In this document: one piece after another, positions 1 through 58,123 of the stretch
How the letters are laid out: each line of letters opens with the position of its first letter
Position numbering within the stretch: the stretch's first letter is position 1
Source of the DNA: Bacteroidota bacterium
GTDB taxonomy: Bacteria; Bacteroidota; Bacteroidia; B-17B0; Aurantibacillaceae
NCBI GenBank assembly: GCA_018267475.1
Contig: JAFDYI010000020.1
Location: 1 to 58,123, forward strand
Direction: 5' to 3'
Length of the DNA stretch: 58,123 nucleotides
The notes under the pieces: model-generated
Told to the model about the DNA's origin: nothing
Databases searched by the model: none
What the model saw: only the letters and a program-made list of their open reading frames with translations
Position numbers and translations under genes: made by a program

Positions 1-43
1 GTTTTCATGTTTGTTTGAATACCCTAAAAACAGCGCGCAAGCC

Positions 44-93
44 AGGCAAATCACGGAGCCGTTAGGCTTTGTGCGTGGCAGATTGATTTGCCT
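44..93. repeat. 10-bp perfect inverted repeat
   Basis: AGGCAAATCA at 44-53 is the exact reverse complement of TGATTTGCCT at 84-93, with 30 bases between, and a T-rich stretch follows on the + strand. It could be a terminator of a gene left of the window or a dispersed intergenic palindrome. No function can be assigned from one copy. Confidence 0.5.
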
Positions 94-157
94 TGATTTT
101 TTGTTTCTTTTTCATCTAAGGAAAAAGAAAATAAAAAAGATTTTTTCTTTACAACGG

Positions 158-179
158 GCGCTGAGCGGAGTCGAAGCGC
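158..179. repeat. GC-rich palindromic motif in AT-rich DNA
   Basis: GCGCT at 158-162 pairs with AGCGC at 175-179 around GAGCGGAGTCGA. It is a short GC-rich island in an otherwise A/T-rich, apparently non-coding stretch (1-298). It resembles REP-like intergenic motifs. An open frame crosses the region, but it consists of low-complexity K/F/L codons and has no start context, so I treat 1-298 as non-coding. Confidence 0.35.
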
Positions 180-298
180 TAAGTTTCTTTATCGTTATTA
201 CTTTTTTTGCACTAAAAAACGTCTTTAAAAAACGACCCGGAGAAAATAATTTTTCAACATATTTTCTAAAAAAAGTTGCTTTTACCAAAATATTGTAG

Positions 299-306
299 TA
301 CATTCG
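299..306 (+). promoter_or_regulatory. possible -7 element (TACATTCG)
   Basis: TACATTCG differs from the Bacteroidota -7 consensus TAnnTTTG by one base. The same octamer, also followed by CA, lies upstream of the Skp/OmpH gene at 49965-49972. Only a 34-codon frame with no recognisable product begins at 312, so this may be a leftover promoter. Confidence 0.25.
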
Positions 307-315
307 CATATATGA

Positions 316-438
316 GTATCTGCTATCTTATCAAAGGCCGGAAAAACAAAAGAACTTACCCTCTACTTGATAGAGCTAAACAAAAAAGTAGAAACTCTGC
401 AAAAAGAAAACATTGAATTGCAAAAACTAAAGAAGTAA
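316..438 (+). pseudogene. 3' relic of a coiled-coil protein
   Basis: After a TGA at 313-315, an open frame encodes about 40 residues ending at TAA 436-438. It includes ELTLYLIELNKKVETLQKEN and then IELQKLKK, with heptad-spaced Leu/Ile/Val typical of a C-terminal coiled-coil tail. There is no start codon, and the upstream sequence is not coding in this frame. Similar tails end Bacteroidota fibre or secreted proteins, but the parent family is not identified. I read it as the 3' remnant of a deleted gene. Confidence 0.5.
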
Positions 439-457
439 TTTTTATAAAATAGCAAGA

Positions 458-946
458 ATGAAAAAGAGTAAGCATATTTTTTGTTTTAGTATTGTAATAA
501 CATGCGTTATAATTATTGCTAGTGGTTGTAGTAAAAAATACCCTGGAGATGATGTAAGTTATTGCGGTATATCTCCACTAAAGAGGCTATCAGACCATTA
601 TTATGGTTGGGGTATAGATAATTATATTGAGGATGGCTCCGATTCTACTAAGTTAATCACATGGGGGACTAGCTGCGCTCCAAGAGGGCTTGAGATAACT
701 GGTAAAACTAAAACAGGTATAAATTTTAATGGCAGGTATTATACCACTATCTGTACTGGAAGTATGAATTTTATAGACAATGAAAACAAACTTAATATTC
801 AACTTACAAGCTTTTCTCAAGGTTGTTATAACCCGTTTGTAAATATGAATACTAATTGGGATATAGAAGAACTTACCATGAATACTCTTAAAATAAGAAG
901 CACGATAAATGGGATTACTTATGAAATTTATTTTTCTGCATCTTAA
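458..946 (+). CDS. orphan lipoprotein, function unknown
   Basis: This is a 162-residue protein with a lipoprotein signal: K-K-S-K-H, a hydrophobic stretch, then the lipobox A-S-G-C with the acylated Cys at residue 24. The mature part is rich in Asn, Thr, Tyr and Cys (for example TSCAPRG, TTICTGS, SQGCYN), which suggests a small beta-rich domain with disulfides or aromatic packing. I recognise no family. It is probably attached to a membrane facing the periplasm or cell surface. It lies between two gene relics (316-438 and 970-1231), so it belongs to a decayed accessory patch. Its codon use (ATA, AGT, GGT) looks more AT-biased than the housekeeping genes downstream. Confidence 0.6.
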   Translation: MKKSKHIFCFSIVITCVIIIASGCSKKYPGDDVSYCGISPLKRLSDHYYGWGIDNYIEDGSDSTKLITWGTSCAPRGLEITGKTKTGINFNGRYYTTICTGSMNFIDNENKLNIQLTSFSQGCYNPFVNMNTNWDIEELTMNTLKIRSTINGITYEIYFSAS

Positions 947-969
947 TTAAACTTTTCACTTAAAACCTT

Positions 970-1231
970 ATGAAAGAAATACTTTTTATTTTATTTATTG
1001 GTTATGCGACATCAACAATGGCACAAGGTCTATCTGTTGGCGGAGTTAATGCTTCTAATAATAATGATTCTAATATGGAAAAATACTGGTGGAATTGCTC
1101 GCTACCCGGTACAGCAAGGCAACAACAGCCTTACCCTGCAAGCAGCTACGCTCAATCAAAACGTACTGTTCTGCACCTTGCTTGTAAACGGTGTAAAAAT
1201 TACCACCAACAAAATGATGATGGCGAAATAA
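970..1231 (+). pseudogene. frame-broken T9SS cargo relic (signal peptide + sorting domain)
   Basis: From ATG 970 one frame gives a signal peptide (MKEILFILFIGYATSTMAQ). The next frame carries what looks like a type A T9SS C-terminal sorting domain: QQGNNSLTLQAATL, then LLVNGVKITTNKMMMAK, ending at TGA or TAA near 1231. The N-terminal export signal and the C-terminal sorting signal are thus in different frames only about 100 bases apart, with no passenger domain. I infer a secreted gene that lost its centre by deletion and acquired a frameshift. A real in-frame short product of the first frame is possible but less convincing. Confidence 0.55.
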
Positions 1232-1255
1232 AACAACCTGCCCCCTTTATCTTTC

Positions 1256-1282
1256 AAGCCGCCCCAAAAAGGCGGCTTTTTT
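1256..1282 (+). terminator. Rho-independent terminator
   Basis: AAGCCGCC (1256-1263), a 7-base loop CCAAAAA, and GGCGGCTT (1271-1278), followed by a T run. This is a strong GC-rich hairpin closing the relic at 970-1231 on the + strand. It is intact although the gene it served is not. Confidence 0.85.
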
Positions 1283-1420
1283 AGCTTTTACACAAAGAGA
1301 AGCCTACGATAAAAATGGAGGCTTAACCTAATGCCCTCCTCCTTTGCTCCAGTGGGGGCAGGTATCGCATCGGTTTTTAGGCCTGAAAATAAAACAACCT
1401 TGAGTGAGCAGTACAATGGC

Positions 1421-1463
1421 TAAAAGCCATAAAAACAAGTTATATTTTTTTCGCATGGCTTTT
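1421..1463 (-). terminator. possible hairpin at the end of nth
   Basis: On the minus strand AAAAGCCAT in the last nth codons (about 1463-1455) can pair with ATGGCTTTT at 1430-1422, just past the stop. The T run is only four bases long. ATGGCT-AAA-AGCCAT at 1416-1430 forms a competing small hairpin. 1283-1439 otherwise shows no gene. Confidence 0.3.
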
Positions 1464-2102
1464 TTTATTTTTGCTTTGGTAGTATTTACACCAGTTTGTT
1501 AAGGGGCATTTTTCGCACAGGGGTTTTCTGGCTAAACAAATATAGCGGCCGTGCAAAATAAGCCAATGATGTGCTTTGGGCACTAATGGTTTAGGAATAA
1601 AAGTTATCAGTTGTTTTTCGGCCTGCAACACGTTGTTGGCGTTGGTGGTTAGTCCTAAACGGGCCGACACTCTGTACACATGCGTATCTACCGCCATGGT
1701 AGGCTGGTTATACACTACAGATGCTATCACATTGGCGGTTTTTCTGCCTACCCCCGGCAATTGTATTAAATCTTCTACACGGCTTGGTATCTTCCCTTTA
1801 AAAACAGAGAGCAACATAGCAGCCATACCCACTAAATGTTTTGCTTTATTATTAGGGTAGCTGATGCTTTTTATGTACATAAAAACAGTTTCAGGCGTGC
1901 TTGCGGCAAGGGCTTGCGCAGTAGGAAAATCGGCAAATAATTTAGGTGTTACCATATTAACGCGTTTATCGGTGCATTGGGCCGACAAAATCACCGCTAC
2001 CAACAATTCAAACGGGTTTTGGTAATGCAATTCGGTTTCGGCCGGTGCTTTGTTTTGTTCAAAATACCGAAGTATGGCGGCGTATCGCTCTTGTTTAGTC
2101 AT
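1440..2102 (-). CDS. nth: endonuclease III (DNA glycosylase/AP lyase)
   Basis: Base-excision repair enzyme that removes oxidised pyrimidines and nicks abasic sites. In 220 residues, close to the family's usual length, it shows the helix-hairpin-helix LPGVGRKTAN with the catalytic Lys near 121, and VDTHVYR with the catalytic Asp near 139. The C-terminal 4Fe-4S loop has spacing C-x6-C-x2-C-x5-C (CLARKPLCEKCPLTNWC). The tail is Lys-rich (KKSHAKK). It starts at ATG 2102 and is divergent from the hydrolase at 2206. A degenerate -7 element (TACCTTAC, minus strand, 2114-2107) ends 5 bases before the ATG. All key residues are present. Confidence 0.95.
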   Translation of the reverse strand: MTKQERYAAILRYFEQNKAPAETELHYQNPFELLVAVILSAQCTDKRVNMVTPKLFADFPTAQALAASTPETVFMYIKSISYPNNKAKHLVGMAAMLLSVFKGKIPSRVEDLIQLPGVGRKTANVIASVVYNQPTMAVDTHVYRVSARLGLTTNANNVLQAEKQLITFIPKPLVPKAHHWLILHGRYICLARKPLCEKCPLTNWCKYYQSKNKKSHAKKI

Positions 2103-2174
2103 ATTGGTAAGGTACTAAAAAAACGGTTTTTAGTTGATTTCATTTTTTTCAAATATCGTATTTTTTTTATTCCC

Positions 2175-2182
2175 TACTTTTG
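2175..2182 (+). promoter_or_regulatory. -7 promoter element TACTTTTG
   Basis: Exact match to TAnnTTTG, 24 bases before ATG 2206 of the alpha/beta hydrolase. No clear -33 TTG is seen at normal spacing. Confidence 0.6.
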
Positions 2183-2205
2183 CTTTTTAATAAAGTATTG
2201 CGGTT

Positions 2206-3021
2206 ATGCACTTATACGCTCCTTTTAAACAAGATAAAATAGCCTACACGGTGCACGGAAAGGGTAGGGCGGTGGTGTTGTTGCATGGCTTTTTAGGTTC
2301 GGTGCAATTGTGGGATACTATGATAGTGGGTTTATCAAAACAGTTTAAAGTAATTTGCATTGATTTGCCCGGCCATGGTAAAAGCCCCTGTTTTGGCTAT
2401 GTACACAGCATGGAGCTGATGGCGCAAAGCGTAAAAGCAGTAATGGATTTTTTGCGGTTAAAAAAATACGTGCTTATTGGGCACAGCATGGGGGGTTATA
2501 CCGGTTTGGCCTTTGCCGAGTTATATCCCGATTGTTTGCGGGGTTTGTGTTTGTTTCACTCCACCTCTTATGCCGATAGCGAGCAAAAAAAAAGAGATAG
2601 AAGCCGTGCAGTAAAAATTGTAAAGCAAAACCAAGTGCTGTATGTAAAAGCAACAGTAGCTAATTTATTCTACCCTAAAAATGTAAAGAAGTTGAAAAAG
2701 GAAGTGCATCTTACCCTGCGTATTGCCCAAAAAACAAGCAAGCAAGGGCTTGTTGCGGCCTTAGAAGGCATGAAAAAACGCCCCAGCAGAGATGTGGTGC
2801 TGCATTTCGTGCCTTATCCAATACTGTTTATTATAGGCAAGTACGATGCTGTTTTACCTATGCAAAGCCTGCTCCATCAGGCCGAAATAGCAACTCATAA
2901 AAACGTGTTGTTGCTGGAAAAAGCAGGGCACATGGGCTTTTTGGAAGAGCCGCTTCTTTGTCAGAAAGCATTAAAACGTTTTATCAGAAAATCGTTTCAG
3001 CCGTACAAAAAACGAGTTTAA
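2206..3021 (+). CDS. alpha/beta-fold hydrolase
   Basis: A 271-residue cytosolic hydrolase with a complete catalytic triad: the nucleophile Ser in GHSMGGY, an acidic residue in IGKYDAVLP, and the His in KAGHMGFLEEP. The oxyanion strand is VVLLHGFLG and the turn is LPGHGKS. The fold and size fit the MenH/BioH/epoxide-hydrolase-like group; the substrate cannot be read from sequence. BioH-like activity would be of interest because BioD is in this window, but that is only speculation. The gene ends tail to tail with the SpoU methyltransferase; the two stop codons share TTAA (3018-3021). Confidence 0.88.
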   Translation: MHLYAPFKQDKIAYTVHGKGRAVVLLHGFLGSVQLWDTMIVGLSKQFKVICIDLPGHGKSPCFGYVHSMELMAQSVKAVMDFLRLKKYVLIGHSMGGYTGLAFAELYPDCLRGLCLFHSTSYADSEQKKRDRSRAVKIVKQNQVLYVKATVANLFYPKNVKKLKKEVHLTLRIAQKTSKQGLVAALEGMKKRPSRDVVLHFVPYPILFIIGKYDAVLPMQSLLHQAEIATHKNVLLLEKAGHMGFLEEPLLCQKALKRFIRKSFQPYKKRV

Positions 3022-3560
3022 TCAGCCGAAAGGGTGTTTTTTTTGAAAAACTCCCACAGCACAACGCCCGCACTTACCGATACATTAAGTGAATGTTTGG
3101 TGCCACCCTGTGCAATTTCTATAGCGGCATGGCAGGCGTTGAGTACCGCATGCTGTACCCCCTCTACCTCATTACCAAAAACAAGAGCATATTTTTGTTG
3201 CTTTTGTATGTGCACTTGGTGCAAGCTAAGAGCCTGTTGAGTCTGCTCTACGGCGTATAAAATGTAGCCCTCTTGTTTCAAGTTGTTAATTCTTGCTAAA
3301 ATATCCGCTTCGTGCTGCCAAAGCACGCTCTCTGTAGCGCCTAGAGCCGTTTTGTGTATTTCTTTATGAGGGGGGGTGCCGGTATAGCCGCACAGATACA
3401 GTTTTTCGATAGCAAAGGCATCGCAGGTGCGAAACACAGAACCCACGTTGTGCAAGCTTCTTACGTTATCCAGCAACACTACTACGGGTGTTTTGGGCAT
3501 ATCAACAAATTCAGCTATTGTTTTTCGCCCTAACTGCTCATTTTCCAGTTTTTTATCCAT
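3018..3560 (-). CDS. TrmH/SpoU-family RNA 2'-O-methyltransferase
   Basis: SPOUT (knotted) methyltransferase of 180 residues that would use S-adenosylmethionine to methylate a ribose in tRNA or rRNA. All three family motifs are present: NVRSLHNVGSVFRTCDAF, LVFGNEVEGV, and GGTKHSLNVSVSAGVVLWEF. It lacks the N-terminal substrate-binding domain of TrmB/RlmB-type members, so it is a short TrmH/TrmL-like form and the target nucleotide is unknown. An in-frame extension upstream to 3617 is possible, but MDKKLENEQLG at 3560 is the natural start because the extension runs into the promoter region of the divergent gene at 3629. Confidence 0.88.
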   Translation of the reverse strand: MDKKLENEQLGRKTIAEFVDMPKTPVVVLLDNVRSLHNVGSVFRTCDAFAIEKLYLCGYTGTPPHKEIHKTALGATESVLWQHEADILARINNLKQEGYILYAVEQTQQALSLHQVHIQKQQKYALVFGNEVEGVQHAVLNACHAAIEIAQGGTKHSLNVSVSAGVVLWEFFKKNTLSAD

Positions 3561-3628
3561 TTTTAATTTTTTTGTTTTAAAAAGTATCTCTATTATTGCA
3601 GGGCGAAAAAAACACAAAAATTATAGTT
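3561..3628. promoter_or_regulatory. divergent promoter region
   Basis: 68 bases separate the starts of the SpoU gene (minus) and the TPR lipoprotein (plus). Weak -7-like octamers occur on both strands: TACTTTTT on the minus strand (3586-3579) and TATTATTG on the plus strand (3591-3598), each one base from TAnnTTTG. Confidence 0.3.
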
Positions 3629-5368
3629 ATGCAAAAGAATACACTTAAAATGTTATCAATTGTTGCAGGTTCAGCCGTTTTACTGGCCTCTTGCGATGGA
3701 TTAGGTAAAATGATTAAAAAGCAAAACCTTATTTCTTACACGGTAACCCCTAACCCGGTAGAAGAAAAGGCCGATAGCGTAGCCTTTAACATTTCAGGAA
3801 AATATCCTGCTAAGTTATTTGCTAAAAAAGCGGTAGTAACCGTAACCCCCGTAATGAAATACACAAGCGGCGGCGAAAAAGCACTTGAATCGGTAACTCT
3901 TTTAGGCGAAAAAGCCACGGGCAACGGACAAAAAATACCGTACGCACAAGGCGGCACCTTTTCTAAAACCTTTTCGGCTCCTTATGAGGCAGGTATGAAA
4001 AACTGCACCGTAGAGTTGCGCGCAGTAGGTAATAAATCAGGTTCTACTAAAACCAAATCGTTTAAAGATGTAAAAATGGCTGACGGTACCATCATTACTC
4101 CTCTTTTGGTGCGTCATGATGAAAAAGGCATTTTTGCTAAAGATGCTTTCACAAAAACAACCCCTGCCAACCAAACTACTCATATTTTTTACGCTATCAA
4201 TCAAGCCAACGTACGCGGCGGCGAAATGAGCAGCGCGGAAATGAAAGCGGTAGATAAATTTGTAAAAGAAAACATCAACAACGCTTGGTACGAATTTAAA
4301 GGCGTAAGTGTATCGGCCTACGCATCTCCAGATGGCGAAACCGATAAAAACATGCACTTGGCAGAAGATCGTGCTAAATCAGCTACTTCTGCTATGGAAG
4401 GCATGTTTAAAAAAGATAAAAAAGCAAAATTTGGAAAACAAAAAACAGACTACACTACCGGCACCACCAAAGAAGATTGGGAAGGGTTTCAAGCCGCTAT
4501 GCAGCAATCTACCATGAAAGATAAAGACCTGGTACTGCGCGTGCTTACCATGTACAACGATCCCAACCAACGTCGTAAAGAAATAAAAAATTTATCGGCC
4601 ACCTATACTGAATTAGCAAAAGACATACTACCTAAATTGCGTCGTGCTGAAGTAGTGGTAAACGTAGATAAAAAATCGCGTACCGACGAAGCCATCTCTC
4701 GTTTAGCTACTTCTCGCCCCGATTCATTAAGCGTAGAAGAATTGCTTTACGCCGGTACCCTTACCAGCGATGTAAATACTAAAATAACCATCTACCAAAA
4801 TGCTGAAAAACAATACGGCTCGGATTGGAGAACCAGCAACAACTTAGGCGTAGCTTATCTAATGAATAACAAAGTAGATGATGCTAAAGCCGCTTTTGAC
4901 CGCGCTTCTAAAAACGCCAGCGGAAACCCCATCGTAGCAAACAATACCGGTATTATTTATGCTAAAAACGGCGACCGCAAAACCGCTATGGATTACTACA
5001 ACAAAGCATCTGGAGCCGGCGCTGAAGTAAATTACAATAAAGGTATTGTAAACATACGCGACGGTAAATACAGCGATGCGGTTAGTAATTTCGGCAGTTT
5101 TAAAGGCTTTAACTTAGCTTTGGCTCAACTGCTAAACGGAAACCCTGAAAGCGTAAACGGAACTATTGATGCCAGCACTGAAAAAGAAGCTGCTATGAGC
5201 GATTATTTAAAAGCAGTAGCCTCAGCTCGTAAAGGCGATTCGGGTAATGGTATGACTTTATTAAAATCAGCTATCGGAAAAGATGCTTCGCTTAAAGCAA
5301 TGGCAAAAGACGATTGCGAATTTTTGAAATGGAGAGAAAACGCCGACTTTAAATCATTGACTAACTAA
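3629..5368 (+). CDS. TPR lipoprotein with an internal OmpA-like segment
   Basis: A 579-residue lipoprotein with lipobox L-A-S-C (Cys 22 from ATG 3629). About 22-190 is beta-rich and Ig-like (YTVTPNPVEEKADSVAFNIS). About 220-290 resembles an OmpA/MotB peptidoglycan-binding module (SVSAYASPDGETDKNMHLAE, then DRAKSATSAM). About 370-579 is tetratricopeptide-like (NLGVAYLMNNKVDDAKAAFD). The order lipid anchor, OmpA-like, TPR suggests an envelope scaffold between the outer membrane and peptidoglycan. PorE-type T9SS proteins combine similar parts in another order, so a secretion or motility link is only a guess. The ATG at 3629 is preferred to 3596 because it places the signal peptide at the N-terminus. 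Codon use is rich in GCA/GCT/AAA, consistent with high expression. Confidence 0.75.
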   Translation: MQKNTLKMLSIVAGSAVLLASCDGLGKMIKKQNLISYTVTPNPVEEKADSVAFNISGKYPAKLFAKKAVVTVTPVMKYTSGGEKALESVTLLGEKATGNGQKIPYAQGGTFSKTFSAPYEAGMKNCTVELRAVGNKSGSTKTKSFKDVKMADGTIITPLLVRHDEKGIFAKDAFTKTTPANQTTHIFYAINQANVRGGEMSSAEMKAVDKFVKENINNAWYEFKGVSVSAYASPDGETDKNMHLAEDRAKSATSAMEGMFKKDKKAKFGKQKTDYTTGTTKEDWEGFQAAMQQSTMKDKDLVLRVLTMYNDPNQRRKEIKNLSATYTELAKDILPKLRRAEVVVNVDKKSRTDEAISRLATSRPDSLSVEELLYAGTLTSDVNTKITIYQNAEKQYGSDWRTSNNLGVAYLMNNKVDDAKAAFDRASKNASGNPIVANNTGIIYAKNGDRKTAMDYYNKASGAGAEVNYNKGIVNIRDGKYSDAVSNFGSFKGFNLALAQLLNGNPESVNGTIDASTEKEAAMSDYLKAVASARKGDSGNGMTLLKSAIGKDASLKAMAKDDCEFLKWRENADFKSLTN

Positions 5369-5389
5369 AAAAACAAAGTAATAAAGCAG

Positions 5390-5415
5390 CAAAGCCATCC
5401 TACGGGGTGGCTTTG
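5390..5415 (+). terminator. terminator hairpin with UACG tetraloop
   Basis: CAAAGCCATCC (5390-5400), loop TACG, GGGTGGCTTTG (5405-5415) with one G-T pair. C(UACG)G belongs to the very stable UNCG tetraloop class. TTGTTTAG follows. It ends the TPR lipoprotein gene. Confidence 0.75.
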
Positions 5416-5433
5416 TTGTTTAGTTTAAATTCG

Positions 5434-5441
5434 TACCTTTG
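5434..5441 (+). promoter_or_regulatory. -7 promoter element TACCTTTG
   Basis: Exact TAnnTTTG, 20 bases before ATG 5462. A TTTG at 5412-5415 sits 18 bases upstream as a possible -33 element, so the promoter overlaps the right arm of the preceding terminator. Confidence 0.7.
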
Positions 5442-5461
5442 TAGCATAAAAATTAAACAGT

Positions 5462-5872
5462 ATGTATCCCGAATCGTTAGTAAAACCAATGAAAGAAGAG
5501 CTTACTCAAGTAGGCTTTGAAGAGTGTTTAAGCCCTGAAGCCGTAGAAGCGACTTTAAGTAAGAAAGGAACCGTGCTGATGGTAGTAAACTCTGTGTGTG
5601 GTTGTGCTGCCGGTGCCTGCCGCCCGGGTGTAGCCAAAAGCTTACAGCATGCAAAAAAACCCCATACCCTAAGTACCGTATTTGCCGGCTTTGATACCGA
5701 AGCCGTAGCTCAGGCGCGTAAACATTTTGCACCTTACCCCCCTTCTTCACCGGCCATCGCTTTATTTAAAGATGGGCAGCTGGTGCATTTTATAGAGCGC
5801 CACAATATAGAAGGCAGAACCGCATTCGCCATTGCAGAGCATTTGCAAGCCGTGTACGACGAGTTTTGCTAA
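5462..5872 (+). CDS. bacilliredoxin (BrxA/BrxB, YphP/YqiW family)
   Basis: A 136-residue thioredoxin-fold protein of the DUF1094 family. The active site is C-G-C in VNSVCGCAAGACRPGV, near residues 46-48, with the family's additional downstream Cys in GAC. In Bacilli these proteins remove bacillithiol from S-bacillithiolated proteins; many Bacteroidota also make bacillithiol. Motifs MYPESLVKPM at the N-terminus and APYPPSSPAIALF in the C-terminal half are typical. It has its own promoter and lies 12 bases before pdxA, so the two are probably co-transcribed. Confidence 0.92.
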   Translation: MYPESLVKPMKEELTQVGFEECLSPEAVEATLSKKGTVLMVVNSVCGCAAGACRPGVAKSLQHAKKPHTLSTVFAGFDTEAVAQARKHFAPYPPSSPAIALFKDGQLVHFIERHNIEGRTAFAIAEHLQAVYDEFC

Positions 5873-5884
5873 GATTGTTTTTAT

Positions 5885-6952
5885 ATGAACGAAGAAAAAA
5901 TAAAAATAGGCATTAGTCAGGGCGACATTAATGGTATTGGATTAGAAGTAATACTAAAAACCTTGGTAGAGCCCGAATTGCTGGATATTTGCACTCCAGT
6001 GCTGTTTAGTTCACAAAAAACCATCAACTATTACCGCAAACTTATAGGGCTTGATGAATTTCATTTTAATGTGATACGCGAGCTAAAACAAATAGTACCA
6101 AAAAAAATAAATGTGTTGGTATGCTACGAAGAAGAAGTGCCTTTTGAAATAGGAAAATCAACTAAAGAAGGCGGCAAGTATGCCCTCGTATCTTTGCAAA
6201 AAGCAGCCGAAGCAGCCAAGCAAGGCATTGTAGATGTGTTGGTAACAGCCCCCATCAATAAAAAAAATATACAAACCGATACCTTTAAATTTCCGGGACA
6301 CAGCGAATTTTTAGCCTCTTATTTCGGTTTTGAAAAAGGAGCTATGATGCTTATGTGTGCCGACCAACTGCGCGTAGGCTTAGTTACGGGGCACGTTCCG
6401 GTTAGTCAAATAAGTGCGCTTATCACCGAAGAAAAAGTAGCCGATAAAATTATTCATCTAAACAAAACGCTAAAAATAGATTTTGGCATACAAAAACCAA
6501 AAATAGCCGTACTTGCTTTAAACCCACACGCCGGCGACGAGGGGGTAATAGGTAATGAAGATGCCACTATAGTAAAGCCCGCCATAAACCGATTAAAAGA
6601 AAATATCCTGGTATATGGGCCTTACCCTGCTGATGGTTTTTTTGGATCGGAAACGTATAAACAATTTGACGCCGTTTTAGCTATGTATCACGACCAAGGC
6701 TTAATTCCTTTCAAAGCCCTTTCTTTTAATAACGGAGTAAACTTTACTACCGGTTTACCTCTTATTCGTACCTCGCCCGACCACGGCGTAGCCTATGATA
6801 TAGCAGGAAAAAACACAGCCAATGCCAACTCGTTTCGCACCGCTTTGTACACCGCTATTGATTTACACCGAAACCGAAAAACATATCAAGAAGCCTCGGC
6901 CAACCCTTTAAAATCAAATCCTACCAAAAAGCAAACTTCTTTTAGAGAGTAG
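5885..6952 (+). CDS. pdxA: 4-hydroxythreonine-4-phosphate dehydrogenase
   Basis: DXP-dependent pyridoxal phosphate pathway enzyme that oxidises 4-phosphohydroxy-L-threonine with NAD. At 355 residues it has the usual length. Visible motifs: KIGISQGDINGIGLEV at the N-terminus, VTAPINKK near 119, FPGHSEFLA with a metal-ligand His, LNPHAGDEG, and YHDQGLIPFKAL near 268 with another metal-ligand His. It lies between bacilliredoxin and the sugar-phosphate isomerase, gaps 12 and 20 bases. PLP made here would serve the two transsulfuration enzymes at 22230 and 32318, among others. The other PLP pathway genes are not in the window. Confidence 0.94.
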   Translation: MNEEKIKIGISQGDINGIGLEVILKTLVEPELLDICTPVLFSSQKTINYYRKLIGLDEFHFNVIRELKQIVPKKINVLVCYEEEVPFEIGKSTKEGGKYALVSLQKAAEAAKQGIVDVLVTAPINKKNIQTDTFKFPGHSEFLASYFGFEKGAMMLMCADQLRVGLVTGHVPVSQISALITEEKVADKIIHLNKTLKIDFGIQKPKIAVLALNPHAGDEGVIGNEDATIVKPAINRLKENILVYGPYPADGFFGSETYKQFDAVLAMYHDQGLIPFKALSFNNGVNFTTGLPLIRTSPDHGVAYDIAGKNTANANSFRTALYTAIDLHRNRKTYQEASANPLKSNPTKKQTSFRE

Positions 6953-6972
6953 TTTTTATAAAAAAATAAAAA

Positions 6973-7962
6973 ATGAAAACACTAGTCGCTCATTTTTCTA
7001 AGCAATTGCAAGAAGCGTTAAGCATTGCACAAAGCGCAAACCTTTCGGCGCCCAAACACATCCACAATGTGCTCATAACAGGCCTAGGAGGCTCGGGTAT
7101 TGGCGGCACCAATATTATTGAAATGACTCTCAAAACAGCTACCGTACCTGTTTTGGTAAGTAAAGATTATTTTATTCCCAACTTTGTTAATGAAAACACA
7201 TTGGTTGTTGTGTGCTCTTACTCAGGCAATACCGAAGAAACCATAAGTGCTATGCAACAAGCCATGCAACGCAAAGCACAAATAGCCTGCATTACCAGCG
7301 GTGGAAAAATAAAAGAATTAGCCCAACAACATCATTTCGATTTGATTATAATACCCGGTGGCCACCCACCTCGCTCGTGTATGGGCTACTCGCTGGTACA
7401 GCTTATGCGTGTATTTGATGCAAAAAAAATAGCCCCTCTATCCTACCAAAAAGAAATAGAAAACGTCATCACTCTTTTAGATAAAAAAGAAGAAGATATG
7501 AAGCAAAAAGCAATGGATTTTGCTAAAAAACTACACGGAAAAATACCCGTTATTTATTCATTAGGTAATACAGAGGGCTTGGCTATACGTTTTCGTCAGC
7601 AAATGAATGAAAACAGTAAAATGCTTTGTTGGCATCATGTAATACCCGAAATGAATCACAATGAATTGGTAGGCTGGGCAGGAGGAAACCATAATTTTGC
7701 CGTTTGTGTTTTACGAACCGATTTTGATTACGAGCGCAATGTAGCTCGCTTAGCTATTAACAAAGAAATTATAGCTAAATACACCGATACTGTTTTTGAA
7801 ATAAAAGCAGAAGGAGGCAGCGCTATAGAGCAAGCTTTTTATCTGATACATCTTACCGATTGGATTAGTTGCTACTTAGCCGATTTAAAAAACATAGACC
7901 CTATGGAGATAAATGTAATAAATCATTTAAAAGATACTTTAGCTAAAAAACCGCAACTATAA
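6973..7962 (+). CDS. bifunctional phosphoglucose/phosphomannose isomerase-type SIS protein
   Basis: A 329-residue protein with two SIS domains. The first contains GLGGSGIGG (near 38) and SYSGNTEETISA (near 82), the sugar-phosphate-binding serine/threonine cluster. The catalytic-region motif EMNHNELVGW lies near 226, and QAFYLIHLTDWISCYLADL near the C-terminus is typical. It would interconvert glucose-6-P or mannose-6-P with fructose-6-P and so feed glycolysis and sugar-nucleotide synthesis. It is the last gene of the 5462-7962 run and is convergent with the symporter, with only 5 bases between stop codons. Confidence 0.9.
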   Translation: MKTLVAHFSKQLQEALSIAQSANLSAPKHIHNVLITGLGGSGIGGTNIIEMTLKTATVPVLVSKDYFIPNFVNENTLVVVCSYSGNTEETISAMQQAMQRKAQIACITSGGKIKELAQQHHFDLIIIPGGHPPRSCMGYSLVQLMRVFDAKKIAPLSYQKEIENVITLLDKKEEDMKQKAMDFAKKLHGKIPVIYSLGNTEGLAIRFRQQMNENSKMLCWHHVIPEMNHNELVGWAGGNHNFAVCVLRTDFDYERNVARLAINKEIIAKYTDTVFEIKAEGGSAIEQAFYLIHLTDWISCYLADLKNIDPMEINVINHLKDTLAKKPQL

Positions 7963-7967
7963 TTTAT

Positions 7968-9146
7968 TTAAGGTAATGCTATTTTTTCTTTTTCTGTAGT
8001 AGAAATAAAAATAACAGCCACTCCATTACCTATTACATTGGTGATGGCTCGTGCCTCGCTCATAAATTTATCTACCCCCAATAAAAAAGCCAAACCCTCT
8101 ACGGGTATGTTGTGCAGTGTGCTGAGCGTAGAAGCTAATACTACAAAGCCACTACCTGTTACCCCCGCAGCCCCTTTAGAGGTAATCATTAAAATACCCA
8201 TAATACTTATCAACTCCATAAACGAAAGAGGCACTTTGTATAACTGTGCTATAAAAAGTACCGCCATAGAAAGATAGATGGAGGTACCATCTAAATTAAA
8301 AGAATAGCCCGCCGGCACCACTAAGCCTACCACGGATTTGCTGCATCCTACACGTTCTAATTTATTCATTAAAGAAGGAAGTGCGGGTTCTGAAGAAGAA
8401 GTGGCCAATACTAGTAAAATTTCTTCTTTTATATAGGATACAAACGAAAAAATACGTTGTCCACAAAAGCGCATGACCAAGCCTAACACGCCAAAAATAA
8501 AAAGAGCCATAGTTAGGTACATGCACGTCATAAGTTTGGCCAACGGAAGCAAACTCTGTAAGCCAAATTTACCCACCGCAAAAGCCATTCCGCCAAAAGC
8601 CCCAATAGGAGCTAGATACATAACGTATTTTAGCGCGGCAAAAACATAATACGAAGTACTTTGCAACAGCGAAACTATTTTTTCTTTCTTCTTTAAACGT
8701 ATAAGCATGAAACCAAATAAAACACCCATTACTAAAACCTGTAAGGTATTGTTAGACATAAAAAAAAGACTCCAGCTAAAATGGTTTGGCGTTTTGTTGG
8801 AGTAAGTGAAAGCGTCTTGCGTTGATAAACCAGAAAGAGCAATGGCGCCGGGTTTAAACACGTAAGCCAGTAGTAAACCCAAAGCTAAAGAAAATGTAGT
8901 AATAACTTCAAAGTACAAAAGCGCTTTTAGTCCGATGCCACCTACTTTTTTAAAAGAATGGGCACCGCTAATGCCTAACGAAATAGTTAGGAAAATAATA
9001 GGAGCAATAAAAATTTTAATAAGGTTGATAAAACTTTTTCCTAATATCTCCATTTGCACCGCTACCGAAGGGTAAAAAATACCCAGCAGCACAGCTGCTA
9101 TAATAGCCAGCAGCACTTGAAACGCGATATTTTTTAGAAGTTTCAT
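7968..9146 (-). CDS. dicarboxylate/amino acid:cation symporter (DAACS family)
   Basis: A 392-residue inner-membrane transporter of the GltP/DctA family with about eight hydrophobic helices plus the re-entrant loops. Signature sequences: the serine-rich hairpin TSSSEPALPS (near 249), GYSFNLDGTSIY (near 279) with the NxDGT-like substrate/cation site, and ITSKGAAGVTGSGF. It imports C4-dicarboxylates or acidic amino acids with Na+ or H+; which one cannot be told. It lies 15 bases behind the lipid kinase gene on the same strand, so co-transcription is likely. Confidence 0.92.
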   Translation of the reverse strand: MKLLKNIAFQVLLAIIAAVLLGIFYPSVAVQMEILGKSFINLIKIFIAPIIFLTISLGISGAHSFKKVGGIGLKALLYFEVITTFSLALGLLLAYVFKPGAIALSGLSTQDAFTYSNKTPNHFSWSLFFMSNNTLQVLVMGVLFGFMLIRLKKKEKIVSLLQSTSYYVFAALKYVMYLAPIGAFGGMAFAVGKFGLQSLLPLAKLMTCMYLTMALFIFGVLGLVMRFCGQRIFSFVSYIKEEILLVLATSSSEPALPSLMNKLERVGCSKSVVGLVVPAGYSFNLDGTSIYLSMAVLFIAQLYKVPLSFMELISIMGILMITSKGAAGVTGSGFVVLASTLSTLHNIPVEGLAFLLGVDKFMSEARAITNVIGNGVAVIFISTTEKEKIALP

Positions 9147-9161
9147 AAATAAAAATAGTAT

Positions 9162-10040
9162 TTAGCAAATAACGTGCAACGAATGAGGTTTAATAAGCAC
9201 TTCTGTCAGTCCATTAGTACTAGTTCCGCTTTCGCCATCATAGTGCATAAAATGAGTATCTGTGTTTTTTAATGTAATTTTTTTTGCGGTTATGGTTTGT
9301 ATGTTTTTTGAGGTGTGGGCGCGCCTCATCAATACTTTTAACAACAATCCAAAAGATCCTAATATGCCAAAGGGTTTCACTACTACTACGTGCAACAAAC
9401 CATCATCTATCTTAGCTTGTGGCGCTACATAAAAATCGTTTCCATATTGCCCGGCATTGGCAAAAGCAATTAAAAAGGCTTTAGTGTGTATGGTTTTATT
9501 GTCCGTTTCTATAATGTATTCTTTTGATTTGTATGAAAGCAAGAGCTGTATCGACAGCTTTATGTAAGACCATAAGCCGCGCCGGGTACTATGCGCAAAT
9601 AAGCGACATATTTCGGCATCAAAGCCTACACCGGCTGCGCAGCTAAAATAATGTTGGTTAATAAATCCGGTATCTATAGTTTTGATGGTGCCTGCCTCTA
9701 TGCGTTTTATAGCGTCTGCTGTTTGTTGTGGAATGCCTAAACTACGTGCCAAACCGTTGCCTGAGCCTCTGGGTATAATGCCTAAAACAATTGGAGTATC
9801 AACTAAGTTTTTAGCTACTTCGTTTACTGTGCCATCGCCGCCCACCGCCACTACGGCATCATAGCTCCCAGAAGTAATTTTTGTTTTTATCTCATCAAAA
9901 TGATGTTTGTGTTCCCATATTAAAACGTCGTAGGCTGTTTTTCCCGTCATGTTTTGGCGGATAAGCCTTTCTATATCTTGTTTTTTTTTAACCCCCGATT
10001 TAGGATTTATTACAAAAGCTATGTGTTTAAAATGACTCAT
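9162..10040 (-). CDS. diacylglycerol kinase-like lipid kinase (YegS/DagK family)
   Basis: A 292-residue soluble or membrane-associated lipid kinase. The ATP-binding motif GGDGTVNEV is at about 67-75, preceded by INPKSG at 11-16, and GIIPRGSGNGLARSLGIP follows with the family's G-S-x-N-xx-A element. YDGE near the C-terminus matches the family's late DGE motif. It probably phosphorylates diacylglycerol or a related lipid, recycling it for phospholipid synthesis (CdsA is at 49058). Confidence 0.92.
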   Translation of the reverse strand: MSHFKHIAFVINPKSGVKKKQDIERLIRQNMTGKTAYDVLIWEHKHHFDEIKTKITSGSYDAVVAVGGDGTVNEVAKNLVDTPIVLGIIPRGSGNGLARSLGIPQQTADAIKRIEAGTIKTIDTGFINQHYFSCAAGVGFDAEICRLFAHSTRRGLWSYIKLSIQLLLSYKSKEYIIETDNKTIHTKAFLIAFANAGQYGNDFYVAPQAKIDDGLLHVVVVKPFGILGSFGLLLKVLMRRAHTSKNIQTITAKKITLKNTDTHFMHYDGESGTSTNGLTEVLIKPHSLHVIC

Positions 10041-10053
10041 AAAACAGTACCGC

Positions 10054-10061
10054 CAAATATA
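10054..10061 (-). promoter_or_regulatory. -7 promoter element TATATTTG
   Basis: On the minus strand TATATTTG (plus CAAATATA) ends 14 bases before ATG 10040 of the lipid kinase. Confidence 0.55.
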
Positions 10062-10105
10062 CTATCAATTCTTGTTTTATTAAAGCGTATGACAGGGGAT
10101 TGGTA

Positions 10106-11266
10106 TCAGTACAATTTTTGATAGGTTTGCCACCAGCGGTCGGGTATTTCATCTTTGCAGGCGGTTTCATAATCTTTGTATGAGCAGGGTATAAGGGTGT
10201 GCCGTTCAAATTTTAATTTTTTATCGGGGGGGTATGGCACTTCCATCCACCAACGGTCGCTTTTGTTGCTTTTATAAAAATTAATTTCGTACTTATGGTC
10301 TTGCAAAAACACATGAAAGCGTGTGTACTCGGGATTGTTTTTTGATGGTTGGTCTTTTTTTCTTCCGTAAAAACCTTCTATAAAACACCAAATCATTTGC
10401 GCTGCTAAGGCTGCTGTTTTTTCTTGCACATCAAACGCGGGATTTATTTCATATAAACCAACAGAGGTTAATTTATCGCTCATACCGGCGTAGCGCATCA
10501 TTTGGCAAGCTTCTTCTGCGTAAAATCCATTGGGTTGTGCGCGTGCATGGGCGGGGGCATCGCTGTGTTTTAGGGCGCTGATGTCAAAACTCATCATGTC
10601 GGCATGTCGTATAATGGGTTCAGATTCTGTAATGTTATCGCGTATTTGCCCCAATCGGTAGGTATCAAAATATAATTTGTTCATCATAGTCAAGCTTGAT
10701 TGCGGTACTAAATACGTTTGGTGCCCAATTTGGCTGTAATTAAAAAGGAAGTTGGGCTGGTATAGTAGTATTTTACCGAGAAACGTTTGACTATTTAATT
10801 CGTTGTCAGCAGTACCTAAATCGAAAGAGGCATCTATGCTTACCATGTTGATGGTTTGCTCTAATTTTTCGTAGCCTTTAAACTGGGCAAAAGTAAGGTC
10901 TTGCGAGCCTCCTATAATAATAGGCACGATGTTTTTTTTAATTAAAAAAGAAATAGAATCCGATAAGGCGAAAAACGTATCTTGCTCAGTATGTCCAGGC
11001 TTTATATTTCCTAAATCAGCTATGCGCGGTGTGAAGGATCCTGGAAAAAGTTTATATAACTGCTTTCGTACGCTGTGTGGGGCCTTAGCACAGCCTTTGT
11101 TGTGTGGTGATAAGCGGTCTTCGCACACCCCTATAATGGCTATATCAACCCCCTCTAAACTGGGAAACCGGGTGGTGTGTATAGAAAAAACAGACGCGAA
11201 ACTTTCGCTTACTGCATTTTCAACATCTACTTCAATGGGAGAGAAATAAAAATCTATATCCGACAT
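10106..11266 (-). CDS. ureohydrolase-fold protein lacking canonical metal ligands
   Basis: A 386-residue member of the arginase/agmatinase/formimidoylglutamase superfamily. The three metal-binding motifs can be located but are altered. GGxH is GGSQD (119-123, His to Gln). DAHxD is DASFD (145-149, His to Ser). SFDxD is SFDIS (226-230, second Asp to Ser). Three of the six classical Mn2+ ligands are therefore missing, while the flanking fold motifs (VSIDASFDLG, MSFDISALKHSDAPA) are well kept. I recall this pattern in Bacteroidota homologues often named formimidoylglutamase; if so it is a conserved non-canonical family rather than a decaying gene. Arginase activity should not be assumed. It has its own promoter and no metabolic partner nearby. 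Confidence 0.8.
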   Translation of the reverse strand: MSDIDFYFSPIEVDVENAVSESFASVFSIHTTRFPSLEGVDIAIIGVCEDRLSPHNKGCAKAPHSVRKQLYKLFPGSFTPRIADLGNIKPGHTEQDTFFALSDSISFLIKKNIVPIIIGGSQDLTFAQFKGYEKLEQTINMVSIDASFDLGTADNELNSQTFLGKILLYQPNFLFNYSQIGHQTYLVPQSSLTMMNKLYFDTYRLGQIRDNITESEPIIRHADMMSFDISALKHSDAPAHARAQPNGFYAEEACQMMRYAGMSDKLTSVGLYEINPAFDVQEKTAALAAQMIWCFIEGFYGRKKDQPSKNNPEYTRFHVFLQDHKYEINFYKSNKSDRWWMEVPYPPDKKLKFERHTLIPCSYKDYETACKDEIPDRWWQTYQKLY

Positions 11267-11284
11267 GCGTTTTTTTTAATTCCC

Positions 11285-11292
11285 TAAAGATA
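11285..11292 (-). promoter_or_regulatory. -7-like element TATCTTTA
   Basis: Minus-strand TATCTTTA (one base from consensus) ends 19 bases before the ATG of the ureohydrolase-fold gene at 11266. Confidence 0.4.
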
Positions 11293-11369
11293 AGTTCATA
11301 CTTTTTATCAAAGGAGTATGTTTTTTAAAGAAATGAACAACTATGTTTTAAAAACGTGGATATACTTTT

Positions 11370-12134
11370 TTATATTTTATGATAGCCCAATAAGGTTTTG
11401 TTGCTGTTTAAAAATGTTTCGGTGTATTGTTTGGCTTTTAGGCAGGCACGCTGTATGTTTTCACCTTTTGCCAACTGAGCCGTTATAGCCGAAGCCAGCA
11501 CACAGCCCGAGCCGTGTTTTTGAAATACTGTTTTTGCCTTGGGACGAAAGGTTAGCATTTTCTCTTTTATAAATAAAAAATCTTTTCCTGTGTTTTTTTT
11601 ATCTTCCTTTAAAGCATGTCCTCCTTTTAAATACACTTGACAAAAAGAAGTTATTTTTTTTGCGTTTTCATGCGCATCGCTGCTGTGCCCAAGCCATATT
11701 GCTTCCGGTATATTGGGTGTAAGCAAGTATATTTTAGAAAAAATGGGTTCAAGCATCGTTGGTTCTGCGCGCGTATGAAATTCAAAGCCAGCGCTGGCCT
11801 TTATGATGGGATCCCAAATTATTTTTACGTTAGGATTTTTAGAAACAAGTAACGTAACGAGTGTATCTAACGCTTGCATGCTCTGTATTAACCCTATTTT
11901 TACAAAATCAAAATCAAAACGTTTACTAAGAAGTTGTATTTGTGCTGTTATTTTCTCTACGCTTATCCAATCTACCTGAGTAAATTCTATGTCGTTTTGA
12001 AATGTATTGGCTGTAATGGCAGCCAGTCCGCATAGTTTGTGGCTTTCAAATGTTTTTATATCAGCTAAAACGCCTGCTCCTCCGCTGGGGTCAAAGCCTC
12101 CTATACTTAATACGTATTTTCTGTTTTTGTGCAT
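11370..12134 (-). CDS. thiD: hydroxymethylpyrimidine/phosphomethylpyrimidine kinase
   Basis: Ribokinase-fold enzyme of thiamine synthesis that phosphorylates HMP and HMP-P. N-terminal LSIGGFDPSGGAGVLADIKT and C-terminal KHGSGCVLASAITAQLAKG (anion hole and catalytic region) are diagnostic; 254 residues is normal. In-frame start codons exist at 12152 (GTG), 12140 and 12134. A -7 element TATCTTTG at 12149-12142 overlaps the first and ends only 2 bases before the second, so ATG 12134 (MHKNRKYVLSIGG), 8 bases downstream, is the consistent start. The gene follows rarA by 23 bases but has this private promoter. No other thi genes and no TPP riboswitch are visible. Confidence 0.93.
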   Translation of the reverse strand: MHKNRKYVLSIGGFDPSGGAGVLADIKTFESHKLCGLAAITANTFQNDIEFTQVDWISVEKITAQIQLLSKRFDFDFVKIGLIQSMQALDTLVTLLVSKNPNVKIIWDPIIKASAGFEFHTRAEPTMLEPIFSKIYLLTPNIPEAIWLGHSSDAHENAKKITSFCQVYLKGGHALKEDKKNTGKDFLFIKEKMLTFRPKAKTVFQKHGSGCVLASAITAQLAKGENIQRACLKAKQYTETFLNSNKTLLGYHKI

Positions 12135-12141
12135 ACGCATG

Positions 12142-12149
12142 CAAAGATA
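12142..12149 (-). promoter_or_regulatory. -7 promoter element TATCTTTG of thiD
   Basis: Exact TAnnTTTG on the minus strand (plus CAAAGATA). It sits between the rarA stop (12158) and thiD ATG 12134 and implies a transcript starting at or very near the ATG. Confidence 0.65.
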
Positions 12150-12157
12150 CACACTCT

Positions 12158-13432
12158 TTAATACCCGTATTTATCTTTCCAAAGATGTTTTAAGTACGCG
12201 CGCAATTCATTTTCTCGGGCATTGGCGCCCGGGTTGTATAATTGGGTATGTGCTATTTCGTTTGGTAAAAATTCTTGTGTTACAAAATTTTGTTCGTGTG
12301 CATGGGCATACTGGTAATTTTCTCCGTAATGCAAATCCTTCATCAGCTTGGTGGGCGCATTGCGCAAATGAAGCGGTACCGGCAAATTTGTTTTTTCTTT
12401 TACCAATTGCATGGCTTTATTGATAGCTTCGTAACAAGCATTGCTTTTAGGAGAACAGGCCAAATAAGTAGCGCATTGCGAAAGAATAATGCGGCCTTCG
12501 GGGTACCCAATAAGGCTTACTGCCTGAAAGCAGTTGGTGGCCATTATTAAAGCGGTGGGATTTGCGTTTCCAATATCCTCTGATGCTAAAATAACTAAGC
12601 GGCGTGCAATAAATTTTATATCCTCTCCTCCCTCTATCATGCGGGCCAGCCAATATACGGCTGCATTGGGGTCGCTGCCTCGTATTGATTTTATAAAAGC
12701 AGAAATAATGTCGTAATGCATTTCCCCACTTTTATCGTATAAGCTCAGGTTGTTCATTAAACTTTCTTGAGCCGTTTGGTTGGTAATAATCACGGTATTG
12801 GAAGTGGCAGCATGTACCACAATTTCTAAAGCATTAAGTAGTTTTCGAGCATCGCCTCCGGATATACGCAATAAAAAATCGGTTTCTTTTAGTTCTATTT
12901 TTTTTAAGGATAAAAATTCATCTTTTTCAACGGCTTGGTGTAACAGGTCTTCCAACTCTTTTTTACTAAGATGTTCTAACACAAACACCTGGCAGCGAGA
13001 GAGTAAAGCGGGTATCACTTCAAACGAAGGGTTTTCGGTAGTAGCACCAATAAGAGTAACGGTGCCTTTTTCTACCGCGCCCAACAAAGAGTCTTGTTGC
13101 GACTTGCTAAAACGGTGTATCTCATCAATAAATAATACCGGCTTGTTTTGCCCAAAAAAAGCTTGACTTTTTGCTTTCTCTATGATTTCTCGCACCTCTT
13201 TTACGCCGCTGTTAATGGCGCTAAGAGTATAAAAAGGTGTTTTTAAAGTATGACTGATAATGGTTGCCAGGGTGGTTTTTCCTACACCCGGAGGCCCCCA
13301 TAAAATAATAGAAGGCAACAAGCCTTTTTCTATAAAATGGCGCAGCGGCTTACCCTTAGCTATAAGATGTGTTTGCCCTATATAATCGGATAGAGTTTTT
13401 GGGCGCATGCGTTCGGCAAGAGGGGTATTCAT
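12158..13432 (-). CDS. rarA: replication-associated recombination protein A (AAA ATPase)
   Basis: MgsA/RarA clamp-loader-like ATPase acting at stalled replication forks. In 424 residues: the N-terminal signature LAERMRPKTLSDYIGQ, Walker A GPPGVGKT (46-53), Walker B VLFIDEIHRF (about 99-108), sensor motif GATTENPSFE, and the C-terminal tetramerisation domain with RMIEGGEDIKFIARRLV and EDIGNANPTAL. All catalytic elements are intact. A weak -7 octamer (TAGTTTTC, minus 13460-13453) precedes it by 20 bases. It is divergent from the secreted protein gene at 13510. Confidence 0.95.
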   Translation of the reverse strand: MNTPLAERMRPKTLSDYIGQTHLIAKGKPLRHFIEKGLLPSIILWGPPGVGKTTLATIISHTLKTPFYTLSAINSGVKEVREIIEKAKSQAFFGQNKPVLFIDEIHRFSKSQQDSLLGAVEKGTVTLIGATTENPSFEVIPALLSRCQVFVLEHLSKKELEDLLHQAVEKDEFLSLKKIELKETDFLLRISGGDARKLLNALEIVVHAATSNTVIITNQTAQESLMNNLSLYDKSGEMHYDIISAFIKSIRGSDPNAAVYWLARMIEGGEDIKFIARRLVILASEDIGNANPTALIMATNCFQAVSLIGYPEGRIILSQCATYLACSPKSNACYEAINKAMQLVKEKTNLPVPLHLRNAPTKLMKDLHYGENYQYAHAHEQNFVTQEFLPNEIAHTQLYNPGANARENELRAYLKHLWKDKYGY

Positions 13433-13485
13433 AGAGGTTAAAAAAACTGTTGAAAACTACATAAAAAACCAATTGATTTTAAAAG

Positions 13486-13493
13486 TACTTTTA
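13486..13493 (+). promoter_or_regulatory. -7-like element TACTTTTA
   Basis: One base from TAnnTTTG, ending 16 bases before ATG 13510. It would drive the 13510-15207 operon. Confidence 0.4.
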
Positions 13494-13509
13494 CCCAAAA
13501 TTGAACGAG

Positions 13510-13956
13510 ATGTTAAAAACAAACAAACTAACAACCGTAATTTGCGCGGCGGCGCTTGCATTTTGCGCTTTTAAAGGCGATAAAGATGCTTTGGATAAAA
13601 AAATATACACCCTGCAAGTAAACGAAATAAAAAACGGGCAAGCAAAAAACAAAAAACCATTTGACGATGAGTTGGAGTTTAAAGACGGAAAACTAATCAG
13701 TACCTTTTTAATAGCTAAGCACGAATTTAAGTGGATAAAATACAAGGTTACTAAAGATAGCACTTACGATGATGAGGGCACCACAAAAAGATGGATTGAG
13801 GCACAGGGTATGTTTACCAACGATGCTGATGAAACCATGACCGTTACCCTAAAAGTAGATGAGTACGATATAGACGGAAGCTACAACCTTACCAAAAAAG
13901 ATATTCCAAAAAAACTGTATGAGTTTATTGGAAAAGAAAAAGTAAAGAAAAAATAA
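13510..13956 (+). CDS. small secreted protein of unknown function
   Basis: A 148-residue protein with a short N-terminal hydrophobic segment (TTVICAAALAFCAF) that could be a signal peptide, then a charged, beta-rich domain. The hydrophobic segment contains cysteines but no good lipobox. Repeated motifs such as ELEFKDGKLIST and DEYDIDGSYNLTKKD resemble a small lipocalin-like strand pattern, but I recognise no family. ATG 13510 (MLKTNKL) is preferred to TTG 13501. It is followed 7 bases later by msrA and is therefore probably the first gene of a three-gene operon with msrA and bioD. Confidence 0.6.
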   Translation: MLKTNKLTTVICAAALAFCAFKGDKDALDKKIYTLQVNEIKNGQAKNKKPFDDELEFKDGKLISTFLIAKHEFKWIKYKVTKDSTYDDEGTTKRWIEAQGMFTNDADETMTVTLKVDEYDIDGSYNLTKKDIPKKLYEFIGKEKVKKK

Positions 13957-13963
13957 TTTTTTC

Positions 13964-14602
13964 ATGAAAAAAAACATCATAAGAGCGACTGTGTGGATAG
14001 CGGTCGCTTTTTTTATGAGTACCGGCGCTAAAGCGCAAAAAACAAATATAAAAATGAATACCAGCCCTCACCATACCGATACCGCCACCTTTGGGGCAGG
14101 CTGTTTTTGGTGCGTGGAAGCTGTTTTTCAAAACCTGAAAGGGGTAGAAAAAGTAATATCGGGTTATAGCGGTGGTGCTGTAAAGAACCCGGCTTATCGC
14201 GAAGTGTGTACCGGCTTAACAGGACATGCCGAGGTATGCCAAATTATATACAACCCACAGCAAGTTTCATTCAAAGATTTGTTGGAAGTATTTTGGCAAA
14301 CGCATAACCCTACCACGCTAAACCAACAAGGAAACGATAAAGGCACGCAATACAGGTCGGTCGTTTTTTTTCATAATGAAACTCAAAAACAATTAGCCGA
14401 AACCTATAAGCGTAGCTTAGATCAATCGGGAGCATTTAATCAGCCTATTGTTACAACCATAGAAGCGTATAAAAATTTTTATCCGGCAGAGGATTACCAT
14501 CAAAATTATTACAATCAAAATGGAGAAGAGCCTTATTGCCAATATGTGATAAAGCCAAAAATGGAAAAATTTAAAAAGGCATTTCACAGTAAATTAAAAT
14601 AA
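13964..14602 (+). CDS. msrA: peptide-methionine (S)-S-oxide reductase, exported
   Basis: Repairs methionine-S-sulfoxide. The catalytic motif GCFWC is at residues 46-50 (nucleophile Cys47), followed by EAVFQNLKGVEKVISGYSGG, and later QTHNPTTLNQQGNDKGTQYR with the substrate-binding region. It has a signal peptide ending ...STGAKAQ, so it would work in the periplasm on oxidised envelope proteins. No MsrB domain is fused. Its stop TAA overlaps the ATG of bioD by one base (TAATG), indicating translational coupling. Confidence 0.95.
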   Translation: MKKNIIRATVWIAVAFFMSTGAKAQKTNIKMNTSPHHTDTATFGAGCFWCVEAVFQNLKGVEKVISGYSGGAVKNPAYREVCTGLTGHAEVCQIIYNPQQVSFKDLLEVFWQTHNPTTLNQQGNDKGTQYRSVVFFHNETQKQLAETYKRSLDQSGAFNQPIVTTIEAYKNFYPAEDYHQNYYNQNGEEPYCQYVIKPKMEKFKKAFHSKLK

Positions 14603-15207
14603 TGGCGCGCCGCATTTTTGTAACAGGTATTGATACCAATGTAGGGAAAACCATCGCATCGGCTGCGCTGGTACAGGCGCTGCAGGCCGACTATTGGAAG
14701 CCCATACAAACCGGAACAGAGCGAGATACGGAACAGGTACAAAAGCTAGTGAGCCATACTAAAACACAATTTCACGAAGAGGCCTATTGGCTAAAAGAGC
14801 CCGTTTCGCCACACGCTGCCGCCCATATAGAACAAATACAAATACAAGCTCAACACATACTCGTGCCGCAAACAAAAAACACGTTAGTTATTGAAGGAGC
14901 CGGGGGGGTGCTGGTACCCCTAAATACCCATTTTTTTATAATTGATTTAATAAAAAAAATAGAGGCAGAAACGATATTGGTAGTAAAACATTATCTGGGA
15001 AGCATTAACCACACGCTGCTGAGCATAGAGGCCTTAAAAAAGCGAAATATAAACATACTGGGAATCATTATTTCAGGGGAAGAAAACCCTGCTTCGGAGG
15101 AAATTATTTTAAACCAAAATATAAAATTATTGGGAAGAATTTACCAAGAAAAAAAACTCACAACAGAAAGTATAAAAAAATACGAAGCCACATTTGCGCT
15201 CATTTGA
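14602..15207 (+). CDS. bioD: dethiobiotin synthetase
   Basis: ATP-dependent carboxylase-like ligase that closes the ureido ring of biotin using CO2. A 201-residue protein with P-loop GIDTNVGKT (9-17), KPIQTGTERD after the first strand, VSPHAAAHIEQ for diaminopelargonate binding, and EGAGGVLVPL. It overlaps msrA by one base. No other bio genes are in the window, although the biotin ligase (45557) and a biotin carrier protein (19392) are. Confidence 0.93.
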   Translation: MARRIFVTGIDTNVGKTIASAALVQALQADYWKPIQTGTERDTEQVQKLVSHTKTQFHEEAYWLKEPVSPHAAAHIEQIQIQAQHILVPQTKNTLVIEGAGGVLVPLNTHFFIIDLIKKIEAETILVVKHYLGSINHTLLSIEALKKRNINILGIIISGEENPASEEIILNQNIKLLGRIYQEKKLTTESIKKYEATFALI

Positions 15208-15484
15208 TGTGGAAATTCGGTGTGCAGAAGATATTCTCATTACAGCAAACGAGGTAGCGTCAGCAGTTGTGATTTGCTTTAACTTACGCTTCTTCTATTT
15301 TTTTTGCGTGCGCTGATTTCCGCTGCGCTCCAATTCAAATGGTATCTTTGAAACCGAGCCAAGAGCGAGGTTCGCGGGCACAAAAAAAAGAAAACAAAAA
15401 AATGTCCACTAAAAGGTGGCAATTCCCCTATTGAGTTTATATACCCGTATTCCATTATAAATTTTTACCTTTGCCTTTCGTTCA
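15208..15484. other. intergenic stretch with imperfect inverted repeat, no conventional gene
   Basis: About 275 bases hold no long ORF. Near 15297-15312 TTTTTTTTGCGTGCGC partly mirrors GCGGGCACAAAAAAAA near 15377-15392, enclosing a relatively GC-rich core (GCGCTCCAATTC, GAGCCAAGAGCGAGG). This architecture (A/T-rich arms around a GC-rich core) resembles the palindromic patch at 1-300. A -7 element at 15466 begins the next unit. Confidence 0.4.
15466..15473 (+). promoter_or_regulatory. -7 promoter element TACCTTTG of a microprotein ORF
   Basis: Exact TAnnTTTG, 11 bases before ATG 15485. No annotated-size gene follows on this strand until 17028, and that gene has its own promoter, so the element points to the 32-codon ORF or to a small RNA. 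Confidence 0.55.
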
Positions 15485-15583
15485 ATGCATTGGTTCAAAA
15501 AATACGGTACTTACTTTGTAGATGTTTGGCAATACGCGGCCATTATTTTTATTATGGCTTTAGCGGCTTTTTTTATTTTATAG
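15485..15583 (+). CDS. putative 32-residue single-span membrane microprotein
   Basis: ATG 15485 to TAG 15583. The N-terminus is HWFKKYGTYFVDVWQY, basic and aromatic. The C-terminus is a hydrophobic run AAIIFIMALAAFFIL that could span a membrane, ending at the stop. It is too short for standard gene callers. The support is the consensus promoter 11 bases upstream and the orderly charge-then-hydrophobic layout. Comparable tiny proteins accompany respiratory oxidases and transporters, but nothing here tells which. It is convergent with the TPR gene. A small RNA is the alternative. Confidence 0.45.
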   Translation: MHWFKKYGTYFVDVWQYAAIIFIMALAAFFIL

Positions 15584-15615
15584 CAGCACGTATTTTTTCA
15601 GCAAACACGCGCTGC
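15583..15615. other. hairpin between convergent genes
   Basis: GCAGCACG (15583-15590) pairs with CGCGCTGC (15608-15615) with one mismatch. There is no T run on either side, so terminator function is doubtful. Confidence 0.3.
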
Positions 15616-15620
15616 AAAAA

Positions 15621-16898
15621 CTATTTGCTAAGCAGGGCTTTTATTTTTTCTGCTTTTTCGGGTTGGTTGGTTACCAAATACAATCTTTTTAAGTAGCTCA
15701 TAGACGATTTGTCGTTGGGGTCCAACTCAATGGCTTTTTCGTATGCGGCAATTCCTTTTTTGTTCATATCCGCCGATTTTTCTTCGCACTCTTTTAGTTT
15801 CGTAGCTTGTTTCACCAGGTCGTCGCAGCGTTTCATTTGCTCGTTGCCCCACACATTATACACGTTGCCCAAGTTGGCCCAAGCCTGCGATAATTTGGGG
15901 TCGGCCTCTGTAGCTTTGGTATAAGCCGTTTCGGCTTGCGTCATCAGCTCATCAAAATTTTTAGGTTTATCCAAATATCTTTTTTTAGAGGCGTCTAAGG
16001 GGTTTGCCATACCGTAGTAAGCCAATCCTTTAGCAAAATAGGCTTTTGCATTTTTAGGATTAGCCGCTATTACTTTTTCCAAGTTACCAAGGGCTTCTTG
16101 TGTTTTGCCGGTGCTCATCAAATAATCGGTTTCTCGGTTCATTAAGTCGGCATCGTTCGGAAATTTTTCGCGCCCGTTTCTCATAGTGGTAGCTGCTGCT
16201 ACGGTATCTTTTCTATCTAATTGGGCATCAAATAAGTTTAAGTAGTTGTAAGCCGTAGCTACTTTATCTTTTATGGCTTTGCGGTTGTACTCTATTATTT
16301 TAGTGGTATCTTTTGTATGTTGGGCGCATACCAAAGCGTTGGTAAGTTCGTTGGTATCTTTTTTACCCAGCATTTTTGCTGTTTCATAAGAAGTTTCAAA
16401 ATAACCCATAGCTTCTTTATAATTTTTTACACTGTACTTGCCAATAGCTAAGTTACCCACGTCGCTAATCATTTGCATAGTTAAAGAACCCATTTCCATA
16501 GCATAGTTTTGCGCAGCATCTTTATCTATGCTTACCGCTTTTTGCATGCTCGTACCGGCTTCTTCGTAGTTAGTTACAGACACGTTGCCGTAAGCCTGGG
16601 TAAGGCGTTCGTTTTTATTGGCAACAGTAGCCGGCACTTTTTTTTCCGCTACTAATAAATCATTTTTAAACAGCCCGTAATATATGCGGGCGCGATATAC
16701 CCATGTTTTGGCCTTGTCTTTAGTCTCCGCATTGGCAGAGGCTAAATCGATCGCTTCTTTGGCTTTCATTAAAGAAGATACATCTTTGCTGCTTTCGTAA
16801 TCTTGTATGTTGCGAAAAGCGGTTTGCACCTTGGTGCTTTGCGAAAAAACAGTTAGCGGCAGGCTAAGACTTACAAAAATTTTAAAAACTTTTTTCAT
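15621..16898 (-). CDS. exported TPR-repeat protein
   Basis: A 425-residue periplasmic protein. The signal peptide (MKKVFKIFVSLSLPLTVFSQ) has no lipobox Cys. The rest is tetratricopeptide-like helical repeats, best seen in the C-terminal half: AQEALGNLEKVIAANPKNAK, LSQAWANLGNVYNVWGNEQM, and GIAAYEKAIELDPNDKSSMS. TPR solenoids bind partner proteins; no enzymatic domain is present. The promoter is at 16944-16937. It is monocistronic by context, so its partner cannot be inferred. Confidence 0.82.
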   Translation of the reverse strand: MKKVFKIFVSLSLPLTVFSQSTKVQTAFRNIQDYESSKDVSSLMKAKEAIDLASANAETKDKAKTWVYRARIYYGLFKNDLLVAEKKVPATVANKNERLTQAYGNVSVTNYEEAGTSMQKAVSIDKDAAQNYAMEMGSLTMQMISDVGNLAIGKYSVKNYKEAMGYFETSYETAKMLGKKDTNELTNALVCAQHTKDTTKIIEYNRKAIKDKVATAYNYLNLFDAQLDRKDTVAAATTMRNGREKFPNDADLMNRETDYLMSTGKTQEALGNLEKVIAANPKNAKAYFAKGLAYYGMANPLDASKKRYLDKPKNFDELMTQAETAYTKATEADPKLSQAWANLGNVYNVWGNEQMKRCDDLVKQATKLKECEEKSADMNKKGIAAYEKAIELDPNDKSSMSYLKRLYLVTNQPEKAEKIKALLSK

Positions 16899-16936
16899 GG
16901 GGCTATGGGGTTAAAAAATTACTTTTATATGGGCTT

Positions 16937-16944
16937 CAAATATA
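16937..16944 (-). promoter_or_regulatory. -7 promoter element TATATTTG
   Basis: Minus-strand exact consensus ending 39 bases before ATG 16898 of the TPR protein, giving one of the longer leaders in this window. Confidence 0.55.
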
Positions 16945-17013
16945 TTATTTTTCCGGCACATGAAAGGGTTTTCTATTCTTAAAAAAGACAAAAAAGGTAT
17001 CGTAACTTTTAAA

Positions 17014-17021
17014 TACCTTTG
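17014..17021 (+). promoter_or_regulatory. -7 promoter element TACCTTTG of cca
   Basis: Exact consensus. Its G is 7 bases before ATG 17028, so the predicted mRNA start is at or next to the start codon. This rules out the in-frame TTG at 17019, which lies inside the element. Confidence 0.7.
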
Positions 17022-17027
17022 CAGCCC

Positions 17028-18443
17028 ATGTTTAAAAAGCATTTAGAAACCCCTTTGTTGAAAATAGTGTCGGCATGCGCCGATGCCTTGGGTATAGAAG
17101 CCTTTGTGATAGGAGGTTTTGTGCGCGATATTTTTTTGCAACGCGAAAATAAGGATATTGATATAGTAGCCTTAGGGCGCGGCATTGATTTGGCCGAGGC
17201 GGTAAAAAAAACGCTGGGTAGCGAAGCTCATCTTTCTGTATTTAAAAATTTTGGAACGGCTCAAATTAAATATCAAGATACCGAGTTGGAATTTGTAGGC
17301 GCCCGGAAGGAATCGTACAGGCAAGAGTCGCGCAAGCCCGCCGTAGAAGATGGCAGCCTGGAGGACGACCAAAACCGCCGCGATTTTACCATCAACGCCA
17401 TGGCATTAAGCCTAAACAAGCATCATTTTGGCACTTTGATAGACCCCTTTAATGGGCAGCATGATTTGGAACAAAAAATCATAAAAACCCCCTTAAACCC
17501 ACATATTACCTATAGCGATGACCCCCTGCGCATGATGCGCGCCATACGCTTTGCCTCGCAACTGGGCTTTACTATTGAGGCGTCTTCTTTTGAAGCCATA
17601 CAGAAAAACAAAGAACGCATACGCATTGTGTCTAAAGAGCGCATAGCCGATGAGCTAAATAAAATTATTGTGTCGCCGGTACCTTCAGTGGGATTCAAAC
17701 TGCTTTTTGATAGCGGTTTGCTGCACGAAATTTTTCCGCAAATGACGAAGCTGCATGGCGTAGAGGTAGTGCGCGGCAAAGCACATAAAGATAACTTTTA
17801 TCATACCCTTGAAGTGTTGGACAACCTTTCTGCCCACACCAGAGATTTGTGGTTGCGCTGGAGCGCCATTTTGCACGATATAGCCAAGCCCGCTACTAAA
17901 CGCTTTGAAGAAGGGCGCGGCTGGACCTTCCACGGGCATGAGGACAAAGGCGCACGCATGGTACCTAAGATATTTGCCGAACTAAAACTGCCGCTAAACG
18001 AAAAAATGAAATACGTGCAGAAATTAGTACTGCTCCATTTACGCCCTATTGTGTTAGCAAAAACAGAAGTTACCGACTCGGCAGTACGCCGTTTGCTTTT
18101 TGAGGCCGGCGATGATATAGATGATTTAATGTTGTTGTGCGAAGCCGATATTACCACTAAAAGCTCGGCCAAAAAACAGCGCTATTTAGCCAACTTTGAG
18201 TTGGTTCGTAGTAAACTAAAAGAGCTGGAAGAGCGCGACCGCATTAGAAACTGGCAACCCCCCATTACCGGCGAATTGATTATGAGTACTTTTTGTATTG
18301 GCGCAAGCAGGGAAGTGGGTATTATTAAAAACGCCATTAGAGAAGCCATTTTAGATGGCCTTATCAAAAATGAATACAACGAAGCCTACGCTTTTATGAT
18401 CGAGCAAGGAAAAAAATTAAATCTAATACCGGAAGAAAAATAG
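17028..18443 (+). CDS. cca: CCA tRNA nucleotidyltransferase with HD domain
   Basis: Adds or repairs the 3' CCA end of tRNAs. A 471-residue class II nucleotidyltransferase. N-terminal palm has VIGGFVRD (about 28-34) and KDIDIV with the metal-binding D-x-D (43, 45), then NRRDFTINAMAL (near 114) and SDDPLRMMRAIRFASQLGF for nucleotide selection. The C-terminal HD domain has LHDIAKP (near 281) and HGHEDKGA, a phosphohydrolase metal site. PcnB-type poly(A) polymerases share the core; the HD domain and length favour a CCA enzyme. Convergent with deoC, 32 bases apart. Confidence 0.92.
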   Translation: MFKKHLETPLLKIVSACADALGIEAFVIGGFVRDIFLQRENKDIDIVALGRGIDLAEAVKKTLGSEAHLSVFKNFGTAQIKYQDTELEFVGARKESYRQESRKPAVEDGSLEDDQNRRDFTINAMALSLNKHHFGTLIDPFNGQHDLEQKIIKTPLNPHITYSDDPLRMMRAIRFASQLGFTIEASSFEAIQKNKERIRIVSKERIADELNKIIVSPVPSVGFKLLFDSGLLHEIFPQMTKLHGVEVVRGKAHKDNFYHTLEVLDNLSAHTRDLWLRWSAILHDIAKPATKRFEEGRGWTFHGHEDKGARMVPKIFAELKLPLNEKMKYVQKLVLLHLRPIVLAKTEVTDSAVRRLLFEAGDDIDDLMLLCEADITTKSSAKKQRYLANFELVRSKLKELEERDRIRNWQPPITGELIMSTFCIGASREVGIIKNAIREAILDGLIKNEYNEAYAFMIEQGKKLNLIPEEK

Positions 18444-18475
18444 AATGGATAAAAACAGTGAAACAAAACACGTTT

Positions 18476-19384
18476 TTAATCTACACTAATATAATCTTTG
18501 GAGTAGTACACGCCTTTAGCTTCTTTTTCTAATTGTAAAATAATATCATTAGCCAGGCTGCTGGCTCCAAACCGAAACCATTGGTTGTTCATCCACAAGT
18601 TGCCCAGTGTTTCATTAAGCATAACCAAATACTGCAAAGCGCTTTTTGCCGTAGAGATACCGCCGGCGGGTTTCATACCCACCATAATACCTGTTTTGTA
18701 ATAATAATCTTTTATAGCTTGTAGCATTACTAAAGTAACGGGCATGGTAGCTGCCGGTTGAATTTTTCCGGTAGAGGTTTTAATAAAATCGGCACCGGCA
18801 TATAAGGCTATATCGCTGGCACGACGCACATTATCAAGGGTAGATAGTTCGCCTGTTTCTAAAATAACTTTTAATCGGGCTTTGCCGCAAGCTTCTTTTA
18901 TAGCAGCAATTTCATCAAACACAAAAGAGTAATCGCCTTCTAAAAAAGCTCCGCGCGAGATAACCATATCCACTTCGTCGGCACCATTATCTACCGCATA
19001 TTTTGTGTCGGCCAGTTTTACTTCCGGGGTTGCGTTTCCACTGGGAAAGGCTGTTGCTACTGAAGCTACCTTTACGGTGCTGTTTTTTAAAGCCGCTTTA
19101 GCTGTTTTTACATGGGTAGGATATACACATACCGCTGCCACAGTGGGTAAATTGGGCAGGGTGTCGCACAGGTGTTGTGCTTTATAGCACATCTGTTTCA
19201 CTTTTCCCGGTGTGTCTTTCCCTTCCAAGGTGGTTAGGTCAATCATGCTTAAAGCTAAATTTAACCCTTGTATCTTGGTTTGTTTTTTTATGCTTCGGGT
19301 GTTAAATCGGGCTACGCGCTCCTCTACACCCACCATATCTACTACCGGCGATTGCTTAAAATTGGGTACCGTTTTGTGCTGCAT
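18476..19384 (-). CDS. deoC: deoxyribose-phosphate aldolase
   Basis: Class I aldolase that splits 2-deoxyribose-5-phosphate into glyceraldehyde-3-phosphate and acetaldehyde during deoxynucleoside breakdown. The Schiff-base Lys lies in FIKTSTGK (near 200) and the second active-site Lys in GMKPAGGIS (near 237); MVISRGAFLEGDY supplies the catalytic Asp region. At 302 residues it is the long form. ATG 19384 (MQHKTVPNF) is preferred to 19423 because the latter would lie inside the carrier protein gene. It follows that gene by 7 bases on the same strand, so the two are co-transcribed, an unusual pairing. Confidence 0.92.
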   Translation of the reverse strand: MQHKTVPNFKQSPVVDMVGVEERVARFNTRSIKKQTKIQGLNLALSMIDLTTLEGKDTPGKVKQMCYKAQHLCDTLPNLPTVAAVCVYPTHVKTAKAALKNSTVKVASVATAFPSGNATPEVKLADTKYAVDNGADEVDMVISRGAFLEGDYSFVFDEIAAIKEACGKARLKVILETGELSTLDNVRRASDIALYAGADFIKTSTGKIQPAATMPVTLVMLQAIKDYYYKTGIMVGMKPAGGISTAKSALQYLVMLNETLGNLWMNNQWFRFGASSLANDIILQLEKEAKGVYYSKDYISVD

Positions 19385-19391
19385 TTCTTTT

Positions 19392-19889
19392 TTAAAACTC
19401 AATGAGTACTTGTCCTTTTTCAACGGCGGTACCTTTTTTAGCTAACACTTTTTTTACCAAACCATCGGTACTCGCTTTTAAAATGTTTTCCATTTTCATG
19501 GCTTCTAAAACAAGAAGTGCATCGCCTTTTTTTATTTCTTGTCCCTCTTGTACCAATACGTTTAGTACCAATCCGGGCATGGGAGCTTTTATATTGGCCA
19601 CCTTGGCAGTCATGGCTTTATCTAAGCCTAATTGACGCAACAGCTCATCGTATTTGTCTTTTACGGATACCGTATAAAGAGTATTGTTTACTTTTATTTG
19701 AAATGTTTTTTCGCTTACATTTTGATGTACAATTTCTACGTTAAACGATTGATTGTCTTTTAAAATATGAAACGATGTTTTACTTAGTTCGCTTAAATCA
19801 AAAGTAATATCTTGATTGTTTAATTGCCAAACTCCTTTGGTTTTTTCTAATTGGAACTGAAATTTATTATCTACGTTTACTTTATACAT
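19392..19889 (-). CDS. biotin carboxyl carrier protein (biotin/lipoyl attachment)
   Basis: A 165-residue carrier subunit of an acyl-CoA carboxylase. The C-terminal hammerhead domain has APMPGLVLNVLV and the biotin-accepting Lys in EAMKMEN (near 131); GTAVEKGQVLIEF closes it. The N-terminal half is beta-rich, as in subunits of propionyl/methylmalonyl-type carboxylases. The carboxylase and carboxyltransferase subunits are not in the window. An in-frame ATG at 19907 lies upstream of the promoter at 19902-19895, so ATG 19889 is the start. BirA (45557) would biotinylate it. Confidence 0.9.
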   Translation of the reverse strand: MYKVNVDNKFQFQLEKTKGVWQLNNQDITFDLSELSKTSFHILKDNQSFNVEIVHQNVSEKTFQIKVNNTLYTVSVKDKYDELLRQLGLDKAMTAKVANIKAPMPGLVLNVLVQEGQEIKKGDALLVLEAMKMENILKASTDGLVKKVLAKKGTAVEKGQVLIEF

Positions 19890-19894
19890 AGTGC

Positions 19895-19902
19895 CAAAAG
19901 TA
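19895..19902 (-). promoter_or_regulatory. -7 promoter element TACTTTTG of the biotin carrier gene
   Basis: Minus-strand exact consensus. Its G is 6 bases before ATG 19889, predicting a leaderless or nearly leaderless transcript for the carrier-deoC pair. Confidence 0.7.
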
Positions 19903-19933
19903 CGCATTTTTATTCCGAAAACACATAGAAGTT

Positions 19934-21235
19934 TTAGAGTTGCTTAATTAAATCGCAAAGTTGTTGTGTTAGGTTTTTTCGCGAATACTTTTTTATATGA
20001 CTCTCGTTTAAATCTAAGTTGGGGTTTAGCAGCCACGCATCAATTAAAGAAGCAAAATGCGTCACCAACGCATCTTCCTCGTCCCTAGAAAAAAGGGCGC
20101 CGGCATGAGCTTGCTGCAATATCTCTTCGGCATCGCCTCCCTTAGGGCCAATAGCTATAATGGGCTTTTTAGCGGCTAAATACTCAAACAGTTTGCCCGA
20201 CAACAAGCCTTTTTGGTTGCTGGTTTCGGCAATGATGAGCAGTAAGCATGTGGTGTTTTTTAAATAATGAATTACTTCTTGATGGGGCACATAATCTTGG
20301 TAGGTAATGTGTTTTTCAACCTGATACGTGCGCCCTAATTGTTTAAAACCCGGATCTGTTTTACCTATAAACAAAGCTTTTATAGCGCATTTGTTTTGGT
20401 ATTGTTGTATTATTTTTTGCAAGGCCGAGAAAAATATCTTTGGGTTATAACTCTCCGCGATAGTGCCCGTATGAGAAATTAAAAATTCTTTTTGTGGGGA
20501 AGAGGCTGGCCCTTCAAAATCATCTTCATCAAAGCCGTTGGGTATTACTTCTATTTTAGATTCTGTTCCGGTATATTTTTTAGAAAAAAGTTCTTTTAGC
20601 CCTTTACTTACCACTAGCACGGCATCAGCTTGTTGCAACACTTGCTTTTCGTACGCGGCATCTGTTTTTTTTGCCCAAGCGGTATGTAGCAAATCGTTAT
20701 AGTAATAGATGTCCGTCCAGGGATCGCGCAAGTCGGCAATCCATTTTAAATGCGGGTATTTTTTTTTAAGCCGCAAGCCTATCAGTTGCGAACTATGGGG
20801 CGGCGTGGAGATGATAAAGGTGTCTATTTTTTCTTTTTCAATAAGCAGGCAAGCTTCTTTATACGCGGCTTTTACCCAGCTTTTTCGTGCATCGGGTATC
20901 AACAAATTGCCCCGTAAAAAACGAAGTATTTTGCTGCTTAATGTATTTTTGTTGTGGTTTGCAAAGCCGGAGTGAGGCACTTCCTTTTTTTTCAAAAAAC
21001 GGCTAAATACTTTTAGTATCTCGGTATTAGTAGTTTTTATAATTTTTAAATGGGGACTTACGTCTTTTAGCAACGTGTTGTCTCTTACGGGATAAAAAGC
21101 GCTGTTTTCGTGTATGGTAAGCACAAAAGGCTCTACAGCAAAATGCGGCATGTATTTTACAAACTTAAGCATGCGTTGCACCCCTGCTCCTCCGCTGGGA
21201 GGCCAATAATACGTAATAACCAACACTTTTTTCAC
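19934..21235 (-). CDS. glycosyltransferase, GT4-like
   Basis: A 433-residue GT-B-fold transferase. The N-terminal domain starts VLVITYYWPPSGGAGVQRM, with the glycine-rich acceptor-side loop. KYPHLKWIADLRDPWTD is typical of the group. The C-terminal donor domain has VEVIPNGFDEDDF-like (here IEVIPNGFDEDDF), SHTGTIAESYNPK and LLSGKLFEYLAAKKPIIAIG with the Glu of the E-x7-E motif region. It probably transfers a sugar to a lipid-linked or surface glycan. Start codon GTG at 21235, supported by a promoter 5 bases upstream. It is not adjacent to the polysaccharide operon at 23432. Confidence 0.87.
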   Translation of the reverse strand: MKKVLVITYYWPPSGGAGVQRMLKFVKYMPHFAVEPFVLTIHENSAFYPVRDNTLLKDVSPHLKIIKTTNTEILKVFSRFLKKKEVPHSGFANHNKNTLSSKILRFLRGNLLIPDARKSWVKAAYKEACLLIEKEKIDTFIISTPPHSSQLIGLRLKKKYPHLKWIADLRDPWTDIYYYNDLLHTAWAKKTDAAYEKQVLQQADAVLVVSKGLKELFSKKYTGTESKIEVIPNGFDEDDFEGPASSPQKEFLISHTGTIAESYNPKIFFSALQKIIQQYQNKCAIKALFIGKTDPGFKQLGRTYQVEKHITYQDYVPHQEVIHYLKNTTCLLLIIAETSNQKGLLSGKLFEYLAAKKPIIAIGPKGGDAEEILQQAHAGALFSRDEEDALVTHFASLIDAWLLNPNLDLNESHIKKYSRKNLTQQLCDLIKQL

Positions 21236-21239
21236 GAAG

Positions 21240-21247
21240 CAAATATA
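21240..21247 (-). promoter_or_regulatory. -7 promoter element TATATTTG of the GT4 gene
   Basis: Minus-strand exact consensus, 5 bases before a GTG start at 21235. A leaderless message with GTG would be predicted. The same octamer followed by CTT precedes the PafA-like gene at 45483-45490. Confidence 0.65.
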
Positions 21248-21310
21248 CAGTACCGCGGTATATTTAAAAAACAGAATCTGTTTTTAAGTATTATCTTGCT
21301 GTTTTAATCG

Positions 21311-21318
21311 TACTTTTA
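21311..21318 (+). promoter_or_regulatory. -7-like element TACTTTTA
   Basis: One base from consensus and only 4 bases before ATG 21322 of the MbnP-like gene. Confidence 0.5.
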
Positions 21319-21321
21319 CGC

Positions 21322-22059
21322 ATGACTTTTTATAAAAAAACAGTTCTTTTTTTTTGCTTGCTACTTTGTTTCTCTTTTAAGGCGGTAAAAAAAAACACAT
21401 TTTTTATTCATTTTAATCATTATGCCGGAAATGCTCCTTTTTCTTTAGGTAACACGTACCATAATGCCTTAGGGCAACCCTTTACTGTAAGTAACTTTAA
21501 GTATTACATTTCTAACGTGCGCTTGCAAAAAAACGATGGCACTTTTTTCTCGTGTACGGAATCTTTTTTGATTGATGAGCGCGAAGAGGAGTCAAAACGC
21601 ATAAACATACACAACGTACCCGACGGAACGTACACCGCGGTAGAGTTTATTATAGGCGTAGATAGTGCGCACAATTGCAACGGTCTGCAAGCAGGTGCTT
21701 TAGACCCGGTTAACGGCATGTTTTGGGCGTGGAATACGGGTTATATTTTCATGAAAATAGAAGGCCTTTATTTTTCCAACACAAACCAGCAAAAAAAAAT
21801 AGAGTACCATATAGGAGGCTACAAAGCCCCAAACAACAGCATCAGAAAGGTACATCTTGATTTTAAAGGGGCTCGTGCGGCTTTGTATTCAGGAAGCGCG
21901 GCTGTTTTTTTAAAAGCAGATGTGCTGCAAATTTTTACCCAACCCAAAAACATTGATTTTTTGCTTATGCCTTCCGTAACGGAGCTGCACAACGCTACTT
22001 TAGTAGCCGATAACTATGCCGATATGTTTAGCTATTTGGATATAAAAAACAACCCATAG
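21322..22059 (+). CDS. MbnP-like putative copper-binding protein
   Basis: A 245-residue exported protein. A signal peptide (VLFFCLLLCFSFKA) is followed by a beta-sandwich resembling the MbnP-like family. Characteristic segments are SNFKYYISNVRLQ, EFIIGVDSAHNCNG, QAGALDPVNGMFWAWNTGYI and YHIGGYKAPNNS. In methanotrophs MbnP works with the di-haem enzyme MbnH in copper handling and carries a Trp-derived kynurenine. The conserved FWAWNTGYI region with two Trp is visible here. No MbnH-like cytochrome peroxidase lies nearby, so the copper role is an inference from family. Confidence 0.75.
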   Translation: MTFYKKTVLFFCLLLCFSFKAVKKNTFFIHFNHYAGNAPFSLGNTYHNALGQPFTVSNFKYYISNVRLQKNDGTFFSCTESFLIDEREEESKRINIHNVPDGTYTAVEFIIGVDSAHNCNGLQAGALDPVNGMFWAWNTGYIFMKIEGLYFSNTNQQKKIEYHIGGYKAPNNSIRKVHLDFKGARAALYSGSAAVFLKADVLQIFTQPKNIDFLLMPSVTELHNATLVADNYADMFSYLDIKNNP

Positions 22060-22149
22060 TAATGCGTTTTTTTAGTTTCTTCTCCTGTAAAGCTCAACAC
22101 TTTGAGACGGCTATTTTTACCGCATTTACTAATTGAACTTAATAAAACG

Positions 22150-22157
22150 TACCTTTG
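22150..22157 (+). promoter_or_regulatory. -7 promoter element TACCTTTG
   Basis: Exact consensus 72 bases before ATG 22230, with TTG at 22133-22135 as a candidate -33. It gives a leader of about 65 bases, the longest in the window. I saw no clear SAM or other riboswitch fold in that leader. Confidence 0.6.
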
Positions 22158-22229
22158 CGGCCTGCTACCTGTTAAAAAATAAATAACGAACCATATCACT
22201 ATAACCATAAAAACAAATAAGTTCAACCC

Positions 22230-23381
22230 ATGAAATCAACGTATAAATTTGGTACCCGAGCCATACACGCTGGTGCCGAGCCCGACCCCAGTACAGGAGC
22301 TATTATGACTCCTATTTTTCAAACCTCTACCTATGTGCAGGAAAGCCCGGGTAAAAATAAAGGCTATGGATATGCCCGTGGAAAAAATCCTACACGCGAG
22401 GCGCTACAAAAAAACATTGCAGCACTAGAAAATGGCAAACACTGCGTTTGTTTTAGCAGCGGAATGGGCGCTACTGATGCCGTTATGAAACTTTTAAAAC
22501 CAGGCGATGAGGTGATTACCGGCGATGATTTGTATGGAGGCAGCTATCGCATTTTCACTAAAATTTTTGAACCGTATGGTATTAAATTTCATTTTATTGA
22601 TTTAACCGACGCCTCCAATATTGAAAAATATATCAATAAAAAAACCAAACTTATTTGGACGGAAACCCCCACCAACCCTACTATGAAAATAGTGGATATT
22701 GAGGCTTGCTCTGCCATCGCAAAAAAGCATCAACTTACCTTAGTGGTAGATAATACCTTTGCTTCACCCTACCTCCAAAACCCATTAGATATGGGCGCCG
22801 ATATTGTAATGCACAGCGTTACCAAATATCTGGGCGGGCATAGCGATGTAGTGATGGGAGCGCTTATTACCAACAGCGACGCATTGCACGAACAACTGTA
22901 TTTTATACTCAATGCCTGCGGCGCCAACCCCGGCCCTATGGATAGCTTTTTAGTAATGCGAGGCATTAAAACCTTGCATGTGCGCATGGAACGCCATTGC
23001 CACAACGGACGCATAGTAGCTGAGTTTTTAAAAAACCATTCTAAAATAGAAAAAGTATATTGGCCCGGCTTTCCTGAACACCCCAACCACGCTATCGCTA
23101 AAAAACAAATGCGCGACTTTGGCGGCATGATTTCTATTGTACTAAAAAAAGCCTCTTTAGAAGATACGTTTAAAATAGCGTCTTCTTTTCATGTGTTTTC
23201 TTTGGCAGAAAGCTTAGGCGGTGTAGAATCGCTAATAAACCACCCCGCCACCATGACGCACGCTTCTATTCCAAAAGCAGAAAGAGAAAAAGCCGGTGTG
23301 GTAGATAACCTGCTGCGCCTTAGTGTAGGCATTGAAGATGCAGAAGATTTAATAAATGATTTGAAACAAGCTTTGGCGTAA
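22230..23381 (+). CDS. cystathionine gamma-synthase/lyase
   Basis: PLP enzyme of the Cys/Met metabolism family, 383 residues. The PLP Lys is in SVTKYLGGHSDV (near 198). Other motifs: YGYARGKNPTREALQ, CVCFSSGMGATDAVM, ETPTNPTMKIVDIE, and SLGGVESLINHPATMTHAS at the C-terminus. The ESLINHP region is shared by gamma-synthases and gamma-lyases, so direction cannot be decided by eye. With the cystathionine beta-synthase at 32318 a homocysteine-to-cysteine route (lyase) is the likelier role. It has a private promoter and a 65-base leader. Confidence 0.9.
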   Translation: MKSTYKFGTRAIHAGAEPDPSTGAIMTPIFQTSTYVQESPGKNKGYGYARGKNPTREALQKNIAALENGKHCVCFSSGMGATDAVMKLLKPGDEVITGDDLYGGSYRIFTKIFEPYGIKFHFIDLTDASNIEKYINKKTKLIWTETPTNPTMKIVDIEACSAIAKKHQLTLVVDNTFASPYLQNPLDMGADIVMHSVTKYLGGHSDVVMGALITNSDALHEQLYFILNACGANPGPMDSFLVMRGIKTLHVRMERHCHNGRIVAEFLKNHSKIEKVYWPGFPEHPNHAIAKKQMRDFGGMISIVLKKASLEDTFKIASSFHVFSLAESLGGVESLINHPATMTHASIPKAEREKAGVVDNLLRLSVGIEDAEDLINDLKQALA

Positions 23382-23412
23382 AAAAAGAGGCTTGCGAAAA
23401 ACAATAAATTTG

Positions 23413-23420
23413 TATCTTTA
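23413..23420 (+). promoter_or_regulatory. -7-like element TATCTTTA of the polysaccharide operon
   Basis: One base from TAnnTTTG, 12 bases before ATG 23432. It would drive the five-gene run 23432-29323. Confidence 0.5.
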
Positions 23421-23431
23421 CAGAATATAAA

Positions 23432-24199
23432 ATGCGTATGAAGCGACTCTTTTTAGTACTGGTGGTGGCTGTTTTTATTTTACCTTCTTGTAGGATATTG
23501 CGCCCCAACCTTATGCTTAAAACCTCAAAAAATTATGTTTTTGATAAACTAAACGACTCTATGTCCACCGAAGAGTACCGTATATCGGTTACAGATGCCG
23601 TAACCATACGTGTGTTATCAAATGAAGGTTTTAAAATGGTGGATTTTTCAAACACTATGGGTACAAGCGGCTTATCAGCCAATTCCCTTATAGAAACGCT
23701 GGTAGAACACGACGGCACCATAAAAGTGCCTCTTATTGGCCGAGTAAAGGTGTTGGGACTAACCATGAGAGAAGCAGAGCAAATTTTAGAAACTAAGTTT
23801 TCAGAGTTTTATGTGGGACCCTACGTTATTGTGCGCATCATCAACAAGCGCGTATCGGTATTTCCCGGCGCGGGAGGAACCGGCAAAGTAGTTCCTATCA
23901 CCAACTTAAACACAACCGTTTTTGAAGCCTTAGCTTATGCGGGTGGCATTACAGATGATGGTAAGGCGTATCGTGTAAAATTGGTGCGGCACGCAAGCCC
24001 TAAACCTAAGGTATATTTGATGGACTTATCTACTGTAGATGGTTTAGCCGCAGGTAATACGGTGGTACAAGCTAACGATATTATTTATGTGGAGCCCCGC
24101 CCCAAATTTGTAAGCAGAGCCATAGCCGAGTTGGCCCCTTATTTCTCTATTCTATCTACCGTTATTTTAATTATTACCTACGTAAGGGTATTTAAGTAA
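23432..24199 (+). CDS. Wza-type outer-membrane polysaccharide export lipoprotein
   Basis: A 255-residue lipoprotein, lipobox L-P-S-C with Cys 20. The polysaccharide-export domain (about 50-130) includes YRISVTDAVTIRV and EHDGTIKVPLIGRVKVLGLT. A SLBB-like segment follows (FPGAGGTGKVVPITN, LAYAGGITDDGKAYRVKLVR). The C-terminal stretch YFSILSTVILIITYVRVF is a hydrophobic helix, comparable in position to the helix that crosses the outer membrane in Wza. It is shorter than E. coli Wza (about 380), as is usual in Bacteroidota. It begins a tight operon with wzc (5-base gap). Confidence 0.88.
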   Translation: MRMKRLFLVLVVAVFILPSCRILRPNLMLKTSKNYVFDKLNDSMSTEEYRISVTDAVTIRVLSNEGFKMVDFSNTMGTSGLSANSLIETLVEHDGTIKVPLIGRVKVLGLTMREAEQILETKFSEFYVGPYVIVRIINKRVSVFPGAGGTGKVVPITNLNTTVFEALAYAGGITDDGKAYRVKLVRHASPKPKVYLMDLSTVDGLAAGNTVVQANDIIYVEPRPKFVSRAIAELAPYFSILSTVILIITYVRVFK

Positions 24200-24204
24200 A
24201 AAAT

Positions 24205-26664
24205 ATGATAGGAGGCTTAAACGACACCAATACCAATCAGTACAAAGACCGTATTGCTAAATTTAGCAGCGAGTTTGAGTTGGGCTTGTTTTTGCATCTA
24301 GCCACCCGAACCCTTATTTGGATTGTGTTGCTGCTGGCTCTCTCTTTAAGTACCGCCTATATATACCTTCGTTACGCCGACCTTATTTTTCAATCAAAAG
24401 TAACCATACAGCTTAATACCAGCAACCAAGCTAATAAAGTGCTCAACATCAACCAAGAAGCCGAAGACCAAAACGAGATGGCCGCTGCTTTGGAAATCAT
24501 AAAATCAAAAGTTTTTTTAAGCCGCGTAGTAAAAAAATTAAACTTATACGTAAGCTATTTCAACGAAGGAACTTTTAAGTCAAACGAGTTATACACCTCT
24601 ACCCCATTTATAGCCGATGTAAACATTAAAAACCCTTCTTTTTACGGGCGCAAAATATACATTACCCTAAACAACCAAACCACCGGAGAGCTTGTTTTAA
24701 CCAATAAAAACGGCGTAGATAAAAAAATACCCTTTGCCATAGATAAGTGGGTTAATACCGATGATTTTGACGTAAAAATAAGCTGTAACCCTGCTTTAAC
24801 AAAAGAAACTTGTTTTTTAATGCTAAAAGAGCAGAACGAGCAAATGTATTTTTTAAAGAGAACCGAAGAGGATATTACTGCCGAAATACAAAAACAATTA
24901 GAAATAAAACCACAAAATGAATTGGCAAAAACAGTAAGCATTGGCATAAAAGGGAACAACCCCGTAAAAGCGGCAGACATGGTAAACACCATTGCCAGCG
25001 AATTTCAATTGTACGATGTAGAAAAAGAAAGTAAAAGCTCTGAAAAGGTAATTGCCTTTATAAACGAGCAGTTAGACTATGTATATTCCGAGTTAAAACG
25101 TTCGGAAGATACCTTACAAGAGTATCGAAAAGAAAAAAATTACAACGTGAACGAGCACCAGGTGCAAAGCGATATGATGCGCATTACCACCCTAGAAGAC
25201 CAACTACTAAAAACAGAATTAGAAGAAAAAATTTTAGACAACATACAGCAAGATATACAAAAAAACAAAAGCATCGACTCATACCAGCTTATATCAACTA
25301 TTGCCGGCACTCAAGAAGAAACGGGCATACGCGATATTGTAACCACTTTACAAAAAACACTAATTGAAAAAGAAAATTTACTTTTCCAAGTAAAGTCCAG
25401 CAGCGAAGAGATAAAACGACTTAATTTTCAAATAGAAAATCAAAAAAATTTATTGATACAAAGCATTGCTTCGCTTCGCGTAAAAATGAAGTCGAAATAC
25501 CAAGATTTAAAAAGTAAGTCAGACGAGTACGAAACCAAATACGCCACCCAGCCCGAAAAAGAGATGGAATACTCACGCCTGATGCGTTTTTTTAGCATCA
25601 ACGAAAAATACTATACCCTTTTGTTAGAAAAGAAAACAGAATTTGCTATTTCAAAAGCCGGATTTGTATCACAAACTTTAGTGCTAGAAAAAGGAATACC
25701 CAACATGACGCCCGTCTCTCCTAACAAACGCAACACACTCACTATAGCCGTATTGTTTGCGTTTGTAATAGGCTTGGCTATTATCATTATTCGTTATTTA
25801 ATGCACAATGAAATAAATTCGTTAAATGAAATCACTAAGCACATGAACTCCAGCGTAAACGTATTAGGCATTATTCCAAAGTACGATAAAAACATTCCGG
25901 TATCACAATTAGTGGTGGATAAAAACCCAAAATCATTAACCTCTGAAGCCTTTAGAACCTTGCGCACCAATCTGCAATATATATCCAATACAGAGGGCAC
26001 TAAAATAATAGCGCTTACCTCAACGGTGTCGGGCGAAGGGAAAACTTTTGTAGCTATTAATCTAGCAGGTATCCTTGCGTATTCAGGCAAAAAGGTTATT
26101 ATTTTAGATTTGGATATGCGTAAACCCAAAATACACAAAGGCTTTGATGTAGCTAATGAGCGCGGCATGAGTACGCTTCTTATCGGGAAAAATACCATAG
26201 AAGAATGTACACACCACAGTTCTTTACCCGGTTTAAATTTTATTACAGCCGGCCCCATTCCCCCCAACCCTTCCGAGTTGATTATTAGCCCTGCTATGAT
26301 GGATATTGTAGAAACTTTAAAAACACAATACGATATTATTGTAATTGATAACCCGCCGGTAGGCTTAGTTACCGATGGCGTGGCTATGATATCAAAAGCC
26401 GATTACCCTATTTATGTGTTTAGAGCCGATTACTCTAAGCGCAATTACATTCAAATTTTAGACCGCTTACAAAATGAAAATAAAGTAGAACACTTATCAG
26501 TAGTGCTTAATGGGGTAGATATAAACCGTAACACATACGGCTACAATTATGGCTACGGTTATGGTTATGGCTATGGCTATGGGAAAAATTATGGGTATTA
26601 CGAAGACCGATCAGGGGAAAAGAAAAAATTTTCATTACGCCGAAAAAAAATAAAAGTAAGTTAG
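24205..26664 (+). CDS. Wzc-like polysaccharide co-polymerase / BY-kinase
   Basis: An 819-residue inner-membrane protein joining a Wzz chain-length domain to a bacterial tyrosine kinase. First TM near 30-52 (TLIWIVLLLALSLSTAYIYL). A long periplasmic coiled-coil region at about 270-430. Second TM near 510-530. The cytoplasmic kinase has Walker A VSGEGKTF (near 609), Walker A' ILDLDMRKPK (near 633) and Walker B VIDNPPVG. The C-terminal tyrosine cluster, the autophosphorylation tail, is unusually regular: Tyr-Gly repeats at about 779-798, ending GKNYGYYED. A basic tail (LRRKKIKV) follows. Phosphorylation cycles would control polymer length and export with Wza. Confidence 0.93.
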   Translation: MIGGLNDTNTNQYKDRIAKFSSEFELGLFLHLATRTLIWIVLLLALSLSTAYIYLRYADLIFQSKVTIQLNTSNQANKVLNINQEAEDQNEMAAALEIIKSKVFLSRVVKKLNLYVSYFNEGTFKSNELYTSTPFIADVNIKNPSFYGRKIYITLNNQTTGELVLTNKNGVDKKIPFAIDKWVNTDDFDVKISCNPALTKETCFLMLKEQNEQMYFLKRTEEDITAEIQKQLEIKPQNELAKTVSIGIKGNNPVKAADMVNTIASEFQLYDVEKESKSSEKVIAFINEQLDYVYSELKRSEDTLQEYRKEKNYNVNEHQVQSDMMRITTLEDQLLKTELEEKILDNIQQDIQKNKSIDSYQLISTIAGTQEETGIRDIVTTLQKTLIEKENLLFQVKSSSEEIKRLNFQIENQKNLLIQSIASLRVKMKSKYQDLKSKSDEYETKYATQPEKEMEYSRLMRFFSINEKYYTLLLEKKTEFAISKAGFVSQTLVLEKGIPNMTPVSPNKRNTLTIAVLFAFVIGLAIIIIRYLMHNEINSLNEITKHMNSSVNVLGIIPKYDKNIPVSQLVVDKNPKSLTSEAFRTLRTNLQYISNTEGTKIIALTSTVSGEGKTFVAINLAGILAYSGKKVIILDLDMRKPKIHKGFDVANERGMSTLLIGKNTIEECTHHSSLPGLNFITAGPIPPNPSELIISPAMMDIVETLKTQYDIIVIDNPPVGLVTDGVAMISKADYPIYVFRADYSKRNYIQILDRLQNENKVEHLSVVLNGVDINRNTYGYNYGYGYGYGYGYGKNYGYYEDRSGEKKKFSLRRKKIKVS
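26548..26583 (+). repeat. in-frame hexanucleotide repeat (Tyr-Gly)6
   Basis: Six tandem copies of TAYGGN (TATGGC, TACGGT, TATGGT, TATGGC, TATGGC, TATGGG) encode alternating Tyr and Gly in the Wzc tail. Slippage would change the number of phosphorylatable tyrosines by units of one without shifting the frame. Confidence 0.85.
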
Positions 26665-26667
26665 ACT

Positions 26668-27210
26668 ATGATTATTGAAAAAACAGATATAGAAGGCGCA
26701 TTGATTATTAAACCTCGTGTATTTGAAGACTCTCGCGGCTATTTTTTTGAAAGTTTTCATCAGCAATTATTACAAGAAGCCGGCTTAAATGAACATTTTG
26801 TGCAAGACAATCAATCCCTATCACAAGCAGGAGTGTTACGTGGTTTACATTTTCAAGCTCCTCCTCACGCTCAAGGGAAATTAGTACGCGTAATAACGGG
26901 TGCGGTATTAGATGTAGCCGTAGATATTAGAAAAAAATCGCCGACCTATGGAAAGCACCTTGCCGTTGAACTGAGCGAAGAAAATAAAACTATGTTTTAT
27001 CTGCCGGCAGGATTTGCTCACGGTTTTCTTACCCTACGAAACAATACTGTTTTTCAATACAAATGCACCAACTACTACCACAAAGCCGCCGAGGGCTGCC
27101 TGCTATGGAATGATTTGGATTTAAACATCAATTGGGGTGTAAAAACCCCCGTTTTATCGGATAAGGACAAAGAAGGCACCATGTTCAAACTATTTATTTC
27201 TCCCTTTTAA
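26668..27210 (+). CDS. rfbC: dTDP-4-dehydrorhamnose 3,5-epimerase family protein
   Basis: A 180-residue cupin-fold sugar-nucleotide epimerase. Motifs: DSRGYFFESFHQQLL, GVLRGLHFQAPPHAQGKLVR with the catalytic His 61, VDIRKKSPTYGKH, and YLPAGFAHGFLTL. The Tyr near QYKCTNYY fits the catalytic acid/base position. The other rhamnose genes (rfbA, rfbB, rfbD) are not in the window, so the true substrate could be another 4-keto-6-deoxysugar. It starts 3 bases after wzc, and the next gene starts right after its stop. Confidence 0.92.
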   Translation: MIIEKTDIEGALIIKPRVFEDSRGYFFESFHQQLLQEAGLNEHFVQDNQSLSQAGVLRGLHFQAPPHAQGKLVRVITGAVLDVAVDIRKKSPTYGKHLAVELSEENKTMFYLPAGFAHGFLTLRNNTVFQYKCTNYYHKAAEGCLLWNDLDLNINWGVKTPVLSDKDKEGTMFKLFISPF

Positions 27211-28305
27211 GTGCCGTTGCTGCAAAACATACCCTTATTATTTGTTTTGCTTTTTTGCGGAACTTTTATTTTTTCAACACTTATAAACGAGTTGCTTTTA
27301 AATTTTTCTAAAAATTTGGGTACTCGCAAGCACAACGAAGTGCAGATGCGCTGGAGTGCCACTGCTAAACCTGCCTTAGGCGGGCTTTCTTTTTACATCG
27401 TATTTTTACTTGCTTTTATTTTTTTAGAACTTATTACCCAGGGCAGCGCCGGTTTTTTTTCTAACATAAAAATGATAGGCTTGTTGTTTGCCCTTTCTTT
27501 AGCTTTTTTAATGGGGCTTGCCGACGATGCTTTTGATACCAAGCCTTTAGCTAAATTTATTATACAATGTTTATGCGGCATCATTCTTATTAGCACCGGA
27601 ACCAAAATAAACACTTTTGAAAGTGAGTTTTTAAACTACGGATTCACTATTTTTTGGTTGGTGGCCATGATGAATTCTATCAACATGTTGGATAATATGG
27701 ACGCCGTTTCAAGCATGGTTTCCTTAGCTATTTGTTTTTTTGTGTTACTAACCGATTTTGAATCGAATACCGAAATGCGTCCCATGACTTTACTTAGCAT
27801 TTGCATAGCCGGAACACTAAGTGGTTTTTTGATTTACAATTGGCATCCTTCTAAAATGTTTATGGGTGATAGCGGCAGTCAGTTTTTGGGTGTGTTTTTA
27901 GCTTTTTGCGGTATTGAGTACTGCTGGAATGCTCCTTATGTAGCAGAAAAAAGCCAGGTTACGTTATACCCTCTGCATAGTTTTGTTTTGGTGGCCTTGG
28001 TATTTGCTATGCCCCTTATTGATACCGCTGTTGTTTGCATAAACCGCATCAGCAAGGGTAGTTCTCCTTTTGTGGGAGGAAAAGACCATACCACGCACCA
28101 TTTATTTTACAACGGCGTTACCGAAAAAAAAACAGCGCTGTTGTTTTTAGCTATTAACACAGTAGGGGGGCTTTTAACCCGCTTGTATCTTAAAAATTTT
28201 ACCTTTAGTGTAAACACTTCCTTGCTCTTTGCTTTATACCCATTTTTTTTATTCGCTTTTTTTCTGTATCTTACAAAGCGAAAACGTCATGAAAAAGCTA
28301 AATAA
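27211..28305 (+). CDS. WecA/MraY-family undecaprenyl-phosphate sugar-1-phosphate transferase
   Basis: A 364-residue polytopic inner-membrane enzyme that starts glycan assembly by moving a HexNAc-1-phosphate onto undecaprenyl phosphate. Motifs in order: KPALGGLSFYIVF, LMGLADDAFDTK (near 103), NSINMLDNMDA (near 156), MFMGDSGSQFLG (near 216), KDHTTHHLFYNG. Its start is GTG at 27211, immediately after the stop of the preceding gene, so it depends on translational coupling. It probably builds the lipid-linked precursor exported through the Wza/Wzc pair. Confidence 0.9.
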   Translation: MPLLQNIPLLFVLLFCGTFIFSTLINELLLNFSKNLGTRKHNEVQMRWSATAKPALGGLSFYIVFLLAFIFLELITQGSAGFFSNIKMIGLLFALSLAFLMGLADDAFDTKPLAKFIIQCLCGIILISTGTKINTFESEFLNYGFTIFWLVAMMNSINMLDNMDAVSSMVSLAICFFVLLTDFESNTEMRPMTLLSICIAGTLSGFLIYNWHPSKMFMGDSGSQFLGVFLAFCGIEYCWNAPYVAEKSQVTLYPLHSFVLVALVFAMPLIDTAVVCINRISKGSSPFVGGKDHTTHHLFYNGVTEKKTALLFLAINTVGGLLTRLYLKNFTFSVNTSLLFALYPFFLFAFFLYLTKRKRHEKAK

Positions 28306-29323
28306 AAAAATAGATTTCTTTTTTCTTTCATTCCTTTTTTTTCTTTTTTTTTCAGTAGGGTATTTTTTATATGTGTTTTTTTCGGCCCCTAAAAACGAAA
28401 ATGTAGATTACATAAACCCGGCTGAAAGTCTTTTTGGGTTAAACATTCCAAAAGACATTCATTTTTGCGGAGAGTCGGTTCCGGCTAACGATTACAGCAT
28501 TAAAGCTAATTTAGATAAAGCGTGCATCAACCCATCTTCTGCTTTTATCCTTATAAAAAGAAGCGCTTTTTGGTTTCCGGTAATAGAGCCCATTCTTAAA
28601 AAAAATGAAATACCCGATGATATAAAATACCTTGCTTTAGCCGAAAGCGGGCTTACTAATTCGCAATCTACACAAGGAGCTGCCGGTTTTTGGCAGTTTG
28701 TTGTTGTATCCGGACAGCATTATGGGTTAGAAATTAATGAGTATGTAGATGAGCGCTATCACCTTGAAAAAAGTACAGAAGCCGCCTGCAAACTTTTAAA
28801 AAGTGCTTACCAACAGTTTGGCTCTTGGACCTTGGCTGCTGCTGCATACAATTTAGGCGTAGGGGGAGTAGCCGCTCAAATAAACAAACAAAAGTCAAAA
28901 AAGTACTACGACATGAAATTAAATAAAGAAACAGCGATCTATTTATATAAAATTTTAGCATTAAAAATACTGATAGAAGGTTCTGAAAAAAAATACAAAC
29001 CATCAAACACATTTAATAATATCCCCGTCCGTACTTTTTTGGTAGATAGTACACTTCATAATCTATCCGCGTTTGCTAACACACTGGGTTATTCATACGA
29101 TGTGCTGCGTTTTTTTAACCCGTGGCTGCTTACCAATACCCTTCCTAATCCCAATCATAAAAAGTATGTTATACGCTTGCCTAAAACAGCCTATTTAAAA
29201 CAAGGTATTCCCTTTTTTGAAGGAGCCTTGTTTTTGACTAAAAAGGACAGCATGCTGCCCTTTAAAGCCGATACCGTCCTTGCGCCCGCAGATAGTGCAG
29301 GCAGCGACAGCATAAAAGAGTAA
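28289..29323 (+). CDS. membrane-anchored lytic transglycosylase (MltD-like)
   Basis: A 344-residue SLT-type muramidase. After a basic N-terminus (MKKLNKKIDF) comes one hydrophobic anchor. The catalytic domain has YLALAESGLTNSQSTQGAAGF (split here as LALAESGLTN and QGAAGFWQFV) with the catalytic Glu near 119, and AAAAYNLGVGGV. A C-terminal part (VDSTLHNLSAFANTLGYSYD, IRLPKTAY) is LysM-like and may bind peptidoglycan. ATG 28289 is chosen because the signal anchor begins there; it overlaps the end of the WecA-like gene by 17 bases. It probably opens peptidoglycan locally, plausibly for the polysaccharide machinery. Confidence 0.85.
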   Translation: MKKLNKKIDFFFLSFLFFLFFSVGYFLYVFFSAPKNENVDYINPAESLFGLNIPKDIHFCGESVPANDYSIKANLDKACINPSSAFILIKRSAFWFPVIEPILKKNEIPDDIKYLALAESGLTNSQSTQGAAGFWQFVVVSGQHYGLEINEYVDERYHLEKSTEAACKLLKSAYQQFGSWTLAAAAYNLGVGGVAAQINKQKSKKYYDMKLNKETAIYLYKILALKILIEGSEKKYKPSNTFNNIPVRTFLVDSTLHNLSAFANTLGYSYDVLRFFNPWLLTNTLPNPNHKKYVIRLPKTAYLKQGIPFFEGALFLTKKDSMLPFKADTVLAPADSAGSDSIKE

Positions 29324-29355
29324 GTATTTTTTCAAAAAAAACAAAAAATACCTTT

Positions 29356-29363
29356 TACCTTTG
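29356..29363 (+). promoter_or_regulatory. -7 promoter element TACCTTTG of uvrA
   Basis: Exact consensus, G 7 bases before ATG 29370. The in-frame TTG at 29361 lies inside the element and cannot be the start. Confidence 0.65.
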
Positions 29364-29369
29364 CCTTCC

Positions 29370-32222
29370 ATGAATCATACCGACGATGTACTTGAGGTAC
29401 TGGGTGCGCGAACACATAATTTAAAAAACATAAACATTACCATTCCGCGAAACAAGTTGGTAGTGTTTACCGGGCTTAGCGGCAGCGGAAAATCTTCTTT
29501 GGCTTTTGATACCATTTATGCCGAAGGGCAACGCCGTTATATAGAAACCTTTAATACCTATGCTCGGCAATTTTTAGGGGAATTGGAACGCCCCGATGTG
29601 GATAAAATAACAGGCCTGTCGCCGGTAATATCTATTGAGCAAAAAACAGTAAATAAAAACCCGCGCTCTACCGTAGGCACCATTACCGAAATTTATGATT
29701 TTATGCGCCTCTTGTTTGCTCGTGCGGGCGAAGCTTTTTCGTATAATACAGGTGAAAAAATGGTGCGCTACAGCGACGAGCAAATTGTAAACGTAATTAT
29801 AGAAAAATATCAAGGAAAAAAAATAAACATATTAGCGCCTTTGGTAAGAGGGCGTAAAGGGCATTATCGCGAATTATTTGAGCAAATACGAAAATCGGGG
29901 TTTACAAAAGTACGTGTAAACGGAATCATACAAGATATAGTACCTAAAATGCAAGTGGATCGCTATAAAGTACACGATATAGAACTGGTTGTAGATAGGA
30001 TAGAAGTTTCTCAAGAAAACAAACAGCGATTAGAAAAATCGTTAGCTACTGCGATGAAACAAGGCGGAGGCAGCCTTATGGTGCTGGAGCATGAGGAGAA
30101 AAAAAACAGCAACGAAAAACCCCAATTTTTTTCGCGCTCGTTCATGTGCCCCTCTACCGGCCTGTCGTACGACGAGCCTGCACCCAATTTGTTTTCGTTC
30201 AACTCGCCCTACGGGGCCTGTTCTAAATGCAGCGGCTTAGGCGTAGTTGCAGAGGTTGATTTAAAAAAAATGGTAAACAACCCAAAACTTTCTATTAGAA
30301 AAGGAGCCATTATCCCTTTGGCAGAGCACTCAAGCGAATGGATTCTTTATCAAATACAGGAGATGGGAAAAAGATATCATTTTACATTAGATACTCCTTT
30401 TGAAAAAATTAAAGAAGAAGCGGTACACGCTCTTTTTTATGGAAATGAGGAGTCGTTTTTTGTAAATAAAAAAGATGTAAGAGGCTATCTACCCCCTTTT
30501 GAAGGCATTGCCTCTTTTATTTTTAGGCAAGCCGAAGAAAGCTCCTCGCCCTCTGTACAACGCTGGGCGCAAGGATTTACTAAAAAAGTAATATGCTCCG
30601 AATGTGGGGGCTCTCGGTTAAAAAAACAAGCCCTTTATTTTAAAATAGACAATAAAAACATTGCCGAATTAGCGCAGCTGGATATTATCTCGTTATATCA
30701 TTTTTTTGAAAATATAGAAAAACGATTAAGCAAATCGCAGCAACTGATAGCGCACGAGGTGCTAAAAGAAATACGCGCCCGACTTGGGTTTTTAATAGAA
30801 GTAGGTTTAGATTACGTTTCGCTTAATTTAAGTTCTCGATCCTTATCGGGCGGAGAAGCGCAACGCATCAGGTTAGCTACACAAATTGGCTCGCAATTAG
30901 TGGGTGTACTGTATATTTTAGACGAGCCTAGCATTGGCTTGCATCAAAGAGATAATGAACGCTTGATAGAAGCTTTAAAAAATTTGCGTGATATAGGCAA
31001 TTCTATTTTAGTGGTAGAACACGATAAAGACATGATTGTGCAGGCAGATTACGTGGTGGATATAGGACCGGGCGCAGGAGTGCATGGCGGTAAAGTAGTA
31101 GCGGCAGCTACACCCAAAGAGCTGTTACAAAACAATTCGCTTACCTCTCAATACATTATTGGGAAAAAGCAAATAGAAATTCCAAAAAAAAGGAGATCCG
31201 GTAACGGAAAAAAAATAACCTTACAGGGAGCAACAGGAAATAATTTAAAAAATGTTTCGGTTGATTTTCCTTTAGGCTGTTTTATTGGCGTAACGGGTGT
31301 TTCGGGTAGCGGTAAATCGTCTTTGATAAATGAAACACTATACCCCATTCTTAGCAAACACTTGCATAGGGCTGAAGCCCCACCCCTTCCTTATGATTCC
31401 ATACAAGGCTTAGAGCATATTGATAAAGTAATTGATATTAACCAATCACCTATTGGGCGTACCCCGCGCAGCAATCCCGCTACTTACACCAAAGTGTTTG
31501 ATGACATTAGAAGCCTGTTTGCCGCCACACCAGAAGCGAATATAAGGGGCTACAAACCCGGCCGTTTTTCTTTTAATGTAAAAGGAGGACGCTGCGAAGC
31601 CTGTGGGGGTGCCGGCATGAAAACGATAGAAATGAATTTTTTACCCGATGTATATGTACTTTGCGACGAATGTCAAGGGAAACGCTACAACCGAGAAACC
31701 CTGGAGGTACGTTACAAAGGAAAATCGATAAACGATGTGCTGGATATGACGGTAGATGTAGCCGCACCTTTTTTTGAACACATACCCTCTATCTATCAAA
31801 AAATAAAAACGCTGAAAGAAGTGGGCTTGGGTTATATTACCTTAGGGCAGCAAGCCACCACTCTTAGCGGAGGCGAAGCACAGCGGGTAAAATTAGCCAC
31901 TGAACTTAGCAAAAAAGATACCGGAAAAACTTTTTACATACTTGATGAGCCTACCACCGGCCTCCATTTCGAAGATATTCGTATTTTGTTGGAGGTGTTA
32001 AACCGCTTGGTAAATAACGGAAATACCGTTTTAGTTATAGAACACAACTTAGATTTGATAAAAGTAGCAGACTATATCATTGATGTTGGTTTAGAAGGAG
32101 GGGCGCGCGGAGGGCAAATACTTTGTACGGGAACTCCCGAAGAAATTTGCAAAAATAAAGAAAGCTATACCGCTCGATTTTTAAAAAAAGAACTGAAACA
32201 ATCCTCTTCATTTTCACTTTAG
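29370..32222 (+). CDS. uvrA: excinuclease ABC subunit A
   Basis: Damage-recognition ATPase of nucleotide excision repair, 950 residues. Walker A1 GLSGSGKSSLAFD (near 33), signature SRSLSGGEAQRIRLA (near 490), Walker A2 GVSGSGKSSLI (near 642), and a second signature LSGGEAQRVKLATEL. Two zinc-module sites: the C-terminal one is complete (CEACGGAG...CDECQGKRY, near 741). The first (near 259) reads CPSTGLS...ACSKCSGLG, in which the second Cys of the classical CPxC is Thr. I recall this as a Bacteroidota feature, but it leaves only three cysteines there. It stands alone behind its own promoter. Confidence 0.97.
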   Translation: MNHTDDVLEVLGARTHNLKNINITIPRNKLVVFTGLSGSGKSSLAFDTIYAEGQRRYIETFNTYARQFLGELERPDVDKITGLSPVISIEQKTVNKNPRSTVGTITEIYDFMRLLFARAGEAFSYNTGEKMVRYSDEQIVNVIIEKYQGKKINILAPLVRGRKGHYRELFEQIRKSGFTKVRVNGIIQDIVPKMQVDRYKVHDIELVVDRIEVSQENKQRLEKSLATAMKQGGGSLMVLEHEEKKNSNEKPQFFSRSFMCPSTGLSYDEPAPNLFSFNSPYGACSKCSGLGVVAEVDLKKMVNNPKLSIRKGAIIPLAEHSSEWILYQIQEMGKRYHFTLDTPFEKIKEEAVHALFYGNEESFFVNKKDVRGYLPPFEGIASFIFRQAEESSSPSVQRWAQGFTKKVICSECGGSRLKKQALYFKIDNKNIAELAQLDIISLYHFFENIEKRLSKSQQLIAHEVLKEIRARLGFLIEVGLDYVSLNLSSRSLSGGEAQRIRLATQIGSQLVGVLYILDEPSIGLHQRDNERLIEALKNLRDIGNSILVVEHDKDMIVQADYVVDIGPGAGVHGGKVVAAATPKELLQNNSLTSQYIIGKKQIEIPKKRRSGNGKKITLQGATGNNLKNVSVDFPLGCFIGVTGVSGSGKSSLINETLYPILSKHLHRAEAPPLPYDSIQGLEHIDKVIDINQSPIGRTPRSNPATYTKVFDDIRSLFAATPEANIRGYKPGRFSFNVKGGRCEACGGAGMKTIEMNFLPDVYVLCDECQGKRYNRETLEVRYKGKSINDVLDMTVDVAAPFFEHIPSIYQKIKTLKEVGLGYITLGQQATTLSGGEAQRVKLATELSKKDTGKTFYILDEPTTGLHFEDIRILLEVLNRLVNNGNTVLVIEHNLDLIKVADYIIDVGLEGGARGGQILCTGTPEEICKNKESYTARFLKKELKQSSSFSL

Positions 32223-32266
32223 TACAATTTATAAAAGGTTCTTATCGCTAAATGAATGTTAAATAG

Positions 32267-32274
32267 TATCTTCG
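32267..32274 (+). promoter_or_regulatory. -7-like element TATCTTCG
   Basis: One base from TAnnTTTG, 44 bases before ATG 32318 of the cystathionine beta-synthase gene. No other match is nearer. Confidence 0.35.
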
Positions 32275-32317
32275 CTCGCAAAAAAACTATTCTAATAGAG
32301 ATAAATAATTAATCCTC

Positions 32318-33682
32318 ATGAAATACTGCAACAACATTTTAGAAACCATAGGCAATACCCCTATGATAAAGATAAATAAAATTACAAAAGATATTCCGGC
32401 TTTGGTATTAGCAAAAGTAGAAACCTTCAATCCCGGTAACTCAATAAAAGACCGTATGGCGTTAAAGATGATTGAAGACGCCGAAAAAGACGGGCGCCTA
32501 AAACCCGGAAGCACCATTATAGAGGGTACCAGTGGCAACACCGGTATGGGCTTGGCTATCGCCTCCGTTATAAAAGGATACAAATGTATATTTACCTCTA
32601 CCGATAAACAAAGCAAAGAAAAGTTTGATGCCCTGCGTGCCTTTGGGGCTGAGGTGGTGGTGTGTCCCACCAATGTAGATCCGGAAGATGAACGCTCGTA
32701 TTATTCGGTATCCTCAAGATTAGTAAAAGAAGTATCCAACTCATGGAAACCCAACCAATACGATAATTTATCTAATTCCGCAGCGCACTACGAAACTACC
32801 GGGCCTGAGATTTGGGAACAAACCGAAGGAAAAATTACCCATTTGGTAGTAGGTGTAGGCACCGGAGGTACTATTTGCGGCACTGGAAAATATTTAAAAG
32901 AAAAAAATCCCAACATACAAATATTAGGTATCGATACCTACGGCTCTGTATTTAAAAAATACAAAGAAACCGGCATCTTTGATAAAAATGAAATTTACCC
33001 TTATATCACAGAAGGTATTGGGGAAGATTTTTTACCCCAAAACGTAGATTTTAACGTGATAGACCATTTTGAAAAAGTAACCGACAAAGACGCTGCTTTA
33101 ATGACTCGTCGCATAGCCCGAGAAGAAGCTATTTTTGCCGGAAACAGCGCCGGTAGTGCCATGGCGGGCTTACTGCAAATGAAAAACAGGTTTAAAAAAG
33201 ACGATGTGGTAGTTATTATTTTTCACGACCACGGTACGCGTTACTTAGGAAAAATGTTTAACGACGACTGGATGCGCGACCGCGGTTTTATGGAAAACAC
33301 CAAACCCAAAGCCGCTGATTTAATCTCATCGCACAAAGATAAAAAACTGCTTACCATTGATGTAAATGAAAAAATTACACAGGCCGTAGCGCTTATGACT
33401 AAATACAACATTTCGCAAATTCCGGTAAAAAAAGGACAGGAATACGTGGGTGCCCTTAACGATAGTTATGTGTTTTCTAAACTTATAGCCGATGATACCC
33501 TAAAACAGCAAACCATAGATAAGGTGATGCAAGCTCCCTTTCCTTTTGTAGAAGCTCACACCGGCGTTGACGAAGTATCTAAACTGATTACCAAAGAAAA
33601 CAACGCCGTACTTATGCGCGACCGCTTAGGCGAGGTACACATCATTACCAAACACGACATTATAGAGTCTATCAGCAAATAA
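32318..33682 (+). CDS. cystathionine beta-synthase (PLP fold + CBS pair)
   Basis: A 454-residue protein. About 1-320 is a fold-type II PLP domain: NPGNSIKDRMALKM with the PLP Lys near 44, EGTSGNTGMGLAIA, VGVGTGGTICGTGKYLKE, and FAGNSAGSAM. About 335-454 is a CBS pair (ITQAVALMTKYNISQIPV, TKENNAVLMRDRLGEVHIIT), a regulatory ligand-binding module. It condenses serine with homocysteine to cystathionine, or acts as a cysteine synthase. The length and CBS pair favour beta-synthase. Together with the gene at 22230 the transsulfuration pathway is complete. It has no haem domain. Confidence 0.9.
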   Translation: MKYCNNILETIGNTPMIKINKITKDIPALVLAKVETFNPGNSIKDRMALKMIEDAEKDGRLKPGSTIIEGTSGNTGMGLAIASVIKGYKCIFTSTDKQSKEKFDALRAFGAEVVVCPTNVDPEDERSYYSVSSRLVKEVSNSWKPNQYDNLSNSAAHYETTGPEIWEQTEGKITHLVVGVGTGGTICGTGKYLKEKNPNIQILGIDTYGSVFKKYKETGIFDKNEIYPYITEGIGEDFLPQNVDFNVIDHFEKVTDKDAALMTRRIAREEAIFAGNSAGSAMAGLLQMKNRFKKDDVVVIIFHDHGTRYLGKMFNDDWMRDRGFMENTKPKAADLISSHKDKKLLTIDVNEKITQAVALMTKYNISQIPVKKGQEYVGALNDSYVFSKLIADDTLKQQTIDKVMQAPFPFVEAHTGVDEVSKLITKENNAVLMRDRLGEVHIITKHDIIESISK

Positions 33683-33726
33683 AAAAACTACCACAAACAG
33701 GCTATCTTGTTTAATGTATTAAAGCG

Positions 33727-33734
33727 TACCTTTG
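33727..33734 (+). promoter_or_regulatory. -7 promoter element TACCTTTG with -33 TTG
   Basis: Exact consensus 20 bases before ATG 33754; TTG at 33707-33709 sits 17 bases upstream. This is one of the better two-part promoters in the window. GGGAG just before the ATG (33748-33752) is one of the few Shine-Dalgarno-like stretches. Confidence 0.7.
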
Positions 33735-33753
33735 TGGTCTATAAAAAAGGGAG

Positions 33754-34848
33754 ATGGCAGAAATTTTAAAAACTCGTTTTAGCGCACCTCAACAGCGCTT
33801 GTTCGTATCAACTTTGCGGCAGCGAGTAGATGCGTACTTTAAAAGCAATAAATTATCCAAACAAGGCAACACGGGCATGGTACTAAAAACAGTAGCTATG
33901 TTTTCTTTGTACCTTGTTCCGTACTTTTTAATTATTTTAGGAGGCTTCCAATCCGAATTGTTTTTGTGGTTTTTGGCAGCCGTAATGGGTATAGGCATGT
34001 CGGGCATTGGCTTGTCGGTTATGCACGATGCGAATCACGGAAGCTATTCTAAATACCACTGGGTGAATGTGTTTCTTTCGTATAGCATTTGTTTAGTGGG
34101 CGGCCTGCCTATTAATTGGCAGGTGCAGCACAACGTACTGCATCACACCTATACTAATGTGCACAACCACGATGGCGACTTAGATGGGCCTAGCTTTTTG
34201 CGTTTTTCGCCACACCAGCCTCACAAAAAAGTACATCGCTTTCAGTTTTTATATGCTTGGTTTTTTTATGGATTCATTACCATGGCTTGGTCCACCAGTA
34301 AAGATTTTATACAACTCACACAGTTCCGAAAAATGGGCTTATTAAAAACGCAAAATAAAAAATTCGGGAAACAGTTAACTCTGCTTATTGGCACCAAAAT
34401 TTTATATTACACGTATCTAGTAATAATACCTATGTTGGTATTAGATGTAGCTTGGTGGAAAATTTTACTTGGCCTTTTTACTATGCACTATATTGCAGGT
34501 ATGTTGCTTGCCACTATATTTCAATCGGCACATGTGATAGAGGAAGCTTCCTTTCCTTTGCCCAACGAAAAAACAGGAAACATTGAAAACGATTGGGCCG
34601 TACATCAATTATACACTACAGCTAATTTCGCACAAAAAAGCCGTTTATTTTCATGGTTTATAGGCGGACTTAATTTTCAGGTAGAGCACCATCTATTTCC
34701 TAATATATGCCACGTTCACTACAAAAAAATAGCTAAAATAGTGGAAGAAACAGCCAAAGAGTTTAACTTTCCATATTATACCCAACCTACCTTTGTAAGC
34801 GCCTTGTGGTCGCACTCAAAATTATTATGGAAACTGGGCAGGGTATAG
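33754..34848 (+). CDS. fatty-acid desaturase (membrane di-iron)
   Basis: A 364-residue inner-membrane enzyme with the three His boxes of front-end/acyl-CoA desaturases: MHDANHGSY (near 91), HNVLHHTYTN (near 126) and FQVEHHLFP (near 308). There are about four hydrophobic helices. There is no fused cytochrome b5 domain, so an external electron donor such as a ferredoxin is needed. The boxes fit the linoleoyl-CoA (delta-6-like) subgroup; the regiospecificity is not readable. It would add double bonds to membrane lipids, perhaps for cold adaptation. The next gene begins 35 bases later. Confidence 0.92.
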   Translation: MAEILKTRFSAPQQRLFVSTLRQRVDAYFKSNKLSKQGNTGMVLKTVAMFSLYLVPYFLIILGGFQSELFLWFLAAVMGIGMSGIGLSVMHDANHGSYSKYHWVNVFLSYSICLVGGLPINWQVQHNVLHHTYTNVHNHDGDLDGPSFLRFSPHQPHKKVHRFQFLYAWFFYGFITMAWSTSKDFIQLTQFRKMGLLKTQNKKFGKQLTLLIGTKILYYTYLVIIPMLVLDVAWWKILLGLFTMHYIAGMLLATIFQSAHVIEEASFPLPNEKTGNIENDWAVHQLYTTANFAQKSRLFSWFIGGLNFQVEHHLFPNICHVHYKKIAKIVEETAKEFNFPYYTQPTFVSALWSHSKLLWKLGRV

Positions 34849-34883
34849 CTTATTCCTCTTTTAATAAAATAGACTTATATCCG

Positions 34884-36203
34884 ATGAAATTGTTTTTTTA
34901 TTGCCTGTTTTTTTTATTTTTTAATACCGCTTTTTGTCAATCAAACGGTTTAACTTATAAAGAAAAAAAAGAATCTATTGACTCGTTGAGCCGTGTTCTA
35001 ATTCATAATTACTTTGATACTACAAAATGTAAAGGATTAGTAAAAGTACTGCAAGAAAAATTGAGGCAAGGCTTTTTTGATTCTGCTCAATTACCTATTG
35101 AATTTGAATCAAGCTTAGATAATGTGATAAGACAATATACCCAAGACGACCACTTTAAGGTTATTTATGATGAGAAATGGGTGGAAGAAAACTCTAAGTT
35201 AGAATTCGGAAAAGAGGTTCAAAAATTACAAGAAATTGAAGAACAAGAATCAAGAAAAATTAATTATGGCTTTAAAGAAGTAAAAGTTTTGGGCGGCAAC
35301 ATCGGGTATATAAAATTCACCTCTTTTGAAAACCCAGAATTTGCAGCCAGTACACTTGCAAATGCAGTACATTTTATTAGCAATACTGATGCGGTTATTT
35401 TAGATTTAAGAAATAATACAGGTGGTTACACGGAAATGATGACACTTGTGTGCAGTTACTTTTTAAATACAAATGAAGATTGGTATACACCACTTACTGA
35501 AATGCACTTAAGGAAAGGTGGGAAAGATATTTTAATTCAAACCAATGCTTTGGCATTTGTTGGTGCAACAAAATTACTTAACCAGAAACTATATATCTTG
35601 ACAAATTACCGAACCTTTTCTGCTGCCGAATGGACGTCTTTTGTTCTCAAAAACAGAAAAAGAGCCATAATAGTTGGGGAGAAAACAGCAGGAGGTACGC
35701 ATCCGGCAAATCAATTTGCATTTTCAAATAAATTTTCCATCAATATTCCAATCGGAACAATGATAGACGCGGTAACAAAAACCCATTTTGAAGGAATCGG
35801 AGTTACTCCCGATATTGTAATACCAGCAAATGATGCCCTAACTTATGCCCAAATAGACTTTTTAAAAAATGCTATTAACGATTCTGCCAAAACTGCTAAC
35901 AAAAAAATATATGAATGGCACTTAATGTATCTAAACTCATTAGTTAATCCGATTCATATTTTTCCGGAAATATTGGCTGCATGTGAGGGTAAATATGGAA
36001 ACATAGAATTAAAATTGAAAAACGGCAAACTCTATTCGGTAAGAGAGGGAATTACTACGGAGTTAGTCCCCGTTTCAAACAACATATTTAGATTAATGGG
36101 GCGCGATGACTTACGAATTAAAGTAATTGAACTGAATAAAAAGATAATAGCTATTGAAAGAATGCTAGATGACGGTACGGTTTTAAGAACAAATAAGGGA
36201 TAA
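34884..36203 (+). CDS. exported S41-family peptidase
   Basis: A 439-residue secreted serine protease of the C-terminal processing/IRBP-like group. Signal peptide MKLFFYCLFFLFFNTAFCQ from ATG 34884. An N-terminal helical segment, then the catalytic core: VILDLRNNTGGYTEMM, YRTFSAAEWTSFVLKN with the nucleophile Ser near 244, and VGEKTAGGTHPANQF with the catalytic Lys near 267. No PDZ domain is visible. The C-terminal part (near 350-439) resembles a small beta domain found after S41 in Bacteroidota. Its codons (AAT, GGA, AGA, GTT) look more AT-biased than the flanking genes, hinting at a separate history. Substrate unknown. Confidence 0.85.
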   Translation: MKLFFYCLFFLFFNTAFCQSNGLTYKEKKESIDSLSRVLIHNYFDTTKCKGLVKVLQEKLRQGFFDSAQLPIEFESSLDNVIRQYTQDDHFKVIYDEKWVEENSKLEFGKEVQKLQEIEEQESRKINYGFKEVKVLGGNIGYIKFTSFENPEFAASTLANAVHFISNTDAVILDLRNNTGGYTEMMTLVCSYFLNTNEDWYTPLTEMHLRKGGKDILIQTNALAFVGATKLLNQKLYILTNYRTFSAAEWTSFVLKNRKRAIIVGEKTAGGTHPANQFAFSNKFSINIPIGTMIDAVTKTHFEGIGVTPDIVIPANDALTYAQIDFLKNAINDSAKTANKKIYEWHLMYLNSLVNPIHIFPEILAACEGKYGNIELKLKNGKLYSVREGITTELVPVSNNIFRLMGRDDLRIKVIELNKKIIAIERMLDDGTVLRTNKG

Positions 36204-36272
36204 GAAGGACATTAAAAACCTCAAATATATTTAACAAACCTTGCCATGCACATTACCTTGTTTAAAAGTTGA

Positions 36273-36295
36273 AGTACGCCTTGGACTGGCGTGCT
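36273..36295 (+). terminator. hairpin after the S41 gene
   Basis: AGTACGCC (36273-36280) pairs with GGCGTGCT (36288-36295), eight pairs including one G-T, loop TTGGACT, followed by CACTTATTTTTT. It is a plausible terminator 70 bases after the S41 stop, and 24 bases before the next gene. Confidence 0.55.
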
Positions 36296-36318
36296 CACTT
36301 ATTTTTTAAAATTGAGGC

Positions 36319-37974
36319 ATGGTTTTGCATTACAAAAAAATAATAGCTGTGGCTATTTTGTTTTTTTTATTGCTTTTGTCTTTGTTTTCGTGCGGAAGTA
36401 AAAAAAACAACAACAGCGATAAAAAGATTTTTCATTACAATGAGTTGGGGGGCATCAGTTCTTTAGATCCCGCCGCTACTCGTAACACCGAAAATATATG
36501 GGCAGTAAATCAGCTGTTTAACGGCTTGCTGCAGATGGACGATAAGTTGAACATCAAGCCCTGTATTGCCAAACAGTGGGCTATCAGTGAAGACGGAAAA
36601 ACATACACCTTTTTTTTAAGGAGTGATGTGTATTTTCACCCGCACAAGCAATTTAAAAATGAAAAAGGGAGGAAAGTTCTTGCTTCTGATTTTGTATATA
36701 GTTTCAAACGTTTATTCAACCCCAAAGTATCCAGTGCTTTATCTTTGTTGGATAATATCAATACCGATTTTAAAGAAGGGATAGAAGCGATAAACGATAC
36801 TACCTTAAACATTTACTTAAAAGAAAATTTTTCCCCATTTTTAGGTATTTTAACCATGAAATATTTTTCGGTAGTACCCAAAGAGGTAGTAGAGTATTAT
36901 GGCGAAGATTTTAGAAAAAACCCCATAGGCACCGGCCCTTTTTGTTTTAAAGCATGGGAAGAAGGAACCCAGCTAACGATGACACGTAACGAAAACTACT
37001 TTGAAAAAGACGAACAAGGGAAAGCCCTTCCGTATTTAGATGCTGTTACTATTTCGTTTATGAAAGACAAAGAAACTTCGTTTATGCAATTTATAAAAGG
37101 AGATTTGGATATGGTATCGGGTATGGAGGCGTTTAACCCCGGAGAGGTGCTAGATGATGATGGTAAATTAAAACCTTTTTACAAAGAAAAATTTGTATTA
37201 CAAACCCACCCTTGTCTAAAAACAGAGTACTTAGGTTTTTTAATAGATGATAAAGAAGAGTCGGTAAAAAACAACCCGGTAACAAACAGAAACGTGCGCC
37301 GAGCTATTAACTACGCTATTGATAGAGAAAAAATAATTAAGTTTTTCCACCGCAACATAGGCATACCGGCACAAGCCGGTTTTATTCCGCCGGCTTTACC
37401 TTCGTACAACCCTAATAAAGTACAAGGTTTTACCTATAACCCTGATAAAGCCCGCGAGTTGCTGCTGGAAGCAGGATTTCCTAATGGGAAAAAACTACCC
37501 GAAATAGAATTGTATTGCACAGAAAATTATACCGAAATGTTTGAGTTTATACAATCTGAGTTGGCAGAAAGTGGCATAAAAATAAAAATTGTAGTAGAAA
37601 AGCCATCGGTGCTTACCCCTGCTATTGCTAATAATGAAATCCCCTTTTTTAGAAAATCATGGATAGGCGATTACCCTGATGAAGAAAACTTTATGAGCCT
37701 TTTCTATTCTAAAAATTTTTCACCCAAAGGGTTTAATTACACCCATTACAGCAACCCTATTTTTGATAAGGATTACGAGCAAGCACGCAACTGCTTAAAC
37801 GATTCACTAAAAATAGCATTTTATCAAAAAATGGATCAAATGCTTTTAGATGATGCGCCAGTGGTGCCTTTGTATTACGATGAGGTGGTTCGTTTAGTAA
37901 GTCCAAAAATACAAGGCTTAACAGCCAACCCTATGAATTTGTTGAATTTAAAACAAGTGCAAAAAACGAACTAA
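36319..37974 (+). CDS. OppA/DppA-type substrate-binding lipoprotein
   Basis: A 551-residue solute-binding protein family 5 member (peptide/nickel ABC-type). Lipobox L-F-S-C, Cys 25. Typical segments: FHYNELGGISSLDPAATRN, LFNGLLQMDDKLNIKPCIAK, WAISEDGKTYTFFLRSDVYF, NPIGTGPFCFKAWEEGTQL, RNVRRAINYAIDREKIIK and YPDEENFMSLFYS. It would bind oligopeptides at the periplasmic face. No permease or ATPase genes are adjacent, so it is an orphan receptor here, and its partner transporter is elsewhere or absent. Confidence 0.9.
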   Translation: MVLHYKKIIAVAILFFLLLLSLFSCGSKKNNNSDKKIFHYNELGGISSLDPAATRNTENIWAVNQLFNGLLQMDDKLNIKPCIAKQWAISEDGKTYTFFLRSDVYFHPHKQFKNEKGRKVLASDFVYSFKRLFNPKVSSALSLLDNINTDFKEGIEAINDTTLNIYLKENFSPFLGILTMKYFSVVPKEVVEYYGEDFRKNPIGTGPFCFKAWEEGTQLTMTRNENYFEKDEQGKALPYLDAVTISFMKDKETSFMQFIKGDLDMVSGMEAFNPGEVLDDDGKLKPFYKEKFVLQTHPCLKTEYLGFLIDDKEESVKNNPVTNRNVRRAINYAIDREKIIKFFHRNIGIPAQAGFIPPALPSYNPNKVQGFTYNPDKARELLLEAGFPNGKKLPEIELYCTENYTEMFEFIQSELAESGIKIKIVVEKPSVLTPAIANNEIPFFRKSWIGDYPDEENFMSLFYSKNFSPKGFNYTHYSNPIFDKDYEQARNCLNDSLKIAFYQKMDQMLLDDAPVVPLYYDEVVRLVSPKIQGLTANPMNLLNLKQVQKTN

Positions 37975-38004
37975 CTTGTTTTTGATATTTTTTTCTTTTT
38001 GTAC

Positions 38005-38012
38005 TATATTTG
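38005..38012 (+). promoter_or_regulatory. two-part promoter TTTG-N20-TATATTTG
   Basis: TATATTTG exact consensus at 38005-38012, with TTTG at 37981-37984 20 bases upstream. It lies 45 bases before ATG 38058 of recJ. Confidence 0.7.
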
Positions 38013-38057
38013 AACAAGATTAAAAAATACAAAAACCTGTAAACAGCCCTTTATACC

Positions 38058-39773
38058 ATGCGCCTAAACGTAAAGCCCGCCCCCAGTACCGAGGCGATAG
38101 AAGCCCTTAGCCGGGCTATACACATTGATAGATTAAATACCATCTTGCTGTTGCAACGCGGGGTTACAGATTTTGATTCGGCAAAAAACTTTTTCCGCCC
38201 CTCTTTACAAAATATACACGACCCCTTTTTAATGCGCGATATGGATAAAGCCGTTGACCGTATTTTGAAAGCCCAAAAAAATAAAGAAAAAATTTTAGTG
38301 TACGGCGATTACGATGTAGATGGAACCACTAGTGTAGCCTTATTTTACAGTTATCTGTGTTCGATAGGGGCAACGGCAGGGTATTATATTCCGGATCGTT
38401 ATGCCGAAGGTTATGGCATCTCGTTGGCAGGTATTGATTATGCAAAAGAAAACAACTATACGCTTATTGTAAGTTTAGATTGCGGAATTAAGGCCAATGA
38501 TAAAATTTTATACGCTCATGAAAAAGGAATAGACTTTATTATTTGCGACCACCACTTGCCCGGAGAAGAAATACCAAACGCGGTTGCCATTTTAGATCCA
38601 AAAAGAAAAGATTGTGCCTATCCATTTAAAGAACTATCGGGCTGTGGCGTAGGATTTAAGTTGGCGCAGGCTTTACACAGCACGTTAAAAAAACCTTTTG
38701 AGCAGTTGGTGCAACTACTTGACTATGTAGCTATCAGTATAGCCGCCGATATTGTTTCCGTATCGGGTGAAAATAGAATTTTTTGCTTTTATGGTTTGCA
38801 AGAACTTAACAAAATGAATAAAGCAGGCATTAAAGCTTTGTGCCTTCTTAATAAAAAAAACAACGACTTTACCATAAACGATGTCGTTTTTAAATTAGCT
38901 CCACGCATTAACGCAGCCGGTCGTATAGACCATGCGATGCGCGCCGTAGAACTTCTGCTTAGCAAAGATGAGGAGGAGGCCGGTCGGTTTGCCGAAAAAA
39001 TAAATCAAACTAATAGTAATAGAAAAGATATTGACAAAAGTACTACCGAACATGCCCTTAGTATTATGGCTAACGACAGCCGCCTTATTCATAAAAAAAC
39101 AACTGTAGTTTTTCATGAAACATGGCACAAGGGGGTAGTAGGCATTGTAGCCTCAAGGCTTATAGACACGTATTACAGGCCTACTATTGTGCTTACCGAA
39201 GTAGATGGGGTATTGAGCGGTTCGGCTCGGTCAGTAAAAAATTTTGATGTGCATACTGCTATAGAAAAATGCGCCCATCTGCTTACTCAATTTGGTGGCC
39301 ATAAGCATGCAGCAGGTCTTTCTTTAAAGGCGGAAAACCTGCCATCATTTACACAACTTTTTGAAGAAGTAGTAAGTAAAAGTATTTCAGAAAAAGATTT
39401 AATTCCAGAAATAGACCTAGATGCTGTTGTCAATTTTAATGAAATTACACCTAAATTTTTTGCTGTATTAAAACAAATGGCGCCACACGGGCCGGATAAT
39501 ATGACCCCTATTTTTGTAAGCCATAATGTGTTGGATACGGGTTGGGCAAAAATAGTAGGGGCAAAAAACTCGTTAAAACTAACTTTATATCAAGCTGAAA
39601 ACCCTAATGTAAAAATGAGTGCTATGGCTTATGGAATGGGGGACTATCTTCATTTTTTTCAAAGAAAAATACCCATGAGTGTTTGCTATACAATAGAAGA
39701 AAATACCTATAATGGAGTGACTAGTTTGCAGCTTACTATTAGGTATATGCAGCCTATGCAAGAAAAAACGTAA
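38058..39773 (+). CDS. recJ: single-stranded-DNA-specific exonuclease
   Basis: 5'-3' exonuclease of recombination and mismatch repair, 571 residues as usual. DHH phosphoesterase motifs: VYGDYDVDGTTSVALFY (near 82), SLDCGIKA, CDHHLPGE (near 163), and DHH-associated RINAAGRIDHA. DHHA1 domain: FGGHKHAAGLSLK (near 410). A C-terminal OB-like segment is present. All metal-ligand Asp/His positions seen are intact. It is convergent with recF, 9 bases between stops. Confidence 0.95.
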   Translation: MRLNVKPAPSTEAIEALSRAIHIDRLNTILLLQRGVTDFDSAKNFFRPSLQNIHDPFLMRDMDKAVDRILKAQKNKEKILVYGDYDVDGTTSVALFYSYLCSIGATAGYYIPDRYAEGYGISLAGIDYAKENNYTLIVSLDCGIKANDKILYAHEKGIDFIICDHHLPGEEIPNAVAILDPKRKDCAYPFKELSGCGVGFKLAQALHSTLKKPFEQLVQLLDYVAISIAADIVSVSGENRIFCFYGLQELNKMNKAGIKALCLLNKKNNDFTINDVVFKLAPRINAAGRIDHAMRAVELLLSKDEEEAGRFAEKINQTNSNRKDIDKSTTEHALSIMANDSRLIHKKTTVVFHETWHKGVVGIVASRLIDTYYRPTIVLTEVDGVLSGSARSVKNFDVHTAIEKCAHLLTQFGGHKHAAGLSLKAENLPSFTQLFEEVVSKSISEKDLIPEIDLDAVVNFNEITPKFFAVLKQMAPHGPDNMTPIFVSHNVLDTGWAKIVGAKNSLKLTLYQAENPNVKMSAMAYGMGDYLHFFQRKIPMSVCYTIEENTYNGVTSLQLTIRYMQPMQEKT

Positions 39774-39782
39774 ATTGTAAAA

Positions 39783-40892
39783 TTAAAGCGACGCTGCAAC
39801 TTCGGTTACGGAAGCGTTATCAATTACGAATATTTTTTTATCGGCTGTTAGCGCAAAAAAAGAGTGCAAGCGCTCTGCCTGGGTATCTGTAATAAAAACC
39901 TGTCCAAAACTATCAGAGGAAACCAAAGTAATTAGTTTTTCTAATCGTTGGGCATCTAACTTATCATATACATCATCTAGTAAGAGCAGCGGTTTTTTTG
40001 CGGTTTTATTTTTTATAAATTCGTATTGAGCCAATTTTAAAGCCAATAAATATGTTTTTTGCTGCCCTTGCGAAGCAAATTTGCGAACTAAATTTTCGTT
40101 TAACAAAAAAGTGATATCGTCTCTATGTACACCTACTGATGTATGTTCTAGTGCACAATCTTTTTTTAGGGCGTGTTGCAAACTTTCTTTATAACTTTCT
40201 TCTACGGTAGAGATATACTGCAAATCAACTTGCTCTTTGTTTTCTGATATATAGTTGTAATGAGTTTTAAATACAGGAGTAAATTCATTTAAAAACAATA
40301 CCCTCGTCTTATGAATATACGTTCCATGCAAAATTAATTGTTCGTCCCATACTTCAAGAGCCAAGCTATCAAAGGTGCGCGTATGCGCAAAGTGTTTTAA
40401 TAATGCGTTGCGTTGCTGTAATACCGCCGTATATTGCATCAGGGTTTCTAAATATAAGGGATCAAACTGTGAGATAATGCCATCTATAAACTTACGACGT
40501 GGCTCGCTACCTCCGGTAATTAAATCGGTATCAGCAGGACTAATCATCACCAAAGGGAATAAACCAATATGCTTTGCTAAGATTTCGTACTCCTTTTTAT
40601 TTCGTTTAAATATTTTTTTTTGCCCTCGTTTTACACCACAATACACCTCATCTTCTATGCCCTCTTGTTGAAAAACGCCTTGTAGCATAAAAAAATCAGC
40701 ATCGAAAGAAATGTTTTGACTATCCGTTGTATGAAAACAACTTTTGCAAAATGAAAGGTAATAAATAGCATCTAACAAGTTGGTTTTACCCATTCCGTTA
40801 GCTCCCGTGAAGTAGTTTATTTTTTTACTAAATAGCAGGGTAGCTTCTGTATAGTTTTTGAAATGGAGTAGGGTAATTTGTTTAAGGTGCAT
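39783..40892 (-). CDS. recF: DNA replication and repair protein RecF
   Basis: SMC-like ATPase that helps load RecA on gapped DNA. 369 residues from ATG 40892. LHFKNYTEATL at the N-terminus, Walker A FTGANGMGKTNLLDAIYY (near 29), EPRRKFIDGIISQFD, signature FASQGQQKTYLLALKLA, Walker B LLLLDDVYDKLD. An in-frame ATG at 40928 is ruled out because the -7 element at 40907-40900 lies downstream of it. It is not next to dnaA/dnaN here, as is common in Bacteroidota. Confidence 0.95.
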   Translation of the reverse strand: MHLKQITLLHFKNYTEATLLFSKKINYFTGANGMGKTNLLDAIYYLSFCKSCFHTTDSQNISFDADFFMLQGVFQQEGIEDEVYCGVKRGQKKIFKRNKKEYEILAKHIGLFPLVMISPADTDLITGGSEPRRKFIDGIISQFDPLYLETLMQYTAVLQQRNALLKHFAHTRTFDSLALEVWDEQLILHGTYIHKTRVLFLNEFTPVFKTHYNYISENKEQVDLQYISTVEESYKESLQHALKKDCALEHTSVGVHRDDITFLLNENLVRKFASQGQQKTYLLALKLAQYEFIKNKTAKKPLLLLDDVYDKLDAQRLEKLITLVSSDSFGQVFITDTQAERLHSFFALTADKKIFVIDNASVTEVAASL

Positions 40893-40899
40893 AAGAGTA

Positions 40900-40907
40900 C
40901 AAAAGTA
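40900..40907 (-). promoter_or_regulatory. -7 promoter element TACTTTTG of recF
   Basis: Minus-strand exact consensus. Its G is 8 bases before ATG 40892, predicting a leaderless or nearly leaderless recF mRNA. Confidence 0.65.
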
Positions 40908-40979
40908 ATGAAAAAGCACGCTTTGCACCTAAAGTAAAACCAGAAAAATATTTTTTACAAAAAATGGATAGGATTGTAA

Positions 40980-41004
40980 ACCCAACTTTTGGGTAGCTAT
41001 TTTT
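40980..41004 (+). terminator. terminator-like hairpin before the LuxR relic
   Basis: ACCCAA (40980-40985), loop CTT, TTGGGT (40989-40994), then AGCTATTTTTTA. It points along the + strand although no intact + gene precedes it, so it may have belonged to a lost gene. Confidence 0.5.
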
Positions 41005-41031
41005 TATACATTATTTACTATTTCTGTATAA

Positions 41032-41172
41032 ACCGCCTCCCATATTTTGTTTAAAATAGCCGATTCCCTTTTTGTAAGCACCGAAACAGTGCGTACCCAT
41101 ATTCGTAACATCTATCAAAAATTACAAGTAAACTCGCGTACAGAAGCTTTAAATAAAGTGTTCAAAAAATAA
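41032..41172 (+). pseudogene. relic of a LuxR/NarL-type response regulator (HTH end only)
   Basis: Directly after a stop at 41029-41031 the frame reads ...[20 protein letters not shown], then [20 protein letters not shown], ending at TAA 41170-41172. This is the second half of a GerE/LuxR DNA-binding domain: recognition helix [17 protein letters not shown] followed by the dimer helix. The receiver domain, the first HTH helices and the start codon are missing. It is a 3' fragment of a deleted regulator gene left between recF and the PBP2 gene. Confidence 0.8.
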
Positions 41173-41207
41173 AAGCCCATCCACCCTTTAAATGCTAAAC
41201 CATTTCG

Positions 41208-41215
41208 TAGTTTTG
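41208..41215 (+). promoter_or_regulatory. -7 promoter element TAGTTTTG of the PBP2 gene
   Basis: Exact consensus, G 5 bases before ATG 41220. Leaderless or nearly leaderless mRNA predicted. Confidence 0.65.
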
Positions 41216-41219
41216 TGGT

Positions 41220-43085
41220 ATGAGCAGAAACGCCCACTTAGAAAATCGTAAATTTATTATTGGAGGCCTTTTTTTACTTATAGCCCTTGTATATATAGCG
41301 CGGTTGTTTTACTTGCAAGTGTTAGATGATAAACTAAAATTAGATGCCCGAAATAATGCGTTTAGATACCTTACCGAGTTCCCCGTGCGCGGCTATATAT
41401 ACGACCGCACAGGCAAGTTGCTTGTATTTAACGACCCCGCCTATGATTTAATGGTAGTGCCAAAAAATGTTACTGCCTGCGATACCCAAGCCCTTTGCGC
41501 TATATTAGGCATTGATACCGCCGGGTTTAATAAACGCATGAAACGCGCTAAACAGACGCCTCGTAAAGAATCGTATTTTGAAAAACAAATATCTTCCGAA
41601 ACCTATGCCGGGCTGCAAGAAAAAATGTACCGCTTTCAAGGATTTTTTATACAAAAAAGAACCATTAGGCGCTATCCTAAAAAAATAGCCGCTCACCTAC
41701 TCGGTTATATTGGTGAGGTAAGCAAAACCCAAGCCGAAAAAGATACGTATTACAAAGAGGGCGATTATATTGGAATTAGCGGTATTGAAAAATCGTATGA
41801 AAAAGAACTGCGCGGCGTAAAAGGAACCCGCATTGTGATGGTAGATGTACACAATAAAGAAAAAGGCCGCTATGCCGAAGGAAAGTTTGATACATTAGCT
41901 ATTCCGGGAAAAGCCTTGTATTGTACCATAGACCAAAACCTACAAGCCTATGGCGAATTTTTAATGCAAGGAAAAAAAGGAAGCATCGTAGCCATTGAAC
42001 CCTCTACCGGCGAAATTTTAGCCTTAGTAACCAGCCCTACTTATGACCCCAATTTGTTAGTTGGTCGCGAGCGCTCTAAAAATTACGGCGTGTTACAAAA
42101 AGATACGGTGGGCATTCCTTTGTTTAACAGAGCGCTTATGGCAGCTTATCCACCCGGCTCTATTTTTAAACTTATTGATGCCCTCATCGGTTTGAAAGAA
42201 GGAGTGCTTCAGCCCTCTACGGTGTACCCTTGTCATAGAGGATACCCCCCTATGGGCGGGAAACCGAAATGCCACCCTCACGCCTCCGGCGATTTATACA
42301 CCGCCATTCAGGCTTCTTGCAACTCCTATTTTTCTTATGTTTTTAAAAGCATTGTAGATTACCACCCGAATGGAAAATTTATAGACGGATATACGAATTG
42401 GCGTGAAAACGTAATGAGTTTTGGGGTAGGACATAAATTGGGCTCTGATTTGCCTTATGAGTTGGGCGGAAACGTACCTACCGTAAAGTATTACAACAAA
42501 GTGTTTGGCGATAATCGTTGGTTTGCCAATACCGTTGTTTCTTTGGGTATTGGCCAGGCAGAACTTACCATCCTTCCAGTGCAAATGGCTAATGTGGTAG
42601 CTTGTATTGCCAATAGAGGCTACTATCACACCCCTCATATTATTAAAGCCGTAGGCGATGCTAAAAATGTAAATAAAAAGTACGAAGAAAAAAACCATTG
42701 CTCGGTGCCTCCTCAGTATTTTGTACCCGTGGTTGACGGCATGGAGCGCGTGCTAAAGCCCGGAGGCACTGCTTACTTATCGGCTATAAAAGATATTGTA
42801 GTGTGTGGTAAAACAGGTACCGCACAAAACCCCCATGGTAAAGACCACGCCGTGTTTTTAGCTTTTGCACCAAAAGATAATCCAAAAATTGCGATTGCTT
42901 GCGTAGTAGAAAATTGCGGTTTTGGAGGAGTGTTTGCAGCCCCTATTGTAAGTTTAATGATAGAAAAATACCTGAAAGGAGATATTGACCGAAAAGATCC
43001 GCGCCGAGTGGATATGGAAACACGTATGGCAGGCATTGATTTAATTCATCACAAAAACCTACCGCCGGAACCCAAGCATCATTAG
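41220..43085 (+). CDS. mrdA: penicillin-binding protein 2 (elongasome transpeptidase)
   Basis: Class B PBP, 621 residues. N-terminal TM FIIGGLFLLIALVYIARLFY. Dimerisation domain with FPVRGYIYDRTGKLL. Transpeptidase motifs in order: PPGSIFK with nucleophile Ser 314 and Lys 317, SCN (366-368), and KTGT (530-533). Bacteroidota mre/mrd clusters normally have mreC, mreD and rodA beside it; here none follow, since the next gene is a convergent SIMPL gene. The N-terminal neighbour is a relic, so the cluster may have been broken. Confidence 0.93.
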   Translation: MSRNAHLENRKFIIGGLFLLIALVYIARLFYLQVLDDKLKLDARNNAFRYLTEFPVRGYIYDRTGKLLVFNDPAYDLMVVPKNVTACDTQALCAILGIDTAGFNKRMKRAKQTPRKESYFEKQISSETYAGLQEKMYRFQGFFIQKRTIRRYPKKIAAHLLGYIGEVSKTQAEKDTYYKEGDYIGISGIEKSYEKELRGVKGTRIVMVDVHNKEKGRYAEGKFDTLAIPGKALYCTIDQNLQAYGEFLMQGKKGSIVAIEPSTGEILALVTSPTYDPNLLVGRERSKNYGVLQKDTVGIPLFNRALMAAYPPGSIFKLIDALIGLKEGVLQPSTVYPCHRGYPPMGGKPKCHPHASGDLYTAIQASCNSYFSYVFKSIVDYHPNGKFIDGYTNWRENVMSFGVGHKLGSDLPYELGGNVPTVKYYNKVFGDNRWFANTVVSLGIGQAELTILPVQMANVVACIANRGYYHTPHIIKAVGDAKNVNKKYEEKNHCSVPPQYFVPVVDGMERVLKPGGTAYLSAIKDIVVCGKTGTAQNPHGKDHAVFLAFAPKDNPKIAIACVVENCGFGGVFAAPIVSLMIEKYLKGDIDRKDPRRVDMETRMAGIDLIHHKNLPPEPKHH

Positions 43086-43088
43086 TTC

Positions 43089-43829
43089 TTACAAGCCTTC
43101 CGTTATAAACACAATAGAAACATCTTCGCTTAGCTCTGTTTCCTCTACGTTTATTTCTGAAAAAGAGCTGTCATTCTTTGCAGCAAAAGCCTCCATCGAT
43201 TTCATATTTCTTACCGGAGGCATAGGAGCTTCATCGTCTGTATTATAAGCAATGCTTTTTATCGCTTTTATTTTTAAAGAAGCGGCATTTGCAATAAGGT
43301 GTGCTTTTTCGGTAGCGTCGTTTATGGCTAGTGCTATTAATTCTTTTTGGGTTTTATCTTGCAATTCTTCTGATAGGCCGGTGCTAAAATTTATTTGTGT
43401 GTTTTCTGTTTGTTGGTCGGAGAAAGCCGCAAACAATTTATTTAGTTTTTCTTTATCCATTTTAAAAGTAAGAGTAAGTGTTTGCCGGGCGCTATATCCC
43501 GCCTTTCTCGATTTTCCTCCTGTATATTCCCAATCTTCGTTTAAACCATAGTTACTTATTTTTAATTGTTCTTTACTAAACCCGGCTCCGGTTATTTTAG
43601 TAATGGTTTGTTGGGTTTGAGTATTAAGTTTGCTTAGCGCCAGGTTTCCTAAAACATCTTTTGCTGATAGGTTGAAGCTAATGATAGCTAAATCAGGGCT
43701 TACTTTTTTACTGGCACTTCCGGATAGGGATATGGTAGAGGTGGGTTTTTCTGCGCTGGTTTGTGCTAAAAAGGGAATGGATCCTAAAAGAGCAAAAGTT
43801 GTGAAAAGAGTTTTTAATGCGTTTTTCAT
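43089..43829 (-). CDS. exported SIMPL-domain protein (DUF541)
   Basis: A 246-residue periplasmic protein with signal peptide LKTLFTTFALLGSIPFLAQ. The SIMPL domain spans most of the mature protein: ISLSGSASKKVSPDLAIISF, ITGAGFSKEQLKISNYGLNE, YSARQTLTLTFKM, and ALAINDATEKAHLIANAASL. SIMPL proteins in other bacteria are oxidative-stress or envelope related (Brucella BP26 forms channel-like rings). The Met-Pro rich stretch DDEAPMPPVRNMKSMEAF is variable. It ends 3 bases from the PBP2 stop, convergent. Confidence 0.85.
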   Translation of the reverse strand: MKNALKTLFTTFALLGSIPFLAQTSAEKPTSTISLSGSASKKVSPDLAIISFNLSAKDVLGNLALSKLNTQTQQTITKITGAGFSKEQLKISNYGLNEDWEYTGGKSRKAGYSARQTLTLTFKMDKEKLNKLFAAFSDQQTENTQINFSTGLSEELQDKTQKELIALAINDATEKAHLIANAASLKIKAIKSIAYNTDDEAPMPPVRNMKSMEAFAAKNDSSFSEINVEETELSEDVSIVFITEGL

Positions 43830-43847
43830 ACGGTGTTTTTTTTATGG

Positions 43848-43855
43848 CAAAAATA
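43848..43855 (-). promoter_or_regulatory. -7 promoter element TATTTTTG
   Basis: Minus-strand exact consensus, 19 bases before ATG 43829 of the SIMPL gene. Confidence 0.6.
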
Positions 43856-43861
43856 CAAGAA

Positions 43862-45478
43862 TTATTTCAATGCCTCTCCTATAGGGGTTCCTATGTTTCC
43901 GTTGGGATAGGGGATATTAAGCAACTGACAAATAGTAGAAGCTATATCGGTAATAAAAATACTTCGTGTGCTGTGGCCTTTTACAATCCCGTTTCCAAAA
44001 AAAAGAAGGGGCACGTGGGTATCGTAACTGTAAGAAGACCCATGTGTAGTACCTGTTGCTCCATACTCTACAAAACCCGGCTTATATACCACCAATACAT
44101 CTCCGCTCCGTTGCCCATTAAAACCACGCTGTGCCAGCGCCTTTTGCAGCATGTCGTTTTGTGTTTGTAAAAAAAGTTGCTCGCTACAAAAAACATCTTG
44201 TACTTCAGGTATGGAGCGCAGCACCTGTGCGCAATGCTTTTCTATCAAAAATTTATCCATGTGTTTTGCGTATATAATAGAGTCGTTGAGGTACACTTGT
44301 TGGTTTACGTATTTTAGTACCAAAGAGTCGGAAAAAGCTTGATACAACGCCCCTTTTATTTTTTTCTCTATTTCTTTTTTGTTTACAATGCCGGCCGGTA
44401 TTTTTTTGCTTTGCAGATATAAGACGTTTTCTGAGGCTCCGTGGTCGGCGGTTAAAAATACCGTATATTGATCTTTCCCTATTTTAGTATCTAAATAGAG
44501 TAAAAAATCTTCCAAATCTTTATCTAATTGAATATAGGCATCTTCCACTTCTATTGATTTAGGCGCAAACGAGTGCCCTATATAATCGGTAGAAGAAAAA
44601 CTTACACAAAGCAAATCGCATACCGCGTCTGTTCCCATATTTTCTCCTTCAATAGCGGCTATGGCCAGTTGCTTGGTAAGGGTGTTGCCCATAGGGGTAG
44701 TGCGAATAATGTCGTACTCTTTTTTTTGTAACGACTGCGAATACTCGTATGGAAAAATGGGTTTTTCTTTTTTATTGGGAGCTTTTTCGTAAGGGTTATC
44801 ATCAGATAGGCTTTCGGTGTATTGCGTTATGGGTAGCAAGGTGTTCCAACCTTTTTCTAAGTATTGTTGCGCGTATTTTTTTGCATTAAAATCAACAAGC
44901 CATTGGGGTAATTCTTTTTTATAAAAAGTGGAGGTAATGAAAGTACCCGTGCTGCCATCAAACCAATAAGCCGCATCGGCAGCGTGCCCGGCGGGTAGTA
45001 TAGAGCTTCGGTCTTTTAAAGAAAGGCCTATTACTTTTGCTTGTTGATTTGTAAAAATTTCTAACTCATCGCCTATGGTGCTGGCTTCTAAATTTTTTGG
45101 CGACATAAATCCGGCACTGCCGGTGCTACCTACAGGAACGGCTGTTTTATCTTGTGTGCAGTATGTTTCGGTTTTTGTTTTTTTGTTGTACCATTCATTG
45201 GCGGCAATACCATGAATGGCAGGCGTAGTGCCGGTGTATATAGAGGCGTGTCCGGGGCCGGTATAGGTAGGTATGTAGTTGTATTGTGCATTTTTACACA
45301 AAAACCCATCGCGCATAAGGCGCTTAAAGCCCCCGTCGCTATATTTTTCTGCAAAACGATACAAATAATCGTATCGCATTTGGTCCACCACAATACCCAC
45401 TACCAATTTAGGCTGTTGGGCAAAACTACGCGTTGCAAATTGCAACAGAGACAAAACAAGTATTATTTTTCCTTTCAT
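43862..45478 (-). CDS. PafA-like alkaline phosphatase/phosphodiesterase
   Basis: A 538-residue exported metalloenzyme of the alkaline-phosphatase superfamily. Signal peptide ILVLSLLQFATRSFAQ. Metal and nucleophile sites: GIVVDQMRYDYL (Zn-ligand Asp), YIPTYTGPGHASIYTGTTPA with the nucleophile Thr near 73, ADHGASENVLYLQ (Asp-His pair), and GTTHGSSYSYDTHVPLLFFG (His ligand). These fit PafA, the phosphate-independent periplasmic phosphatase of Bacteroidota; a phosphodiesterase (NPP-like) role is the alternative. It probably releases phosphate from organic phosphoesters. Confidence 0.88.
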   Translation of the reverse strand: MKGKIILVLSLLQFATRSFAQQPKLVVGIVVDQMRYDYLYRFAEKYSDGGFKRLMRDGFLCKNAQYNYIPTYTGPGHASIYTGTTPAIHGIAANEWYNKKTKTETYCTQDKTAVPVGSTGSAGFMSPKNLEASTIGDELEIFTNQQAKVIGLSLKDRSSILPAGHAADAAYWFDGSTGTFITSTFYKKELPQWLVDFNAKKYAQQYLEKGWNTLLPITQYTESLSDDNPYEKAPNKKEKPIFPYEYSQSLQKKEYDIIRTTPMGNTLTKQLAIAAIEGENMGTDAVCDLLCVSFSSTDYIGHSFAPKSIEVEDAYIQLDKDLEDFLLYLDTKIGKDQYTVFLTADHGASENVLYLQSKKIPAGIVNKKEIEKKIKGALYQAFSDSLVLKYVNQQVYLNDSIIYAKHMDKFLIEKHCAQVLRSIPEVQDVFCSEQLFLQTQNDMLQKALAQRGFNGQRSGDVLVVYKPGFVEYGATGTTHGSSYSYDTHVPLLFFGNGIVKGHSTRSIFITDIASTICQLLNIPYPNGNIGTPIGEALK

Positions 45479-45482
45479 AAAG

Positions 45483-45490
45483 CAAATATA
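45483..45490 (-). promoter_or_regulatory. -7 promoter element TATATTTG of the phosphatase gene
   Basis: Minus-strand exact consensus, 5 bases before ATG 45478; leaderless prediction. Confidence 0.65.
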
Positions 45491-45556
45491 GGAAAATAAA
45501 AATACGGCTTCGCTTAACGCTCGTTACTAAGAAAAAAACATATAGATGTTGTATTT

Positions 45557-46324
45557 TTAAAGGGAGCGCATAAACTGCAATTCTTTAAAAGAAAAATTTT
45601 TTATTTCGTTTTGTGCGGTGCGCAGAATGAGTTGTCCGCTTTCTTCTACCGCCTGTATTTGAGCCTCAAAAACTCCTTCTTTGCTTTGGTACGGAGCCAT
45701 TTCATGAAGCAAATACAAACAGCTGGTGTACGAACGGTTTATATGTTCCAAACGGTTTTGTTTTAGTAGCAAATACCAAGCCTCAAACTGCTTGCAAAAC
45801 ACCGAAAGTACCTGGCGCACATCAAACTCTTTTTGGGCAAGTAAAGCCAACGAAGTGGTGGGCTTGGGCAATTCATGAAAATGTATTTGGTTTACATTAA
45901 TACCCACCCCTACAACAGCACTTTGCAAAAACTGCTCGCGGCATATATTTTCAATTAAAATACCGCATATTTTTTGTTGATTTGCCAATAGGTCATTAGG
46001 CCACTTTATTTTTATGTCATAACGGCTTGCAGGCAAAAAGTGTGTCAGTGTTTCAAAAACAGCCAAAGAGGCTATTTTACTGATATAAAATTGTTTTTCT
46101 ATGGGAAGAAAAAGGGGGCTTAGAACCAGTGAAAACGTAAGGTTTTTGCCCCTTTCGGCTTGCCAGGTATGGCCCATTTGCCCGCGTCCGGCCTTTTGGT
46201 TTTGGGTGAAGATAAGGGTTCCCTCGGCTACAGCCTTCTCTTTTAACAAATGAATGGCATAAGTATTGGTAGAGTCTGTTTCGGATAACTCTATAATATG
46301 TTGCCCAATAAAAAGAGTATTCAT
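45557..46324 (-). CDS. birA: biotin-[acetyl-CoA-carboxylase] ligase
   Basis: Attaches biotin to the carrier protein Lys. A 255-residue class I ligase without the N-terminal HTH repressor domain of E. coli BirA. Motifs: ELSETDSTNTYAIHLL, QKAGRGQMGHTWQ (near 44-55), the biotinyl-AMP loop, LTFSLVLSP, KIKWPNDLL (near 105), VGVGINVNQ. ATG 46324 is used because the -7 element ends 7 bases upstream. It is divergent from rsfS, an arrangement I recall as conserved in Bacteroidota (birA / rsfS-ftsH-...-cdsA). Confidence 0.93.
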   Translation of the reverse strand: MNTLFIGQHIIELSETDSTNTYAIHLLKEKAVAEGTLIFTQNQKAGRGQMGHTWQAERGKNLTFSLVLSPLFLPIEKQFYISKIASLAVFETLTHFLPASRYDIKIKWPNDLLANQQKICGILIENICREQFLQSAVVGVGINVNQIHFHELPKPTTSLALLAQKEFDVRQVLSVFCKQFEAWYLLLKQNRLEHINRSYTSCLYLLHEMAPYQSKEGVFEAQIQAVEESGQLILRTAQNEIKNFSFKELQFMRSL

Positions 46325-46330
46325 AATGGG

Positions 46331-46350
46331 CAAAAATAATGTTATCTTTG
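46331..46350. promoter_or_regulatory. back-to-back promoters of birA and rsfS
   Basis: TATTTTTG on the minus strand (46338-46331, 7 bases before birA ATG) and TATCTTTG on the plus strand (46343-46350, 31 bases before rsfS ATG) are separated by only 4 bases. Each upstream half must lie in the other's transcribed region, so simultaneous occupancy by two polymerases looks impossible. Confidence 0.6.
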
Positions 46351-46380
46351 CAAGCTACACGCAAGTGTAAAAAAATAATT

Positions 46381-46551
46381 ATGGCAAAAAAAGCAGTAAA
46401 AAAAACCAGCAGTAAAAAAGCGAGCGCAAAAAAGGTGCCTGCTAAAAAGGCAGTCGCAAAAAAAACAGTCGCAAAAAAGGCACCTGCTAAAAAAAAGCCA
46501 ACAAAAAAAACAGTCGCAAAAAAGCCGGCAGCTAAGCCCCTGGCCAAAAAC
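46381..46551 (+). repeat. degenerate tetrapeptide-coding repeat (AKKx)
   Basis: Runs of GCNAAAAAA-type codons recur about a dozen times, with two longer near-copies (around 46421-46455 and 46469-46497). The repeat can expand or contract in 12-base steps without frame change. Confidence 0.75.
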
Positions 46552-46884
46552 CCGTTATTAACCAGCATTATCAACGGTTTAGAAGAGAAAAAAGCAAAAA
46601 ACATCACTGTTTTAAATTTAACCAAAATAGCCAACTGCTCTTTTGATTATTTTGTGATAGCGGATGCCGAATCAAATACCCACGTAGATTCTATAGCCAA
46701 CTCGGTAGAAGAGGTAGTGCGCAAGCAGATAGGAGAAAAACCGTATCACACGGAAGGTTGGGAAAACTCCGAATGGATTTTATTGGATTACGTAAACATT
46801 ATAGTACACGTATTTCAGCAACAAACCCGCAGTTTTTACCATCTAGAAGATCTATGGGCCGATGCCGAAATAACACGCCTTTAA
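46381..46884 (+). CDS. rsfS: ribosome silencing factor with histone H1-like AKK tail
   Basis: A 167-residue protein. Residues about 58-167 are a full RsfS/Iojap domain (LNLTKIANCSFDYFVIADAE, THVDSIANSVEEVVRK, GWENSEWILLDYVNIIVHVF, YHLEDLWADA), which binds uL14 and blocks 50S-30S joining in starvation. Residues 1-57 are an added tail made of AKKx repeats (AKKVPAKKAVAKKTVAKKAP and similar), like histone H1 or AlgP C-terminal domains, very basic and probably disordered. Such a tail should bind nucleic acid, perhaps rRNA or DNA. ATG 46381 is the start because upstream codons overlap the promoter. It is followed by ftsH after 25 bases. Confidence 0.9.
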   Translation: MAKKAVKKTSSKKASAKKVPAKKAVAKKTVAKKAPAKKKPTKKTVAKKPAAKPLAKNPLLTSIINGLEEKKAKNITVLNLTKIANCSFDYFVIADAESNTHVDSIANSVEEVVRKQIGEKPYHTEGWENSEWILLDYVNIIVHVFQQQTRSFYHLEDLWADAEITRL

Positions 46885-46909
46885 TTAAAAAAATAAACAC
46901 GAGCATTTT

Positions 46910-49024
46910 ATGAGCAACGACGAAAATAAAGAACCCCAAACTACCGAAAATAATCAGCAACCCTCGCCCAAGCCGCAAGCAGATAACACATCAAATCCTT
47001 CTTCAAAAAAAGAAAGAGATCGAATAGAGTTTGAAAAAATGCGCGACCGTATGCGCAAACTTAATTCGTCTAACAACAAAGGCGGTGGCGGTTTTAATTT
47101 TTATTGGATATATGCTATTATTGTAGTGGTTTTAATTACCCTTACCTATTACGATGGTTCGCCTTTTGGTGGTGGCAACACCCGCCATATTACCCAAGTT
47201 GATTTTGAACAAAAAATGTTAAGCCGTGGCGATGTGCAAGCCATCATTATCGTAAACGGAAAAAAAGCCGAAGTACGTGTAAACCCCGATAGCCTTAGCC
47301 TTTTTAGATACTATCAAAACAACAAACCTATTATTGCAAACCCTAAACAGGTGCAAGGGCCTCAATTTGTTATTAATAATATCGATGCCTTTAGTTTTGT
47401 AATGAGAGTAAAAGAAGTACAAGAAAAAGCCGGCATACCCGATAACAAAATAGTAACGCCCACCCGCGAAGACCGCGCCGAACTAAGCGATTATTTAGGA
47501 TGGTTGCTGCCTATATTAATTATGGGGGCCATTTTTCTCGTTACTATGCGCCGTATGGGAGGCGGCGGAGGCGGCGGAGGCCAGATATTTAATATAGGAA
47601 GAAGCAAAGCCGTATTGTTTGATAAAGATATTAACGTAAACGTAACTTTTAATGATGTAGCGGGCTTAGAAGGCGCTAAAGTAGAGATAAAAGAAATTGT
47701 AGATTTTTTAAAAAACCCGAAAAAATACACCGATTTAGGAGCTAAAATACCTAAAGGAGCTTTATTGGTAGGCCCCCCGGGCACCGGAAAAACCTTACTG
47801 GCAAAAGCCGTAGCCGGCGAAGCCAAAGTGCCCTTCTTTTCTTTATCGGGTTCCGACTTTGTAGAAATGTTTGTGGGCGTAGGAGCCTCGCGGGTGCGCG
47901 ATTTGTTTCGCCAAGCCAAAGAAAAATCACCTTGCATTATTTTTATAGACGAGATTGATGCTATTGGACGTGCACGTGGAAAAAATGCCAACTTTGGCGG
48001 AAACGACGAGCGCGAAAACACCTTAAATCAATTACTAACCGAAATGGACGGCTTTGGTTCTAACAGCGGTGTCATTATGCTGGCCGCCACCAACCGCGCC
48101 GACATTTTGGATAAGGCCTTATTGCGCGCCGGGCGCTTTGACCGACAAATTTTTGTGGATTTGCCCGATGCCAACGAACGGAAAGCCATTTTTCAAGTAC
48201 ACTTGCGCCCTCTAAAATTACACAACGAAGTAGATATCGATTTCTTAGCCAAGCAAACCCCCGGCTTTAGTGGAGCCGATATTGCCAACATCTGCAACGA
48301 AGCGGCTCTTATTGCCGCACGTAATAATAAAAAAGCAGTAGAAAAACAGGATTTTTTAGACGCCGTAGATAGGATTATTGCCGGCTTAGAAAACAAAAAC
48401 AAAATTATTACCCCACACGAAAAGCGCACCATTGCTTTTCATGAAGCAGGCCATGCTACGGTGAGCTGGATGTTAGAGCACGCCTCGCCTTTGGTAAAAG
48501 TAACTATTGTGCCCCGCGGTCGCTCGTTGGGTGCCGCTTGGTACTTACCCGAAGAACGCCAAATAAACACCATAGACCAAATTTTTGACGAGATGTGTGC
48601 CGCTTTAGGTGGGCGCGCAGCCGAAGAAATTGTTTTTGGGCGTGTGAGTACCGGCGCCCTTAGTGATTTAGAAAAAATTTCAAAACAAGCCTACGCATCA
48701 GTAGTGTATTACGGGTTGAATGATAAAATAGGAAATGTAAGCTATTACGATAGCAGCGGGCAATCAGAATATCAATTTGGCAAACCATATAGCGAACATA
48801 CAGCACAGGTAATTGACGAAGAGATTAAAAAAATGATTGATAAAGCCTATGTAAAAACCAAAGAAATTTTACTTGCCAATAGAGAAAAATTAACTCAACT
48901 GGCCGAAAAACTATTGGAAAAAGAGGTGATTTTTAGAGATGATTTGGAGCTTATTTTTGGTAAACGCCCTTTTGATAAAGAAGAAACAAAAAACGAAAAC
49001 ACAGTAACAAACACGCTTCAGTAG
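46910..49024 (+). CDS. ftsH: ATP-dependent zinc metalloprotease FtsH
   Basis: Membrane AAA+ protease, 704 residues. The cytosolic N-terminus is unusually long (about 60 polar residues) before TM1 ([18 protein letters not shown]); TM2 is near 197-212 ([14 protein letters not shown]), followed by a poly-Gly linker. Walker A GPPGTGKT (near 287), Walker [15 protein letters not shown] region [19 protein letters not shown], zinc site HEAGH (near 510). It degrades misfolded or short-lived membrane proteins. Downstream in many Bacteroidota a LUD-domain gene follows; here cdsA comes directly after 33 bases. Confidence 0.97.
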
Positions 49025-49057
49025 TCCAATAAGTAGTTTCTATTTGCCTATTATGCA

Positions 49058-49897
49058 ATGGCTTTTAATGTAAAAACCTTTTATATACGCGCCACTACCG
49101 CCTTAGTGTTTGCCGCCTTGCTATTGGGCTGCGTATGGTATAGCTACCCCTCTTTTTTTCTTTTTTTTGGAATAATAGGCGCCATTGGTCTTTTTGAGTT
49201 TTGTAAAATAAGTAAAAAATTAGAAGCTCAACCTTCTTACTACGCCGTGCTGCTGCTGCATATTTTTACCACTTTCACGGTTCTTTTTTACACCTGGTAT
49301 CCCAATAACATGGTGGCATCTACGTTTTTTGTACAGATTTTTTTCTTGCTTTTTTTTAGTCTTTTTATAGTAGAATTATTTAAAGAAAAAGCCCATCTAT
49401 CCAGCCTTGCCTATACGGCCTTAGCTTGGCTGTACACCAGTTTGCCCTGCGCCTTGTTATTGCTTATGGGAGTAGATGCTCATTATAACTTTGTTCCTCA
49501 CAAAATTTTAGGAATGATTTTTTTTGTATGGATAAACGATACCGGTGCCTATTTAGTGGGCAGTTTTATAGGGAAACACAAACTGTTTGCACGCATATCG
49601 CCCAACAAAACCTGGGAAGGAACCTTAGGAGGCATTGCTTTTTGCATAGGGCTTTCGTATGTGGTATATTTACTGTTTCCGCAATTGGCGTATAAGCATT
49701 GGCTAATGGTTTCGTTGATAGTAGCGGTGATGGGCACTTTGGGCGACCTAGTAGAAAGCATGTTAAAACGCCTGGCAGGTGTAAAAGATAGCGGCAGCCT
49801 CATGCCGGGGCATGGCGGTGTACTGGATCGGTTTGATAGCCTCTTTTTTGCCAGCCCGTTTGTGTACGTATATTTTAGCTGGATGGGCGTTCTTTAA
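49058..49897 (+). CDS. cdsA: phosphatidate cytidylyltransferase
   Basis: Makes CDP-diacylglycerol from phosphatidate and CTP. A 279-residue polytopic membrane enzyme. Family signature VESMLKRLAGVKDSGSLMPG followed by HGGVLDRFDS holds all conserved positions (S, K-R, K-D, P-G-H-G-G, D-R-x-D). SPNKTWEGTLGG precedes it. It is the third gene of the rsfS-ftsH-cdsA unit and the entry to all phospholipids. Confidence 0.95.
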   Translation: MAFNVKTFYIRATTALVFAALLLGCVWYSYPSFFLFFGIIGAIGLFEFCKISKKLEAQPSYYAVLLLHIFTTFTVLFYTWYPNNMVASTFFVQIFFLLFFSLFIVELFKEKAHLSSLAYTALAWLYTSLPCALLLLMGVDAHYNFVPHKILGMIFFVWINDTGAYLVGSFIGKHKLFARISPNKTWEGTLGGIAFCIGLSYVVYLLFPQLAYKHWLMVSLIVAVMGTLGDLVESMLKRLAGVKDSGSLMPGHGGVLDRFDSLFFASPFVYVYFSWMGVL

Positions 49898-49964
49898 TCG
49901 TTTTTGATGGCGCCCCTTACTTAAATATTTTTTTGGAAACCCTTGTTTTTGAAAGGTTTATTAG

Positions 49965-49972
49965 TACATTCG
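49965..49972 (+). promoter_or_regulatory. -7-like element TACATTCG
   Basis: One base from TAnnTTTG, 22 bases before ATG 49995. CCTTG at 49941-49945 is a possible -33 at about 19 bases. The same octamer occurs at 299-306. Confidence 0.4.
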
Positions 49973-49994
49973 CAGTCTGAAAAAAATAAAAAAA

Positions 49995-50600
49995 ATGAAA
50001 AAAATCGTTGTATCTGCTATCCTTTTTGTAGCAGCCATTGGCTCACAGCAAGCCATCGCCCAAAAAATTGCTCACATACAGTTAGATTCGTTAATCAGCA
50101 TCATGCCTGAAACTAAGCAGGCGCAAGACGTAGCGCAATCGTACTTAAAAGACTTAGAGAAACAAGTAGCCAGCATGAAAACCGAGTTTGACACAAAGTA
50201 TCAAGACTATATTGCCAACCAAGCCAGCTACAGCGATATTATTCGTAAAACAAAAGAAGAAGAGTTGCAAGCTCTAAATCAACGTATTGAAGATTTTCGT
50301 ACGCAAGCGCAACAAGACTATCAAAAAAAGTCGGGCGACCTCTCAAAACCCATCTATGCCAAAGCTAAAAAAGCAGTAGATGTTGTAGCAAAAGAAGGGG
50401 GATTTAAATACGTACTAGACACCAGTTCGGGTTCTGTTTTATTCTCTGAGCCGGGCGACGATATCTTTGCTTTGGTAAAAAAGAAGTTAGAAACCATGCC
50501 TGCGGCTATTTTGCCTACGGGCGCTTCTACAACACCAACACCGCAAAAAACGGGTACTCCCCCCAATGGTGGAGCAGGCAAAACAACGCCTAAAAAATAG
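49995..50600 (+). CDS. OmpH/Skp-family periplasmic chaperone
   Basis: A 201-residue exported protein. Signal peptide IVVSAILFVAAIGSQQAIAQ, then KIAHIQLDSLISIMPETKQA and a long helical hairpin (residues about 40-130) typical of Skp tentacles, and KKAVDVVAKEGGFKYVLDTS. The C-terminal tail is Pro/Thr/Lys rich (GASTTPTPQKTGTPPNGGAG) and may be disordered. Skp carries unfolded outer-membrane proteins to the BAM complex. It stands alone between cdsA and a strong terminator. Confidence 0.9.
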   Translation: MKKIVVSAILFVAAIGSQQAIAQKIAHIQLDSLISIMPETKQAQDVAQSYLKDLEKQVASMKTEFDTKYQDYIANQASYSDIIRKTKEEELQALNQRIEDFRTQAQQDYQKKSGDLSKPIYAKAKKAVDVVAKEGGFKYVLDTSSGSVLFSEPGDDIFALVKKKLETMPAAILPTGASTTPTPQKTGTPPNGGAGKTTPKK

Positions 50601-50621
50601 TATTTTACCGCTTCATATATA

Positions 50622-50658
50622 AAAAACCCCTCTTTTTTTACAAAAGGAGTGGTTTTTT
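50622..50658 (+). terminator. terminator after the Skp/OmpH gene
   Basis: AAAAAACCCCTCTTTT and AAAAGGAGTGGTTTTTT pair with one or two mismatches around TTTAC, ending in a T run. It is a convincing terminator and also overlaps the upstream part of the next promoter. Confidence 0.75.
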
Positions 50659-50662
50659 GTTA

Positions 50663-50670
50663 TAGTTTTG
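50663..50670 (+). promoter_or_regulatory. -7 promoter element TAGTTTTG
   Basis: Exact consensus 18 bases before ATG 50689 of the LON-domain gene, placed right behind the preceding terminator. Confidence 0.55.
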
Positions 50671-50688
50671 TAGCCAAATACTTGCCTC

Positions 50689-51288
50689 ATGGTACGCAAC
50701 CGTTTTACTTTGCCCATATTTCCGCTAAATGTAGTTGTAATACCCGGCGAAACACGCAGTTTGCGCGTTTATACCGAGTGTTGCAGAGAATTGATAGCCG
50801 ATTGTCTTGCCAACCAAGCTAGTTTTGGCATTGCCTACATGAAAGAAGGGGTACTTTCTCATCATGGAGTAGAGGTATCTATTTGCCGCATTATCCATTT
50901 ACCCGACGGCGAATTAGAGGTAGAGGTAAAAGGAATTCAATCTTTTAAAATACTGCAGTACACTAAAGTTTTAAAACCCAAACTATATGGAGCTGCCAGC
51001 ATCGAGCTTTATGAAGACGAAAACATATCCTCTAGGTACAAGCTATTCCGTTCATTCAAAAAATTTATTAAGCAAATAAAGCAACAAGAAATTCCGGTAG
51101 AGGCATTAACCAACACCTCTATATACAAGGTAGCTAATTTATTGGATTTAACTAACGAGGAAAAACTACAACTGATATCATTAGATACCTTAAAAGAAAA
51201 AGAAGATTTTCTTATTGCAAAAATAAAACTGTACTCACATACATTGAAATTAGAAAAAGAGCTGCGTTCTAATTTTAAATTCAATTAA
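50689..51288 (+). CDS. stand-alone LON substrate-binding-domain protein
   Basis: A 199-residue cytosolic protein consisting only of the LON N-terminal (PUA-like) domain: FPLNVVVIPGETRSLRVYTE, GIAYMKEG, and LPDGELEVEVKGIQSFKIL. The rest is a helical bundle (KLQLISLDTLKEKEDFLIAK). There is no AAA+ or protease domain, so it is not a protease. Such proteins are common and of unknown function; a peptide- or RNA-binding role is possible. Convergent with the kinase gene, 6 bases between. Confidence 0.85.
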   Translation: MVRNRFTLPIFPLNVVVIPGETRSLRVYTECCRELIADCLANQASFGIAYMKEGVLSHHGVEVSICRIIHLPDGELEVEVKGIQSFKILQYTKVLKPKLYGAASIELYEDENISSRYKLFRSFKKFIKQIKQQEIPVEALTNTSIYKVANLLDLTNEEKLQLISLDTLKEKEDFLIAKIKLYSHTLKLEKELRSNFKFN

Positions 51289-51294
51289 TATTTC

Positions 51295-52146
51295 TTACTC
51301 CTTTGTGTGATGCCTTATTAAACCCTCCATGGGTGATTGCAATACAGTTCCTATATTTAAGTTTTTTTCTTGCAACACTTCTTCCATTTGTTTTTGAAAA
51401 TAAAACGCCACCGAGCCTACAAAATGTATGAGTAGTTTTTTATGCATACTGTATTGCTCTACCTGATAGTTTAAAAAGTCGCGGAAGCATTTTTTTACTA
51501 ATTGCTGCATAAATACATGCTCTATATGCTCGCTTACTATTTTGGTATAAGAAGCCAAAAAGCGCTGGGGCATGGCGTTCTTATACACACCTTCTAAAAT
51601 AAATTCTTTTTGAAACGAAGGAATTTCTGAAAATTTTTTTTGCAAATCGGCAGGTAAGGTTTCTTCTAAGTACTGCTGAAGGAGCGCTTTCCCTATATAG
51701 GAGCCACTGCCTTGGTCGCCAAAAAAATAGCCCAACGAGGGTACATTTTCTTGTATCTTATTTCCATCAAAATAGCAACTGTTGCTGCCGGTCCCTAAAA
51801 TACAGGCAATTCCTGCTTGGTGTCCACACAAGGCTAATGCAGCCGCATATAAATCGTGCTGTACTTCAATATGCGCTTTACTGAAAATGCCTTGTAAGGC
51901 TTGTTGCACTATTTGTATTTTATGTGGCGTAGAGCAGCCGGTGCCGTAGTAAAAAATGCGCAAAGAAGCGTTGTCTTTTTCTTGTAAAAAAGAATCGGGT
52001 AGCTCGGCTTGCATTAAATTTTTTATAGTATCTGTTGTTTGTACCGAAGGACTATACCCTTGTGTGCTGCATTGAGCTAGTTTTTCTTTTTTGTTTAATA
52101 AAACCCAAGTAGTTTTGGTGCTTCCGCTATCAACTAGTATCGTCAT
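51295..52146 (-). CDS. BadF/BadG-type sugar kinase (N-acetylglucosamine kinase-like)
   Basis: A 283-residue ASKHA-fold ATPase. Phosphate-1 motif LVDSGSTKTTWVLL (3-16), GIACILGTGSNSCYFDG with the phosphate-2/adenosine region, SLGYFFGDQGSGSYIGKALL, and HFVGSVAFYFQ at the C-terminus. Bacteroidota members of this size are usually annotated as N-acetylglucosamine kinases, which fits recycling of cell-wall amino sugars. ATG 52146 begins one base after the antiporter stop (52148), so the two genes are translationally linked. A longer in-frame start (52230) would overlap the antiporter and is rejected. Confidence 0.85.
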   Translation of the reverse strand: MTILVDSGSTKTTWVLLNKKEKLAQCSTQGYSPSVQTTDTIKNLMQAELPDSFLQEKDNASLRIFYYGTGCSTPHKIQIVQQALQGIFSKAHIEVQHDLYAAALALCGHQAGIACILGTGSNSCYFDGNKIQENVPSLGYFFGDQGSGSYIGKALLQQYLEETLPADLQKKFSEIPSFQKEFILEGVYKNAMPQRFLASYTKIVSEHIEHVFMQQLVKKCFRDFLNYQVEQYSMHKKLLIHFVGSVAFYFQKQMEEVLQEKNLNIGTVLQSPMEGLIRHHTKE

Positions 52147-52147
52147 A

Positions 52148-54286
52148 TTATTGCTTTTTAAAAATACCGGAAATTTTACCTTTAATTTTTTCGATGTTTT
52201 CACTGGCCGGATTGCTGGCAAAATCATCAAACTGATTAGAAGAAGCTGATTCGCCTACTTCGGGGTATAGTATTACTAAGCTTTGATGTTCTCTATTTTT
52301 TGCTATTGCTTTTTGAAGATTGTCAATGGCGAAGTTGTAGGAAACGGTTTGTTTTCGGGCATTTACAATAAAAACCAAATCGTCAGAAAAAATTTCTTGT
52401 TCAAGGGTATTTTCAACGCTATCAAAATCATCAATGCGATGATACTGATGCAGGGTTCCATTTTTATCGCCGGCTATTTTTTTTATTTCTTGCAGGGTAT
52501 TTTCATCGGCGTAAATAAAAGCGCGGCCCCCTACTTGCTTTAACAGGTTAAAAATTTTATCGCAGGTACGCCTAAAACTGGCTTCTAAAAGAGCATTTTG
52601 CGTAAACACTAACAACACGCGCTTAAACGAATTAAGAGGTTGAATAATTTTTGCCAGAAAAACGGCTTGTTGTGTTTTTTCAAGTAAGTTGTTGTACACC
52701 GTTCCAAACAAAAAGCCGGAAGAGGCGTTGGTGGCGCGGTTGCTAATAACAATATGTGTGGCGCTGTAGGCTTTGGCGGTACGCACAATACCATCTACAA
52801 TATTCAAATCTACTTTTTTTAAAATTTCTATTTTGGTATCGGCAGGTATTATTTGTTCCGTAATAGTATCGATGGCTTTTTTAATAGAATTTATTTTTTC
52901 GCCGGCATCATCAGCATCTTCTACTACGGTAAGTGGATATATAGGTTCGGTAGATTTTTCGTCTTTTATTAAAAAAGAAAATTCCATCAGGCGCTGCAAA
53001 TTTTCGGGATTGGCTATGGGTATTAAAATGCGTTCGGCTTTCTTTTTTAGTTTAAACTCTACATCTTTATCTGTAATGGCAATTTGTCTTGCAGCCCGTT
53101 CGGTAACAAAAGAACTCACTAGGCAGGTTATTAAAATTAAAATAACGGTTCCGTTAATGGCGTGTTGGTCTAGAAGGCCAATGTCGTACCCTACTTTTAT
53201 TACGGCCAGTGTGGCAGCAGCATGCGAGGCGCTTAGTCCATAAATAATTCGGCGTTCGTATTTGGTATATTTGTATATAAAGCCGGTTATTTCAGCTGCA
53301 AAAAATTTTGTGATAAGAGCCACGCTGCTTAGAATACCGGCAAAAATAAGCTCTTGAGTACCTGCAAAGAACAAACGCAAATCAACCAACATGCCGGCAC
53401 TTATTAAAAAGAAAGGGATAAATAGGGTGTTGCCAATAAAGATTAAGCGGTTCATTAAAATAGAGTTGTGGGGTATTATTTTATTGAATGCCAAGCCGGC
53501 TAAGAAAGCGCCTACAATGGCTTTTACCCCGGCTAAATCGGCCACGAAAGCCGATAAAAACATCATGGCTAATACAAATAAGTACTGCGACCCCCCCTGC
53601 CCTTCTATATGCCTAAAAAACCACTTGCTTAGTTTGGGTAGCAAATAAAGAGTGCCTACTACTAATATGGCTATCAACAAAACGAGCATAAGCCAGTATT
53701 GCGCAGAGGCATTTCCAGTAGAAAGGTTGGTAATAACACCCAGTAAAATAAGAACGGCCGAATCGGTAATAATAGTACCGCCAAAAGTAACTTGTACGGC
53801 TCTATTTTTAATAATACCCATGTGGCTTACAATAGGATATGAAAGCAGAGTGTGAGTAGAAAACATGCTAGCTAACAATAAAGCCGCCCAAAATGGATAA
53901 TGCAATACATATACGCATACAAAAAAACCAATAGTGATAGGGATAAAAAAAGTAAAAGCGCCAAACACAATGCTTTTGTTTCGGTTTAGCTTAAACTCGT
54001 GCATATCCATTTCCAATCCGGCTAAAAACATAATGTAAAGCAAGCCGGTGTTGCTAAATAAATCAAAACTAGTTGTTTTTTCTATTAGATGCAAGGTGTT
54101 AGGCCCAATAATAACTCCGGCCAGTATCAACCCTATAATACCCGGAATACGAAAACGCCTGAAAACAAGAGGAGCAAATAAAATAATAAGCAGCACCATA
54201 GAGAGGATTAAAACCGGATCGGTAAAAGGGATATAGCTTCCAAAAAAGCGAGTAAACTCGGTTATGAAACGGCTTAAAATATTCAT
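52148..54286 (-). CDS. CPA2-family cation:proton antiporter with USP-like tail
   Basis: A 712-residue inner-membrane protein. About 1-400 has 12-13 TM helices of the Na+/H+ exchanger (KefB-like) fold: FRIPGIIGLILAGVIIGPNT, ADLAGVKAIVGAFLAGLAFN with the conserved ion-binding Asp region, and GLSASHAAATLAVIKVGYDI. About 410-712 is a cytosolic universal-stress-protein-like region (ILIPIANPENLQRLMEFSFL, THIVISNRATNASSGFLFG), possibly nucleotide-binding and regulatory. It exchanges K+ or Na+ for H+. A -7 octamer ends 6 bases before the ATG, immediately next to an insertion-sequence relic. Confidence 0.92.
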   Translation of the reverse strand: MNILSRFITEFTRFFGSYIPFTDPVLILSMVLLIILFAPLVFRRFRIPGIIGLILAGVIIGPNTLHLIEKTTSFDLFSNTGLLYIMFLAGLEMDMHEFKLNRNKSIVFGAFTFFIPITIGFFVCVYVLHYPFWAALLLASMFSTHTLLSYPIVSHMGIIKNRAVQVTFGGTIITDSAVLILLGVITNLSTGNASAQYWLMLVLLIAILVVGTLYLLPKLSKWFFRHIEGQGGSQYLFVLAMMFLSAFVADLAGVKAIVGAFLAGLAFNKIIPHNSILMNRLIFIGNTLFIPFFLISAGMLVDLRLFFAGTQELIFAGILSSVALITKFFAAEITGFIYKYTKYERRIIYGLSASHAAATLAVIKVGYDIGLLDQHAINGTVILILITCLVSSFVTERAARQIAITDKDVEFKLKKKAERILIPIANPENLQRLMEFSFLIKDEKSTEPIYPLTVVEDADDAGEKINSIKKAIDTITEQIIPADTKIEILKKVDLNIVDGIVRTAKAYSATHIVISNRATNASSGFLFGTVYNNLLEKTQQAVFLAKIIQPLNSFKRVLLVFTQNALLEASFRRTCDKIFNLLKQVGGRAFIYADENTLQEIKKIAGDKNGTLHQYHRIDDFDSVENTLEQEIFSDDLVFIVNARKQTVSYNFAIDNLQKAIAKNREHQSLVILYPEVGESASSNQFDDFASNPASENIEKIKGKISGIFKKQ

Positions 54287-54291
54287 TGGGG

Positions 54292-54299
54292 TAAAGGTA
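54292..54299 (-). promoter_or_regulatory. -7-like element TACCTTTA of the antiporter
   Basis: One base from consensus, 6 bases before ATG 54286. The upstream half of this promoter falls inside the insertion-sequence relic, whose edge is near 54306. Confidence 0.5.
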
Positions 54300-54305
54300 A
54301 AGTTT

Positions 54306-54956
54306 TTAACGCAATGGCGTGTGTTTTATATACACCAACCTCTTTTTACCACTTAATATTTCTAAAGTCTCCGCTAAAAATAATTTTGCACTACTTGTTG
54401 CCCCTGTATTCCCTGGCCGCATCCAGGCGTTAGCAATCATGCGAACTTCAGGTATAAAAGCCATTAATGGATGGTGTGAGTTACGACCAGGTTTCTTTGC
54501 ATTGTATCCTTTTTTTGCACCTTGTTGGTCGCCGTATCGGGTAATAACAGTGCTATCTAAATCTAAGGTTACATTGTTAAATTGTAGTTGATTAAAAAAC
54601 CATTGAAACAGGGGAACAAAGGTTTCTGTGTTTCTTTTCCAATCAAACTTATTGAAGAACCTACTATACGTACTTTGAGATGGAGCTTGCTTCCAACCAA
54701 AAATTTGTTTTAAAACTTTATCATAACGCAGATAGGCAGAATGACTGAACCTTCCTGCTCCAATCCAAATGCTTGTCCAAAAACATTCTACAATTTGTGT
54801 TGGTTCGTAACCCCGGTTAGAACCCTTATCTGGAAATGGCAACCTACATAACTCTTCCTTTATCTTTGTGGCATCAAGCAAGTCTTTCATCAGTTTCATT
54901 CCGCCCCAGGCAGTTACAGAATGATCGCTAAACCTTATTGTATTTATTGTACCCAT
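54306..54956 (-). pseudogene. truncated DDE transposase, IS1380-like
   Basis: A 216-codon N-terminal half of a transposase usually over 400 residues. Features: FSDHSVTAWGGMKLMKDLLD, PSQSTYSRFFNKFDWKRNT, first catalytic Asp in LDLDSTVITRYGDQQG (132 or 134), and KKPGRNSHHPLMAFIPEVR. The frame fades after ETLEILSGKKR and ends IKHTPLR at a stop, so the second Asp and the Glu are missing. The 3' end has been deleted up to the antiporter promoter. The family name is from motif memory and moderately sure. Confidence 0.75.
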
Positions 54957-55045
54957 GTGGTGAAAATTTTAATCCCAGGCAAGTTCCGATTTTATTGCCA
55001 TTTTTAAAAATTATTGTTGCCTAATGCATAATCTGGGTTTAAGAC
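54306..55045. mobile_element. remnant of an insertion sequence
   Basis: The truncated transposase plus its upstream leader. A candidate outer end is the minus-strand CCCAGATTATGCATTAGGC (about 55036-55018). The opposite terminal repeat is missing with the deleted half, so neither an inverted repeat pair nor a target duplication can be shown. Confidence 0.5.
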
Positions 55046-55079
55046 GCTCAACAAGGCCAATCTTTTTTCAATTAGTTTT

Positions 55080-55169
55080 CGGTTACAAACCGCAAAAAAA
55101 CAAGAAACGAGAGAAAAGCGAATGGCAGGAATTATTGAAAAATTGGCAAAAGGCGAAAAACTTCAATAA
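55080..55169 (+). pseudogene. 3' relic of a YdeI/OmpD-associated-like gene
   Basis: The + frame reads RLQTAKKQETREKRMAGIIE, then KLAKGEKLQ, ending at TAA 55167-55169. A basic TREKR-I-x-x-IE-LAKG pattern is typical of the C-terminus of YdeI-type proteins, whose members end in a similar AK..ETR..RI....E.L..G. The frame stays open to the left but loses similarity near the insertion-sequence edge. It appears to be the tail of a gene cut by that element. 54957-55236 holds no other gene. Confidence 0.5.
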
Positions 55170-55206
55170 ACTATTCAATGTAAATTTATGAAATACTGCC
55201 TTATAC

Positions 55207-55242
55207 AGGTAGCGAAACACCGCTAATGCCTACGCACTACCT
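55207..55242. other. hairpin overlapping the adhesin stop codon
   Basis: AGGTAG (55207-55212) is complementary to CTACCT (55237-55242), with an inner AGCG/CGCT pair. It includes the minus-strand stop of the adhesin gene. No T run follows, so it is only a weak candidate terminator. Confidence 0.3.
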
Positions 55243-58123
55243 CAGTAAGGTTACAATTCCTAAAAGGGATTTTACTTTATTCTGTACATTGGTTACATCA
55301 ATTTTCCAAACATACACATCGGCTTGCACCAGCACAGCGCCTTTTGTTCCATCCCAGCCTTTAGTAACATCTTTACTTTGAAACGTTAAATTTCCCCAGC
55401 GGTCGTAAATGTATAGCGTATATTCTTTTATCCCGTTAGCTATCGGTAAGAAAACATCGTTTAGGTTATCTCCATTAGGAGTAAACGCATTGGGCACATA
55501 CAACGCGTAATCATCGTTAATCACAATCGTTTTTACTAGCGTATCGGCACATCCCTGTGCCGATGCTACAATAAGAGTAACTTGATAAGAACCGGTATCG
55601 GCATACGTATGGGTAGGGTTCAATGCAGAGGATGTGTTGCCATCACCAAAGTTCCAATGGCTTGCTGTTCCTCCTTGCAAAGAGGTATTAGTAAACTGTA
55701 CGTTAGGATCTAAAATGCCTACCGGCTGAGGGCTATAATCAAAATTAGCTTGAGGGACAGGAAGCACCATTACAAGAGTAGTGGCTGAATTGGTACAGCC
55801 GTTTAAATCCGTTACAACAACCTTTATGGGAGTAGTACCTGCTACAGTATAACACATAGATGGACTAGCTGTTGTTGCCGTAGCCCCGTTTCCTAAACTC
55901 CAACTATAACCTATAACCGAAGTGCTTGATGTAACGCTAAATGAAGTGCATAAAGGAGCACATGCTGGTGCAACCGTATTAGTGCTTACTATAGGCAAAG
56001 AAAATACCGATACGGCTGCATTTGCCGTATTAGAACAACCGTTAACGTCAGTACCGGTTACGGTATAAGTAGTGGCTATCGTAGGCGATGCGTTTACTAT
56101 ATTTCCAATAGAGGGGCTTGTGCCTCCACTCCACATATAAGTAGCTGCCCCACTGGCGGTTAAGGTAGCTGTTTGTTGCCCCGAACAGATAGTGGCTGTA
56201 TTAACTGAAATAGTAGGTAGTGTATTTACCAGTACATTGACTACATTACCCCCTTGACAACCATGTGCATCGGTACCTAATACAGCATAGTTTCCTGCAT
56301 TAGTGCTTGATGCATTGGGTATTTGCGGATTTTGTAGCGTGCTTGAAAAGGCAGGACTTCCCGGCCCCGACCATTGATACGAAACAGCTCCCGAAGCAGA
56401 AAAATGAATGGTTTGCCCTATACAAGCAGGTAATGCCGTAGCTGTAATAATAGGCAACGAATTGACAGATACCGATACCGTTGCATGATTGATACAAGCG
56501 GGAAGATTGTTATCCATAACGGTTACCGTATAAACACCGGCTAAGGTAGCCGTGCTTACCGCTACGCTGGGATTAGCACCTATTGCGGTAAAATTATTAG
56601 GCCCCATCCATACATAATTGGCTAAGCCGCCAGGGCTGCAAGAAAAAGTAAGCGCCTGATTTAAACAAGGGGTATTACTGGTAGCTATCGGCATAGGTAA
56701 TGCGTTTACGGTGAGGGTTAATGTTAATGGCGCGCTAGGCAAGCAGCCGCTGGTTGTGCCAGATACTGTATAAACAGTAGTGGCATTTGCGTTAGAAATA
56801 GGAGAAGCGCTGTTGGCATTATTAAGCGAAGCGGCCGGAGACCAAGTATAAGTATTGGCGCCACTAGCAGAAAAAGGCTGCGAAGCTCCATTACATATAG
56901 TGTACGTATTGGCAGCTAAACTTAAATTAGGGGCTGCGCTCACGCTTACCGTAGCCACCGCGGTGTTAGAGCAAGAACCGGTAGTGCCTGTTACAGTATA
57001 AGAGGTAGTACTGCTTGGCGATACAATTAGAGGGTTGCTTGTGCTGCCTGTATTCCAGGAATAGGCAGTAGCTCCACTGGCCGTTAAAGTAGCCGTTCCG
57101 CCCGAACAGATAGAAGCACTATTAACACTAATAGTAAGGGAAGAACCCATAATAACCGTAGCTATTGCAGTATTGGTACACGTGCCGTTGGCACCCGTTA
57201 CGGTGTAAGAGGTAGTACTGCTTGGTGACACAACTAAAGGGTTGCTTGTGCTGCCTGTATTCCATGTGTAAGTAGAAGCTCCATTAGCCGTTAATGTAGC
57301 GGTGCCACCCGAGCAAATAGAGGCACTATTAACTGTAACAGTAGGCGCAGGATTAACTAATACTTGCACGGTTGTTGTTAAAGCGCATTGCCCCGCATTA
57401 GGCATAAAAGTGTAAGTAGTGGTAGCTGTATTATTAGCCGCCGGCGACCAAGTACCTGTAATGCCATTGCTTGAAGTAGCAGGTAAACTTAGTGCAGCGC
57501 CTGCGCAAATAGAGGATGGGATAGCAAAAGTAGGAGTAGTACCTCCTATTACATAAGTTACCGTTACAACCCACGTGTTGGTAACTAATTCTTGGTAATT
57601 AGTTATACATCCTGAAACTAAAGCAGCGGGCACATCAGTTGCCGGGGTATATGGGAAAAAAGCTTGCCATCCTTGCCAGTAAAAAGGAATGGTAAGGGTG
57701 TTGGTGTAACAGCCATTAGCTATGGTTTGGTTGGTTAAGTTGTACGTGTTGCCATTATTAGCCGATGTATATGAAGCCCCGCTTCCATTATGATTGGTTA
57801 TAGCGGGTCCTGATTGCATGGCGCTCCAACCGGCTATAGAACCTACTCTTGATCGCTGTTCTTTTATATCTGCATAAATATCCACAAAGGCAACCAAAGA
57901 AGATCCTATATAACCCTTTGCCCAAATTCGATACGAAGTGTTTGTACCTGTAACGGAATAAGTACCGGCAGGGAAACTCAAATTCATAGTGGCCTGACAA
58001 GCAGAAGAAAATTGCGCGTTTTTATCATTTACAGCCTGATTGCTTGCGTAGGTGTTGGTTGTTGTAGGGTCTATTATTAAAGGATAAACCAATTTAGGAT
58101 TGTTGAGCCAAGAAGCAGGAACA
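55237..58123 (-). CDS. T9SS type B adhesin-like surface protein, 5' end outside window
   Basis: At least 960 residues remain; the frame is still open at 58123 (reading VPASWLNNPKLVYPLI), so the start and signal peptide lie beyond. After an N-terminal beta-rich domain come many Ig-like/PKD-like repeats of about 60-90 residues; two neighbouring ones (57336-57154 and 57129-56947) are nearly identical (VNSASICSGGTATLTA). A true PKD domain sits near 790-870 (HWNFGDGNTSSALNPTHTYA). The C-terminal 80 residues are the gliding-motility-associated/T9SS type B sorting domain (YVPNAFTPNGDNLNDVFLP, YIYDRWGNLTFQSKDVTKGW). It should be exported by T9SS and stay on the cell surface or be released. Confidence 0.93.
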   Translation of the reverse strand, partial: VPASWLNNPKLVYPLIIDPTTTNTYASNQAVNDKNAQFSSACQATMNLSFPAGTYSVTGTNTSYRIWAKGYIGSSLVAFVDIYADIKEQRSRVGSIAGWSAMQSGPAITNHNGSGASYTSANNGNTYNLTNQTIANGCYTNTLTIPFYWQGWQAFFPYTPATDVPAALVSGCITNYQELVTNTWVVTVTYVIGGTTPTFAIPSSICAGAALSLPATSSNGITGTWSPAANNTATTTYTFMPNAGQCALTTTVQVLVNPAPTVTVNSASICSGGTATLTANGASTYTWNTGSTSNPLVVSPSSTTSYTVTGANGTCTNTAIATVIMGSSLTISVNSASICSGGTATLTASGATAYSWNTGSTSNPLIVSPSSTTSYTVTGTTGSCSNTAVATVSVSAAPNLSLAANTYTICNGASQPFSASGANTYTWSPAASLNNANSASPISNANATTVYTVSGTTSGCLPSAPLTLTLTVNALPMPIATSNTPCLNQALTFSCSPGGLANYVWMGPNNFTAIGANPSVAVSTATLAGVYTVTVMDNNLPACINHATVSVSVNSLPIITATALPACIGQTIHFSASGAVSYQWSGPGSPAFSSTLQNPQIPNASSTNAGNYAVLGTDAHGCQGGNVVNVLVNTLPTISVNTATICSGQQTATLTASGAATYMWSGGTSPSIGNIVNASPTIATTYTVTGTDVNGCSNTANAAVSVFSLPIVSTNTVAPACAPLCTSFSVTSSTSVIGYSWSLGNGATATTASPSMCYTVAGTTPIKVVVTDLNGCTNSATTLVMVLPVPQANFDYSPQPVGILDPNVQFTNTSLQGGTASHWNFGDGNTSSALNPTHTYADTGSYQVTLIVASAQGCADTLVKTIVINDDYALYVPNAFTPNGDNLNDVFLPIANGIKEYTLYIYDRWGNLTFQSKDVTKGWDGTKGAVLVQADVYVWKIDVTNVQNKVKSLLGIVTLLR
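56947..57336 (-). repeat. two near-identical Ig-like repeat units in the adhesin
   Basis: Unit 1 (57336-57154) and unit 2 (57129-56947), each 61 codons, share ASICSGGTATLTA, NTGSTSNPL and SPSSTTSYTVTG. The other Ig-like units in the protein are much more divergent, pointing to a recent tandem duplication. Confidence 0.8.

Follow-up and report, generated by a model that had tools for sequence, protein, structure and literature searches.

Comparison across genomes shows that the ribosome silencing factor RsfS, in the bacterial order analysed here (sampled through this one family only), has a low-complexity polycationic tail at its N-terminus, the charge of which is conserved while length and exact sequence vary. 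A starvation factor of wide distribution, RsfS turns off ribosomes that stand idle, and most work on it concerns a bare domain of about 110 residues. In the window, that is, the whole stretch of 58,123 nucleotides that was analysed, the rsfS gene occupies positions 46381-46884 (+) and encodes 167 amino acids, an assignment on which sequence, reading frame and Pfam agree; a search of the genome found this one RsfS gene. As far as sequence comparison can tell, its tail is a charge-conserved, repeat-expanded polycation and not a domain fusion, because the charge is kept across relatives, the class has short basic N-termini and similar tails occur on other proteins. The word "fused", used in a preliminary description of this DNA, is misleading in this respect: the tail looks like a short basic N-terminus, of a kind common in the class, that has grown by repeat expansion, and the same genome holds at least eight other such tails.

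A polycationic tail ahead of an ordinary RsfS domain

The tail comprises residues 1-56 (MAKKAVKKTSSKKASAKKVPAKKAVAKKTVAKKAPAKKKPTKKTVAKKPAAKPLAK; positions 46381-46548, +), which read as AKKxx pentads with 23 lysines, no aspartate, glutamate or arginine, a net charge of +23 and eight occurrences of KKxxxKK. Tandem-repeat DNA with a 15/45-nt period runs inside it from 46399 to 46524 (+), as detected both by Tandem Repeats Finder, which listed 15, 30 and 45 nt among its periods, and by autocorrelation, which peaked at lags of 45, 15, 60 and 30 nt. The tail is more than mere A-rich DNA, since none of 5000 dinucleotide-preserving shuffles reached its 15-nt autocorrelation or its KK count; the same holds for the spacing of its lysine doublets. 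The open frame by itself is unremarkable, with 16% of the shuffles staying open. The preliminary description had placed a histone H1-like tail of 57 residues, built of AKKx repeats, at 46381-46551. The start and the K/A-rich N-terminus were borne out, and the composition is indeed H1-like and also Hc2-like (the match to PF07382 falls below its cut-off), but the repeat unit has five residues (15 nt) and not four, and the end had taken in the first codon of the core. The tail is probably disordered. Its composition is the stronger reason for thinking so; the AlphaFold model, which gives the tail no secondary structure and block pLDDT values of 61-74, is weak evidence on this point because the query alone has the tail in the input alignment.

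The core that follows the tail (46549-46884, +) is a complete, ordinary RsfS domain. PF02410 matches residues 62-159 of the protein (E=3.9e-31; 107.6 bits against a curated cut-off of 21.6) and is covered from profile position 2 to 98 of 98, and the predicted core has a pLDDT mostly above 90. The best PDB match of the AlphaFold model in Foldseek was 6sj6_9 (E=2.7e-10; TM 0.85 by target length), which is the S. aureus RsfS on the 50S subunit. The uL14-contact residues of that protein, Glu70, Asp81 and Tyr98, are kept as E125, D136 and Y153, and its rRNA-anchor positions Q49/R53/K56 correspond to D/N/E. A scan of named genomes yielded relatives at 33-53% identity only. On one side of rsfS lies a gene for an FtsH-type AAA protease (46910-49024, +; an ORF with a Walker A motif, named by eye) and on the other a divergent biotin-protein ligase (BirA-like) gene (45557-46324, -; an ORF named by eye, with KWPND and GRGQMGHTW motifs); by a crude motif search that sets a lower bound, each adjoins rsfS in at least 18 of 34 family loci. 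An antisense open frame of 185 codons (46077-46634, -) overlaps the tail and mirrors its repeat, with no sign of being a gene.

Probable translation of the tail

The tail is very probably translated, to judge indirectly from its start site and its pattern of substitution. A -7 promoter element, TATCTTTG, at 46343-46350 (+) fits TAHHTTTG, the -7 element of Bacteroidota (PMC6847099), and ends 30 nt ahead of the ATG at 46381; its position places the inferred transcript start at about 46355 and thus implies a leader of 26 nt. Another in-frame ATG, at 46339, lies upstream of that inferred transcript start. In Flavobacterium johnsoniae, an A at positions -3 and -6 of the start is a positive determinant (PMC6847099), and the ATG at 46381 has A at both. 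The promoter block and the ATTATG context are also present in five other members of the genus that were read.

The preliminary description had allowed for a start downstream of the repeats. An annotation artefact of this kind, in which translation would begin within or downstream of the repeats, leaving the tail unmade, is scarcely credible. A single in-frame GTG within the tail would speak for it, but this is the only later in-frame start in the RsfS of the window, a protein begun there would still keep 38 tail residues, and no internal start codon removes the whole tail. Moreover, 15 of 49 relatives have no in-frame ATG, GTG or TTG between the ATG of the tail and the core. The conserved promoter and start context also argue against such an artefact, as does a third-position bias: summed over six close pairs (L026/L028, L035/L038, L093/L094, L103/L104, L096/L100 and L008/L016), substitutions in the tail number 54, 46 and 169 at codon positions 1, 2 and 3. 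Free nucleotide alignments of these pairs contain no gaps, or gaps of 15 or 6 nt; some gaps in more distant pairs have lengths not divisible by three, which is to be expected of repeats that cannot be aligned reliably.

The tail in the order, the class and the phylum

The preliminary description had also considered that the tail might be absent in all relatives, and what was found is an RsfS frame of at least 160 aa, and hence of tailed size, in 65/65 genomes of the order at 90% completeness or above. The 49 tails that were read have net charges of +15 to +53 and measure 42-198 aa (median 78), lengths that are slightly generous because the script chose an ATG upstream of the likely start in a few of them, the window's included. 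Amino acid change is fast, affecting 12 of 78 codons in the tail versus 2 of 112 in the core between L026 and L028, and the fast-changing tails of close relatives retain the frame, the lysine doublets and the charge. That repetitive DNA allows length variation, as had been proposed, agrees with what is seen between species, where length shifts in-frame and sometimes by 15 nt. Between tail and core, most genera of the family carry a motif like KExxxREANxIANSEKKK...KRPKK (loci L009, L013, L017, L034, L090-L105 and others). This motif, which might bind a partner, is missing from genera g1 (the window's), g3, g4 and g10.

A survey of RsfS N-termini, of the kind suggested in the preliminary description, found the tails order-wide and, elsewhere in the class, mostly short basic N-termini together with several long tails. 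Most other families of the class have an N-terminus of 10-20 residues that is often lysine-rich; long N-terminal tails are found also in families f11, f12, f14, f21 and f36, with single cases in f23 and f29. No long AKK N-terminal tail was present at the RsfS loci that were read outside the class but within the phylum. At the C-terminus, a lysine-rich tail is carried by RsfS in 6/6 cases of family f16 (L019, L114, L123, L135, L141 and L142), in one f10 genome (G154; L154) and in the MAG behind L077. An N-terminal and a C-terminal tail are not one element retained in its original position, which makes separate origins the simplest reading of these sequences. A count of tail origins from the tree of 116 RsfS cores was dropped: the tree needs at least 11 state changes and, built from 112 columns, is too poorly resolved for gains to be distinguished from losses.

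Tails on other proteins of the same genome

Searches by codon pattern, which make the list a lower bound, detected similar tails on at least eight other proteins of the window's genome. These are the ribosomal proteins bL21 and bTHX, adenylate kinase, topoisomerase I, a SWIB protein, a START-like protein, a DksA/TraR-type zinc-finger protein and a protein like uroporphyrinogen-III synthase (HEM4); six of the eight are named by Pfam, and the names topoisomerase I and HEM4-like were assigned by eye. In this family the AKKxxAKK codon pattern is about nine times as frequent as its reversed control; in the other families of the class the ratio is about five. The tails of bL21 and adenylate kinase are nearly family-wide and absent in genus g3. 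Because g3 lacks these two and keeps the RsfS tail (3/3 genomes read), the latter is the more persistent.

Several of these loci have features of their own. Adenylate kinase (G000:C37:58622-59101, +, and downstream; loci L233-L262) carries roughly 110 aa of AKK tail at its C-terminus, and its K-rich tails are long across the family, genus g3 excepted; in many relatives a conserved segment (like FIEAEIELTQLENDIEHLDLTVNDFE) stands between enzyme and tail, and the window's genus is without it. The AKK tail of bL21 (G000:C34:57533-57835, -, L229; loci L203-L232) is C-terminal and occurs in most of the family, and certain other families of the class have a bare bL21. In bTHX, a small protein of the 30S subunit (G000:C13:34472-34507, -, L086), the AKK tail stands at the end, and the HEM4-like protein (G000:C21:57911-58005, -, L192) has an N-terminal one, which is odd for a metabolic enzyme. 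A stand-alone AKK-repeat frame of 37 residues with an ATG start (G000:C3:63259-63351, -, L052/L053), for which no Pfam match was found, is a possible small nucleic-acid-binding peptide.

Possible roles of the tail

The likeliest role, proposed here tentatively, is that of an electrostatic anchor of RsfS to the 50S subunit or its rRNA. The tail would have grown from a short basic N-terminus of the MAKKKK type through expansion of a 15-nt repeat and, being disordered, would act as a non-specific anchor; it would hold RsfS near 50S rRNA while the folded domain, seated on uL14/bL19/H95, blocks joining of the 30S subunit, and the on-rate and residence time of RsfS would be raised. Were charge and reach all that counts, the tail would be free to sit at either end and to drift in sequence. 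In S. aureus, RsfS contacts uL14, and the cavity where it does so also takes in bL19 and 23S H95 (PMC7125091), so that a +23 tail starting beside the uL14 site would have rRNA within its reach. Several observations seem to favour anchoring: the tail-sized frames of all 65 genomes and the strong positive charge of all 49 tails read, the recurrence of long tails in other families at either terminus, the rapid change of amino acids with frame and lysines kept, the retained uL14-contact residues, the outlasting of the bL21 and adenylate kinase tails in g3, and the ribosomal nature of the tailed bL21 and bTHX. Against it stands the fact that most RsfS proteins of the class work without a long tail. 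Since adenylate kinase and the HEM4-like protein are tailed as well, a tail alone does not imply ribosome binding. Tails also do not track core charge, and the idea that they compensate an acidic core was dropped because core net charge fails to distinguish tailed from tail-less families (p=0.59).

Tails on such unrelated proteins, the ninefold excess of AKK pentads, the repeat-sized indels and the rapid sequence change could also be produced by weakly selected slippage, whereby A-rich 15-nt repeats expand easily, a charged disordered extension is near harmless and selection keeps the frame only. This explanation deserves more weight than the other alternatives but is on the whole improbable, given that it has to accommodate a tail-less RsfS in none of the 65 genomes, a strongly positive charge in 49/49 tails, basic tails at the opposite end in other lineages and the retention of the RsfS tail in a genus that lost two others. 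Other polyanions could also be the target. As RsfS is a starvation factor, its tail might in starvation bind polyphosphate or RNA-rich condensates and bring RsfS together with other tailed proteins. In E. coli, polyphosphate is bound by disordered, lysine-rich regions of proteins related to translation (PMC12345225), and the lysine-repeat protein AlgP is found on polyphosphate granules, the spacing of which needs its repeat domain (PMC9239181); the case is one of analogy only, and we regard it as rather unlikely. Slightly less probable still is a nucleoid tether, in which DNA binding by the H1-like tail would hold RsfS, or the silenced 50S subunit, close to the chromosome. The composition like that of histone H1 and chlamydial Hc2 (PF07382, 33.9 bits, under the curated Pfam cut-off of 40), the tailed topoisomerase I and SWIB protein, and the binding of KPAA peptides to DNA in vitro (PMC9239181) point that way, but ribosomal proteins bL21 and bTHX are tailed too and there is no known reason why RsfS should work at DNA.

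A much more speculative extension, to which little probability is given, is that the AKK tails of RsfS, adenylate kinase, bL21, bTHX, topoisomerase I, the DksA/TraR-type protein and others together make up a charge code shared across the lineage, through which the polyanions of starvation (polyphosphate, idle rRNA) would gather these proteins into a common assembly, shutting down translation and speeding recovery. Whichever role applies, a lineage that is always tailed (+15 to +53), set against families with the tail at the opposite end, amounts to a natural experiment that bears on whether ribosome silencing is tuned by charge alone, and the presence of one tail type on unrelated proteins of one genome makes the role of bacterial disordered lysine tails directly testable.

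Comparison with known systems

RsfS itself is already known, and so are the lysine-repeat tails of Hc2, AlgP/PhaF and eukaryotic snoRNPs; no description of such tails on RsfS was found in the open-access literature, most subscription papers being outside this scope. The window protein shares its folded domain and its uL14-contact residues with the RsfS / Iojap / MALSU1 family (PF02410; S. aureus 6SJ6, E. coli 7BL2-7BL5, human MALSU1 5OOL). Characterised bacterial RsfS proteins are mostly bare domains of 105-139 aa, and a long AKK tail was present in none of those matched; PDB chain 28ye_G (152 aa) has an N-terminal extension that is shorter (about 38 aa) and less lysine-rich than the window tail. 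With chlamydial Hc2 (PF07382) the tail shares a K/A repeat composition (E=4.4e-8). This likeness is compositional, and the window tail sits instead on an RsfS domain. AlgP/PhaF of Pseudomonas likewise combine a folded domain with a long disordered K/A repeat tail of variable repeat number (PMC9239181). However, their tails are C-terminal, belong to other proteins and consist of proline-containing KPAA repeats, whereas the tail described here is made of AKKxx units at the N-terminus of RsfS and its sequence contains no KPAA run. The KKE/D domains of eukaryotic snoRNPs are similarly lysine-rich disordered tails found at either terminus of several ribosome-biogenesis factors, but they are of mixed charge (K with E/D) and act in the eukaryotic nucleolus, so that they offer a functional analogy only (PMC11528048).
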